From the NCBI GenBank assembly GCA_949987705.1, contig OX465281.1, forward strand, positions 79,884,543 to 79,948,542: a stretch of 64,000 nt of DNA, read 5' to 3'. Positions within the stretch are counted from its first letter, which is position 1. Every line of letters starts with the position of its first letter. The stretch is from Thereva unica. Lineage: Eukaryota > Arthropoda > Insecta > Diptera > Therevidae. Under the pieces are notes generated by a model. It was given only the letters and a program-made list of their open reading frames with translations, did not search any database and was not told the origin of the DNA. The position numbers and the translations under genes were made by a program. Shown one piece after another: positions 1 to 64,000 of this stretch.

Positions 1-1049
1 TAAGGCACTGTAAAATCCTTATTTACGCTGATGACATCAAACTGTATCGCCACATAAGGAGTATAGAGGATTGCAAACTTCTGCAAGCAGATCTAAACAC
101 CTTCGATTCTTGGTGTTCCAACAACAACCTTGTGCTTAATATTAGTAAATGCGAGATCATGACTTTTTGTAGGAAACGTGGTGTTATAACTTTTGACTAT
201 ACTTTCCTTGACAACAAGGTCTTCCGTACTGAATCTGTTATCGATCTTGGGGTTAGGTTAGAAAGTAAGTTGGATTTCTCCACCCACATCAATTATATCT
301 CCTCCAACGGCAATTCAGTCCTGGGATTTATAAAAAGATGGTCCAAAGAGTTCAACAACCCCCTCGTCACTAAACACCTGTACGTATCTTTGGTTAGGCC
401 TTTGCTTGACTACGCTTCCCAGGTATGGTCTCCTTACTACTCCTCCCATGTTAGTAGAATCGAATCGGTTCAAAGGAAGTTCGTCCGATTTGCACTCAGC
501 CACCTCCCGTGGGATGACCCACGCGCTCTTCCGCCTTATGAGAACAGACTTAAATTGCTCAACTTAAGCTCCCTCCATAAGCGCCGTGAGGTCGCTGACG
601 TTATATTCGTTCATCGACTGATGAATGACAAAGCGGACTCTGGTTTCTTAAGAAACCGCGCGTCATTTAGAGTGAATAACTACAACCTGAGAGGTGAACC
701 TCTTTTGCACATTAGTTCCTCTAACACCAGTTATGGCATGTTCGAACCCGTTAATCGCATGCTTATAAATACTAACAACAATAGGAGTGTGTTTAGCTTG
801 CTAACCAGTGAAGTTGTCCTTAAAGGGACCCTTCTCAATGTGGCGTGACTCTCTGCGTGCCTCACTCCCTTTTTAGTTTTGCACGCTTCTCTGTTTAATG
901 TTTTTGATCTTTTATGTTTTAATATTTTATGTTTGCATGTCTCAGCTGAGCCACGGCAGTGGTAAATATTTCTCAGCTCTGCTGGGAAGTGCGCCTTCTG
1001 TCTTAGAAGGGAAACTCTATATATGTATATATACACATATATATATATA
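1..1049 (+). mobile_element. 5'-truncated LINE, 3' end (jockey/CR1-like)
   Basis: The window opens inside a non-LTR retrotransposon. Its reverse-transcriptase reading frame ends at 848. About 170 bp of 3' UTR follows and then an AT microsatellite tail of TATATGTATATATACAC type (1015-1049). A Helitron-like element begins exactly in this tail. A second short copy of the same 3' UTR lies at 6150-6212, on the far side of the inverted Helitron pair. Confidence 0.85.
3..848 (+). CDS. Reverse transcriptase C-terminal part (LINE, partial)
   Basis: This frame is open from the window edge to a TGA at 846-848, so the 5' part lies outside. The RT palm motif C is visible at once (ILIYADDIKLY, with YADD at 24-35). 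It is followed by the thumb and the C-terminal region usual in jockey/CR1-type LINEs, including VYLxxVRPLLDYASQVWSP-like wording and a YENRLKLLNLSSLHKRR block. No RNase H domain or C-terminal CCHC finger is present, which argues against I, LOA or R1 clades. A related but decayed C-terminus lies on the - strand at 42060-42520. The protein would copy LINE RNA at the target site. There are no internal stops in the visible 281 codons. Confidence 0.85.
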   Translation, partial: RHCKILIYADDIKLYRHIRSIEDCKLLQADLNTFDSWCSNNNLVLNISKCEIMTFCRKRGVITFDYTFLDNKVFRTESVIDLGVRLESKLDFSTHINYISSNGNSVLGFIKRWSKEFNNPLVTKHLYVSLVRPLLDYASQVWSPYYSSHVSRIESVQRKFVRFALSHLPWDDPRALPPYENRLKLLNLSSLHKRREVADVIFVHRLMNDKADSGFLRNRASFRVNNYNLRGEPLLHISSSNTSYGMFEPVNRMLINTNNNRSVFSLLTSEVVLKGTLLNVA

Positions 1050-1195
1050 CTAGCTGGGACCCGGTGCGCCTACGCTGCACCCATAAGTCAATAGTAAACA
1101 ATCAATAAAAACCATCCATTGACTTAATATTTTTCGAGATATGAATTTTACACAGATGAAATGCCTCAAAGAACATGGGTCTTGCGTCGGCCGCC

Positions 1196-2620
1196 ATGAA
1201 TCGGTATATTGAGTCTACTACATTGCTTATTGTATTCTACTTATCATACCCTTTCATTTGATACCCATGTTGAGGGGATTGTGAAGAAAGTGGTAATCCG
1301 GCCTCTTTAGACGGCCGCCATGGATCTAAAGACATATTTTGTATACTACATGGCTTATTGTATTCTCCTTAACATACCCTTTCATTTGATACCCATGTTG
1401 AGGTGGTTGTGAAGAAAGTGGTAATCCGGCCTCTTTAGACGGCCGCCATGGATCTAAAGATATATTTTGTATACTACATTGCTTATTGTATTCTACTTAT
1501 CATACCCTTTCATTTGATACCCATGTCGAGGTGGTTGTGAAGAAAGTGGTAATCCGGCCTCTTGAGACGGCCGCCATGGATCTAAAGATATATTTTGTAT
1601 ACTACATTGATTATTGTATTCTACTTATCATACCCTTTCATTTGATACCCATGTCGAGGTGGTTGTGAAGAAAGTGGTACCCCGCCCTCTTGAGACGGCC
1701 GCCATGGATCTAAAGACATATTTTGTATACTACATTGCTTATTGTATTCTTCTTAACATACCCTTTCATTTGATACCCATGTCGAGGTGGTTGTGAAGAA
1801 AGTGGTACCCCGCCCTCTTGAGACGGCCACCATGGATCTAAAGATATATTTTGTATACTACATTGCTTATTATATTCTACTTAACATACTCTTTCATTTG
1901 ATACCCATGTTGAGGTGGTTGTGAAGAAAGTGGTAATCCGGCCTCTTGAGACGGCCGCCATGGGTCTAAAGATATATTTTGTATACTACATTGCTTATTG
2001 TATTCTACTTATCATACCCTTTCATTTGATACCCATGTCGAGGTGGTTGTGAAGAAAGTGGTACCCCGCCCTCTTGAGACGGCCGCCATGGATCTAAAGA
2101 CATATTTTGTATACAAAATATAGTATAGTATATATACTACATTGCTTATTGTATTCTCCTTAACATACCCTTTCATTTGATACCGAGGTGGTTGTGAAGA
2201 AAGTGGTACCCCGCCCTCTTGAGACGGCCGCCATGGATCTAAAGATATATTTTGTATACTACATTGCTTATTATATTCTACTTAACATACCCTTTCATTT
2301 GATACCCATGTTGAGGTGGTTGTGAAGAAAGTGGTAATCCGGCCTCTTGAGACGGCCGCCATGGATCTAAAGATATATTTTGTATACTACATTGCTTATT
2401 GTATTCTACTTATCATACCCTTTCATTTGATACCCATGTCGAGGTGGTTGTGAAGAAAGTGGTGCACCACCCTCTTGAGACGGCCGCAATGGATCTAAAG
2501 ATATATTTTGTATACTACATTGCTTATTGTATTCTACTTATCATACCCTTTCATTTGATACCCATGTCGAGGTGGTTGTGAAGAAAGTGGTACACCACCC
2601 TCTTGAGACGGCCGCAATGG
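1196..2620 (-). repeat. 128-bp minisatellite array, arm 1 (about 11 units)
   Basis: CCATGG-anchored units recur at 1320, 1448, 1576, 1704, 1832, 1960 and 2088 with exact 128-bp spacing, then after a 145-bp unit at 2233, 2361, 2489 and 2617. The first (terminal) unit is 124 bp. Each unit contains TTTCATTTGATACCCATGT and GACGGCCGCCATGG. Two variants exist, one with GGTAATCCGG and the other with GGTACCCCGC. Short 60-aa open frames in the array are by-products of the repeat and not genes. Confidence 0.93.
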
Positions 2621-2694
2621 ATCATTTTAGTTTCAATAGCGTCATGGCCTACCTATTGTTTGACAGCTGCGTAAATTTTAAATTTTCATTAAAT

Positions 2695-3710
2695 GAGGAG
2701 TGTAGAATCAAAGTCCGCTATTTGCAAAAATCAAAAAATTTCAGCTGGCAATGCCATTTATTTCATATGGTATTTAGGGAGCCTTTGCATCCAAAATATG
2801 TCGCAATATCGTTTAAATTTATATAGATTTTTAATGTCAAAAAATAAGTGTAGTTTCAAAAGGCTCTTTTTAAACTTTTGTTGAGTCTGCAAAGTCCGCT
2901 CTTTTGCATTTTCTCAGTTCGCTTAACATCATACATTCAATTTCTCCCACAAATACTGACTATCTTATTTTTCCCCTAAAATGCAAGATGTGAGCAAATA
3001 ATTCTGACTCTCTCCCGACTCCTTTGTTTTTGTATTTAGTAAGACATGTTTTGCAAACATTTTTCTCCCTAGTATGCTGGTAGATTTCAACTTTGAACAC
3101 TTGCATGTGCGCTTTGCCGATCCGCATGGCAAGGTGCAATTCTCTGTTCAAACTTTGAACACATATTTAAAGTCTCGTGAATGGAGAAACCAAGAGGAAT
3201 TAATATTATATATATAAGAAAAAATGAATTATTTGAAGTTGAAGAAAATTCGTCCGAAGAAATTTGTGTCTTCGAAGAAGATTCAACATTAAAAATATAA
3301 TTATAATCACGCCATTTTCGTCAAGAAGAGACTGTTTCATTTTTTATTATATTTTTATATTTTGTTATGTTATTCTGAAAGAATTTTATGTTTTGTTATA
3401 ATAAATGTTTGTTTTATAAATAAATAGTTTGGTTTCAAAATCCGTTTCTTTTAACAATGGTAGTTTCAAAACCCGTTATTTTTAGTGTTTAGTTGCAAAA
3501 CACTTTCTTTTTAAATTTACAGTTTAAAAAAATATAGGTAAATGACGTGTTTTAGGAAAAATTTTTTGTGATTAAACTGCTATATCTATAGGCAATCGAA
3601 TATAATTGGTCTTTTTGAAAAATCTTCAAAATGAAAAAAATTACAAGTTTTTCGTGTTTTACTCAAAACCACTTAACATGCGAATAGCGGGCTTTGATTC
3701 TACACTCCTC
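2695..3710. mobile_element. 1,016-bp TIR element inserted in the Helitron arm
   Basis: The ends are GAGGAGTGTAGAATCAAAG (2695) and its inverted copy CTTTGATTCTACACTCCTC (ending 3710). The inverted repeat continues imperfectly to about 32 bp. AAAT precedes (2691-2694) and follows (3711-3714) the element. The other two Helitron copies give the empty site ATTAAATGTAATG, confirming a 4-bp TSD. The interior is AT-rich, has repeated GTTTCAAAA(T/C)CCG blocks and encodes no recognisable protein. The superfamily is not assigned; a 4-bp TSD fits Sola- or Chapaev-like groups. Confidence 0.82.
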
Positions 3711-3976
3711 AAATGTAATGATTCAATTTAATGACAATTTTACATTTGTCAAACAATAGGTAGGCCATGAAGCTATTGAAACTAAAATGAAGTGAAAATT
3801 CCTAAAATTACCATTTTTGTTTGGATTTTGCAGCTGTTTTTTTGGTTAAAGGTATAAAAAATAGCCTACGACCTATTCTCAGACCTACCAAATATACACA
3901 AAAAATTTCATGCAAATTGGTCAACCCGTTTCGGAGGAGTACGGTAACAAACACTGTGACACGAGATTTTTATAGA

Positions 3977-6148
<2,172 letters not shown>

Positions 6149-6149
6149 A

Positions 6150-6212
6150 TGTATATATAGATTTTCATGCTTTGCTGAAAAGTGCGCCTTCTGTGCTAGA
6201 AGGGTTAACTCT
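6150..6212 (+). mobile_element. LINE 3'-end fragment
   Basis: AAGTGCGCCTTCTGTGCTAG and AACTCTA match the 3' UTR of the LINE at 988-1016 with a few changes. It abuts the AT tract that follows Helitron copy 2 and lacks any coding part. It may be a second truncated copy or a displaced duplicate of the first. Confidence 0.7.
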
Positions 6213-6216
6213 AGAA

Positions 6217-6440
6217 AATCAATCTGTCCCTAAATGAGTGATCATTGGATTTGTGTATTCTACCTTTTTCAACCAAAATCAGGCCAATAAAACAGTTACT
6301 CACCAAAATAATTGGGTTTTACTTCTTAAATCTTTCATTATTCTGTTAACAGCTTCAATAGATACTACATATGTATATTTACCATGGTATTTTCATCCCA
6401 TTCACAGACAATCAACTTGCAGTCTTGTAACACTTGAGCT
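6217..6440 (+). repeat. Dispersed repeat, copy A (partner 24573-24815)
   Basis: TCAATCTGTCCCTAAA, the CAATAAAA...CTCACC block, CTGTTAAC.GCTTCAAT and CAGTCTTGTAA.ACTT appear in the same order here and at 24573-24815. Nothing coding is convincing in either copy. The family is not recognised. Confidence 0.65.
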
Positions 6441-6544
6441 TCGTGGCGATGATGAGTCACAATATTTTCTTTTAAATTCTATAACTTTTTTTCCTTCAAC
6501 TTTAACAAAAAAAAAATACTAATTTTTTTTAGAGGGTATCATTG

Positions 6545-7029
6545 CCCGGTGTTTCCACGAGACAGAAATCTTTCAGATATCTGTGCTGGCATTTCCAGAT
6601 TGCGTGAAAACGTTTCGTGGAGACGACTATGGCAGGACAGAAACATATGGCAAGACGGCTACGTCTTGAAACATGTTTTGGCATTGCCGTCTTGACATCT
6701 TTCATATTTTTCGAAAATTAAAATGGCGGGAATTGAAGTTTGATACACAAGCAATTGTTAGCGGTATTAAATATACCTATTATAAAATTAGAGAAAATAA
6801 TGAAATAAAATAATAATGGAATTATTTTAATAAATTTGCTTTGTTTGTACTCATTACAAATACTTTCATCACTGACATATCAATGACTTTCACAGTATGA
6901 CAGTTGGCAAATAATGAAATGTTAAAACTTCAGTCCTGCCAGAAGTGCCCACTCAAAAATAAATGTTTGTTCGATTCCATCTGGAAAGACAGAAATGTCT
7001 GGCTGACATCTGTCTCGTGGAGACACGGG
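6545..7029. mobile_element. About 485-bp TIR element (MITE-like)
   Basis: CCCGGTGTTTCCACGAGACA at 6545 is mirrored by TGTCTCGTGGAGACACGGG ending at 7029, with one indel and one mismatch in about 22 bp. Subterminal CGTGGAGACG/CACGAGACAG motifs repeat inside. The interior is non-coding. I could not fix the TSD. Confidence 0.6.
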
Positions 7030-7174
7030 AAAGTATGAAAGTGGCAGATTTTCTGAACATTTTTGTTACGATTTTACCTCCTACTTTCCTTAGAAATTAG
7101 CAATAAGAGGTAGGAAGTAATAATAGGGAATGAATGACTTTACGTCATAAGGAATGCCGATGTTTGAGTAATAA

Positions 7175-7480
7175 AATGGTTTCGCAATTTTTTGCGGGTT
7201 TTTAACCGACTTCAAAAAAAGAGGAGGTTACTCAATTCGACGTGTAGGTATTTTGTGGTCCTGTTCACGCATAACTTTGTAACCCAATAACTTTTTTGCT
7301 TTTTTTTTGGTTCATTTGAAGGGGGAGCTTCCCACGGTGGTCCCGTTAAATTTTTTCTAAATTCTGATAACGGAGTTCGAAGTTAGGCCGAAAAAACTGT
7401 TAAAATTCAACCTGTTAAAGTTCACCTAAACATTTCATGGGCACCGAACAAATTACTTTATTGTTGTAAGTCTGGCAGCA
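7175..7480 (+). repeat. AACCGACTTC-type interspersed repeat
   Basis: GCGGGTTTTTAACCGACTTC followed by an A-run, then GAGGAGGTTACTCAATTCGA, is wording common to many insect interspersed repeats. Part of it (ACCGACTTC...CCCGC) recurs in both arms of the 8264-8644 palindrome. No gene is visible here. Confidence 0.5.
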
Positions 7481-7715
7481 GGCCGATGGGTCAGTGGGTA
7501 GAGCGTCGGCTTCTCGGTTCAGCGTGGTGTGGCGTTTGCAGGTTCAATTCCCGGCCGGTTTTTTTCTTTTTCTCTTTTTCTTCTTTCTGAAATGATTTGT
7601 ATTAACATATTGGTCAGCAGCCTATAGCACTTGACATAGTGCAAAGGAAGTATTCTTGTCTGTGGGATCTGTGGGGTGCGAGTTCGATCCCGAGGGCTCG
7701 CGGTGCTTTTTTTTC
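7480..7715 (+). repeat. tRNA-like (SINE) sequences, two promoter-like halves
   Basis: GGGTCAGTGGGTAGAGCG (about 7488-7505) resembles a tRNA A box region and GGTTCAATTCCC (7541-7552) a B box, but the anticodon region is too long for a functional tRNA. A second B-box-like GAGTTCGATCCC lies at 7680-7691, before a T-run. These look like degenerate tRNA-derived SINE pieces, not tRNA genes. Confidence 0.45.
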
Positions 7716-8019
7716 TATATATCGACAAAATAATTATTTTTTAATTTCCTTCGGGGAATTTTGTTCCATATTAAACAAGTTTTCGACGTGAATGCTCTGT
7801 AAATTTGCTTCCAGAACAAAAGCCGATAAGAACGAAATTATGGCGAAATTTGCAGTTCAAAAAACTATTGTTTATATCGAATAAATAAATATACCATGAC
7901 GTGGATGAAGAATCAAAGAAGTTTAATGTTTACATTTAATTTCCCCGATATCAATGGCAACTTAACTTTTTATATGCCTTATATTATCTTGATCTGTATG
8001 TGTGTATAGTGTAAACAAA

Positions 8020-8200
8020 TCTTGCAACTTGATTTTGACCCAGTTCCATATAACCGATCAACTGCAAATTTTGCATATACCTATAGTTCGCATGACAATA
8101 CAATCTGCAATCAAATTTTGCAATTGCGCTCCCCGACCCCAGACATGGGTATCAAATGAAAAGGTGTGACAAGTAGAATACACTTCGCTATGTGGCGTCG
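8020..8200 (-). repeat. Repeat relic related to 25690-25880
   Basis: The reverse complement carries GATTGTATTGTCATGCGAAC and GATCGGTTATATGGAA in the same order as 25790-25860. It also has a stretch resembling the 128-bp minisatellite (GGGTATCAAATGAAAAGGT at 8146). It is a diverged relic of a repeat family that shares a module with the Helitron minisatellite. Confidence 0.65.
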
Positions 8201-8263
8201 TAAAAACGTAGGCTCCTTGCAATGACAGGCAATATTAAAAAATGAATGGACTAAAAAGCACGA

Positions 8264-8644
8264 AATAAAAAAAAATTTTAAAAACCGACTTCAGAAAAAA
8301 ACCCGCGATGCACAAAAAAGGATGAAATAATTGTTTGTAATTCTTAACAACATCAATCCAATAAGAATGGATCTAGAAAGAAGAATCACTTTTGAAGACG
8401 GTGCCAGGTAGTAGTTGACTTTGATTGCACTAACTCTTGCTTCGGCAATTGTTTACATTTCTTTGTTAGGCTTATGCCCTTAATATATCACCCACATGTG
8501 TTAGCACCGTCTTCAAAAGTGATTCTTCTTTCTAGATCCATTCTTATTGGATTGATGTTGTTAAGAATTACAAACAATTATTTCATCCTTTTTTGTGCAT
8601 CGCGGGTTTTTTTCTGAAGTCGGTTTTTAAAATTTTTTTTTATT
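8264..8644. repeat. Perfect palindrome, 141-bp arms, 99-bp loop
   Basis: Bases 8264-8404 and 8504-8644 are exact reverse complements as far as I can read them. The arms start AATAAAAAAAAATTTTAAAA and end GAAGACGGTGC at the loop. The loop (8405-8503) is unique and non-coding. There are no clear TSDs at the ends. Identical arms imply a recent origin or arm-to-arm gene conversion. A transcript would form a long hairpin. Confidence 0.93.
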
Positions 8645-9048
8645 CCTGTTATGCTAAGTTTTACAAGGTACGATATGGTTTAAAATGAAATTCTTTGAAT
8701 AATAACATGTATTAGTGACTTCAAATTTTTAAAATAATTTGTGTTAGGGCTGCACAAAAAAATGCTTTATTCAGTTATGGTAACTATCTAACAAAATACG
8801 GTGTATTCATTTTATTACAAGCGTTTGCAAGTTGTATAACTCATTTCCACCCACAACCCCTGCGAGGTTAGAGTTTGCTTTATATCTACTCCATTCTTGG
8901 CCTTTTTGAAGGGCTGTGGTGCAGCGGTTCATGATCAATTACTGGATATTTTTAGAAAGTCAAAGTTGAAATTTTGGTTTTTTAACAAAAAACTTTTGGC
9001 GCCATTTAGTCGACGCTTTCACTTCACATAGATTGTATTTCCAGTTCA
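8645..9048. other. Non-coding spacer
   Basis: About 400 bp of AT-rich sequence between the palindrome and the LINE tail. I see no gene, TIR or tandem repeat. A GGCTGTGGTGCAGCGGTTCA phrase (8913-8932) is faintly tRNA-like but has no B box. Confidence 0.5.
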
Positions 9049-12000
9049 TCATCATCATTGCGCTCCTTTAATCCCTTATGGGACATAGGGCGGAAACAGT
9101 TGCCCTCCAGCGGACTCTGTTTTGCGCGACAGCTCTCAGCTCCGACCAGGATCTCCCAGTTGTTGCGGCTTCTGCTAGTAGGATTCTCCTCCACATTGTT
9201 CTAGGTCTTCCGACTCGACGGGATCCTTGCGGATTACAGTCGAGGGCCTGTTTGGCTAGATTTTCGTTTTCACGTCGAAAGGTGTGGCAAACCCAATTCC
9301 ATTTCCTTCGTCTGATTTGGTCGTCTATCCTTTCTTGGCCGGCACGGCGCCATAGTTCTTCGTTTGAAATTCTATCCTGCCAGCGGATTTTTAGGATACG
9401 ACGCAGGCATCTGTTGATGAAGACTTGTAGGCGCCTTGATATGAATTGGGTGACTTTCCATGTTTCGCACGCGTACAAAAGAACTGCCTTAACGTTGAAG
9501 TTGAACAGCCGCAATTTGGTGCTAGCTGAGATCACCGTTGATCTCCATATGCGGAACAGGCATGCATATGCGCCTCGTGCTTTATTTATTCTGGAACCGA
9601 CATCTTCTTCTGCACCGCCATTTTCGATAATAATACCACCGAGGTAGCAGAATTTATCGACCAATTCCACGACACGGTTATTCAGCGCAGTCCGTTCAAT
9701 GGTGTTTGCATTTATCCGCATTTCTTTAGTGTTAGTTGGATTTAGCCTTAAGCCTGCTGAACTACTTTCTGTTGCCAAATTGTTCAACATGTTTTTGAGG
9801 TCCTGGTGTCTGTGGGCCAGCAAACAGACATCATCTGCGTAGTCGAGATCCTTAAGGCGGTCTAACGAACCCCATTGTATACCGCCTGTTCTACTATCTA
9901 GAGCGCCGACAAGGATGTCATTTATTACTATAAGAAATAGTAAAGGCGAGAGTAGGCATCCTTGTTGTACTCCTGAGCTCACCTCAAAGCTGTCGGAAAA
10001 TTTTCCATTATGGAGAACTCTGCATTTGGAATTGTTATAGGGCTTTTATCAATTCTATTATTTTATCAGGCAGTCCACGTCGCCGTAGTGCCTGCCATAT
10101 AAAGCCCCTATTGACCGAGTCGAACGCTTTCTCATAATCTACGAAAGCAAGGTAAAGGGGGATCGGAATTCAGTAGACTGCTCCACTATTATTCGTAATG
10201 TGTTTATATGATCAGATCAACACATGAGCGGCCCTTCCTGAATCCGGCCTGCTGCCTCCTAAGCGTTCGGTCTACTGCCTCACTTATCCTAGATAGTAAT
10301 ATATGGGACAAAATTTTGCCCACAGTAGATAGTAAACAGATGCCTCTCCAGTTGTCGCATATTGTTAGGTCCCCCTTTTTTGGTATTTTGACTATGATAC
10401 CTTCCGTCCAATCCTCCGGAAAGGTACAGGTGTTCCATGCTATTTCCAGGATTGGCTGAAGCGCATCTGCTATGAGGCTTAAATCGGCTTTCAACAATTC
10501 TGGCGGGATGCCATCTTTTCCAGCTGCTTTACCAGTGGCCATCGCATGAATTGCGGTTACTATTTCCGTCATGGATGGGGCCCGGGTGGTGATTCTTATT
10601 GGCTCTGCATTGTTGCTGGTTTCCTGAGGTTCCTGTGTAAATGAACCATTCAGGGCGACGAAGAAGTAATCTCTCCATCTTTGGAGCTGCTCCTCGTCGC
10701 TGCACAGCAGCCTTCCATCCGCACTCTTAACGTCATGCTTTTTAGTAGAGTGCTTTCCCGTGAGCTGTTTAGTAATTTGGTACAGCACCTTACTGTTGCC
10801 TGTGTTTGCCGCGTTTTCCGCTTTTTCTGCGAGCTCATTAATCTGCTGCCTTTTATTACGCCGGACACTTCTCTTTAACTCCCGGTGTAATTGGGAGTAT
10901 TCCCTTTCCAGTTGGTAACGTCGTTCAGGGTCGCTTGTAGAGTTTACGTTATTTTTTAGGGCTCTCCTGCGTTCTATTTTTTGCCAGGTTATGTCCGAGA
11001 TCCAGTGTTGCTGGTTTCTTTGGACATAACCGATGCTCGTTTCCGCAGCCGTCAATATTGCGCCCTTTGTCCTATTCCACAATTTGGGTCGTCAGAAACG
11101 TTGTGCTGGTTTAATATTTGTTGTAGGTTTCCAGCAAATTCCCGCTTTTTAACGCTCTCCCGCAGAAGATCTACGTTGAACCGTCTACGGTTTATAGCAT
11201 CGCGTTGTACGTTTCTGATTGCGGCGATTTTAAGGCGAATAGTTGCTACTACCAAGTGGTGGTCGCTTCCGGTGTCTGCTCCCCTGAAACTCCTGGCATC
11301 CTCAAGGATAGTTCTCCATCTGCGGCTGACGGCCACATGATCTATCTGATTTCTCGTTCTACCATCGGGCGATACCCAGGTCTCTTTGTGTATCTTCTTG
11401 TGACAAAAGTAAGTTCCACCTACCATGAGTTGGTGGGAGCTACAGAAGTCAACGAAAAGCTCACCATTGTTATTGGTAACTTGGCTTAGACCTTGATTTC
11501 CAATTGTTTGTTCAAGGCCGGGGTTGTCACGGCCGATTTGTGCGTTTAAGTCACCCATTAATACAATGATGTCTCCCCTTGGAATAGAGCGAAAAACCTC
11601 ATTCAGCCGCAAATAGAACTCGTCTTTGATGTCATCTTCAGCGTCTTCATTTAGAGCATAGCATTGGACTACCGTAGTACTTCTTAGTCTGGTACACAGG
11701 CGCACGGTAATAATCCTCTCAGAAACTGGTGACCTGCTAATGAGGCTGGACCTGGCTTCTTTGGTGAGTATTACGCCAACGCCACTACTACGGCTTTCAG
11801 TTTCGTTTCTACCAGAATATAAGAAGGACTCACCGTTTGGGCAGATATGTTCCCCCGCATCGGGCCATCTGGTCTCACGATCTTGATTTTATATCGATTC
11901 ATCTCGTTGAGGACTTCATCCAGCCGTCCCTCGGCCAGCAGTGTTCTCACATTCCATGATCCGATTCGTGTCCTTGTTCGAAAAGCAAAGGTCGTCGTCG

Positions 12001-12074
12001 TATTGTCCATCCGGTTCCGAGGCATTGTTTGCCGATTCGTAGCAATGATATTTTTTATGGGAGCGGGTTGCTAA
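9049..12074 (-). pseudogene. LINE with AP endonuclease and reverse transcriptase, decayed
   Basis: Read right to left: an endonuclease domain starts near 11965 (IGSWNVRTL) and has LMGDLNAQIG (about 11550) and SDHHLVVATI (about 11245). A basic linker follows, then RT motifs IVKIPKKGD, QQAGFRKGRSC (about 10240), YEKAFDSV (about 10125), GVQQGCLLSPLLF (about 9960) and LDYADDVCLL (about 9840). The C-terminus has the RRKWNWVCHTFRR and GSRRVGRPRTMWRR wording of a widespread endonuclease-RT LINE group. The frame changes between blocks ending at 11771, 11052, 10204 and 9068, and there are stops, so it cannot make one protein. A (TGA)n tail lies at 9049-9062. Clade assignment (RTE/CR1-like) is uncertain. 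Confidence 0.88.
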
Positions 12075-12935
12075 CCCTCAGCCCAACCGACTTAAACCTC
12101 TGTTTTGTGGCGCAGAGAGCTCGCCATTCGCCCATCTCCCGTTAGCTCCTTCCGAAGAAGTACCCCAGGGAGCACCGCGGGGAGGTGGGATTAGGACTTG
12201 CTACCAGGTCTGCTAGGTGTTCGTCTGCAGTGACTTTTCTCGGGTTTCGGCAGAGGAGGCAAATCGGGTACCATCACTTTCCGAGGTCTTTGTTAGCCGT
12301 TTGCCCCCCAATTTCCAGTTGTCCTAGATAAAACTTTTTTTGAGCACTGCCTGCCTTCGGTTTCCATACGGGATTATATCTCCCTTTGCAAGCCTTTATG
12401 GGCTGGGGCCTCATAAGGATTCGATGCTGATTTTAGGGTCACATCCCCGCCTGTAGCGGCAATAGAGGAAGCATGTCTTCTCAAAGTTGCTTCCCTGACG
12501 TTTTGCCAACAGCTCCACCTTCGTTGGAGACTAGTTGGTTGTTTGTATTGAATTTTTGGGCATTAGGGCTTGCCCCACCTAGTAAGGTTGAGATGGTGGA
12601 GAGTTACCTTCTCGTTAAAGGAGGCTTCTCCTACCATCAGCCCAAAATTGGAGTGTTCACCATCCTGACAACATCACCTTTTTGAATTTTATGCGGTGCA
12701 CTTTGTGGAGTATTCTCCACTCCTACACCCTTAGGGTCTTCTTTTGGACCCCTATCCTTTTCAATATAAGCCAGTGAGGTCTTCTCTGGCTGCCGCGAAG
12801 TACCCGATTACAAAAAGGCTGCGCGGCAGCTTGTTACCGTCTACAGCAACAAGTCTTGCTTCTTCCAGAGCTTAAGGGGGCCCACATCATAGGGGGCGCA
12901 CCGACCCCTGGGGACTATCGCCTATCGCTATCGCC
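12075..12935 (-). other. Probable LINE 5' UTR / ORF1-region remnants
   Basis: This GC-richer stretch directly precedes the endonuclease frame on the - strand. It contains no long frame and no recognisable domain. Its base composition and position suggest the 5' part of the same or a nested LINE. Confidence 0.4.
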
Positions 12936-13340
12936 TCCAGTAGCTTTTTTGCACGTTAACTAGTTGTTTCTGATATTTGACCTAAGGTTGTCTTTGGAGT
13001 CGTTCTAGATTTCATTAAGGGTGCGTCCGACTTTTCTGAAGACTTTTCAAACCATATGGCCAAAGCCTTCGCCCTTTTCGAGGATCTAACCTTCTTCTTA
13101 TTAAGAAAATCGGTTTCCTTTTCTTCCTCGGGGCCCACGCCAACCCTACCAGCCTCCACGCGGGAGTAGCTAGCTTCCCGATATCACGTATAACGTTTTC
13201 TGGCTGCGCCACCCCGTCTTCTGAAAGCGGTCGTTTTTGCGAGTCGCCTCTCCGATTAGGTGCACTAACTTTAGCAGGATATCTAAGGAGATCTCCCAAT
13301 GATGGAGTGATTTCATCGTACTCCATCCCTGAGTGTAGGG
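12936..13340 (-). pseudogene. Gag-like (ORF1) fragment of a LINE, frameshifted
   Basis: Two overlapping - strand frames (13326-13015 and 13159-12956) are rich in Lys, Arg, Glu and Ser. One has KKKVRSSKRAKALAIWFEKS and ends SETTS. Such basic, low-complexity segments are typical of LINE ORF1 N-termini. No CCHC knuckles are visible. A frameshift between the two frames near 13150 seems likely. The link to the 9-12 kb LINE is inferred from order and strand only. Confidence 0.35.
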
Positions 13341-13659
13341 GCTCAGACTGCCCTCCCTGAAGAAGAATCCCGAAAACTCTCCTTCACTGGGACCACATTC
13401 GACATCTTATAGGTCGTCCTTTTGGGAGCTGTTAAAACCCCAGAAATGTGGAGTGTTAAGAAGTGCTCCATCTTCAAAAGTTTTTTTAAGATACTTTTAT
13501 ATTGGACCTCGAGCAGGATGTGGCTTAAGGCCACGTACGATCGGTCTTGGAGTCAGTGTTCCTTGCTTGTGCCGTGTTCGAATCATATTGATGAGTACAT
13601 GGTCTTGGCTAGATACAAACAACGCCCTCAAAAAGCACCATCAAAATTATATTATTTGC

Positions 13660-13755
13660 TCGAAATTGTTTTTCGCATTCATTTTGGCGCGCCTTACCAC
13701 CTAGCGCCTACAGCGACCGCTCCACACGCTCTGCTGCAGGGCCGGCGATGCCGTC
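13660..13755 (+). repeat. Short dispersed repeat (partner 27340-27425)
   Basis: GGCGC.CCTT.CCACCTAGCGCCTA, then GACCGCTCCACACGCTCT and GCAGGGCCGGCG, parallels TTGGCGCCTAGAGCAATCGC, CTCCAGTCGCTCTA and TAGGGCTGGCG at 27343-27415. It is a diverged GC-rich repeat module. A CGGC/GGCGCCC version may also occur near 41590-41640. Confidence 0.5.
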
Positions 13756-13894
13756 AAGCATCCCCAAAAACGGGACATTGTTATTTTTTGGAGTTGAAAA
13801 ATTTGTGGTGATGAAAATGATGCATCAGCATCTGAGCTATTTCGTTTCCTTTTTCTAAAGAGGAACTCATTTGTATTTCCTCCGAATTTTCTAT

Positions 13895-14465
13895 ATTATT
13901 TTCTTATTTCGATATTCGCAATTTCTTCAAAATTGGAAGAAATGTTATCCCCCGATGTAAATAATACTAATCCATTTTCCACTTCTTCGGAATTGGAAGA
14001 AGAGTTAGGCTCTGATGAAGATAATATTTCAATTTCGTTGTTTGACACTGTTCTAAAAATTAAAGAATGAAAACCTATTCAATTGTAAACGGCTTTGTTC
14101 AATAGTACTAACTTTCTGGGTGCAATGTGATCTTTCAAAAACATCATATTGTCTGCGAACGCCTGCCTGCTTGAATTGCTTTTCTTCGTCCGCAGCAGCA
14201 CTTCCCGACATTTTTTCGCGTTTGTTTCTCTCAGAAACCTGTCTCGAAGACTTTTCCATCGGTTTTGGCATCCCTTCTCTGTTTACATAAAAATATCAAA
14301 TCAACTTTAGACCTTTAAGTTTCGACAAACAATTAGGAATGCTTACTTCTCTCGCCAATTTGTTTCTGCTATTGCAGTCCATGCCCTTTCTCGGCGGATT
14401 TTGTTTCTATACTCCTTTAGTTTTTTATTAAATAAAAATTCGTATTTTTGAACTTCTCACACTAG
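13895..14465 (-). pseudogene. MADF-domain protein gene relic, possibly multi-exon
   Basis: On the - strand 14455-14353 reads VQKYEFLFNKKLKEYRNK then RERAWTAIAETNWRE, the first half of a MADF (Myb/SANT-like in Adf-1) domain. After GTAAGC and about 70 bp ending AAACAG, 14280-14105 reads GCQNRWKSLRDRFLRE, the second half, in another phase. A third open stretch (14049-13897) is acidic and Ser-rich and ends at a stop. This is the plan of a DNA-binding MADF regulator, which occur as host genes and as the second gene of Harbinger transposons. Junction phases do not fit a simple splice, so I call it a relic. Confidence 0.55.
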
Positions 14466-14907
14466 ATTAAGAAAAGAATGAAAATTCAAATTATGTACAC
14501 AACAAACGTCAAACGCGCCCATCGCATGGAAAAGTTGAAAATTGGTCAAGCATTGGTAGCTTTATTTGCGTGTGTCGCATTCATTGGGACTGGTTCCATT
14601 AAATACTTTAACTGAAATGTCACACGCATCTTCCGCGCGCATCGCGTTAACGCTTTCTGTGGGCCGACACCTTTATTATGGTGCAATTTTAAATTTTGTG
14701 TCTGCTTAGACATTTTTTTCTCTGGAAATATTAATGAAAGGAAAGGAAAAACTAATCTTGTTTTACCAATTTTATTGTTATATTAATTTGACTTTCACTC
14801 AAACTACACTGTTAGAAAAATTGTCTTGATTCCAGCAATTCGATAGTCTTCGTTTCGTTGTCTTGAGTAGAAAAATTTTTCAGTCTGAGAATGCTGTCTC
14901 AGAGTAA

Positions 14908-15570
14908 AGGCCGTGACACAATGGTGGCTTCGGCTTCGGCTTCGATTTCGAAGCCGATGCCTGTCAAAATCAAATGTAAGCGTGGCAGTACTTATTAACA
15001 CAATGGCAGCTTCGGCATCGGATTCGATTTCGAAGCCGAAGCCTCAATCAAATGATATTTGATATTGGAAGCGGCGTCGGTTGAAATTTATTTGGAAAAT
15101 CGAAGTGGCCTGTCCGGTAATTTAAATTTAACACGTGTTTAACATGGATTTTGAGGAAAAATTAATCGAGTTAGTAAAGGAAAATGCATGTATATATAAA
15201 AAAGGGTGCAAAGATTATAAAAATAATCAGAAAAAAGACCACGTTGCTAGGTAGTTTCATAGAACCCATGCAGAAAAATTTCTCTTGACCAGAATCGCCT
15301 ATTTTTTTGTTTTTGTTTTTTTTTTTTTTAATTTTAAATAAACATATGTTGCTACTCCCATTAATTTTATAACTTCCTCCCGTTTATTTTCCATTATATT
15401 TAACAAAGTTTATTTAATGTAACAAATTTTCCGCGATTTGCAAGACGAAGACGAATGCTGTTATTGTGTTATACTCGGCTTCGGCTTCGGCGTCGATTCT
15501 TAATTCAGCGCTTCAGCGCTTCAACGTCGCTTTCGAAGCCGAAGCCGAAGTCGCCATTGTGTCACGGCCT
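14908..15570. mobile_element. PIF/Harbinger-type non-autonomous element, 663 bp
   Basis: AGGCCGTGACACAATGG at 14908 mirrors CCATTGTGTCACGGCCT ending 15570, and the inverted repeat runs on through (GGCTTC)n for about 38 bp. TAA flanks both ends (14905-14907, 15571-15573), matching the 3-bp TWA target of Harbingers. A second internal version of the terminus (CACAATGGCAGCTTCGGC) lies at 15000. It still carries the first 36 codons of a MADF gene at 15144. Confidence 0.8.
15144..15254 (+). pseudogene. MADF-domain N-terminal fragment inside Harbinger element
   Basis: A 36-codon frame begins MDFEEKLIELVKENACIYKK and continues GCKDYKNNQKK before a TAG. This is the start of a MADF domain, where L-I-E-x-V and Y-K...D-Y-K are the conserved positions. 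The domain is cut after about one third. Autonomous Harbinger elements of insects carry a MADF/Myb-like gene beside the transposase, so this looks like the remnant left by an internal deletion. Confidence 0.7.
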
Positions 15571-15573
15571 TAA

Positions 15574-16160
15574 GACACTAGAAATTCTCGAGCCAAGCAA
15601 TTGTATTTCTTCGCTCAATACTTATATTTTCTCGAAATAAGATTGTTTAAATTTTTACTCAAGAAACTGAAAAAATTTTCTTCAAGGGAACATTTGTATT
15701 AATTCAAGACACGATGAAGTTTTGATTCGAGGCTATTTCATTGAGGAAATTCACTATTATTACGTGGAAATACTGTAGTCAATTTGAAACTAGCATATGA
15801 TCATTATAAAAACTATGAGTCCTTATTCAAAATAGCCATCAAGAAAATTAATTTGCTTGCTTTAAGAATTTGATATTCTTTGACTAAGGAATTGAGTCAC
15901 TTAAATTAAAAGAACGACTATCTCAAACCAGGAAATTTTTTTTTACTTCTAGTCAACTTTTGTCTTCATCCAAGCCAATAAAACCAAGATTATGAGTATT
16001 GCTTATCCGAAGACAAATTTGTTTTCGTTATATCCAAAACATTAGTTGCTTGGTTCAAGAAAAAAGCTAAGAATTTTTTTTTATCAGTGTATCCGGCGAG
16101 AGTTTGTGTCTCTTCCCATTTCCTTCACTGTGATAAAAAATCAACTGCTTAGGGGGCGCA
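15574..16160. other. Non-coding interval
   Basis: About 590 bp of AT-rich sequence without recognisable gene, TIR or tandem repeat. It contains several TTTCTTGA/TCAAGA-like words but no structured array. Confidence 0.5.
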
Positions 16161-16169
16161 ATATGGTAT

Positions 16170-18020
16170 ATGGGTGTTTCCACGAAAATCCGGCAACTCT
16201 GTGTCCGCAGCACTCCCCACTTGTTATAGTTCATATTATTTTATTTTAAGATTGCAAAATATGTTGTATTTATTCCTCAAATTGTGTTTAAAATAATAAT
16301 ACACTATACTCTTGAAATCATATTTATTGACCCCGAATGTCATTCCCTAGCCATGTCCGTGCACCGAAATTTTGTGTTTGGGCATCCATATTTCGAAAAA
16401 AAATAATTTATACTTTAATTTTCTTTACTATTATTCAATATTTAAGTATTTACAACTTATTTCATCATTTTTTGTAATTTAAAAAAACAATAAATGTGTT
16501 TCCTAAGGTCGCAATTAGTGTCCTCAATTTTAATCATCAGATTAAAACGGATTTTAAAATTTCGACATTACATGACTGTAGAGTGAATGCAATCCAATTA
16601 ATTTTAAAGAAGAAGATGAAACTATTCGTCTTCTCTATTCAAAGCTGCACTCCCTCAAAGTCTAGAAATTAACAAGTCTTTCATCTTCATATGGTTAATG
16701 AGTGAAAGGCGAACAACTGCATGCACAAGTTTTTCAAATGACGATGTCAGGCTATCAGAGAGAGAATGCAACATTTTTATACGCGCTGGAATATAACCAT
16801 AAGTCGGAAAATTTTATGAGTTTATATGGGGATGTATTGGTGCATATTTGCTCGTTTGTTTTGATGACTTCAATTTTGACAGCTGATTCAATTGTCTTTC
16901 CTTTTCTGGTCTGCATACTTGATCGAAGAGAGAGAACTGCCTTTGTCTGGCCGAGTTCACGAAGTATGCGTTGAGTTTTGCTCAGCAGTGATGTTCATAT
17001 ATGCACGCACACAATCAACGGTCGGAAATTTTTGTATGAAGATGAAAGACTTGTTATTACTAGACTTTGCACTCCCTTTGCAACGGCCATTTTGTTTATC
17101 AGAGCAGAGCGTCAGTTGCTGTGCAATCTTGTGTTGATCCAGTCAACTTGTCAGTCCCTAGCCAAGTAATTTTATAGTTTAATAATAGGAAATTGACTTT
17201 AATTAATTAGTATTTACAAGTGATTTACCGGCCTTGCTCGGAAGATAGAGTTAGATGTCGTAGTATAGTGGTCGAACAGTATTTTTTGGTAGTTTTACTC
17301 AGAATCGTCAGCCCCTGAACCGTCAAGTCAAGCCCTAGTTGTGAATGCTACTAGAGACCGACGGGAGTGGTCAGGGGCTTTCTCATAAAATACTACATAA
17401 AGTGACTGGGCGCTTTAGGTATTATAAAATGAATTAACCACGCATTATATACCTACACTATTAGGAAATGCAATAGCATCTTAAATATACTGAAGACATA
17501 TGGGTCATTCCAGCCATAATCGGCCGGAAAATGCACGACCGCCCAGAAAATTAGTAAAAACATTTTTTTCATGTTTCAAAAAAACAAAATTTTGATTTAA
17601 AAAGTCAGTATGTTAAAATAGTTTCAATAACCCACGCTGAAAATTTGTACGATGATAGTTCGCAAACTCAAGAACTTTGTGTTAAAATTTCAGCCAAATC
17701 GAAGATGGTGGTTTTGAGAAATTAATTTTTGAAATTTTTCCGATTTTTTTTGTTGTTTTTGCTGTCATTGAAAAAAGTTCAAGGTCAAACATTGTAATAT
17801 GACAATTTTCTGGAAGAGTGGATATCAGGCTACAAAACCACTATTTTCTAACTTTTTTGTATGATAATTACGCATTGTTTTGTACATGTTTTTTTATCGC
17901 GAGAAACATGAAAAAATGTTTTTACTAATTTTCTGGGCGGTCGTGCATTTTCCGGCCGATTATGGCTGGAATGACCCATATTACTTTCAAAAGTGTCCCT
18001 AATTTTGTGGAAACACCCAT
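16170..18020. mobile_element. 1.85-kb TIR element with 9-bp TSD
   Basis: The ends ATGGGTGTTTCCAC (16170) and GTGGAAACACCCAT (ending 18020) are perfect 14-bp inverted repeats, extending imperfectly to about 18 bp. ATATGGTAT directly precedes (16161-16169) and follows (18021-18029), a 9-bp TSD. That size is typical of Mutator-like elements and possible for Merlin. No transposase is visible; the open frames near 16702-17140 show no known domain. A smaller element is nested at 17501-17978. Confidence 0.75.
17501..17978. mobile_element. 478-bp foldback MITE, about 80-bp TIRs, TA TSD
   Basis: TGGGTCATTCCAGCCATAAT at 17501 is mirrored at the right end (17978). The arms stay paired for about 78-80 bp with one length difference in a T-run. 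TA lies on both outer sides, the Tc1/mariner target. The interior has no gene. It sits inside the 9-bp-TSD element and shares its first bases TGGGT. Confidence 0.8.
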
Positions 18021-18141
18021 ATATGGTATATATGGCAAAAAACCCATGCGCCGGCGCTGATCGCATACACTTCCCACAGTCCTTTTCTGCTTTCGCGGTG
18101 TGTAAAACTCCAGGCCATCACATAAATAACTTGTACCTATG

Positions 18142-18181
18142 CACAGTGTTTCGCCTAGAACAAGCTAGGTGGACAAAAGTC
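18142..18181 (+). repeat. Transib left TIR with RSS-like layout
   Basis: CACAGTG, then 23 bp, then GACAAAAGT. Heptamer, 23-bp spacer and A-rich nonamer-like word is the layout described for Transib ends and 23-RSS. Confidence 0.8.
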
Positions 18182-18418
18182 ATTGTCAGATTTCCAGAAA
18201 TGAGTAATTAGGTAAAGAAAATAACACATTTGAACCCCCAAATTCAATAAATGTTTGTGTATCACTCTTCAATGTGATGAGTCATAGTGTGAAGAAGTCA
18301 GCTAAAGCGGAAGACTACTGATATAAGTGTAAGTGGACTATTTCACTTGCATTTCTGTAATCATTGCAACAACACATCGTATGATTGACAGTAAGTTATT
18401 TTGTGGAAAGTTTTAGTG

Positions 18419-20735
18419 ATGGATATTATATTTGAAGGTAAGTGCTAATTTTTTAAAATGCGGCTACAAAAATGCAAAGGAAGATTTCAAAAAGATGTTA
18501 AAACACGTGTTCGTTTTTCTTAGTTTTGTAACTTCCATGGACTGGCAAATACCTGCCAACGCCTGCCAACGGTCTAGATTTTGTATATTATTTAGCTACA
18601 GCGTTCATATTTATTTCTATATATGTTTCATCGAGCAGACTTTTTTTGCAGAACATCTTCATTCCATTTCAAGAATGGAGTTTTTTGAAGAATGGGCAAA
18701 AAAGGAAAAAATCAAAGAAACATCCATCTTTATAACTACGTTTCAGCAAAATTTGATTTACGTTACTGAGGACTCTAAGAGGCAAATAAAGAATATTTTC
18801 GCTGCTTATTCTTCGAAAATTGCTACCAAATGGAATGCTGCGGGAAAATCAAAGGAACAGTTTTTAACTACAAATCACAGCTGGTTGGATGCGGAGGAAA
18901 TACAATTTCGGGTGTGTACGGCCCAGCCACGTCCATCAACTTCATGTAAAAATCTTACTCCTGCAGGAAGACCAAGAAAGGATTTCGAGCATTCGTCATT
19001 CAAAACCAAAAAACGCCGAGTTGATGACCTCGTTAAATAGCGTAGTGTTGGTGAATTAATGACCGCTGCAGAAGTTTCTGTGCGATCAGCAGGAAATCGA
19101 AAAATAGCAAAAGTGATAAAAAACATTAGTGAAAGCTCAAAAAACGCAAATGTACCAACCAGTTCTCACAACAATAATTCTTTCGAGAGTTCTAGTCAGT
19201 TAAGTGGTGATGAAGCATTAGTGTATTATATTGACTCTAAATCGACAACACACAGCTATAAGCAAACTAGGAAGTGGTCTATGAAGGCAGGCCATTACGA
19301 GTATCCATCTTATCATTGTTTGCGTAAATCAAAAATTGCGTGTTATCCTCCCGAGGAGCACATTGAGATAACAGAGACTAGAGTTGAAATTCATTTACAA
19401 GCTATTTTAGATAAAACCGTTGAGCGATTACTGCAAGCACAGAGTGAAGTCATAAAAAATTTGCTTCCTAATTCATCGTTTAGGCTCATACATAAATGGG
19501 GTTGTGACGGAAGTGGTGGACACAGTGCGTACAAGCAGAAATTTGAAAACAGCGAGGATACTGACGAGTTTCTATTCGTATTTTCATTTGTTCCTCTTAG
19601 ATTACTCCAAGGTAAAAATATCATTTGGCAAAATCCTCGACCATCATCTACAATGTTTTGTCGTCCGATTAAATTCATTTTTGCAAAGGAAACAACTGAA
19701 CTAACGAAAACAGAAACTAACAAAGTTTTGGGACAAATAGACAATTTACTGCCGTCAATTTGTATCTTTGGCGATTCTCAAATCTCTGTCAAGCATGAAC
19801 TTCTACTGACAATGACTGACGGAAAAGTGTGTAACGCGTTGACTGATACTCGTTCAGCACAGAAGTGTTTCATTTGTGGTGCTACCCCTAACATGATGAA
19901 CGAGATATCAGCGAATTTTGACAGCGACCTTGATAATTTTGGCTTTGGTTTGTCTACACTTCATGCTTGGATACGTTGCTTTGAATGTTTACTACACATT
20001 AGTTATAAACTGGATATAAAAAAATGGCAGGCTCGAAGTAATGATGATAAGGCGCATGTAAAACAGCGATCGGAAGCCATTCGACTAAAATTCAAGCAAG
20101 AAATGGGTCTCATTGTGGACAAACCAAAGCCAGAATTTGGTTCAAGTAATGACGGTAACACTGCTCGCCGTTTTTTTGGGAACCCTGAATTAAGTGCTCA
20201 AATCACAGGATTGGATGTTACACTAATTAAGCAATTTGACGTTTTGCTGAGAACATTGTCGTCTGGTTTTGAGATAAATTTAGTTGAATTCAATAAGCTT
20301 TGTCTTGACACCAGACGACTTTATATCAGTCTCTATTCGTGGTATTACATGCCTGCTACTGTTCATAAAATATTGATCCACAGTACACCGGTCATCAAAA
20401 CTGCTCTTGTTCCAATTGGGCAGCTTTCGGAAGAGGCCCAGGAAGCTAGAAACAAAGATTGCCGAAGATTCCGCGAACACAACGCCAGAAAGTGCTCACG
20501 TATTGCCACGAATAGAGACTTACTCTCCATGTTGCTTGTCACATCTGATCCACTGATCAATAGCCTCCGAGAGGTTCCCAAAAAGAAAGCGGATAAATTA
20601 CCTGTAGAAGTGTTAAAGCTTTTAGTTGCTCCTACTATAGATCCTCGAACATCTGTGCCTACGGTAGTTTCCCAATACGAAGAAGACTATTATTTATATG
20701 ATACAACGGACGACTCCGATGACGAGGGGGATTAA
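18419..20735 (+). CDS. Transib transposase (RAG1-like), one internal stop, predicted intron
   Basis: A six-codon first exon (ATG at 18419) meets a GTAAGT donor at 18438. The acceptor TTTTTTTGCAG ends at 18651 and keeps the frame. An unspliced start at Met 18675 is the alternative. The frame then runs to TAA at 20733-20735, about 700 codons, except for one TAG at 19038-19040. Homology-like wording continues across it, so I read it as a nonsense change. Counted from Met 19059, the first catalytic Asp lies in WGCDGSGGHSAYKQ (D150). A CxxC finger is in QKCFICGATP (about 269-278). The last catalytic Glu should lie in SEEAQEARNKDCRRFR (about 457-472), which parallels the SEGNESGNKLFRRFR region around E962 of RAG1. 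The middle Asp I could not assign safely. Role: cut-and-paste DDE transposase, nuclear. Confidence 0.93.
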
Positions 20736-21106
20736 TAATAGTCAAATTACCTTTTTTATTACTTTTTGTTTTGAAATATGTTTTTTGTTATTAACTCTCG
20801 TTGATACATTTACGGACTTTATTAGTTTTTATTTTTATGTTTCTCTGTGTAAATAATTTTAAAATATTTTGTAATTAACTTACCTTTTTGTAATTCAGTA
20901 TTTTTTTTTTTATTGATTTTTGTGCAAAATATAATATGTTTATGTGAAAGTTCTGTGTATTATAAACTTGCCCCATATTTTTTCCTAATTATTATAAAAT
21001 ATGTCTGAAAACATCACAATAATACTTAAAGAACGTAATAAAATCCAGAAACATCAAAAAATAATTTTTTCCAGCTAGCTTGTTCTAGGCGAAACACTGT
21101 GCTATG

Positions 21107-21945
21107 TTGTGGTTAGTAGTTAATGGTTTCTTTCCTCCTAGCCTTTACCAAAAAATCGGTTAAAATTACCAGTTGAGCATTAAACAAAATTTAAAATGAA
21201 TAATCATTCTTATATGTTTAATATTGAAACTGAACACTTTTTCGTCTAATTATGCCCAATGAATGGTTAATACTTTGCTCATTTAAGATTAGAGTTAAAA
21301 TGTCATTTGCGTTTATAAGACAACTTGGAATGGAACTGATGATGATTTACTTAAATGTGTTAAATTTTTATGTAAATATTTAAAAGAGGACTGATTGCGT
21401 CTAAGATCATAATATTCAAATGCATACATGGCTGTTGGAATGATTAGCAAGCTTCTAATAGGACTATAGGGGTAACGGATGAGTAAGCCAGCTCCGTTAG
21501 TTAGTTATATGATTTGTTTGCACTGCGTCGGCTGTTGGAGTTTTATGTATATGTTTAAGATGACAAGGGGTTTATAAGATCTATGAACTTGTAAACAGAA
21601 AAGAAAAATCTGAAATTCTGGAAGCAATAAGTGTGTTCGCGTACTCGCTTGCGGCATCTATCGGGCAGTAGAAAGCGCCAAAAACCGCCAGATTTCTGTT
21701 CGTTTATTTTTCGGGCTACAAAAAGCGAAGAAATTTTTACTTTCCCTACAGCCAAAAAGTGCCAGAGCGATATGTCAGAATATGTTTTCAGTTGTCATTT
21801 TTCAAGTTTAAGTACTACGCTACGACGTTATTCCGTTGTTTATTTTAAAAAAAATATTAGTACAATATAAACGGTAAATTTTCGCACACTAGAAATAAAA
21901 GATTTAACCGCCCGAGAAGGGGTTTTTACTTTACAGATTTTTGAT
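21107..21945. other. Non-coding interval
   Basis: About 840 bp right of the Transib. Only short frames without known domains are present, and I see no TIR pair or array. Confidence 0.5.
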
Positions 21946-21949
21946 AGGA

Positions 21950-22381
21950 TTTCCCCTACTCTTGGTGTAAGTTTGAGCCAGAAATCTGGTAGGCAGAAAA
22001 GTACGCGGACAAATCTAATGTGAACACCACACTAGTGTCTGAAACCTTCCAGTTCTGGCAGAGTAAGTTCAGAATTAATAAATGTGTGGAAATTGCCAAC
22101 AGCCTTGTTAGAGTATCGGAAAACTCATCACAAGTAGGTCCGAAACCTTTCTGCAGCTTTAGCAAGCTGCCACGTAAAAACGGTCATCAAGAATTGGGTC
22201 GACCAGCTGTTTCTCCATAAAGGAACAAAAACCCAGGGTGCCCTTCATTCTATAAGATTCATCCAAATCGATAAAGTTTGGCGAGCAAACTTTTAGATTT
22301 CAAGAGGTGGGAGCTAAAAGAGCTCCTGACGGATCTCTGTTCGCTGTTAGTTGATTGTAGCTGTCCGAAACTGTCCAGGCA
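21950..22381 (+). pseudogene. LINE fragment: end of RNase H and C-terminal region (left part)
   Basis: Broken + strand frames read NSLVRVSENSSQVGPKPFC and, near 22255-22330, FIQIDK and RWELKELL. The same order occurs in the better-preserved copy at 39293-39637. It belongs to an I/LOA-type LINE with RNase H and a C-terminal zinc motif. Stops and frameshifts make it non-functional. A 694-bp TIR element interrupts it at 22382, and it resumes at 23076. Confidence 0.6.
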
Positions 22382-23075
22382 CCTAGCAAACCAATCTTTA
22401 AGATAACTTAACGAATTCGTTACGGAAATTGGTATATTTTTCCCGAATTCGCAATAGAATTCTGAACAAATTCGGAAAGAAAAATATATGAAGAGGTTGA
22501 CACGACATCGTTAAAGAAATTCTTTTCGAAATCGTTACGAAATTTAGTAATGATTTAGCAAAGCTTTTTACCCCGAAGCTTCACATTCATATAGGCCATT
22601 TACTTTACTAAATTTCGTAACGATTTCGAAAAGAATTCTTTAACGATGTCGTGTCAACCCCTTCATATATTTTTCTTTCCGAATTTGTTCAGAATTCTAT
22701 TGCGAATTCGGGAAAAATATACGAATTTCTGTAACTCTTAAATGGAATTGAAACAATTATTATTACTTTGCTATTTAAAAAACACACTTTTAAAAAATAC
22801 TCACAAAAATACAACAAACTTTAATTTCACAATAATGCACTTGCGCACTTCACTTTGACACACGATGTAAGTTAAGACAAGTGTTCCGATTTCTGGCCTA
22901 CTTCGTTAAGAAAATTTGTCACCGGCTTCGTCGTGACATTGTTGCGAAATTGTTTTCCGAATTCTTTTCGATTTAGTTTCGACTAATCGCCACATAAAAA
23001 GCTTTAGTTTTTGTTGTTGTATTGCTTTCGAAAATCTTTCGACTTGTAGGAATTCGGAAAGTTTGGTTTGCTGGG
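22382..23075. mobile_element. 694-bp TIR element splitting a LINE fragment
   Basis: CCTAGCAAACCAATCTTT at 22382 mirrors AAAGTTTGGTTTGCTGGG ending 23075 (16 of 18 positions). The flanking LINE sequence continues on both sides in the order seen at 39430-39500, which confirms an insertion. The TSD is short (2-4 bp, CA or GGCA). The interior holds a large palindrome (22419-22735) and no gene. Confidence 0.7.
22419..22735. repeat. Near-perfect palindrome, about 131-bp arms
   Basis: 22419-22550 and 22605-22735 pair with only a handful of differences around a 54-bp loop. The sequence is rich in GAATTCG and CGTTACGAAAT words. It lies inside the 694-bp TIR element and could form a long hairpin. Confidence 0.85.
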
Positions 23076-23215
23076 CAGCTTCCGAAACTGCGGAGCACTT
23101 GCTGTGCGACTGCGACGCTGCAGCGAGGAGGAGAATGAGTCTCCTCTGTCACAACTTCCCTGCTCCCAGAGAGATTTGGGAAATGAATCCGAAATCAATT
23201 TTAGGTTATACTAGC
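23076..23215 (+). pseudogene. LINE fragment: C-terminal zinc-motif region (right part)
   Basis: The + strand matches 39480-39610: an EHLLCDCDAAA-like block with the H..C..C pattern of the I/LOA C-terminal finger, then REIWE.NPKSILGY. It is the continuation of 21950-22381 after the TIR element and ends near TATACTAGC. Weak A-rich DNA and an A20 run follow at 23294-23313. Confidence 0.7.
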
Positions 23216-23376
23216 AAAAACCCGCGTGCGTTGCATTTTTATAAAAAGAATTGTGTGTGCATGCATAGTCCAGGATAAGATAAGGGTATAATGAAAAAAA
23301 AAAAAAAAAAAAACAATTTTCAAAACATGATTTTGCTTTATAAAAACATTTAGTTACCTATAAAATATAGGTTACC

Positions 23377-23864
23377 TTTTTTTTTTTTTTTTTTTTTTAT
23401 GTGGCAGACTAGAGGCTTAGGGAAAGTCCCTTTGTACTGTCGACAATCTATTTTTTTCCATATACACCGTCGAACAGCAGCTCTAGCCGGAAGATAGAGA
23501 GAAGAGAGAGAGAAAGAAGAGAGGAAGGAACTGTCACAACCTGACTGCGATATTTTTATTCCACCAACTCTCAACCATTTCGCGACTCTGACATCGGGGC
23601 ATCGAGAACAACTCGCTGGAGTGTTATGCCTCCTGAAACGAGTTGAATCTCTTCAACCAACCGATGGCATGCGCTTGGTGGAGCGTGGAAGAGAACTAGT
23701 GAAGGCTATGACAGGAGGAATCAGGAATGTAAAGAGGGAAGAAGAAAGAAGGAAAGTTATGTAGGCGGGAAATTGGGAAAGGCTAGGACCGTGGCACCAC
23801 CGGGATTCGAACCCGGGACCTCTTGGGATAGTAGTCAGGCGCCTTACCCCTAGACTACCGAGGC
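23377..23864 (-). repeat. tRNA-derived SINE, copy 1
   Basis: On the - strand the head (23864 to about 23795) reads GCCTCGGTAGTCTAGGGGTA (A box) and GGTTCGAATCCCGG (B box), an RNA polymerase III type-2 promoter. A body of about 330 bp follows with GAGGCATAACACTCCAGCGA. The 3' end reads AGTACAAAGGG...GCCACATAAA and then A22. This tail matches the 3' end of the LINE at 48822-52041. Full-length copies lie at 43031 and 59345. Confidence 0.9.
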
Positions 23865-24572
23865 AATCTACCAATTTTTTTAAAATTCGTGGTTGAGCAA
23901 AGTGCATATACCTACGTCTTGTGCGCGTAACTTTTGACGTTCCCAGGTAGTTGGCAACCTGTGCAGAACTTGAGCATTTTTTTTTGCCAAAAAAGCTCTA
24001 AAAAGGATCATCAATTTTGCAAAACTGCTACCCATTGTGCAGCCTAAAAATTCACAACTTGGCGCCTCGAAAAAATCTAATAAATACATTTCCGCTTGAG
24101 ACGAACATTTATACATTTCCTTGGAAAAATTATAATACGATACTACTGATTTGATCCTGAAAAAGGCCGTTGCTATGTCCCGTTTTCGTGTTTCGTGTTT
24201 TTATGTTTTAGCAGTTGGTCACAGCAGCGCCCGCATGACACTGGCAATACAAAAATTAGCATATTAAAGCAAAGATAGCAGTTCACTAAACGATGCTCGA
24301 TGTTTCACTTGTAGATAAGTGCTACAACGTTTGCGACATTACCGAGTGAGTCGACTTAGTTGAGGTGATATTTTGCCAATATACATATAGTCATAAATGT
24401 CGCTCTTTAAAATTTCCGTTTCTATTACAAACTTTCAAAGAGCAGCCAGCAGCTCAATGTCATGTAATGATTATCATTAATCTCAAAACATTTTCTATAT
24501 CTTATGCTGAGGAGAATAGTTCTGAATTATGAGTTTTCCGATTGCGATTTCATATTTTATTTTAAATTACAT

Positions 24573-24815
24573 TTTTCAATCTGTCCCTAAAAGAGTAATC
24601 ATTTTGACATGCATTAATTTCATCGGCCCGCGTATCTGTCGGGACAACTGGAAACGTTTGCGCGAAATCTATGCCAATAAAAGAGTTCCTCACCTAAATA
24701 ATTGGCTTTCACTTCTTAATTCTTACATTGTTCTGTTAACGGCTTCAATCGATACTATATTTATCATGGTACACCATTCCATTCTCAGACAATCATCACG
24801 CAGTCTTGTAAAACT
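24573..24815 (+). repeat. Dispersed repeat, copy B (partner 6217-6440)
   Basis: It shares TCAATCTGTCCCTAAA, the CTCACCTAAATAATTGG block, CTGTTAACGGCTTCAATCGA and GCAGTCTTGTAA with 6217-6440. It is better preserved here and may run on to about 25270. The + frame (24529-24819) contains CRDNWKRLREIYANKR, which faintly recalls a DNA-binding helix, but I do not assign a domain. Confidence 0.6.
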
Positions 24816-25639
24816 TTAGATTTGGGACTGGTTTTAGATTTGTTGCACGCAGGATTTTCCATATGGCCTTCTTCGGTCCGTATCATAAATGTAGAATGAG
24901 CTGTTTTTGTTTATGTGAGTAAAGTTACTAATGACCCTGCTGCGGTAACTCTTTTAAATGCACGTATTTTGGCCGATATAAGATTAATATAGAAAGTCAT
25001 GCCAGTGCCTCTTGGTGGGCCTTAGAAATTCACCCGTATTAACCCTGTTGGTGATGCCGTGATTCTTGATGATGCGGTTGTTCATTGTGTAACTGCGGTT
25101 CATTGTGTTTAAATGATCTTCATACTCATCGATTATTTGTGGAAATGGCAAACCTTAATGATCCCTCGTATTTCCACCAATTGAAAGAGCAATATCTCGC
25201 AGTAACAGCATTCCATTCGCGTAGACTGTAAAATTATATCTTTTTTCCAATAAACAAACAAACAGTGTATCAAAATATATGTGAGTCTCTGTGATTCATT
25301 GTAATTTGTAGGTATGTCCCGGTTATCACATGGGTTGACTTACCAATAACGCAGAGATTTAGTTTTTAATCGATTCATTATGGCTACCTCTGTGCTCTAT
25401 CGCAGGTCATCGGTCTGCATTTTATAATTTAATTCCACTTGTAGACCTTAAAGAACCATCCATTGCTGCCTAAACACAAACCGGACTATAGGCCACCCTA
25501 ACCACGCAAATTCAACCAAAAAGATAAAGGCTTCATAAAGTACGTCAACTTTTTGCGAACCTAAATATTTGGTTTGAGCTCTTTGAGGCTTAGAATTCTT
25601 TCGACTGTGGGTTCAAGTTTTTGGAACTTTTCGCCAGCG

Positions 25640-26330
25640 CCTTATTTGATATTGGGTAGGTTGTATGGAAAAAGGTAGTCCGCCATTTTGTATTGGCTGC
25701 TATTTTGAATTTTGAAAGACAACTCATAGCTAATTGTATTCTACTTGCCATACCCTTTCATTCAATACCCATGTCTCGATATTTTTACAAAATGGTAAGA
25801 TTGCATTGTCACGCGAACTATACATATATGCAAAGTTTATCGGTTATATGGAAGTCGGTCAAAATCAAATTGCAAGAATTACCTACATACATACATATGT
25901 ACATGCACACATACAGATGAAGATAATATAAAGCGCATCGATATAGCGTAAAACATGTCCGCAAAAATACTGAATCTTCCCGTAGAAGTCCCATCGCAAT
26001 CGGATTAGCCGTTTCGGAGATTAGCCCAGATCCGGCTATCGAATTCGACTATCGCCTCAGACCGAAAACTTGACCCGATGATCGTAAGAAAGCGAGTCGA
26101 AACTGTTTATATCATTTCAATTACAGACTTCTAAACTCGGGAGCCGCTAAACGGATTTTAAGGCAACTAATCCGATTGCGTAGGCTAATTTTGGACTCTT
26201 AACGGACTAGTGGGTTGAAACCGATAATCGAAGGAGAGCCTGATAGAGTGAAAACTATTTTTTATCATTCTAATTGTAGCGCTCAAAGACTTCTAAAAAA
26301 ATATATAAGTTTATCTAAGTGAATCGTGCT
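25640..26330 (+). repeat. Old interspersed repeat sharing minisatellite-like words
   Basis: ATTGTATTCTACTTGCCATA and CCCTTTCATTCAATACCCAT (25735-25773) are a diverged relative of the 128-bp Helitron unit. The following CATTGTCACGCGAACTATA and ATCGGTTATATGGAAGT match the reverse complement of 8035-8130. ATCGGATTAGCCGTTTCGGA (25998-26017) is wording typical of insect repeat consensus sequences. No coding sequence is present. Confidence 0.6.
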
Positions 26331-29300
26331 CGTACTATCAGTATTTATTTAAATAGAGAACTTCAGTTGGAATGAAAGTGTTCACTCTATCATGAATATA
26401 CTTTTTCCGATTTTGACGGCCGCCGCTCGGGCTATGAAGGATTTTTATTGATTCAACGACAACAACAACGTAGCTAGTCTTTCTTTCTGTTCGTAGGGGC
26501 TTGTCTCTAGTCTAGTCTTTCTGGCTAATCTTGGTTTGATGGGTTTTTGGCGGGCTATATTTTCTTAGTCACATTTTAGGCTCCTTTTTCACTCGGTCAA
26601 ACAGTTAGTTTATTGGCCGAGACGGACAAGCCGTTAAGTGGTGTGTATAGCTCAATTTGCGTATTGATTGTGTAGTAGACAGGAATAATCGAACACTGCT
26701 GCCACTGCAAAATATTGTTCTTTCAATAGACGGGAATACTATTGATCGATGGGTCAGAGATTATATCGAAAAACACAATAAACCTAAGTTAAATAAATGA
26801 ACAAAAAGAAGTCTACCAACGCATCATCAACTGTATCAATACGCGTATAAGTAGTGTATAGTGTATATAGACGCACCGCGCGGCATTGCTACTGGATAGT
26901 GCCGATAGGCCCCCTAGAAAAAATTTTCTCAAAATATTTTCAGTAATCACCCCTTATCGGATTAGCATTTAAGTCTGAAACACCTTATATATTAGGTTTC
27001 ACATCAGTGTAAGTAGTGTCGCCACGAGAAAAACATAACACATTTTTAATGTTTTTGATATTCGTCTCAAGCCGAAAGGTATTGATTTTAGGAGCCCCAA
27101 AGTGTGAATTTTTGAACTGAACTCCAAATTTAGCAAAATTAATTACCTTTGACATAATGGGAAATCTTATGGGCGAAGATCTGTATAGGCGCGGAATTTT
27201 CCCAGCACTGCAAAATCAACGAGGACGCGATTGGGAGCGAAAGCTAGTCTTAAATAAATAAAAATAACCAAATTTGTCAAAATCTACCTTTTATTACAAA
27301 AGGTGCCGTCAAAATTTTATTTTTCAGTCAAACTTGTTTTTCACGTTTATTGAGGCGCTCCTTGCAACTTGGCGCCTAGAGCAATCGCTCCAGTCGCTCT
27401 ACCCTAGGGCTGGCGCTGCAGACAGAGAGACCTACAGACATACAGCCGTGTTTGGACCTTTATTGATTCAGTATAGGCTTGGAGCTAGAACAATTCGTCC
27501 CAGTTGCCTCCTTGTTGCTGGCCTGGTCGAATGGTGAAAAGTCAGCGGTGTGCCATGAATGTATGGTTAAAAATTTTTAGACCCATCTTCCTTGTTGCAA
27601 AATCTGACCACTTTTTTCAACCGGCTGCTCATATCACATTATTTCTTTACAATAAGAATTAAACCCACTTTACCTGGTGACTGTTCAAACATAAAATACA
27701 CTAAACTTTCTCTTTACAATTTATTTTTTAAAACATAAATACATCATCCATTTCCATGTTGTCTTCTTTTTTAAAATTAATAATATAATCATTCAGGCCT
27801 GCTTGATGCCATTAATAGATATGTACATACATAAGTATATACCCAGTTATGCCACTTCCAAGTCATTTACTGGTAAAATACGAAAAAAAAAACTTTTCCG
27901 ACGACGCCGTATGCCTATTAGATCGTTCCGATTTTTCGTGGCGATTTCTTAAGCTGTACGAAATCGTGCTTCTTAATTTGCAGTTCTATTCTATTTAAAA
28001 TTCAGTATCGTTTTCTCGATTGTCAGCTTAGTGAACAGTTACATCTGCACCGAACTTTGTGAGAAAAAACAATTAACATTTAGTTCGATTTTTAAGTAAT
28101 ATTTACCTACGAAGTTATTTTGAATTGATGTCATATTATATGTGCCGATTGCGAAATTAATACTTTATAAATAAATGAAAATAGTAAATTTGATTCAAAC
28201 ATTATAATCACGTGACTTTTGCTGAAAAATTTAAAAAAAAACTACATATGTAGTAAGACGAAACTCAACATTGCCAACGAATAACGAATGACAAAAAATT
28301 TACAGTCTATTTATATTTTAGGCGCCGTTTGGTCCTTCCAACAGCAAGACAACAAATATAAAACCCGCTGCTACCTGTGTGCATGTGTATTTTATGAAAA
28401 CTCAACTTAATAAAATTTTGTTGGTCATTCCCCGTTTCATGTTTTTATTTTGACCAACTGACAACGATTTTGAGTTGTTTTGGTTTTCGTCATTCGCCTA
28501 ATCGCTTTCATTGTGTTTTTGCTATTACACTATTACTCACGCTGCGTATCATGTAAGAATTTTTGTTTTTGCAGTCTATGACACCTTCTGGCACATTTTT
28601 ATACCTCAGGTATTTTGCAAAATGATAATACCTTTAAAAAATATCTAAGCGAACGGAGCTATAATAATAAATAAGTCAAGCGCTATACTTAAGGAGGTAC
28701 CTATTAAAAATGCCGGTTATATTAAATGTAAGCCATTTGGTTACAGGCGTGGCGAAGAGATTATGATCATGATTGCGTTTTACATAATTAATTGTTCTAA
28801 ATAAATTATTTCTTGCTTGGATTGCTTTTATAATATTTGGGCAGGTACGACCAACATGATTAAGTGACTAACAAAATTTAAAAATAAATATCATCTCCAA
28901 ATGCACTTGGTTGTTGTGTTAATTCCCATTCGAACGAAATTATATCAAAAATTAAGTTCTTTTAATAACAATCGACTAACATTGTTTGCAGCAATACGTT
29001 TTTACTACTGTTTTATGTCTAAATTTACATAATTTATGCCAATTTAGCTTGAAATTTGTGTGATGCATGATACTCCTCAAGATTAACGCGGTCAAATAAG
29101 TCCGTGTAATAATTCTATGTATACAATTTACAACAAAAAACTTTAATTCTCAGCTGATTGCCTTTTAAACCAACAACAAAATTTTCTGAAAGTTCCGTAC
29201 CTGCTGGCGGAAGCTGCTTCCTTGACTCCCTGTTCTTAACGTTGGTATTACACGATTGTGGTTAGTATAGATATCCCGTTGAAACAACATATTTATATAA

Positions 29301-30112
29301 CAAAAACTCGAAATGGGACGTTTTATCTTATCGTTTCAAAAAGGTAATTGGAAGGAGGGAAAGGCTTCGATTAAGTATATAAGCGGTGATACATGGTACC
29401 CAGGAGCTATTTCGTTTTCTCTTTGGTTTAATTTGCAAATCGAAAAGAGACAGCAAGCTGTGTGTGATGGGCGTGTATCAACTTACCTTTCAGCCTTAAT
29501 TTGACGTTGCAGGCTGAACCTTAGTTTGTGTAAGAAAGCACTGCGGTTGGTTCTGGATGTTGCTTCTTTCACGCAATGACTACTGTGGCATTGGAAGTCA
29601 GCGCTTGTGTCGAAGTTGCCATTTAGTTTATCGTAGGGGAGCGTCGGAAAATTAGTGATTTGACTAAGTTAAGTGTAAGAGAGTCAAGTAAAGCCTCAAA
29701 ATAATTCTTCGTTCATTTATTTCGTTATTTATTTTTGGGAGGAGGGGGGTTTATACACGTTTTTGTTTCATTTTTAGTGATTTGTTCTCGTAGTGATATA
29801 GAAATTGTAACTGCCGTCCTCGGATTACAATAGTTGAACAGTTTCGTGGAGTTTCGGTGAGAAGTTGATTGTTATTAGCAGTAGCTATTGTAATTATATT
29901 TCAAAACATGCTTTTAATATTGTGATTAGATGAGTCTTTAGAGAATAAAAGTGAATAACGTGACGCAGTATACATCACATAGGGATTATTTCATTGCTTA
30001 TAATTGCTCTAATTTGGAATGATCAACATTTTGCAGTAATTTATGAAGCCCAAATCCATTTATTTGGAATTCGTAGTATGCAAATTTGTTCAAAGTGGAT
30101 TCTATTAAAAGG
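26331..30112. other. Transposon-poor interval upstream of optix exon 1
   Basis: Apart from a short GC-rich repeat module at 27340-27425, I recognise no TIR, LINE, SINE or array here. This is where the promoter, 5' UTR and cis-regulatory DNA of optix would lie. A possible acceptor (ATTTTGCAG at about 30027-30035) may mark a 5' UTR exon ending at the coding exon. I cannot place the transcription start. Confidence 0.4.
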
Positions 30113-30396
30113 ATGGCCGTTGGACCGACGGAGGGCCCAAGTCCCCCACAAGATTTTGTACATCATCATCATCAAATCATAGCACCAAGTCCTATTTTAG
30201 CAGTACCAACACTTGCGTTCTCAGCAGCTCAAGTTGAGATTGTATGTAAAACATTGGAAGAATCTGGTGATATAGAACGTTTAGCAAGATTCTTATGGAG
30301 CTTACCTGTAGCTCTACCCAATATGCATGATATATTAAATTCTGAAGCTGTACTCAGGGCGCGAGCTGTTGTGGCGTATCACGTTGGAAATTTTAG
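30113..30396 (+). CDS. optix: optix first coding exon (SIX-domain homeobox factor)
   Basis: The frame begins MAVGPTEG, as in fly Optix, with A at -3 and G at +4 of the ATG. An in-frame ATG at 30086 would add nine residues without family support. After [20 protein letters not shown] the SIX domain starts: [51 protein letters not shown]. The exon stops after 94 codons plus AG of an Arg codon, at a GTTGGT donor (30397). The rest of the SIX domain and the homeodomain are absent. Optix (Six3/6 class) is a nuclear transcription factor of eye and head development. A run of four His (VHHHHQ) follows the start region. The donor is not a strong consensus, but the family's protein should continue right there. 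Confidence 0.93.
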
Positions 30397-30429
30397 GTTG
30401 GTACCACAAAAGCATATTAAATATTTATT

Positions 30430-31600
30430 CTAAAGATTGATTACATGTTCTATTGATAGTGTGATTTTTTTTCTACTGTGGAACATTATACTTTTGAAAG
30501 AATCTTTTTGACGCTTTAGTCACATTTCTTGGGACAAATTGCAACTATTGTTTATTTCTTTTGTTTGGTGAATACAAATATAACTTTGTTAGTAATCTAT
30601 TAAAATTATTTTACACTTTTAATATACTTACATACTTACTTCGTTGTGAGTATGGGTACGCCAAATTCTTATCAATACGATTGTTGGAAAACTATTTTAT
30701 ACATTATGTAAAATATAAGATCATTCTTAAACTCTTTAAAATATCAAGCACATAGGAATATGCTAATATACATTATTCTCTCTTTTCAAAATATTTTCGA
30801 TAATTGTTTAGCATAATCACTGTTTTTTTTCCTATGAAAATTTAATTTGTTTAGATCCAATAGCCTTTTTAGGGATTATGACGTAACTAAGTATGGTATT
30901 CTTTTCAAAACAAATAAAAATATCTATTTGACAACTTCATCCAATGAAAATGCTTCAAAATTGTAAGATATATAATTGAAAGGATCAATCAGTTGATCAA
31001 TGTTCTTTTGAATTTGATAGATAGCGTAAATTTATATCAAAAGCTATGTATTTCTGATTGATTGAGTTCATTCTCCACATCAGCGTAAGTTTTTTTTTTG
31101 ATTAAAATTAAGATGACTTTTTCATATACCTACAAGCTGATATTTATTTAGTAAACATTTTTTGTTGTGTCTGATCCATAAGTAATTCTTAAAGACCTCT
31201 ATTGACCTTTTTATACCGTTGAAAGACCATTGTTGATATAGTATTAAAAGCAAGTACAGATGAAAGATTATTGAAAAAGTTGTTGGAATTTTTCATTTCA
31301 GATGCTTTTGTAGTAAATGTTTATTTCTAAATCTTTATTACTTTAGGTGAAGTTATTAAAGATATGGTGGTCATATAAAAAGTGATTACGCTATGCTACT
31401 AAGCTTTTGACCAATAACAAATTACAGGTAACTTGATTAATAACAAATCATGAGCGAATATCATTTCGGATGTATGTAGATTACAACCTTATTATGGAAA
31501 AATGAAAGTTTCGTTATACTCGCAGATTGTAGCCACTGGTGGTGGCGTTTTCGCTAGATGCCGGTTCGCTTTGTAAAGCCACCTCGATCTTGTGGTAGTA
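30430..31600. other. Transposon-free stretch after the optix exon
   Basis: About 1.2 kb of AT-rich DNA with no recognisable repeat or gene. Confidence 0.45.
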
Positions 31601-31614
31601 ATGAGCAAGCAGCT

Positions 31615-32783
31615 CAGTGGCGGTTCCTCCTTGGAAGCAAAGGAAGCACTGCTTCCCTTGACCAAATAGGCAACTTCATAAAAATAAATTTAAATTATCA
31701 AGATTAAAATCGCAATATTTTTCCTCCTCTGGAAACACTAAGGATGCAATGGTCAGCTTTTTTTTATATAAAATACAATACAATTCAAATTTATCATCCT
31801 ACTGTAAAGAAAGACTAAAACCTTAGCCACAACATGAGTGGTGAGCGACAGAGTGGAGTCTCGCCGCTCTTATCAAAGTGACCGAGGCCTACACATGGGA
31901 AGCTTTAATCTTGTCAGCTTCTTTGCCACAGAAATTCAATGTGAAAACTCTAACACATTCAATTGAATTGAATTCACACTCGCGCAAAGGTTTGCGTAGA
32001 TACGGTACCCTCAGAAGCTGAGGTAAACGCAGCTTCTTCGGAATAGAACAGCAGGAATTGACAAGACGAAGATAGAGAACTTTTCTGTATCCACCGTATT
32101 CTCTTAATGTATCCACCGTATTCTAAATAATGGATTTGTATGAAAAATTAAATGATATCAAATTAGTAGTTGCAATTTTTCAACGGTTTTTTTGATGCTT
32201 TAATTATCAATAGAATCTGAAAAAAGGCGCAAACCGCCCTCTAGCAGCGAAACTATTTCGAAAAAATTGACAAAAAAGTGCAAAAGTTCACGATTTTCGA
32301 TTCCATTTTTTTTTCACTTTTTTCAAGCATAAAAGAACCTATATTTAAAAATAAGAAAGAACCACATACGAAGCGATGCACAAAATTTATTGGGCAATCA
32401 ATTTTCAAATTTGAAGTCAATTTTTCGGACTAATGTAAATAAGATATTTTGACTTGAAATTTTAACCAGTTACTGTTCACATTATAAAGTACAATTTCTG
32501 AAAAATCCATAAAAGTTCACTGAAAAAATCCGAAGTTATAACCAAAAAACTAAAAGTTTTTAAGTTTTTTTTTATGTACAGATAAAAATTTCATATTGTA
32601 GTCGCTGATAGCCAATATTATGACGAACAGCCTTTATTTTCATAACGATTCCTTATGTTTTGTTTATCTGATTGCACTATATGTTATTTTTCAGCTTTTT
32701 TAGTTAAAGCCTTCGATACTTTTACTTTTATCGTTCGCCTTGCGCATTGCTTCCCTTATCCTAAACCTTACGAACCGCCACTG
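31615..32783. mobile_element. hAT-type non-autonomous element, 1,169 bp
   Basis: CAGTGGCGGTTC at 31615 mirrors GAACCGCCACTG ending 32783. AAGCAGCT precedes (31607-31614) and follows (32784-32791), an exact 8-bp TSD. Both features define hAT elements. A - strand frame at 32116-31889 has no clear domain. Its right half (32220-32760) recurs, diverged, at 53160-53690. Confidence 0.92.
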
Positions 32784-32791
32784 AAGCAGCT

Positions 32792-33809
32792 AGATATCCT
32801 TTCTGATTAAATTTGACATATGATCACACGGTCATAATAAGAGTGATCAGAGTGATCAATTGCCAACCATAATAAGCACGGCCCTTGTGCAGACGAGGTA
32901 AAAAGGCTGTTAGATACTAATTATGTAGATTTGATTCCACTCAATACTGCGTCCATTAGATAGAGAACGGCCAGATAGAAGACTCAATCCAGATCCTTAG
33001 AACGAAATAGATAACTATTGTATAGATAACAACAAGTTGAAGCAGAAGTTGCCATGATCTATTTAAAATAGTAGATATAGGAGATATCTACTAGAGCAAC
33101 CTGACCGAATTCGCAAAAATGAAGTAGATGAGTCGTCGGGTTGCTAGTTCTACGAATAACACCGCCGGTTAAGTAAGAGGCCACTTGGCGGTGGCATAAC
33201 AGTGTCCTGAACGGTTACGAAGCACGATAGGTACGCTCAAATTTTGTCTAGACTAAAGAGAGAAAAATTTGAGCTTTAAGAAATTATACACGTACGCGCG
33301 TACATGCTCTTAAAAAGGTTAACAAACTAAATTATTTTTACTCGGGGCGCAACGACATATTCTGCTACCATCAGTAGCATAAGACATTTTACTTTTCAAC
33401 CTGCCATGAAATGATTAGAACTATAGTGTACTTCAAGGAATTTCTCAACTGGATTTACTAATGACAAAGTGACTGATTTTAGGAACATACGTAAGGTCCC
33501 AGGTGGCTTTCTTAACATAATCTCTATTCACTACTATGGAGAATAAACAAGTATGTATGTTCCGCCAAGATAACTCTGATGCCAAGGAAAGCGATAAAAT
33601 TGGCGGAGTTGTTACAAACTTCAGTTGCTGTTTCCGAAAAAAACAAAAAGAGACTCAACCTGTGAGTTGTTACGTAGTACCATACAATTATTTTATGAGT
33701 TGTGTATGTTGGATAGAAAGTTATATGTGAAATAAGCGCGCTGGCTAGTCAGTGGTGCTAATTATTGCGAGGTTTGTCTAACTCAATGTAGAACTTCATA
33801 GTTCCTATA
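32792..33809. other. Non-coding interval
   Basis: About 1 kb without a recognisable gene or repeat. Short frames (for example 33536-33730) show no domain. Confidence 0.45.
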
Positions 33810-34320
33810 ATTACATTAATCTATCCTTTGGCGCAACAGCCTAAGTCGAAGTCCCTTCTAGGGGTGTTCTCCATGTTTTTTGGTCCCTTGAACTTTTTTG
33901 ATCCAGTTCCGTATGATGAGTATTGCTTCTGCGTCAGGGTAGGTAGACTATCCATCTCCTCTTCGGCCTAACTATTGATATATTTTTCGAAATTTATGCT
34001 CCCATGAGCTGTTTTGGTATTCGATTGTCCTCCAATCCACTTACGTGACCGGTTAGTCTATATCTGTTAATTCCTATAAAAGTTGAGAATTCTGAGTCTC
34101 CTTCGTCATTTTGGGCATAAAAGGCTCTATTAGCCACTGGTATTCGTCTAGCTATCTCTTCCTTTTCTTCGTTTTCTTTTGTAATTGTAGACCCTAAGGC
34201 GGCAGTTTCGACTACTTTTAGCTTGTGTTCTGTATATTTGCTCCATTTGTAAATCTTACAGCTATGGACTCTTGTTTTTTCTTCGTTAGTGTTCCAGCGT
34301 ATGTCTTTTGCCGCCTACAT
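33810..34320 (-). pseudogene. RTE-like LINE relic, C-terminal part
   Basis: On the - strand broken frames read ALGSTITKENEEKEEIARRI, then PVANRAFYAQ, INRYRLTGHVSGLEDNRIPK and RPKRRWIVYLP. The order (LGS.I....EIxxRI.xAxxA, RLxWxGHVxRM.DxRIPK, GRPxxRWxD) is that of the C-terminus of RTE-type reverse transcriptases. About 70 residues between the first and third blocks are missing, and stops occur. The RT core is absent. It is an old 5'-truncated, internally deleted copy. Confidence 0.7.
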
Positions 34321-34596
34321 GGTTTGATTTTTTCTGAGTGTGATGCTCAACCTTTTCGGGGAACTCCGCATGGAATCGAATTTCAACGGAGAAAAAATGC
34401 CTCAGAACTAGTAATTCAGCGGGAATTCCGCTGGAGTGCCAAATATGTTTTCTCATGTGTTAACCTGCTTTCGGTTTTCGAAATGAGCTGTTTTATGTCA
34501 AAATGAGATTTTGTTTTCTTCAGAAAGAATATGATTTTTCATTTTTAAGATAAAGATGCTGATGTGAAAAGAATGGAATCGAAATAGAATCTAGTT

Positions 34597-36085
34597 CAGA
34601 GGTTCCCAAACTCTTTTGTGTCGTAGACCCCTTCCAATGCTTTTCGGTTTTGGGTAGACCCCCTGCTTACCTGATCAATATAAATTTTTTGCAAATTTCT
34701 AACTGTAGTGAAGTTTAGTGTTAAAAACTTAAAGTAAAAACACATGTTAAGTTTTAGACTTTCTGAGTCTGTTTTTTCATTATTAATAGGTTTTTGGGGG
34801 CCATTCTGAGCATTGTAAGCATTTTAAATCGACTTTTTTTTTACTTTTACATAATAGTACAATCTTTGAAGAAAATTTTAAACTTTTGAACGTTGATCCA
34901 TCGAAATCCATGCACCATGAGGAACGTTTTTACAAGAACGCCTTTTTTTACAAAAAGAGAAATTTCAAGGAAACTGTTCAATATTTCGCAACAAAAATAA
35001 CACCATTATTTCAGCCATTAAGAAGCGATATTTTTACCAAATAACAAATATGTAAATGGCGTTAAACAAAAGTTATTAACAAATTAAAAAAACCTGATTT
35101 TCGACAGTTTTTCCCATTTTTCTCTATGTTTTGTGCCCTAAGCTCCCAGCGGGAAAAATTGGGAACGCTGCGCAGGGGAGGTTATTTGGAGCGCTGTTCA
35201 ATATGCTTTCGAGGGAGCTTTACTGGAGTTTTCATAAATTTTATAGAAAAGAAGGAAACAGGCAATTATCTTCGTCACCATAAAATTTGCCATTAGCATT
35301 ACTCAATAGCCGGACTTTCGTTCGATTCGATTTTTCAGCTTTGGAAGTTGTTTGAATTTAGTTGAGGGACTGCTTTGGTAAAGCCACTCGCTGGCATGGA
35401 AAGAAAAGGGCAATTGCAAAAGATGAACAAAATAAAAGCTTTTCGATACCGAATGATCACATATCCACAGGCGTCTATGAATATTTCCTTTTTAAAAAGT
35501 TTTTTTTATAGTGCTCCTTGAACGCTTTTGAGGAGCATAAAAACGTATGCTCCCCTGCAAGGACATGCAATGTTAAAAAGTATATGGAACTGGTATGGGA
35601 ACGGGAGCGCTGCAAGCTTTTTAAGGATTGCTCCAACATGGCTATTGGAGCACTCCATTTCCCGCTGGGCTATAACTCAATAAACATCAATCGAAAGATA
35701 ATTTGAACAGCTACAACTTTATAATTTTTGATTTTTTTTGATCCGAGATCACGCTTTTCTTTTATTCGCTAAAAAGCGTTTTTTATACTTTTTAGGTTAG
35801 GTTTGCCATTCCAAATTCAAAAAAAGAAAACGCTATCTTTATTAGATTTTGTTTTCCTATATGACCATATTTTCTGTTTCCTGTTGGCAAAAATTACATG
35901 GGGTCATTTTAGATTGGTTGGACTAAATTTAAGTAAATAGGTACTATCAGTGTATGTTGAGACCCACTATCGTGGACCCCCATTTTCATTTCATGGACCC
36001 CCAAATTTTTTTTTCGCTGACGTAGACCCTTTGCAGGTTGTCATAGACCCCTGGGGGTCTATATAGACCACTTTGGGAACCACTG
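34597..36085. mobile_element. hAT-type non-autonomous element, 1,489 bp
   Basis: CAGAGGTTCCCAAACT at 34597 and AGTTTGGGAACC-like ACTTTGGGAACCACTG ending 36085 form the TIRs. Inside each end are several TAGACCCC/GGACCCCC blocks. ATCTAGTT is repeated exactly on both sides (34589-34596, 36086-36093), the 8-bp hAT TSD. The CAG.GGTTCCCAAA end is a very widespread hAT type. No transposase remains. A possible nested element lies at about 35140-35680. Confidence 0.93.
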
Positions 36086-36093
36086 ATCTAGTT

Positions 36094-37094
36094 AAAGAGG
36101 AATTCTCGATAGGCTGATTATCTAATGGTGAAATTTGTAAACTTTTCAAGTTATACACTTCAATCGCTATACTTCTCGACGGTAAACATTATATTCAATG
36201 ATTAAATGAGCGGACCTCATGATCTAAGCCAATTTTAACATTAAAATTTGCCAGTAACTTCAAAAATAAAGGCCGCCGGTAGCATAAAACTTAGCCAGAC
36301 AGTATTCATAGGAAATTATCCAAACTTTCCAAGTTTGGAAAAACATAAATATTGGTTAGCTACGTATTTTTTTTTTTGGAGAAAAGGGTAATTGAAGTTG
36401 AACCGACGACTGTCCTCAAACATTGCATAAACAAATTATTTTTAATTTGACTAAACAGGTCCACACGCCGCTCTGTTGCAACGTTGTTGTTTTTGGTTAG
36501 AGCTTAGTTGTTAGTTATCTCACGCAATAACCCTTTACGCTCCCCCAAAACTATTTAATACACTCTGTTATGCTTTCTGGAGCAACTGCCGAGTTTGAAC
36601 AACCGCTCAGTATAAAACCACTTGTCTACCATTTGTCTCGATGACGGCAGAGTCCGAATAACACATCGCTTTGCTTGAACGATATTTTGCCTATTAAAAA
36701 GCAATGCTGTTTCCACACGAAATTAAAAAATACAAAAGTGGCCTTACTAAAACCACTGTGACTTGTAAAGGAGTGGTTGGAAGATGAAGGAATTTTGACA
36801 CATATCGTTTGATTGTGCCGCCATCTATATATCATCCGATGAATTTATTGAGTGATGTAATGTCACTTTTTGTAACATCGCAATCGTTTTTGTAGCAAAT
36901 AGAAAAAGTGTAATGTATAAATTTAAAACCGTTGAAAAAACTGGTTTTCGAATTGCATAATTTCCGTTTGAAAACCGGGTACCAAACCCTAGTAGGTAAA
37001 ATTCACATTAAGATCAATGCCGTGTTCACAATGTTAAAATGCTACTTTTGCTGTGTGGACAGTGTTAAAGTGCAAGTTTCGACAGTGTTAAAGT
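36094..37094. other. Non-coding interval
   Basis: About 1 kb AT-rich, no gene or recognisable repeat. GTTCACAATGTTAAAATGC and GACAGTGTTAAAGTGCA near 37030-37090 form a short imperfect direct repeat leading into the tandem array. Confidence 0.45.
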
Positions 37095-37515
37095 GCACGA
37101 TATCGCCCGAACCACGAAGGATATTGACTTAGTTGAGATGCCGTTCGATGCGTATTAGCGACAATATAATCTGAAAAGATTTTTATAATATTCGGTCGAG
37201 CGGTTTTTGGTTTCAATGACATAAGTGATTTTTGTACCTGCACGATATCGCGCGAACTATAAAAGATATCGACTTAGTTGACATGCCGTTCGAAGAGTAT
37301 TAACCAAAATATGATCTGAAAAGATTTTCATAAAATTCGTTGGAACCGTTTTTTTTGTTTAAACGACGTTTATGATTTTTTTACCTGCACGATACCGCGC
37401 GAACTAAAAACAATATCGACATCATTGAGGTGCCGAAAAAAGAATATTAACGAAGAAATGCTCTGAAAAAAATTTCATAATATTCGGTCGGACCTTTTTT
37501 GTTTAAATAGAAAAA
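37095..37515 (+). repeat. Tandem repeat, three units of about 146 bp
   Basis: GCACGATATCGC.CGAAC starts units at 37095, 37240 and 37387. Each continues GATATCGACTTAGTTGA.(A/G)TGCCG, then AAAAGATTTT.ATAATATTCGG. Units differ by many substitutions, so the array is old. The third unit is also found, inverted, near 45540-45680. Confidence 0.85.
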
Positions 37516-37875
37516 CTTCGGCTAATTGTCAGAAAGACCTTAAATTGACAAGTTTTGCTAATATCTAATAAACTCGATGGAATGAGACCCCAGCGATAGC
37601 CTTCGAACAAAACATCATTTGTCAAAATCCGACAACCTTTCGAAACCGTGCAAAAATTTCGTTACCCTTTACAAACAGCGCGATTTTTTCAAACCTTGGA
37701 CTAGCACATTTTGACGGGGAATTGTTTTCTACGCGTGATACAGTTTCAGAAAATTGCGGCTCCTCCCGGGGTTTCCAGTAGTTACCGCGAAATTTGTTCT
37801 TTTTGGTCAAGTCTGACAAGTACCTAACAGTTACAGTTTTGCTAATATCTCCGGAAAGCTTTGGAATTTCCAAAT
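37516..37875 (+). repeat. Dispersed repeat (inverted partner 44935-45320)
   Basis: Together with the preceding tandem unit it matches the reverse complement of 44935-45680: GTTTTGCTAATATCTAATAA, ATTTTGACGGGGAATTGTTT, TCTACGCGTGATACAGTTTC and AGTCTGACAAG occur in the same order. The family is not recognised. Confidence 0.8.
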
Positions 37876-39292
37876 GAAGTCATTCGCTTCTAAGTTTGTC
37901 AACGGCGCACAGTGGGGCTCGCTCATAGAAGGTTCTGCTCAAACCTCAATTTACAAAATGTGAAAATTTTTCAAAAAAATTGTATCATCACTTTGCGTTT
38001 GTTGTCGTTTTAATCTTTTAAGTGAAATTATAGAACAAAATTTAAAAAATTTGACAATGATGATTCTCAGCTACTATTTCCCATTATTATAATTTTCCAA
38101 AGTTGTTAAATAACTAACTATAACTAACTAACTACTAACTATATAGAGCGTAACAAAAAATTATAATTCATCCGACGCACAGTGGTCTGAAATCCCCAAA
38201 ACCTGGACAAAAGTACCAAAACGAAAGTTTTTATTTAGGTACTTTTTTCGCGTGGGTTAAGTATAGTGGCCCCCTGGAGTATTTCAAGGCCCTTGGCAAG
38301 AGGCAGATGTTCGAAACCTCTTTTGTATTCCATTTGGAAAGTGAGTGTCAAACACGCTACACGCAGCACGTTCTCTCGGAGCAAAAGCACGTGTTACGGT
38401 TTTGCGTGTAGATTGCAGTACGTTTGCCCGTTTCCTTTTCTGTAAAAAGGTTTCTTCTGATAAGAGTAAGTACAATTATACTGTGTTATTGAAATGAACA
38501 TAAATAAATAATTGTATTGTTTATTTATGATCAAATATGTAGTAAATTGTGGTGATTTGATTAACTTGTAAATTGGTGGCTAAGTACAAACTTCCATCGA
38601 CTTCCACTAAGTAATACGCATGTAATTGTTTAATAATCATTTCTGCAAAACATATAAAAAAATTCCATATCATTCTATCCACGATAGAGCAAAATATCCA
38701 TACTTGCCATCCAGGTGTTAGTCCATTCAAAACGCGCGTTATGGTGTTCCAAAATAACACCGTTAACAAAATCGAACCCTAAACGTTTTTGGGGTCGCTG
38801 ATCACGAAAATCGAGGTCCCGCTGTCCTAAAACATGGGCGTCCCCCCTAAAAATGCAAAAAATATCCCTTTTTGTATAATCGTACATCACATTACATTCC
38901 TCACTAAATTAGGTTATTACTTCAACTTCCAAGTAACCGCAATTAAAATTTACTAAAAAACAAATTCGGGTGCAATATCTTAATTTTATTACTTTGCCTC
39001 CGTTTTTACCTGCCTAAATGTCATTGTAGAAAAACGGACCACCCCATTATTCAGAAGTACCTGAAATAAATTAGGGTACATATTTCGCAATTATTGTGTG
39101 ATTGTCGTTTTTACAAAAATGCAGAGTTTATTTAAAGATTCCACGAAATGAAATATTTCTCAATATTTTTTTTTCTTTTTTTTTCTTTTTAGGGGTGGTT
39201 TAACCTCTGTACAAAGGGGTTTATAGTGAAATGTTCCAAATGTTGTAATGATTACAAATGGAAAATAAAATTTAAATGTAAAACAATAAATC

Positions 39293-39637
39293 CAGGGTGC
39301 TCGTCAAGCTAAAAGATTCATCCAAATCGATAAAGCTAAAGCGGGAAAACGTTTACATCTCAACAGGTGGGAGCTAAAAATAATAATAGAGCTCTTGACG
39401 AGCCACTGTTCGCTTAACTACCGTCTAAACAAAATAGGTCTGGCGGCTGATTGTAGTTGTCGGTTCTGCGGAGCAGCTCCCGAAGCTGCGGAGCGCTTGC
39501 TGTGCGACTGTGGGGCTACAGCGAGGAAGAGATTGGGCGTCCTCCATCGGGACTTTCCTACCCCCAGGGACATTTGGGACAGAAATCCTAAATCAGTTTT
39601 AGGCTATATTAGAAGCCATAACCTTGATGGTTTTTAA
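39293..39637 (+). CDS. LINE C-terminal fragment with zinc motif (I/LOA-like)
   Basis: The frame is open from about 39293 and ends with TAA at 39635-39637. It reads QAKRFIQIDKAKAGKRLHLN, RWELKIIIELLTSHCSLNYR, CSCRFCGAAPEAAERLLCDC and DRNPKSVLGYIRSHNLDGF. The C-x2-C-x-n-H/E-x4-C pattern is the C-terminal finger after the RNase H of I, LOA and R1 clade LINEs. RT and RNase H are missing, so it is a 5'-truncated insertion nested inside the Transib. The same family lies at 21950-23215. Confidence 0.75.
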   Translation, partial: QGARQAKRFIQIDKAKAGKRLHLNRWELKIIIELLTSHCSLNYRLNKIGLAADCSCRFCGAAPEAAERLLCDCGATARKRLGVLHRDFPTPRDIWDRNPKSVLGYIRSHNLDGF

Positions 39638-39989
39638 AAACAATAGATCAAATAAATAGGTCGCAGTGCCGGCATAGGCACCCCTCAACAAGAAATAGAA
39701 AAATCCACGATATACTACATATTTGCTCGACGAATAGTTATGAACGTCCTATTCAGGCGCTATATATTAACTTTTTTTCATCTTTATAACAAAGTATTTA
39801 TAACAAATCTTTGCAACAAATAAAGCCTAATGTATTTGAATTTGAATAAAAGTTTGCATATAAAATTAATTTAATAATTGTTAAATTAAATAAAAAAAAG
39901 TTTATTTTCATTAACAATTCTAGTACATTTTCGTTAAACATTATTACTGAGCAACCACAAAACGCCCTTATTACAGATTCTCATTTAAT

Positions 39990-40345
39990 TCAAAAACAAA
40001 ATTGGCCGCCATATTGGATCCACTATTTCGTTTAGTAAAAATCTAATGACGCATTAATAATTAGCTACTCCGAACAGCCATTATTGCATAATTTCATTTA
40101 ATTCAATTAAATATGAACAGAGTTGGTCGCCATATTGGATGCGCCATTTTTTTTTTTTTTCAAAATCTGATAACGGATTCTTACTCAGTGACCCTGAAAA
40201 CCTCATATACCAATTTTTATCAAATTTGCTTAAATTTTCATAAAGCTGGTCGCCATATTGGATCCGCCATTTTGTTTTTTGAAAATCTGATAACGGATTC
40301 TTACTCAGCAACCCCGAAAACCCCCATATACCGATTTTCATAAAA
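39990..40345 (+). repeat. Tandem repeat, three units of about 122 bp
   Basis: GG(T/C)CGCCATATTGGATCC-type starts lie at 40004, 40125 and 40248. AAAATCTGATAACGGATTCT and ACCCCGAAAACCCCCATATA follow in the last two. The first unit is more diverged. It is the subterminal repeat of the second Transib. Confidence 0.85.
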
Positions 40346-40414
40346 AAATAATTTTTCTTACCGTAGTAAATTAATTTTGTCCAGGTTTTGGGGATTTCAG
40401 ACCACTGTGCGACG

Positions 40415-42055
40415 GCGAAATTGGCTGGAAGCGAGCTATTCATCGAAAAGTGTCGTAAAATTTGCGGTTGGCTTTTCACCCGCTGGGTTGCGGACATGAA
40501 ACAACATAGAGTTTGGTCAATAGCCCATTTGAAAGATATTTTAATGCCCGTGTTTCTGCTGTTTACTGTTACTATATTTTCATATGAGCAGCCGTTAACG
40601 AGATATTAACAAAAAATGGCGTTATCAGTTATTTCAGGCACGTGGAGTGCGAACTTTGGCGTTGGATTGCTCGCAAAGTATACAAACGAGAACGACACGA
40701 CCAAGGGTTCATTCTAAAGGTAACTTTAAGTATGATAATGGGCATTAACCCACACAAATTAATATCTTACGAGTTAATCGTAAAAAACTGCATTCAAGCC
40801 CAACCACATGATCAAAGTTGATTTTTACGCGGCCATAACTTTGAGCCAAATCATCTTACAGAGCTCGTTGAGGACTCATTTTGTAGATAATTTTATTTCC
40901 AACACCTTGCTATTGATCAAATGATATAATCAAATGATATATCAGGTATAATTGCGTGTAATCGAGGTATTTTTCATAAACAACCTCTCCCTCTTTTTCA
41001 AAATGGCGGCTTTTCCCAACTCACTGCGACTCCACAAACTTTGTTTTTTCATTTTGAGATGCACCCAAACAATTGCCAAAACAAAATTTCGTTCATCGTA
41101 AAATGCAATTTCATTTACTACTTGCACTGGACTATTACTATTTCAGAGAATAGAAAGCTAAATACATATGTCCAGGGATGCCTATCAGGGGAGTGGGGTT
41201 ATTATAGAAAAAGTTTTTTTTTATTTTAAACTTTATTTCTTTCCGAGTCTTTGATAGCTCTAATACATCGACGAATTTTGATCGTTATTTGCACTATATT
41301 TTACAAAACCCATTCGGAGATGCTCGAATTCGTCTATGTGGATCCAGGGAAATGGTAGTTAGGGAATTGAGAATTTAAATAATTTTGCCTAAAATCCATA
41401 AGAATGATCTTTATTATAAAAGATTCTTCTTCTAAGATTCTTTAAGTAAACTGTTTTTCAAACATCTAAGTCCAAAGCTTTGGGTTTTACAAAGTCGCCC
41501 CACAGTGAGGTGATATTTTGACTACTTTTAAATATTTGGAGGTAATTTCAAGCTTAGATACTTGTTTGAATTAACTGATTTTCAACCGGGCCGGCTTCAG
41601 GTATTTTGGCGCCCCGTGGGAGATATTTTTAGGCGCCCTTATATTGTTTGACATTTCTTTTCGATAGATTACCTATATTATTTTGCACAAATTATACAAT
41701 AACCCGAGTAAAATCAAAAGATGGCCTTACAACGGGCGAACACTGGCACGCTTGGGAGCGGGCTTACTACGGCCAATCTTGATCAAAAAAATTAAAATGT
41801 TCGAGAAATAAGCTGTTCCCACGGGCATACGACGGCAAATTTGAACAAAAAAAAATAATTTGCACCAAATGTATTGTTGAATGTGCTTTATGTAAACTTG
41901 ATCATTTTCGTTATGTACCATCGTCCTTTGGATTATTATACTTTTAGGATATCGATGCACAAGAGAAACAAGCTCGCCAATCGTCGGTTTGTTTTTCGGG
42001 AAGTGTGTGGTGCGTTTTGGTCTGTGATTTCTATTTTAGTGGGAAATTTTGTTAT
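40415..42055. other. Non-coding interval
   Basis: About 1.6 kb with short frames only. CGGGCCGGCTTCAGG and GGCGCCCCGTGGGA near 41586-41620 resemble GC-rich modules at 13670 and 27350. Nothing else is recognisable. Confidence 0.45.
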
Positions 42056-42860
42056 TTAACAGCTCGAAGAAAACAACAAGACTAAAGTTCAAAAAGCTGT
42101 ATAGTTATTTCATACTTTGCCAGCATAAGTCTATGATTAATTCATGGAAATGGTGTATGTATAAAGTTTTTTATGGGGTGCGAAGCATAAACAACATTTG
42201 TGGACGGTCTCGGTCTTTGCATATTCTGTCCAATGAGGGTATTCCTCAAGCAATTTTATATGCCTACTGTATTGAACTTGATTGTATCGAACAGGAACTG
42301 CACCTTAATGGTATCGTTTAGGACGTCTAAAGTAAATCAAGAGATAAGCACTCTCTTCCTATGTAGGAGCGACATGAATTCCAATTTCTTGAGTCTGTAC
42401 CGTGGTGGTAAGTTGTAGAAATCGCGCGAGTCGTGAAGGTTTCTCCAAGCAAAGAGGATAATTTTTTTCTATACTGACTTACCCCTACTTAAGGTCCCAG
42501 ATCGGGCAAGCATATTCCAGGTTTTGGGCACACGAGCGAACAGAAAAGAGTTTTGGGCCCGGACGTTATAGTTTTCTGCCGTTTGTCACAGTCAAAGAAG
42601 AAAAGAGAGAACAATAGAGGGTCCTATACCTCTCGCAGTTAAACTCACAAGCAGGATTGGAGGGATCTGCAACTTCCAGCGAAGATCGTGTGGCTCTCAA
42701 GAGCTGCTTTGGCCAGCACTGGCTTATTGGCAGAAACTGAACACAATAGTTGCAAAAGAACATAATACAGTGCCCTTGCTTTGTTTGTTTTGAGGAATGA
42801 ACGAATACATTACTGGATCGCATCGGCGCACCCTGGGACATGGCGCCCGGGTTCGCCAAC
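42056..42860 (-). pseudogene. LINE relic, C-terminus of jockey/CR1-like RT
   Basis: The - strand around 42440-42300 reads FYNLPPRYRLKKLEFMSLLH then RKRVLIS, stop, FTLDVLNDTI. This parallels LPPYENRLKLLNLSSLHKRR...VIFVHRLMNDK at 515-620. The following 42180-42060 continues as the expected C-terminal tail with several stops. 42860-42500 may be the preceding part, but I see no RT motif. It is old and non-functional. Confidence 0.5.
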
Positions 42861-43030
42861 CCCTAACGCCGGTACTGATTTTGAATGCCCAATTAGAACC
42901 CGATGAAAACCTTAATATGACTTAACTTTAAGGTCATCGCTTGAAAAATGATTACCCGAGCCCACCAAAATCCCCTTCTTTACCCATTAACAAGAGATTT
43001 GAAGGCGGTGGAAAATTTATCATTTTTAGA

Positions 43031-43465
43031 CTTTTTTTTATGTGACAGACTAGAGGCTTAGGGTAAGTCCCTTTGTACTGTCGACAATCTATTGTTTCGT
43101 ATTCAATGTCGAACAGCAGCTCTAGCCGGAAGATAGAGAGAAGAGAAGGAAGTAACTGTCACAGCCTAGCCTCGATATTTTTATTCCACCTACTCACAAC
43201 CATTTTCGCGACTCTGACATCGGGGCGTGGAGAACAACTCGCTGGAGTGTTATGCCTCCTGAAACGAGTTGAATCTCATCCACCAACCGATGGCATGCGC
43301 TTGGTGGAGCGGTGAAGGCTATGACAGGGGAATCAGGGATGTAAAGAGGGAAGAAGAAAGAAGGAAAGTTAGTTGGGAAAGGCGAAGGACCGTGGCGCCG
43401 CCGGGATTCGAACCCGAGACCTCTGGGGATAGCAGTCAGGCGCCTTACCTCTAGACTACCGAGGC
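43031..43465 (-). repeat. tRNA-derived SINE, copy 2
   Basis: The - strand has the head GCCTCGGTAGTCTAGAGGTA, B box GGTTCGAATCCCGG, the GAGGCATAACACTCCAGC body and the tail AGTACAAAGGGACTTACCCT then CTGTCACATAAA and a short A-run. It is about 435 bp and closely similar to the copy at 23377-23864. Confidence 0.9.
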
Positions 43466-43469
43466 CCCC

Positions 43470-44930
43470 AGATTCTTAGAAAAATTGGTAATAGAAAATT
43501 TTTAATTGTTACTTTTTTGCAATTCAGTGTCATTTATTTCATATTAACTTCCGCCTTATTTCCGTTCACATTCTTCAATCGAATTTACCTCATTTTCAGT
43601 TTGTGTTCGGTCTCTTTTCGGCCAATCGCGTTTCGTCTCTTATTCACTATCCCTACTGTTCGTTTTCTGACTGCTCTTAAACATGAAAAAATTAGTTAAT
43701 TTTTTAGTCTGTTTCCAGTCTTATATTTTCACGCGGGTATTAAATATTGCAAAAGTATATTAAAAATAATAACGCAAAAAGGGAAAAGCCTCTTAATCAT
43801 TAAAAGCAATTTTAATTTATCTTTTCATATGTAGATATAATTTAAATAACAATAAAATTTGGATCAAAAAATCCTTTTAATCCTGTTGACATTAAAAGGC
43901 TTAGATTAGTACCCTAACGAAGTCGATATGAATTTCGGTACACGAAATTTCGTGCAGATGAAAAATGCCCACGTGCATAAAGACATCGACTTTTTTCCAT
44001 AAATAGTGTTTGAAACAAAGAAATTTGTTGATACATTGTTTATGATTTTGGCTTTCGGAACAATTAGAAAAACTTTCTTGTTGGGAAGTTAAAAATAATC
44101 ATCTACAATATGTCATTTCTCTGGGCTGGGCTTAGAAATAAAGCATTTGTAAATTGGTAATTTCGTTTTCTTAACAGATAAGCAGATTATTGCACTCTAT
44201 GGCGTAGAAATCGATCAGTTGGGATTACTAAAAGGGCCCAGAGTTTTCGTATCTTTATAAAAGGGCAACACGATCTGCCTTTGTCAAGGAAATGACGGCT
44301 TCTACAAGGACGAATTTAGGGAAAACGCTCAATGGATTCACAACAATAAATTTAACGAATAAATTCTACAATTACGTTCTGGTTCGGGTTTTTACAATAC
44401 GATGGGCTTGGTCTATGTGTTCGGTCTTCATTTTCCCCCTGCATTTAAACAACCCAATTACACTTAGTAAGTACTCGTAAGTTTAGGTTTTGGCGTCTGG
44501 AAGTTTTTTGACCCTAGGCTAATTTGATAAAAGGTATTGGCAGCGCCGGAATTAACTTGTATTTGTGCCCTAGGTTTTTATGGTTTTTTTTCTTTTCGTT
44601 TTTTGATATATTTTCTTCCCAAAGGTACATGGAATCGTTTATTCATAAACAAACAAAATAAGGAGAAAAATTATAATGTGCAACACAAACAAACATTTAT
44701 TAGTCCGCTCAAATAAGCCAAAAATCATTGTTTTTTTGGAAATTTTTCTTACAGCTACTTATGAGACCGGTCGGTGCCAAGTGAAGGATTTTCATAACCC
44801 GCAGTTCTAAAAAGGGTGCGGTTTGAGAAATATATGAATTTTAGTGTTTTTTCGCCTTTTACTCTTTTATGAGGAGATAATATGCATTTTGGTGAAGATT
44901 TTAAAAGAGCAAAGTCGCCAAAAAGTGCAC
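43470..44930. other. Non-coding interval
   Basis: About 1.4 kb AT-rich. No repeat or gene that I recognise. Confidence 0.45.
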
Positions 44931-45001
44931 ATAGCAGATATTCATTTGACAACGACGACTTGTCAGACTTGACTAAAAAAGACAAATTTTTCGGTACATA
45001 C

Positions 45002-45041
45002 CACTGACATAAGTATACTATACTATTACTATATGTCAGTG
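45002..45041. mobile_element. 40-bp micro-MITE with 8-bp TSD
   Basis: CACTGACATA...TATGTCAGTG, only 40 bp, has 10-bp perfect TIRs. GTACATAC is repeated exactly on both sides (44994-45001, 45042-45049). The related copy near 37800 lacks it. An 8-bp TSD suggests hAT machinery. Confidence 0.75.
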
Positions 45042-45324
45042 GTACATACTGGAAATCCCGGGATGAACCGCAATTTCTTGAAACTGATACACGCGTAGAA
45101 AACAATTCCCCGTCAAAATTTGCTGGTCCAAGGTTTGAAAAATTCGTGATGTTTGTAAACTGTAACGATATTTTAGGGCGATTTTTAAGTGTTCGGATTT
45201 TGACAAGTGATATTTTTTTGGAAGGCTATTGCCGTGCAGAATTTAAAAAACATCACTTCGTTTAGAAGGGTTCTCATTCCATCGAGTTTATTAGATATTA
45301 GCAAAACTTATAAATTTAATGTAT

Positions 45325-45488
45325 TTTTTTATGTGGCATGGTCAAGCTCAGAATCACCCTTTGTACCACTAGGGCTAGCGAGAGACAGTCTTGCTGGAGT
45401 GTTATGCCTCCTGAGACAAGTGAATTCCACTAGCCAGCCGACAAAGGTTGTGACGCCAACAGTACCAGACTACCAGGTGAACAAGGAG
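45325..45488 (-). repeat. Short SINE variant
   Basis: The - strand has an A-box-like GGTAGTCTGGTACTG, the body words TCTCAGGAGGCATAACACTC, and the tail GGTACAAAGGGTGATTCTGA, GCCACATAAAAAAA. It lacks a B box and most of the body. Its tail is closer to the LINE tails at 63900 and 48870 than to the full SINEs. Confidence 0.7.
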
Positions 45489-45896
45489 GTGCACCTCTGA
45501 CACTTATCCGAAGTTTTTCCACTTAAACAAAAAATTACCGGCCGAATGTTCTGAAATGTTTCAGGGCATTTTTTCGTTAATATTCTTCTTTGGGCACCTC
45601 GAAGTAGTCGATACAGTTTTGGGACCTTGATATATGAAAATACATACGTTGAAAATTTTGGTTTCGATTTTCGGACCGATTACAATAACTTCCTTATACT
45701 GGGAAGTTAATAATGTTGACTTAAAAATTGATGTTGCTGACCTTTGACCCTCCGTAACTTGAGTAGCTTGGCTTTATGGACTTTTGGGAAATTATTTGTG
45801 AGTTTAAAATAAAGAAAATGCCGCTATAGGTTTTTCTGAGTTAACAAATATATTTATATTAAAATTGCTACCCATTTATATAAAAACTAGCTGGGA

Positions 45897-47007
45897 CCCG
45901 GTGCGCCTACGCTGCACCCATAAGTCAATAGTAAACAATAAAAACCATACATTGACTTAATATTTTTCGAGATATGAATTTTACACAGATGAAATGCCTC
46001 AAACAACATGGGTCTTGCGTCGGCCGCCATGAATCGGTATATTGAGTCTACTACATTGCTTATTGTATTCTACTTATCATACCCTTTCATTTGATACCCA
46101 TGTTGAGGGGATTGTGAAGAAAGTGGTAATCCGGCCTCTTTAGACGGCCGCCATGGATCTAAAGATATACTTTGTATACTACATTACTTATTGTATTCTA
46201 CTTATCATACCCTTTCATTTGATACCCACGTCGAGGTGGTTGTGAAGAAAGTGGTAATTCGGCCTCTTGAGACGGCCGCCATGGATCTAAAGATATATTT
46301 TGTATACTACATTGCTTATTGTATTCTACTTATCATACCCTTTCATTTGATACCCATGTCGAGGTGATTGTGAAGAAAGTGGTACCCCGCCCTCTTGAGA
46401 CGGCCGCCATGGATCTAAAGATATATTTTGTATACTACATTGCTTATTGTATTCTCCTTAACATATCCTTTCATTTGATACCCATGTTGAGGTGGTTGTG
46501 AAGAAAGTGGTAATCCGGCCTCTTGAGACGGCCGCCATGTATCTAAAGATGTATTTTGTATACTACATTGCTTATTGTATTCTACCTATCATACCTTTTC
46601 ATTTGATACCCATGTCGAGGTGGTTGTGAAGAAAGTGGTACCCCGCCCTCTTGAGACGGCCGCCATGGATCATTTTAGTTTCAATAGCGTCATGGCCTAC
46701 CTATTGTTTGACAGCTGCGTAAATTTGAAATTTTCATTAAATGTAATGATTCAATTTAGTGACAATTTTACATTTGTCAAACAATAGGTAGGCCATGAAG
46801 CTATTGAAACTAAAATGAAGTGAAAATTCCTAAAATTACCATTTTTGTTTGGATTTTGCAGCTGTTTTTTTTTTGGTTAAAGGTATAAAAAATAGCCTAC
46901 GACCTATTCTCAGACCTACCAAATATAAACAAAAAATTTCATGCAAATTGGTCAACCCGTTTCGGAGGAGTACGGTAACAAACACTGTGACACGAGATTT
47001 TTATAGA
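45897..47007 (-). mobile_element. Non-autonomous Helitron-like element, copy 3
   Basis: It runs from CTAGCTGGGACCCGG (45897, 3' end on the - strand, preceded by A) to TTTTTATAGA (47007). It has the 124-bp terminal unit and five 128-bp units (46153, 46281, 46409, 46537, 46665). It also has the palindromic block 46670-46820, uninterrupted. It provides the empty site for the 2695-3710 insertion. It lies alone, not inverted. Confidence 0.72.
46029..46668 (-). repeat. 128-bp minisatellite array, copy 3 (five units)
   Basis: CCATGG-anchored units are spaced exactly 128 bp after a 124-bp terminal unit. They are the same two variants as in the 1-6 kb arrays. Confidence 0.93.
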
Positions 47008-47304
47008 TATAGATGTTTTAAATTACACAGTACTACTTTTTATTAATGTTTACAGAATATTTCATATCCTCTTGGAACACCATCAACGAATGTCCGTAAT
47101 TCCAAACAAAAATATTGAAATCAGCTTTTGGTTAACAATCAAAAAATGTTTTCGAAAACATAAAGAGGTATCATTAATTGGAGACAAGCTGAGTTCAATG
47201 TCTAAACATGCCTCTAACCTTGACAGACTATATATGCACTATGTCTGTCAATCTTCAATTTCTATTTTTAACCTATCATATCCTTCTTTTATCTTCTAGC
47301 TGAG

Positions 47305-47396
47305 CATACTACTAGACATTACACCATGAAAGCAAATGACATGGAGGACTGGTAGTATAAAGGGCTACATCTATGTTTAGACTCTTCCACATAAAA
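47305..47396 (+). mobile_element. LINE 3'-tail fragment
   Basis: CTAGACATTACACCATGA, GGTAGTATAAAGGG and CCACATAAAAAAAA match the 3' UTR of the - strand LINE at 48822-48975. It is a severely 5'-truncated copy. Confidence 0.75.
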
Positions 47397-47809
47397 AAAA
47401 TGTAATGGAGCATCTCTGTGGACATGGAGACGGAGTATATACATATAGGAGTGATAATACACTCCTACAATGAATTGTAGAACCTTCCAGGTAGCATCGC
47501 TAGACTTGCGTGAAAATGTTTAAAATACATATGTTCTCTGCGTATGATTTTTCAAAAAGGCTTCTTTTCCTTCTTGGCGTTTTGTTTATTGTAGGTCTTA
47601 AAGCATACTGAACCCTGTTGATTTAAGCTCTGGAAAGAGTCCTTTACCTTTTAATTGTTGGTGAAGTTTTCAATACAAGAAAATATTTTCCGGGTTTTTG
47701 AATAATTGTCAGTATGTCAGAGAACATAAAGAAAGGATAGTTATACTGTACACGTCGTGACGATTTATTATATTTTTCAATCGATTCACTTGTGCAAATT
47801 GACTTGCGT
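47397..47809. other. Non-coding interval
   Basis: About 410 bp, AT-rich, no recognisable feature. Confidence 0.45.
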
Positions 47810-47811
47810 TA

Positions 47812-48309
47812 TACCATGTTCCCACTGAGCCGAAATTGCGTGATTTCGGCTATTTTGGTGATTTCAACTAAAATCACGTTCAAAATCATGTGATTTCCCA
47901 TGTATTCTTGTGATTTCGAAATCATCTCAAACCTCGTAATTTTGGCAAAATTACGAACGAAATCATGTTGAAGCCAGTACTCAAACCTAAAAATCGTATT
48001 CAGCTGAATTCAGCACGTCTCTCAGCAGCTGGCAGCACGTCAGTTTGACACATTTTAATAACACAATTTTGATTTTGCACATTTTAACATTCTTCAAAAT
48101 GCAAAAACCCAAGATATATAAAATAAATAAGCTATGGGCTTTGTTATAAGAGGAATTGCTAGTGAAATTCTGGCAGGAAAAAACGAAGATATGAGTAGTG
48201 CTAGAAAAAACTGTCAAACGAAATCATTTCAATTCAGTGCGAACGGTTCTACATAATTTCAAAATCACTTTCCGAAATCACCTAATTTCGGCTCAGTGCG
48301 AACATGGTA
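47812..48309. mobile_element. 498-bp MITE, about 37-bp TIRs, TA TSD
   Basis: TACCATGTTC.CACTGAGCCG at 47812 mirrors the right end at 48309 with three differences in 37 bp. TA flanks both sides, which fits Tc1/mariner. The interior repeats TGATTTCG/CGAAATCA words many times. No gene is present. Confidence 0.82.
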
Positions 48310-48312
48310 TAA

Positions 48313-48819
48313 GCCAGTTGGCACACGCAGATCATTAAGTGTATACCGACGACGATTATAACGCATAGCAAATGGTGAAGTTCAAAGTGTGTAGCAGGAA
48401 ACAACACTGGGGGTAGGATTTCTGCTTCTACAATAAAAGTTTAACTCTGTTTTCAGTTCTCGATCACATTGACAATTTATTGAAAACCCAAGTGGAATAG
48501 TTTATCTTAAATATTTCGTAAGACATTTTCTTATGGTTTTATTTATTACAAATGTTATAATTTTAGTCATCACATGGGACATTTGTGAACATTGAATTGC
48601 ACATAAAATCAAGCGTACGCCTTGCTGATGGTGACAAAATTGGAATATGTTGCAATGTAACAGATAAAAAGGCGGTTGTTAGTACAAGTACATAACCGCA
48701 CTTCTCATTTCAAAGTTTGAAGTTCCATGATTCGTTCATTGTATGTAAGTGTTAGATTGCGCATGGCTTGTAAATATAGCCTTTGAGCCTATTCCATTCC
48801 CAAATATTCAGTTCAGTTA

Positions 48820-48820
<1 letters not shown>
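48313..48820. other. Non-coding interval
   Basis: About 500 bp, no recognisable feature, up to the T-run of the LINE. Confidence 0.45.
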
Positions 48821-48821
<1 letters not shown>

Positions 48822-48856
<35 letters not shown>

Positions 48857-51800
48857 TATATGAAAAAACCAAGCTTAGGTGTAACCCTTTGTACTACCAG
48901 TCCGTTATGTCGTTCAGTTCATGGTGCAATGTCTAGTAGTAGCTTGGTTTGAAGAATAGGGGAGAATAGGAAAGGTTAGAGGGGGCCTGGAGGGTGTAGA
49001 AGAAAATGACGATGAACCTCACGTTTGAACTCTAAGATGTTGTACGAGTTCGGAAATACCGACTGCGGGAGATCATTCCACAATCGAGTTGTTCTATTCA
49101 TAAACGAACCTCTGAACCGTATTGTGCGTGAACGAGGGGGCTGTAGGGTATGGGGGTGAGCCGAGCGGGCTAGTCTTGTGTTGCGGGAAAAGTATTGCCG
49201 TGCAGGCAGGAGGTCCTGAATTTCGGTGGAACAGTCGCCATGGTAATAGCGATAAAGTACGGAGAGGGCTGCTACATTCCTACGGTGGCTCAAGGTGTCT
49301 ATGGAGGCGCGAAAGGGGCCATCACCAATGAGTTTGAGGGCACGATTTTGCACCTTGTCGAGACAAGCCAAGGTGGTTTTTGGGGCGCCTGCCCAGATAT
49401 GTGAGTTGTATTCGAGGCGCGGCCGAATGTAGGATTTGTATATTGTAGCCAATGCGGCTGGCTGGAGGAGGAACTTGCATCTCTTGAGAAATCCAAGGCA
49501 TTGGGAGGCTTGTTTGTAGATTTGGAATATGTGATCGTTCCATCGCAGATGCTCCGTTAAAGTTACCCCTAGGATGTTGAGAGTTGAGTCAGCCGTTAGA
49601 TTCTCTCCATCCACCGAGACAGGAGGAAGGTCGGTACAATTTTTGTTGGAGATCAGACAGTGCTTCGTTTTTGTGGCATTGAATTCGACGCGGTTCATTT
49701 CGCCCCAATGAAGAATCGATTTGATATCCCGGTTGATCGAAGCCGACATCAGTTGACGGTGGTAAAGACAAGGTCTGGCACGTGCTTGTCTTATATTGTC
49801 GAAGGAGTAAGAGAAATTCAGAGTACCGTCATCAGCGAAGCAGTGAAGTGGGTTGGAGGGGATTGAGAGCAGATCATTAATGAAGATTAGAAAAAGTGCA
49901 GGTGAAAGAATTGACCCCTGAGGAACTCCGGCCGAAATGGCGTGGGGGTTGGATTCGACGCCATCCAATACTACCTTGATTGAACGGCATGAAAGAAAGC
50001 TCTTAATCCAGTTCCTTAGAACTAAGTGTATACCAATAGCTTGGAGTTTATTCAACAGAGCTGGGTGCCATACTCTGTCAAAAGCCTTTGATATATCTAG
50101 AGCAACTAGGCTAGACTCACCAAAGCTGTGAATGCTTTGGTTGATACGCTCGGTTAAACACACAAGCAGGTCGCCAGTAGACCGTTTAGATCTGAAGCCG
50201 TATTGCCTGTCGTGTATAATTTGGTTGGATTCTAGATATTTCATCAGCCTTTTATTGATTATTGTCTCCATGATTTTGGAGAGAACAGAAGTAATTGCTA
50301 TTGGGCGGTAGTTTAAGGGGTCGCTGGCTTCACCTTTTTTTGGGATTGGCTGAACATGAGCTAGTTTCCAAGAGTCGGGATACACTCCGGAGAAGTAAGA
50401 CAGGGCAAAAAGTTTGCGCAGAGGTTTAGCCAAAGGTGAGGCACATTTTTTAAGTACCATAGGGGGGATTTTGTCGGGACCAGTGGATTTGTTGGCGTTG
50501 AGTTCTTTGAGACACCTAAACACCTCGCGAGTCCTGAAGTGAACTCCGTCCATTGAGTGGGTGGTATTCTCGAGAGTGGGGGGTGACATAGCAGCATCGG
50601 GTAAAGAAGAATTTGCGGCGAACAGAGAAGCTAATATGTCGGCCTTGGGTTTGCTTTCTGTTATCACTTCCTTGTTATGAATAAAAGGAGGTGTTGAGGA
50701 GGAAGTAAAATTCTTCTTGATGGCAGTTACCAAGGACCAGAAGTTTTTGCTGCCTGTAGTGGAGTTAAGAATCTTACTTCTCAATCTATCATCAAATGAT
50801 GATTTGACTTTCCTGATGATGGAGTTACAGGAGTTTCTAAGTTTGACGTACTCACGACGAAGTGGCTCATTAGGCGAACGTCTGTATGCTCTATAGGCGG
50901 CTTCTTTAGCTTTGATTGCGTTCATACATTCCCCATTGAACCATTTGTTCGGCCTAGGCTTCACAGATTTGGTAGAGTGAGGGATGAACAAGCGCATACC
51001 CGCTCGAATAATTTTGGTGACACAGAGGGCCGCATAGTTCGCATTGGCACTACGGAAACACAAATCCCAGTCAGTGGCCTGGAAGAAGCGAATAAGACCC
51101 AACCAGTTGGCTTTCCCATAGTGCCACACAGTTCTTTTAGGAGCTGTGGTGGTTGTGGTCGAGGATGGATATGGGAAATAAGCGCTAATTAGTTTATGGT
51201 CCAAGTTGCCAAGGGGTGAGCTAACTTTGATGGAGTACCGCGTCGGGTGGGAAGTAAGAAACAGGTCAAGGAGATGGGCTCCTTGACCTGGAATATCAGG
51301 GACTCTCGTCGGACATTTGACAATTTGGTGCAAGTTGTTGAGGCTCGCAAAGAGCTCGGCGTCTTTGCCAGGAACACTGGTGCCATTTGAGTAATTTAGC
51401 CAATGTACATTGTGAACGTTGAAATCACCCGCAACAATGATTTCGCTTTCCGGGTGGGAAAATAAAAATCCGGAAATCTGTTCAGAAATAGCATCGAAGC
51501 CTGAGGTGGTGGCCTCATTACTAATATTAGGACTCCTATATAAAAAACAGAAAAATATGACGTGGCTATGGATAATTATTTTAATCCAAAGATGATTAAA
51601 ATCAGATGTACTACTGTACACCTTCTGAAAGGCCACGTCATTCCTAATATATATGGCTAATCCCCTATGGGCGGAAAAGTTGTGCACTAAATTATACCCT
51701 GTCACCTGAAATCGATCTAAATCAAGATCTGGTAACACTTGGGTTTCACTCAGTGCGAAAATAGCAGGGGTATGGAGGAGTAACTCGCACGTAACGGCCA

Positions 51801-52100
51801 GGAAGTTCGCATTCAGTCCCCGAATGTTACAAAAATTGATTATAAAATCATTGTCACTTTGGGGACTGTTTAGCGTGAGGTCCATGATCTCATTTGTTTT
51901 TCTGTTGATACGTTTGGCAACACATTCCGTCGCCGATTTCAATTTTAGAAGTTTGTTCAAACGGTGACTTCGACTTCGCGGCGCAGTTGTAATTTCGATA
52001 AGGCCGATGGCCAAAGAGAGCGCCGCACCGAGATCTGGCACTCAAACAGGTGCTTGTCTTTTTAAAACCTCAGTAGGTATATGGAACAATGTCCAATGAG
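48822..52100 (-). mobile_element. LINE, near full-length, poly(A) tail
   Basis: On the - strand the element ends with TAGTACAAAGGGTTACACC, AAGCTTGG, TTTTTTCATATATAT and then A32 (48853-48822). One long protein frame occupies 52041-48976. I could not fix the 5' end or TSD. No ORF1 is seen upstream, so the 5' end is either truncated or lies just beyond 52041. Its tail family also occurs at 47305, 62814 and 63855 and on the SINEs. Confidence 0.88.
48976..52041 (-). CDS. LINE endonuclease-reverse transcriptase, 1,021 aa, intact
   Basis: There is no stop from Met (52041) to the terminal stop (48978-48976). Endonuclease signatures: FCNIRGLNANF (about 70), ALSETQ, AGDFNVHNVHW (about 203-213), LLDLFLTSHP and NLDHKLI. 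Reverse transcriptase: PIPKKGEASDPLNYRPIAIT, QYGFRSKRST, VALDISKAFDRVW (about 645), GVPQGSILSPALFLIFINDL and CFADDGTLN (about 734). The C-terminus is of the YIRPRLEYNSHIW...LWNDLPQSVF type without RNase H. This is a CR1/jockey-like protein that nicks target DNA and primes cDNA there. The length is normal for such an ORF2. Intactness suggests recent activity. Confidence 0.95.
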   Translation of the reverse strand: MPDLGAALSLAIGLIEITTAPRSRSHRLNKLLKLKSATECVAKRINRKTNEIMDLTLNSPQSDNDFIINFCNIRGLNANFLAVTCELLLHTPAIFALSETQVLPDLDLDRFQVTGYNLVHNFSAHRGLAIYIRNDVAFQKVYSSTSDFNHLWIKIIIHSHVIFFCFLYRSPNISNEATTSGFDAISEQISGFLFSHPESEIIVAGDFNVHNVHWLNYSNGTSVPGKDAELFASLNNLHQIVKCPTRVPDIPGQGAHLLDLFLTSHPTRYSIKVSSPLGNLDHKLISAYFPYPSSTTTTTAPKRTVWHYGKANWLGLIRFFQATDWDLCFRSANANYAALCVTKIIRAGMRLFIPHSTKSVKPRPNKWFNGECMNAIKAKEAAYRAYRRSPNEPLRREYVKLRNSCNSIIRKVKSSFDDRLRSKILNSTTGSKNFWSLVTAIKKNFTSSSTPPFIHNKEVITESKPKADILASLFAANSSLPDAAMSPPTLENTTHSMDGVHFRTREVFRCLKELNANKSTGPDKIPPMVLKKCASPLAKPLRKLFALSYFSGVYPDSWKLAHVQPIPKKGEASDPLNYRPIAITSVLSKIMETIINKRLMKYLESNQIIHDRQYGFRSKRSTGDLLVCLTERINQSIHSFGESSLVALDISKAFDRVWHPALLNKLQAIGIHLVLRNWIKSFLSCRSIKVVLDGVESNPHAISAGVPQGSILSPALFLIFINDLLSIPSNPLHCFADDGTLNFSYSFDNIRQARARPCLYHRQLMSASINRDIKSILHWGEMNRVEFNATKTKHCLISNKNCTDLPPVSVDGENLTADSTLNILGVTLTEHLRWNDHIFQIYKQASQCLGFLKRCKFLLQPAALATIYKSYIRPRLEYNSHIWAGAPKTTLACLDKVQNRALKLIGDGPFRASIDTLSHRRNVAALSVLYRYYHGDCSTEIQDLLPARQYFSRNTRLARSAHPHTLQPPRSRTIRFRGSFMNRTTRLWNDLPQSVFPNSYNILEFKREVHRHFLLHPPGPL

Positions 52101-53159
52101 AGCATCGCATCGATTCTCGAACGAGAGTGCGGCGCCCGAAAATTTCGGTGATCCTATCAAAAAAGTTTTGATATTTTGCGCGGCACCAAGCATTTAAAAA
52201 ATTAAAGTTTTGTTTTTAAGTAGGTAGAAAATTGAGTAAAAATGGCATGAAGACTTTTCCTTTCCCTATATGGTGTTTGGGCCGCTGATTGCGAAAATCG
52301 GGGTCCTGTCCTAAAATAAGGGCGTATCCCTTGAAAATGCAAGAAACACTCCTTTTAAGGGGTTTTTGCAATTATATCAATACTAATCACAAATGACAAT
52401 ATATTCATTTGCGAAAGTGCTTGATTGATACCAAATCAAGCCAAATTTTATGATAAGGGATAATCCTAAAGGGTTAAACCTGACCCAAACCGAAAAAAAA
52501 TAAATATACCTTTTGAATGAAAGTTATTCAGGACAAATATAGAAATTTGGTTTAGGGGTAGTAACCCGCAATTTACCAATATTTAATAATATTTTATCAA
52601 AAATAAAATTAAAATGCCAAAAAAACGTTCTTTTGTCAAATTCAGCTTTAGGCCTTGTGCCAAAAGAGGAATTCAAACGTCAATTTGTATGACTATCTCA
52701 TTTGAAGTTACTAATTTGATTTTCGACGGTTTGCGTCTATGGAAATGAGTACATAAATTATTTAACTCATTTCAATTTTTATTCACTAGGCCCAAATATG
52801 CTAACATCAACTGAAAAAAGATATACAGTTTATTGATTCACAAAGTAAATTAAAAATATAAAAACATTACGAAACTGCCTATGAATTGTTAAAATTCATT
52901 AGTATTAAAACCTCGCAAGCACTCATCATTTAGTAGATATTATGTTTTTTTTTTGGTTTCGCAAAATAACGAAATCAAGCTCAATCATTTATTTATAAGA
53001 AAAATAATAAACAATCTAACCTAACATAATAAAATTTTCAACAAATGTTTCTTCGTTAATTTTTAATTAAAAAAGTTTAACTGTCACTTAAATGTGTGAA
53101 TTGGTATATTGGCAGAAAAATTTTGGTAAATAAAATAAAATTCACAGTTTTTGTTAAAA
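52101..53159. other. Repeat-like non-coding interval
   Basis: 52265-52375 (GGGCCGCTGATTGCGAAAAT, GGTCCTGTCCTAAAA, GGGCGTATCCCTTGAAAATG) resembles 38791-38880 inside the second Transib. The rest is AT-rich without a gene. Confidence 0.55.
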
Positions 53160-53695
53160 TGAAATAACTTTGATCCGCCCAAGTCCATTATTTGAAAAAT
53201 TAGATCAGCAAAGAACTAATGATACAATAGAAATTGGGCTCTGCCAAAGAAAGATCAAATTTTTCGAAAAACAAAATCACGAAAAAATGAAAAATTCACG
53301 ATTTTCGATTCGATTTTTTTTTACTTTTTTTCAAGTTTACAAATTTTTTTGGTTACCATCATAAAGTACATAAAAGAACCTACAGTTAAAAAAAAGAAAG
53401 ATCCTCATATGATGCAATGCACAAAACTGATAAGCCAATCAATTTTCAAATTTGAAGTCAATTTTTGAGCCTTATATTAATATTTTGACTTAAAATTTTA
53501 ACCAGTTATTGTTTACATTATAAAGTAAAACCTTTGAAAATTTCATCAAATTTCACTTAAACTATCCAAAACTGAGCAGTTTCTTCAGTTTTTAGTATTT
53601 TTAAAGTTTATGTGTGCAGATAAAATTTTTATATTGCAACCGCTGGTAGCCAATATCATAACGAACACCCTCTATTTTTTCGATTTTTTCGGACC
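53160..53695 (+). repeat. Relative of the 31615-32783 hAT interior
   Basis: ATTCACGATTTTCGATTC, CAATCAATTTTCAAATTTGA, TTTTAACCAGTTA.TGTT and TAGCCAATAT.AT.ACGAAC appear in the same order as in 32285-32630. The TIRs are missing. It is an old internal fragment. Confidence 0.75.
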
Positions 53696-54000
53696 TACAT
53701 ATGTCAGATATACGCATCTATATTTAGAAAGAACGACCAAAATGGTAAATTTTTGACATAATGGTCGATAACTTACGTAGCGGCGGTTGTTAGAGGTAGA
53801 AAATGTCCATTTCGTATAGTCTTCGATGTAACTAACATGCTCCAAAAAAAATTTGAGACTGGAAGCAATTCCTTTTCCACTAAAATTTGATGCTTATCGG
53901 ACTACACTAATAGCGGCTTCATTAACCAGGCTATTGTCAACCGACCAGCTGTTTAAAACGTAATATAGAGAAACCATAGCGTATTGCACTAAATAATTTA
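53696..54000. other. Non-coding interval
   Basis: About 300 bp, no recognisable feature. Confidence 0.45.
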
Positions 54001-54100
54001 TGTTAGGTTAGGTTAGGTTGAAATGGCTGCCCCCACCAAGGAGCCCACTTAGGCACGCCATTGGGCCCATTGTGATGCCATTCTGGTATTGGGACATAGT

Positions 54101-56965
54101 TCAGGCCATTTCAAGCCATTTTGAGCTTTTAATAAAGCGACAGAGTCTAGAGACACCAATATTTTGCAGCTCGCTCAATCCGTCAAGGAAAGGTGAGCCA
54201 AGTAGAGTCCCTCTTTTCCTTGCTAGGGCGGGACATGTGCAGAGAAGATGGGAGACAGTTTCTTCCTCTTCTTCATTACCACAACTTCTACATAAGTCGT
54301 TGTGGGGGAGTCCTAATCTTTCGGCGTGTGGGCCAAAGGGACAGTGACCAGTCAGCACCCTTACCACGTGGCTTATCTCCTTTTTGTTCAACTGAACCAG
54401 AGATTTTGAACGCTTTGCGTCCAAAGTTGGCCACATTGCATGAAGAGTGCGACAAACCGTTGCTGTGGTCCATCTCAGCCCGGCTCGAGCTAAGCTGATT
54501 TTACTCACAGCTAGTTTATAGGTGGCTAAGGGCATTCCCATTCGGGTTAAGTGGGGTGTCCTTTCCACTTCGGTTCCCTGTCTAGCAAGCTCATCTGCCC
54601 TACAGTTTCCCCTAATCCCACTGTGTCCAGGAACCCAACACAGTGTTATATCAAACTGAGTGGCAGTCTCACACAGAGACCTGCGGCAGTTCAGAAGAGT
54701 CGTGGATGTTGTGACGACAGAATTAAGAGCCTTGAGGGCCGCCTGGCTATCCGATAGAATACATATCGTCGCTTATCCAGAATAGTGCTACAACTCAAAA
54801 ATTTCCAATTTCGAGTTTATTTCAAGAATGTATAGCTAATTACGCATATTTTTATGTAGCAAAAATCCATATTAATACTTCTAAAAATGACCGCTGGAAA
54901 CCCGCTGGAATCCAAGATCATAACATGGGCTTGTATGAAACTAAAAACTTTCAAATGGCTCCCCTGTAAAATTCATTGTTTTTGAGTTGTGACACTATTC
55001 TGGATAAGCGACGATATATTCTTATGAGATATATTATTTATCTTCAGCCATTCGAGAGCCTCCCAGATCGCAGTGACTTCCGCTTGGAAGACGCTGCAGT
55101 GGTCGGGTAGACGAAGAGAGGTATTTATATTTAATGCCTCGGAAAAGATACCAGAGCCTACATTATTCCCAATTTTTGAGCCATCTGTGAAAATACATAA
55201 TGACCCAGTTGGGATAACACCATCTGTCCAGTCATCTCTGGCCGGAATGATGGTATTGAAACCTTTCTCCAAGGTCCACGTAGGTGTAGTATAATCTAGG
55301 TTGTTCGCAGTGGTGGCGAATTTCCTAAGGATGGATGAATGGCCATATGAGTATGGAGTCCATCCAAGAGAAGCCTTTGTCCTGGCAGCCGTCCAGGCTG
55401 CCATTTGCTCGGCGTGTATATCCAAAGGGGTAATATGCAATAAGACATCCAGCGCAGCTGTAGGGGTGCTTCTCATTGCACCACTGATACACAGCTCAGC
55501 TGTTCTTTGGACCCTTTCCAGTATATGGCGATACGTAATCTTCTGTAATGCAGTCCACCATACCGATATGCCATGCATAAGTATAAGTCTGATTACGGCT
55601 GTATAGAGCCAGTGGACGATGCGGGGTTTAAGGCCCCAGTTGACTCCGATCGTTTTCTGGCATAGGAAGAGAGCGGTTTTGGCCTTATTTGCTCTTTCTA
55701 TAAGATTCGGTCTCCACGTTAGTTTCCTATCGAGTATGAGACCTAGAAATTTCGCATCCTCCTTTATATGCAGTGTTTCATTACAGAGTCTTAAAGGAGG
55801 AAAATTGGGAAGTCTATGCTTCTTTGTAAAGAGCACTACTTCAGTCTTGGTTGGGTTGACGCCTAGACCCTTTGTAGTGGCCCAATGAGAAAGAGTATTC
55901 AATGCTTGTTGCATTATATCTCTTATTGTTGAGATATACTTGCCGGTCACCACCAGCACAATATCATCAGCATAGGCCACCGTGGTGCACCCAGACTCCT
56001 TTAGAGTTATCAATACTTCATTGACTGTCATATTCCAAAGGAGCGGCGATAAGACCCCACCTTGGGGTGTGCCTCTTTTAACGCGTCTGACTTCTTCCGA
56101 AAGCCCCAGGCTAGACTTTATGACCCTGCACCCTAGCAACTGATCAATAAAGGACCTGGAGCACCCATCAACATTCAGACGCTGGAGTGCCCTCGTGACC
56201 GCAGAGGGTTCAACATTGTTGAAAGCACCTTCAATATCTAAGAAAGCAGCCAACGTGAATTCCTTGAATTCAAGGGATCTTTCAATGACCGCTACCAAAG
56301 AGTGGAGAGCAGTGTCTACTGATTTACCTTTCGTGTAGGCATGCTGCGAGGGAGAAAGCAGTTTTTTATCAATGCTTTGCTTAACATGGATCTCCACAAG
56401 TCTTTCTAGTATCTTGAGGAGAAAGGATGTGAGACATATAGGTCTCAAGTCTTTTGGATTGTGGTAGGAGATTTTACCCGCTTTCGGAATGAAAGCTACC
56501 TTCGCTACTCTCCAGGATGTTGGAATGTAGCTTAGGCTAAGGGAGCTCCTATAGATGGCTGCGAGCCAATTCAGAATTAGGTCACTGACTTTCTGAATTT
56601 CAATGGGATAAATTCCATCTGGTCCCGGTGTTTTATAAGGCATGAAGCGTTCTATGGACCACAGGAGTAAATCTCTGTTTATCAATCTGTCAATGGTGCC
56701 TAAATTATGTGTGCTAGCTGGGCCCTCAAAACCTGTTTCTGCAGATGCAGCAAGAGATGTTGAGCCAGGAAAGTGAGTATCGAGTAGGAGTTTCAATGAC
56801 TCCTGACTGCTTGTGATCCATGTACCGTCTGCTTGTTGCAGCATTTCTTGGCACATTGGGCTTTTCGAGAGAACTTTTCTCATTCTTGCGGCATCCGAAA
56901 AACCTTCTATTGTCGCACAAAAGGTTTTCCAGGATTCCCTTTTTGAGTTTCGCAGTTCGTATTTG
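54101..56965 (-). pseudogene. Reverse transcriptase-RNase H polyprotein, MITE-interrupted
   Basis: The frame is open upstream of Met 56883 (WKTFCATIEGFSDAARMRKV) to about 56965. RT motifs: AFIPKAGK, AYTKGKSVDTA, AAFLDIEGAFNNV (about residue 218 from Met 56883), RGTPQGGVLSPLLWN and AYADDIVLV (about 304). RNase H starts FTDGSK (about 568) and QAEVTAIWEALEW. The MITE follows at NI, and beyond it the frame resumes CILSDSQAALKAL, CWVPGHSGIRGNCRADELAR. The end has GHCPFGPHAERLG and CRSCGNEEEEETVSHLLCTC. Removing the MITE and one ATAT rejoins the RNase H frame, so the copy was coding-competent when hit. Only the 5' truncation predates it. Confidence 0.92.
54767..55013. mobile_element. 247-bp MITE in RNase H domain, 4-bp TSD
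   Basis: CGTCGCTTATCCAGAATAGT at 54767 is mirrored exactly at 55013. Pairing continues through ACAACTCAAAAA with a small change. ATAT flanks both sides (54763-54766, 55014-55017). The reading frame of the host LINE supports a 4-bp TSD. Superfamily unassigned. Confidence 0.88.
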
Positions 56966-56975
56966 AACGATATTT

Positions 56976-57420
56976 TATGTTACTTGTTGGTAAATGACTC
57001 CATAAAATAATTTTATGGAACCATGACAGAATACGATTTTTAAAATATTTTATTTTTATTTTATGAAGAAGAAATTTTATCACGAAAAAATAACCTAAAA
57101 TATTTTTTCCGAGTTTAAATTGCTGCAGCAATTTTAATACTTTTGCTGTAGACTCTGCTTTGCTGCCAAGAAGACCACAGAAATTTACTATGCCTTGCTT
57201 TACAGCAATCATATTTTCAATCATCTTGCTGCTGGCTGTGAAAGCTTTTTTGTTTCAGTTTGCTGCGTATGCTGCTGCTTACAAATAAATGCTTGAGCAT
57301 GCTGCTTCGGCTACGAATGCTTCACATGCACATACAAAAAAAGTTTTCAAGTTTTATAAAGTTGGAGCATGAAAAAAAACCTGAAAGAAGGAAAGCTTTG
57401 GAGAGGAATGTTTTGAAAAA
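56976..57420. other. Non-coding interval
   Basis: About 440 bp rich in GCTGC/GCAGC words (57118-57310). No gene or TIR that I recognise. Confidence 0.45.
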
Positions 57421-57426
57421 CTGTTA

Positions 57427-57656
57427 TGCCGGGTTTCCACCAAACAGAAAAAACAAGAAACACAAACAAAAACTGTTTTTGCCAACAAAAATGTCAATGT
57501 TTTGTAAAAATCGAACAATTTTAAAAACATTTTTGTCGGAGAATAGTGTTTTTACAAACAAAACACTGTCCCATCTTGAGTGGGTAAAGCAAAACAAAAC
57601 AAAATTTTAAAAACAAAACAGTTTTTTAAAACTGTCTGTTTGGTGGAAACCCGGCA
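57427..57656. mobile_element. 230-bp Harbinger-type MITE
   Basis: TGCCGGGTTTCCACCAAACA at 57427 mirrors TGTTTGGTGGAAACCCGGCA ending 57656. TTA is repeated on both sides (57424-57426, 57657-57659). The 3-bp TWA TSD points to PIF/Harbinger. The interior is A/C-rich with AAACAAAA words. Confidence 0.85.
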
Positions 57657-57659
57657 TTA

Positions 57660-59340
57660 GGAAACAGAAAGCTTTTCACAGTAAAGTATTTTAAAGCCGA
57701 AGCATTTGCAGTCAGGCCAGTATGCTGCTGAAAGTAATTTAAAAGCAACAGCGTTCGCAGCAATTTGAATCAAACAGCTTTCACAGTCATCAGCAAAGTA
57801 AATTTAAAAATATGTGCTTTGCTTTAAATGTACTTTGTTTTCAAATTCTGTATTATTTTATGAAAAAGTGCAGAATATATCCCAATACAATATCTACCTA
57901 TTAAATCAAATTTATAGCAAAAAACAGAAAAAAATTACTTGCTTTCAATTTTATTTCGCGACCAATACGGTGCTGACATTGAACATGACCAGGGACCGGG
58001 TGTCAGCAACTAGGGCACTTCACAGCATCGCATTTAGACGGCGTGGGATGCTTTACGCTAACTGCTCTCATTGGACTTTGGCCTTCTTTGGCTTCATGTC
58101 CCATGCTGCACTTATGCAAAGGTTATATCAACTCTGCGTATTCCGTGTTGATGTGTTCAACTTTCAATCTGAGTTTGTCAGTGACCTCTTTGGTATCTTT
58201 GGAGTATCGCTATAAACCACGAGGATTATTTCTGGTTCTTGTTGATACCATATGTTAAAACCTTGGCTTTTACAGTTATAGATAGGTGGGAGTATTCTGC
58301 GTAGATTGCTGTCTTATTCATGAAAATATCGAATAGGGTTACAAACATACAGGGTAATATGTAAACCTATACCAAAACATTTGAAAACGCCCTAAACTGT
58401 TACCACAGCCAGGTGTTTCGACATTTTCACTGATACACCCTGTATATTTGTTATCCCAGCATTTGTGTGTAAACATACTCATATTATATATTATAATTTG
58501 AAATTGCCGAGTAAATTCTCTCTGCACCCTTGACAAGTTGAAAATTTCTGAAATATCTCCTTGGAAGATGAAAGCTGTACTATTTTATCGCACCTTTCCT
58601 TCAAACTGACCCTTTAATGTCTGTATAGGTTACCTCGGATTTCTTGAACTCCATCTATCGTCTTCAAAGCAGCACCTAACAGAATATCCTTCCCTTGTTG
58701 ACTTCTTTGAATCATGCACGTTTCAATAAAATTGGGATAATCTGTTTATGTTAGAGAGAGCTTTAGTGGACCTAGGTTGATTTGAAGTGATTAAGGAAAG
58801 GTGGCCATCAAGTGTACTACTCTATAAACGCCCCACAGCAATAAATTTTTTTATTTCACATCACAATATCGAGTGCAGACCTTCCAACTCACAGCTTCCA
58901 ATACGAACGAATTTCAAGAATTTTTAATTGATATTCTAGTTCTGTAATTGTAACGTTTTATTTATTTATTGCGTAACAAAACTTTAGTATCTTTACAAAA
59001 ATAGCCTTTCTGCCTTCAAACTTACATTAAGCCATAGCTAGCTGCTTTATTAAACGAAAGCTAGTTCAAGGTGACGATTAACAATAACAGAACCGAAGTT
59101 TTGATTGACTGTAGTTTTTTGTTCCTTAGATTGGGATTTAAGATGTCCAGATGGGATTATGGGAAGCAACGATATTTTTGTTCATATTGAAAAACCGCTT
59201 TTTAAACACGACGACATTAACTCAAACTAACAGCGGAACCAAACGTGAGATAAGAGTTCGGACTAATATTTACCTGCGGCGAATATATAATATCTTCTAA
59301 GTAGACGAAGAGGTGTAAACAACTTGTAACTTCGTTCATA
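57660..59340. other. Non-coding interval
   Basis: About 1.7 kb with short frames lacking domains. ATACAGGGTAATA (58347) and ACACCCTGTATA (58434) form a weak inverted pair about 100 bp apart, of a kind seen at mariner ends. Confidence 0.45.
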
Positions 59341-59344
59341 ACAC

Positions 59345-59794
59345 TTTTTTTTGTATTATGTGAAAGACTATAGTCTCGGGAAACCCACTTTATACTGTTG
59401 ACAATATATTTTCTTAGTATAGAGTGCAATGTCGAACAGCAGCTATAGTCAGGGAGGAAGGAACTGCCACAACCTACGCGATATTTTTAGTCCACCTTTT
59501 CCCAATCATTACTATTGCGACTTTGACATCGGGGCATCGAGAAACAACTCGCTGGAGTGTTATGCTTCCTGGAACGAGTTGAATCTCATCAACCAACCGA
59601 TGACATGCGCTTTGGTGGAGCGGGGATGGGCTAAGGAAGGCTATGACAAGAGGAATCAGGAATGTAAAGAAGAAAGAAGGAAAGTCTTAGTGGTGGGAAA
59701 GTGAAAAAGGCGGGGGACCGTGTGGCTGGCCGGGATTCGAACCCGAGACCTCTGGGATGGTAGCCAGACGCCTTACTCCCTAGGCTACCGAGGC
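59345..59794 (-). repeat. tRNA-derived SINE, copy 3
   Basis: The - strand has the head GCCTCGGTAGCCTAGGGAGT, B box GGTTCGAATCCCGG and the body word AAGCATAACACTCCAGCGAG. The tail is more diverged (AGTATAAAGTGGG, TTTCACATAA). It is the oldest-looking of the three full copies. Confidence 0.88.
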
Positions 59795-60390
59795 CGGACT
59801 GGAATCGTTCGGTAGTGTTTTCTAAGCTGAATGGCATACGGGTAAATTCATATAAGTCGCTTGGGAAAGCAGTCTTACTCACACTGTCTTGAAGGACAAG
59901 TATGTGTACTTGCAAATCGAATTTCCCAATAATGATCCTAAAGTAGCGGAATTGGAATTTGCACCCTGTACCTTTTAACGTCCTCTATACTAATTTGAGA
60001 TGCCAGGATCTCTCTTCTGAGCGGCTATCGGTATTAAGAGTAACACATAAAAATGTTGTAATATTTCTTCTCGAAGATTTTAGGAATTAATTGGGACACC
60101 AAAAGTTAATTTATATAAAAAATGAAAATTTATTAGTAATTTTTTTTTATTCTAACAACTTCAAAACAAAACTTCTTGTACACTTGGGCTCCTCCTTCCT
60201 CCTTTTCTTCTTTCCATCTTCTAGGTGGTTAAGTTAGAACATCTGTACTAAATTGAGATGTGACATTGCGGTATGTATTATTAAAGTAAATGAGACTTCT
60301 CGGTGAGTTGGAATCTTAACATAACGACCCTTTTCTGTTACACTGTCCCTCCTAAATTCGCGTTCGCCCCGAACACAGCTCCATCTAGGG
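59795..60390. other. Non-coding interval beside gypsy relic
   Basis: Sequence downstream of the gypsy integrase relic. A - strand frame (60473-60234) with EERDPRWSCVRGEREFRRDS resembles what follows pol in gypsy elements, in a shifted frame. No LTR border is certain. Confidence 0.45.
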
Positions 60391-60394
60391 TCCC

Positions 60395-60700
60395 GTTCTT
60401 CATGGTGACAGCCTGTCCACATGCACGACATTTTTCTTACCGATCGAACCTTTTTGGATGCGATAGACGACATCGTTTATCCTCGTGATGACAGTGGAGG
60501 TACCCTTACATTTTCTTTGTAGTTTTGGTGATTTCCTTTTTATCCGTTTAGGATTATACATATATCCACACTGGATGGCCTTCCTTAAAACCAGCTCCGT
60601 TCGCGCTTAGGTTGTAGCGGGTCTTCGTGCTGTCGCTAGCCGAATGCAGATTCCCGGGACTGTCTCGTAGATTACCATTAATTTCCCTCTTAGTGTTTTG
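60395..60700 (-). pseudogene. Ty3/gypsy integrase C-terminus relic
   Basis: The - strand contains DSTKTRYNL, GFKEGHPVWIY, RIKRKSPKLQRK, ITRINDVVYRIQKG and KNVVHVDRLSP, in that order but with frame changes. This is the GPY/F module at the end of Ty3/gypsy-class integrases. The catalytic core, RT and protease are not recognisable upstream. It is an old, broken fragment that cannot function. Confidence 0.8.
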
Positions 60701-62810
60701 CTGTTTTGCTGATCAACTCGCGAAGAGCATTAATCACCTTGCTTCTGGGTACGAGTATTTGCATCCTCTTTCATTTTCAAGTGACTCCCTCTATTCCCAG
60801 TAACTCTTCAGCGTTTACCTCTTTGGTGAGATTGGGCTGTGGTCTTCACTCTACTTCCATGCCGAGAGCGGCGATATTTCGTGGTTTTTTATCTGTCAAT
60901 CGCGGAGCTCTTCTGGCGTGGTATCGCCACAATGCACTCAAATTGCGTTGTATGTATTTTGTTCACTTCAGTCTAGTTTGTTCTGCAGAGTTGTGCCTTC
61001 CTTTTTTTCTGTAGGTGTCAAATGTGTACTCTGATATTCCCTTTTTTCTTGGGCACCAATTTATCGGATCGTATTTGCACTAAATTGTTTACCGAGAGTG
61101 AAAATTCACATTTTTTTGAAAATTTTTCCTCAATCGACCTTCTAGTATTTGCGTTTCAGTGTCGCATGGCAAACCAACAGACATTCATTTTGATATATAC
61201 ATAGATATTTCCAACACTAGAGTGTGCACAGAACCCGGGGTTAAAAGGAACGCATTATACTCATGTGCATACAGTATAAAGTTTAAAAAGAACTATACAG
61301 TATAACGTATACGAACATCATATATCACAATAAAATATGATTAGACAGGGTATACATATATACTAACTTTACAAAGCGGCCGGCTGTTGATAGGTGTTGA
61401 CCAGACAAACAAATTGTATGAGTGGGGGTAAATCGAAACGATTTTTTTTGTTAGAGCTTTACAAATCACCCTGTATTTTTAAAGCTATACTCATGAATAA
61501 GGTAGCAGTGTCCAAAAAATCCTCCCTCCTATCTCGCCGAAGTCAAAATTTAGGTGATATATAAAACGTTTATAAGAAAAGGAAATACATACAAACTACA
61601 ATGAAATACATACCATTCTTTTAACAGCAGTGTCTTATTGTTTATCACCAAGCTAGGTATTTATTAAAGAGCATCAGTACCCGAATAACCAGAACATCAG
61701 TCGAATTATTATCAAAGTATTCAACTGGAACCAATTTGACTTTACACTTCAGTTTTTTTTTTCTGTTTTTCGATGTTCTTAAGTGTTCTGCTCCGTTACG
61801 TTTGCCTACTTCTTCCTTCCAGATTCGCAAAGTGCTGTTATCCAGGTAAGTTATCCAAAAAAACTGCAAGGGTCACTTTAACAAGGTGTAGATAAAAACT
61901 GATCAACATTCTTTGGAATGAATGAAATGGTGTTCACTCTTTCGCGTGAAGGCGCGTCAATTTGGAGTTGTTTGAATTCAATCGGGATCCGAGCACCAGT
62001 TATGTGTTCTCCACATATAATATAAATTATTGCTTTTACTTTGCCAAATATTTGCACTAAACGTTAATATTTTGCTTGCTGTTGTTGTATATTTAAGAAA
62101 CTTTAAAGCTTTATTCGTTTGTGTTTATAATCGAATAGGAAGAAGAGATAAAAATGTGCACGAACCGAAGCAAGTGTATGCTTAATATGGGGCCACGTCT
62201 TGCATACTACGGCTTGAAAAGTCCATTCAAATGAAAAATGGGCAACTTTGTTATGTATTAAGAAGCCATTAACAGTCCTTACAAATAAAATTAACTCAGG
62301 TTACTTCGTGCCCTTAACTGGTTCACCGTAATTACGAAATCGCGCCTTTTCACAATGCTAAAACAGAAATCACAGTTTCGTTTCCATATGTCATATCTGC
62401 AATGAAATAATGCAACAATTTTGCACTTTTATAAAAAGTCAGTACGATCTGCTTCCTGCTGCTTCTGTGCTTCTTTTGATCAACAGATGGCTCTCCTTTT
62501 GAGTTTCATCGTAACGACGCAAAATTTTGCCTAGTTGGATTTCATAGTTACGGTACCCATATTCGTCATTACGACGACAATGTGACGAGGCTAGAACACT
62601 GTTCTAAATTTGTGTTAACGTTTGCAAAATGGAGATACACATCTCAAGAGTGGGTTCCAAATTTCTTAAAATTCAAATTTTCCCACTCCGAAATTTATTC
62701 AAAAATGCTGAAAACAATATTCCTTGAAGATGAAAGAAACGCTTTTTGAATAATATGCACATATGTAAGTACGTACATGTGCAGAATTGTAAAATACATA
62801 AATTGAATTT
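60701..62810. other. Non-coding interval
   Basis: The first 300 bp may be decayed gypsy pol but show no motif. The remaining 1.8 kb is AT-rich without recognisable features. Confidence 0.4.
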
Positions 62811-62813
62811 TTT

Positions 62814-62882
62814 AATGTTAAAGTCTAAGCCCATGTGTTACCCTTTATACTACCAGACCGTTTGTCCTTCACGTCATTGTAC
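62814..62882 (-). mobile_element. LINE 3'-tail fragment
   Basis: The - strand reads GGTCTGGTAGTATAAAGGGT, then AACACATGGGCTTAGACTTT. It is the same 3' UTR family as the LINE at 48822-52041, truncated to about 70 bp. Confidence 0.7.
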
Positions 62883-63850
62883 AGAATCTCCATATTATAT
62901 AAATATATTTGCTAAATTTGCACAATTATTTAATAATATTTAATAATAAATATTTTTTAATAAAATCAACAAGATAAAAGAATATTGGATGGCATTGTAG
63001 AAATCGACGACGGGCCAAGTATTTAATGGCAATTTATAACTGTTGAATTATTGATAGTTGTAAACACAGTCTGAATCACATTTATTGTTATCACTACATA
63101 CAAGCCAACGATTGTGACATTTTTACTCCTATTGGTTGAATTTTCAATTACCTACCTTATTACAATCCTCTTCACCTTGATTGTTCAGTTGTTTTAAGTA
63201 ACGCAACCTTTTTAGTTGATAATAATTTATTACCTTTTACAAATAATTAAAAAAAATTCCAGAACACTGAATTATCATGCACTGATTTCTTTAATGCCAC
63301 ATCGCATAGTTAATGTGTTTAATCGCATTAAAAGGATTAAGAACCACACATGCAACGAGGGGAACAGAGGGCAACGACAAATGTATAATTTAATCCATAC
63401 ATGCCTTCATTTGATACTAATGCCTAAGTATTGGGTAATGAAATGAAATTAAAAACGCAAAATTCTCACTTTGTTTTTATTTCTAAAACAACTTTAAAAA
63501 GAAAATAATCAACAATAATTATTTGTATATTTATGAAAAAAATAGTTTACTAAACAATATAAAATAATTGGGCATGACGAACAGGATTTTGATTATTTTT
63601 CTCTGACTATATTGCTAGGCATTAAATTCTGAAGGAAAATGAGATGTGACGAAGCGCAACGCAACTTAATATACGAACATGAGTATTTCTATGGCACCGA
63701 CCTAAATGGACAAGAAACTTAACGATGGATCGTCAAATTCTAAAATTTTACGTTTACGTTTTATAACTTAATAATCGAAAAACAAGTAAGCTTGCGTAAG
63801 CTTTGTACCTTTTAACCCTTAACCTATACCCCCACCTCTCCCCCGTACTA
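62883..63850. other. Non-coding interval
   Basis: About 970 bp, strongly AT-rich, without a recognisable gene or repeat. Confidence 0.45.
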
Positions 63851-63854
63851 AGCT

Positions 63855-63951
63855 TACTGCTAGACATTGCACCATGACGTGACAAATGACATGACGGACT
63901 AGTAGTACAAAGGGTGACTCCTGAGCTTAGCACTGTCACATAAAAAAAAAG
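63855..63951 (+). mobile_element. LINE 3'-tail fragment
   Basis: CTGCTAGACATTGCACCATG, GACTAGTAGTACAAAGGGTG, GAGCTTAGCACTGTCACATA and A9. It closely matches the LINE 3' UTR at 48853-48945 and its end links that tail to the SINE tails (AGTACAAAGGG ... CACATAAA). Confidence 0.82.
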
Positions 63952-64000
63952 CTGCCTCAATGAGCTTCGAGTAATTTTTTAATTACAACTAAATTGTAAG

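Follow-up and report, generated by a model that had tools for sequence, protein, structure and literature searches.

What kind of transposable element lies at positions 18142-21101 of a 64,000-nucleotide stretch of the Thereva unica genome (contig OX465281.1, 79,884,543 to 79,948,542; hereafter the window), and how much of its transposition machinery has it kept? We addressed this question by reading the element itself, by comparing it with its protein relatives and with sister copies in the same genome, and by examining other Transib families of the host.

Structure and relatives of the element

The window contains a complete 2,960-bp Transib (18142-21101), bordered by 37-nt terminal inverted repeats (TIRs) and by a CTATG target site duplication (TSD) that can be read directly on both flanks (18137-18141 and 21102-21106, forward strand). 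The 5' TIR, which starts with CACAGTG (18142-18178, forward strand), and the 3' TIR (21065-21101, reverse strand) are complementary at 35 of 37 positions. Their 27-nt core occurs exactly twice in the window, with zero occurrences expected (100 shuffles), and the heptamer-like CACAGTG forms the tip of both element ends. Transib ends carry a nonamer-like element at 23/24-nt spacing; here the likeness to a nonamer, behind a 24-nt spacer, is weak (7/9 at the 5' end and 5/9 at the 3' end), a score of 7/9 being reached by 210 of the 63,991 9-mers on the forward strand of the window.

The RAG1-like transposase gene, which lies on the forward strand, is predicted to be spliced. Its putative exon 1 comprises 19 nt (18419-18437; MDIIFE plus one base) and is followed by a predicted phase-1 intron, GTAAGT...TTTTTTTGCAG (18438-18651), about 13 nt shorter than that of the sister copies. 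Exon 2 (18652-20735) was recognised as transposase by its homology to HzTransib and RAG1. The two exons join in phase, and the sole internal stop of the joined frame is a TAG at 19038-19040. A GRP motif at 18966-18974 (G in 113, R in 112 and P in 110 of the best 120 of 1,003 relatives) opens a region resembling the nonamer-binding domain (NBD) of RAG1. The catalytic residues were assigned by the HzTransib alignment and by their conservation among the same 120 relatives: the first Asp (D126 of HzTransib) at 19506-19508 (D in 118), the second (D225) at 19818-19820 (D in 117) and the Glu (E436) at 20442-20444 (E in 117), with residue numbers taken from the available text of PMC6941560.

Downstream of the TAG, the frame matches HzTransib (PDB 6pqn; E 4.1e-120, 405 bits over 464 residues) as well as RAG1 chains (best E 6.2e-06). 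By its DDE transposase, its CACAGTG-tipped TIRs and its 5-bp TSD, of a type that is GC-rich when pooled over families, the element is a member of the Transib superfamily. The preliminary description of this DNA, made from the letters of the window, had recognised the Transib, its TIRs, its TSD and its kinship with the RAG1 lineage, and our analysis confirms each of these points.

A protein search retrieved 1,003 relatives, the best 120 of which were listed and compared. The best three at a coverage of at least 90% (P0001, P0002 and P0004), all derived from sequence assemblies, are 70-73% identical over 90-98%. Among the best 120, the relatives with a readable species name come from insects, e.g. 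Spodoptera, Eurosta, Leguminivora, Sitophilus, Gryllus and Osmia. P0001, P0002, P0004 and the Spodoptera, Leguminivora and Eurosta proteins belong to the same family and have the same acceptor position as the window element, and moth gene models share its six-codon exon; these relatives are from different species and were compared as proteins.

HzTransib of Helicoverpa zea (PDB 6pqn, 6pqx) resembles the window element in its transposase core and DDE triad, and in having TIRs and a 5-bp TSD (PMC1852546, as far as available); the likeness of fold was established on a structure model of the relative P0001. HzTransib is longer (3,518 bp according to PMC1852546, versus 2,960 bp), and its solved protein lacks about 170 N-terminal residues, including the GRP/NBD-like region, that are encoded by the window family. 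RAG1 and the RAG1-like proteins (RAGL/ProtoRAG) are more distant, with 17-20% identity to the P0001 model in structural alignment. The GRP-bearing region is described as the equivalent of the RAG1 NBD in the accessible part of PMC9435367; it was aligned to that domain in 3 of 50 listed PDB rows (rmsd 7.6-9.7 for the whole P0001 model), and VIA-align, run with the whole model, listed no match reaching its residues 1-117.

RAGL transposons carry a RAG2-like second gene, whereas the longest other frame of the window element has 128 codons and is antisense to the transposase, too short for RAG2 as judged by frame length. An RAG1L-RAG2L element was ruled out on this basis. A tblastn search against phages gave no match to the transposase, and none of the 30 pattern matches obtained in an IMG/VR scan with a 37-protein alignment was confirmed.

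Other repeats surround the Transib. LINE-like sequences on the reverse strand comprise an open frame of 1,021 codons that encodes endonuclease and reverse transcriptase domains (48976-52041), a pair of frames encoding reverse transcriptase and RNase H domains, probably from a single broken element (54101-56979), and a row of three neighbouring frames in which endonuclease and reverse transcriptase domains are recognisable, probably the remains of a single decayed element (9068-11888). One inverted repeat is located just left of the Transib (17493-17986; 76-nt arms, 97% complementary, 342 nt between them) and another at 22419-22735 (107-nt arms, 94% complementary, 103 nt between them).

Sister copies and decay of the window copy

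In the host assembly (910 Mb, 930 contigs) the element has at least 104 DNA matches (40 of 205 first-look candidates scored), and 16 stretches of sister copies were fetched for comparison, in which HSPs spanning less than about 40 nt were dropped and one copy (L024) was omitted from the tree. Two sisters, L009 (C3:129364156-129367125; 2,970 bp, TSD CGTAG) and L010 (C2:14383693-14386660; 2,968 bp, TSD CCATG), each have a spliced frame of 702 residues without any interruption, and their proteins differ at 4 residues. Sisters that look functional, as had been anticipated, are therefore present elsewhere in the genome. Four more copies contain all or nearly all of the sequence in interrupted form (L011, L014, L015 and L012/L013, the last of which is split by an insert of about 8.7 kb). 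Among the 13 copies of the group with both ends, 12 are flanked by a perfect 5-nt TSD; the exception, L015, has no exact 5-nt duplication. Older relatives of the element are present as fragments with about 74-87% DNA identity (e.g. G000:C1:211828507-211829227).

Seven of the fetched copies (L016-L022) are internally deleted. In element positions, the breakpoints are 615/1591 in both L016 and L019, 615/1589 in L018 and 617/1614 in L017, while L020, L021 and L022 have a common right breakpoint at 2399; an insert of about 120 nt is common to L018 and L019. Perfect TSDs, no two of them alike, flank six of the seven copies, and L021 has one end that was not recognised. Gene-less copies thus appear to have multiplied at new targets, which suggests that the transposase was supplied in trans. 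Together, the independent insertions and the deleted copies point indirectly to active cut-and-paste transposition.

At 19038, all eight sister copies in which this codon is fully covered (L009, L010, L011, L012/L013, L014, L015, L020 and L022) have a sense codon, and so the TAG, which had been flagged for checking in other copies, is private to the window copy and not a lesion common to the group. It lies 24 codons past the start of the GRP motif, within the NBD-like region.

The sister copies also revealed losses that cannot be noticed in the window itself. Compared with them, the window copy is without 3 nt at 18343 in the leader and 12-15 nt at about 18640 in the intron (14 sister copies each), 1 nt at 18706 (13 copies) and 5 nt at 18761-18763 (10 copies); these deletions were also inspected in a six-sequence alignment. 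The 1-nt and 5-nt deletions, both private, cancel each other, and the stretch between them (18706-18763; about 56 nt, or some 18 codons) is read in another, stop-free frame, giving residues unlike those of the intact sisters. The frame of the window copy therefore merely appears intact. The statement that only one codon blocks the protein, although true to what is visible in the bare sequence, proved wrong, since the comparison adds two cancelling frameshifts; a copy with a single lesion was ruled out.

The suggestion of a very young copy did not hold either. With 21 private substitutions in 2,960 sites (0.71%), the window copy has the highest count among the full-length copies (L009, 3; L010, 5; L011, 2; L012, 2; L014, 7; L015, 15), although such counts drop if a close sister has been sampled, which favours L009, L010, L012, L011 and L014. 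It diverges by 1.19-1.29% from each of the other full-length copies, versus 0.17% between L009 and L012 and 0.34% between L009 and L010. "Very young" fits the sister copies, not the window copy, within the limits set by the sampling of close sisters.

Transib families of the host and the predicted 19-nt first exon

The transposase query gave at least 79 matches in the host genome (77 of 2,087 first-look candidates scored). When the scored matches were counted by hand, 46 of 79 proved to lie in stop-free open frames of at least 600 codons, excluding a 47th row that is a partial match adjoining a row with a stop. The element had been called rare; these long frames rule that out. From the 79 rows, 34 loci (L025-L058) were fetched, chosen mainly for their long open frames and spread over families, and together with L009 and L010 they formed 16 nucleotide clusters, or families. 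Twelve of these are represented by at least two fetched copies, with 97.4-99.9% identity over the longest stretches that align. A single genome thus holds at least 16 Transib families, with many near-identical copies on different chromosomes with different TSDs; some near-identical copies may be haplotype or segmental duplicates.

Pooling of 35 TSDs (12 from the window group and 23 from other families) gave a GC content of 71% and the pattern C-R-N-Y-G, with C at position 1 in 24, G or A at position 2 in 31, C or T at position 4 in 30 and G at position 5 in 28. The 23 were obtained with a TIR finder that prefers perfect TSDs, so that the count of 23 perfect TSDs in 25 is biased, and an acceptable TIR call was absent at 9 of the 34 loci. 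The host genome probably holds live Transibs. Living Transibs as such are not new, because natural insertions confined to a single strain have been recorded in Drosophila melanogaster (PMC10299278, in the part available).

The six-codon first exon, which the preliminary description had proposed together with the intron, is well supported as a prediction by comparative evidence from 10 of the 16 families and from moth gene models. The arrangement ATG...G/GTAAGT (a slash marks the join here and below) is kept in all six sister copies inspected (L009, L010, L011, L014, L015 and L020). The P0001 frame, an unspliced genomic call, runs from a Phe-rich stretch straight into the post-acceptor residue (FSFFS/EKLYSINK), as do those of several relatives. 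A Spodoptera exigua gene model (P0035, 98% to P0001) reads MDFTSE/EKLYSINK at the join, plus further upstream residues, and a Leguminivora model (P0040) reads MDLITE/EHVLSISRR; both are gene predictions.

In 8 of the 15 families that could be tested (L009, L025, L035, L036, L038, L045, L049 and L055), the region upstream of GRP contains an ATG separated from GTRNG by 16 nt, whereas other spacings between ATG and donor (4 to 60 nt) occurred in at most 4 families each, mostly in 0-2. Mononucleotide shuffles gave this 19-nt exon pattern in a mean of 1.0 families, with a maximum of 4 in 200. This control omitted one of the 16 families (L027, in which the GRP motif was not found), and the region tested missed the exon of L037; both families carry the 19-nt exon on direct inspection, which brings the total to 10 of 16. 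A looser pattern without the donor consensus, tried on five unmatched families, matched L041 (donor GTATTT) and, less convincingly, L031; it found nothing in L032, L033 and L052, and L048, whose element start was not located, lay outside the test. For L031, L032, L033, L048 and L051 no convincing 19-nt first exon was found.

Acceptors are less uniform than donors, since their presence and phase vary among the 15 families. A pyrimidine-rich acceptor in matching phase near the conserved N-terminus is present in 9 of them (L009, L035, L036, L037, L038, L041, L048, L049 and L055), with additional acceptors in another phase in L038 and L041. L033 has six acceptors in mixed phases, L031 one in the other phase and L045 a single acceptor followed by a stop, and no pyrimidine-rich acceptor near the conserved N-terminus was listed for L025, L032 and L051. 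The peptides encoded by the predicted exon 1 (MDIIFE, MDCSRK, MNLEAK, MESLSG, MDLSEA, MELSLE, MDPIKI, MDLDKA, MAGTNN and MDFQGK) are variable, while its length and phase appear conserved.

These observations raise the tentative idea, which we regard as doubtful, that a 19-nt first coding exon, constrained in length, and a phase-1 intron acting as a splicing gate for the transposase are common ancestral features of insect Transibs, and that this might be a general control point of the superfamily of RAG1-related transposons. Unspliced translation from the exon-1 ATG stops after 8 to 62 codons (9 families read), as AT-rich DNA would also do by chance, so that transposase would be made only in cells that remove the intron. 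In the P element, the third intron acts as such a gate. In the open-access literature searched, including passages of PMC4411706, PMC9435367, PMC7204232, PMC11844651, PMC6941560, PMC1852546 and PMC10299278, and with the 2005 Transib paper beyond the reach of the search, no statement on a 19-nt first exon was found.

State of the window copy and its meaning

The window element is very probably one copy of a Transib cut-and-paste family that was inserted and later decayed, most likely with a dead transposase gene enclosed by ends that can still be mobilised. In intact copies, splicing would join the 19-nt first coding exon to a single long second exon, and the resulting mRNA would encode the 702-residue transposase. 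By homology to HzTransib, this protein would pair the two heptamer-tipped ends, the flank would be nicked and hairpinned by its DDE RNase-H site, and insertion would follow at a target of the preferred C-R-N-Y-G type, with duplication of 5 bp. The window copy would have been inserted in this way and would then have acquired the TAG in the NBD-like region and the two cancelling N-terminal deletions, as well as the intron and leader deletions (about 13 nt and 3 nt, respectively). It would thus have lost the normal full-length transposase and kept the ends needed for movement in trans. Splicing, expression and enzymatic activity are here predictions from sequence, as is the mobility of this copy in trans.

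The TAG need not be silencing if translation starts at the next in-frame ATG (19059-19061), giving a 558-residue transposase without the GRP/NBD-like region that would contain everything present in the active HzTransib protein. D126 of HzTransib corresponds to residue 292 of the window protein, so that the HzTransib protein studied starts near residue 167 (numbering of PMC6941560, as available), downstream of both the TAG (residue 136) and Met 143. The deduced HzTransib protein has 489 residues according to the accessible text of PMC1852546, and the solved chains can be structurally aligned with the P0001 model only from residue 194 on. We nevertheless consider this reading unlikely: conservation of GRP and the surrounding residues in at least 110 of the 120 best-listed relatives suggests a natural need for the region, the full frame is retained by the intact sisters, and an ATG located 142 codons into the main frame would require reinitiation or leaky scanning.

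It is even less probable that a functional intron is absent, with the protein starting at the exon-2 Met (RMEFFEEW) and the match to exon 1 arising by chance. Exon 2 is open through this Met, at least ten relatives are recorded as starting at the matching position, and 5 of the 16 families have no convincing exon-1 match. However, seven relatives with sequence reaching beyond this Met on the N-terminal side (P0001, P0005, P0007, P0012, P0022, P0024 and P0026) have I, N, T, R or L in its place, and an intronless gene was rejected on this ground and on those of the moth gene models and the recurrent 19-nt length. Equally improbable is a copy that is in fact intact, with the TAG and small deletions arising as assembly errors. 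These lesions are private, two of them are located within or next to short repeats or runs of A or T, and some could indeed be such errors; yet the 21 private substitutions, 20 of them outside the TAG, are spread along the element, as expected of an older copy.

A decayed Transib with mobilisable ends is therefore the reading that we retain, and the window copy is a real, ordinary, partly decayed member of its superfamily. Of greater interest are the abundance of young Transib families within a single genome and the recurrence of a 19-nt first exon; such an exon, if shared, would explain the frequent loss of N-termini in annotated Transib proteins. The sole solved Transib protein is without the N-terminal NBD-like region, and many families of this genome have full frames that include it. 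The transposon behind V(D)J recombination has no better living proxies than active Transibs.
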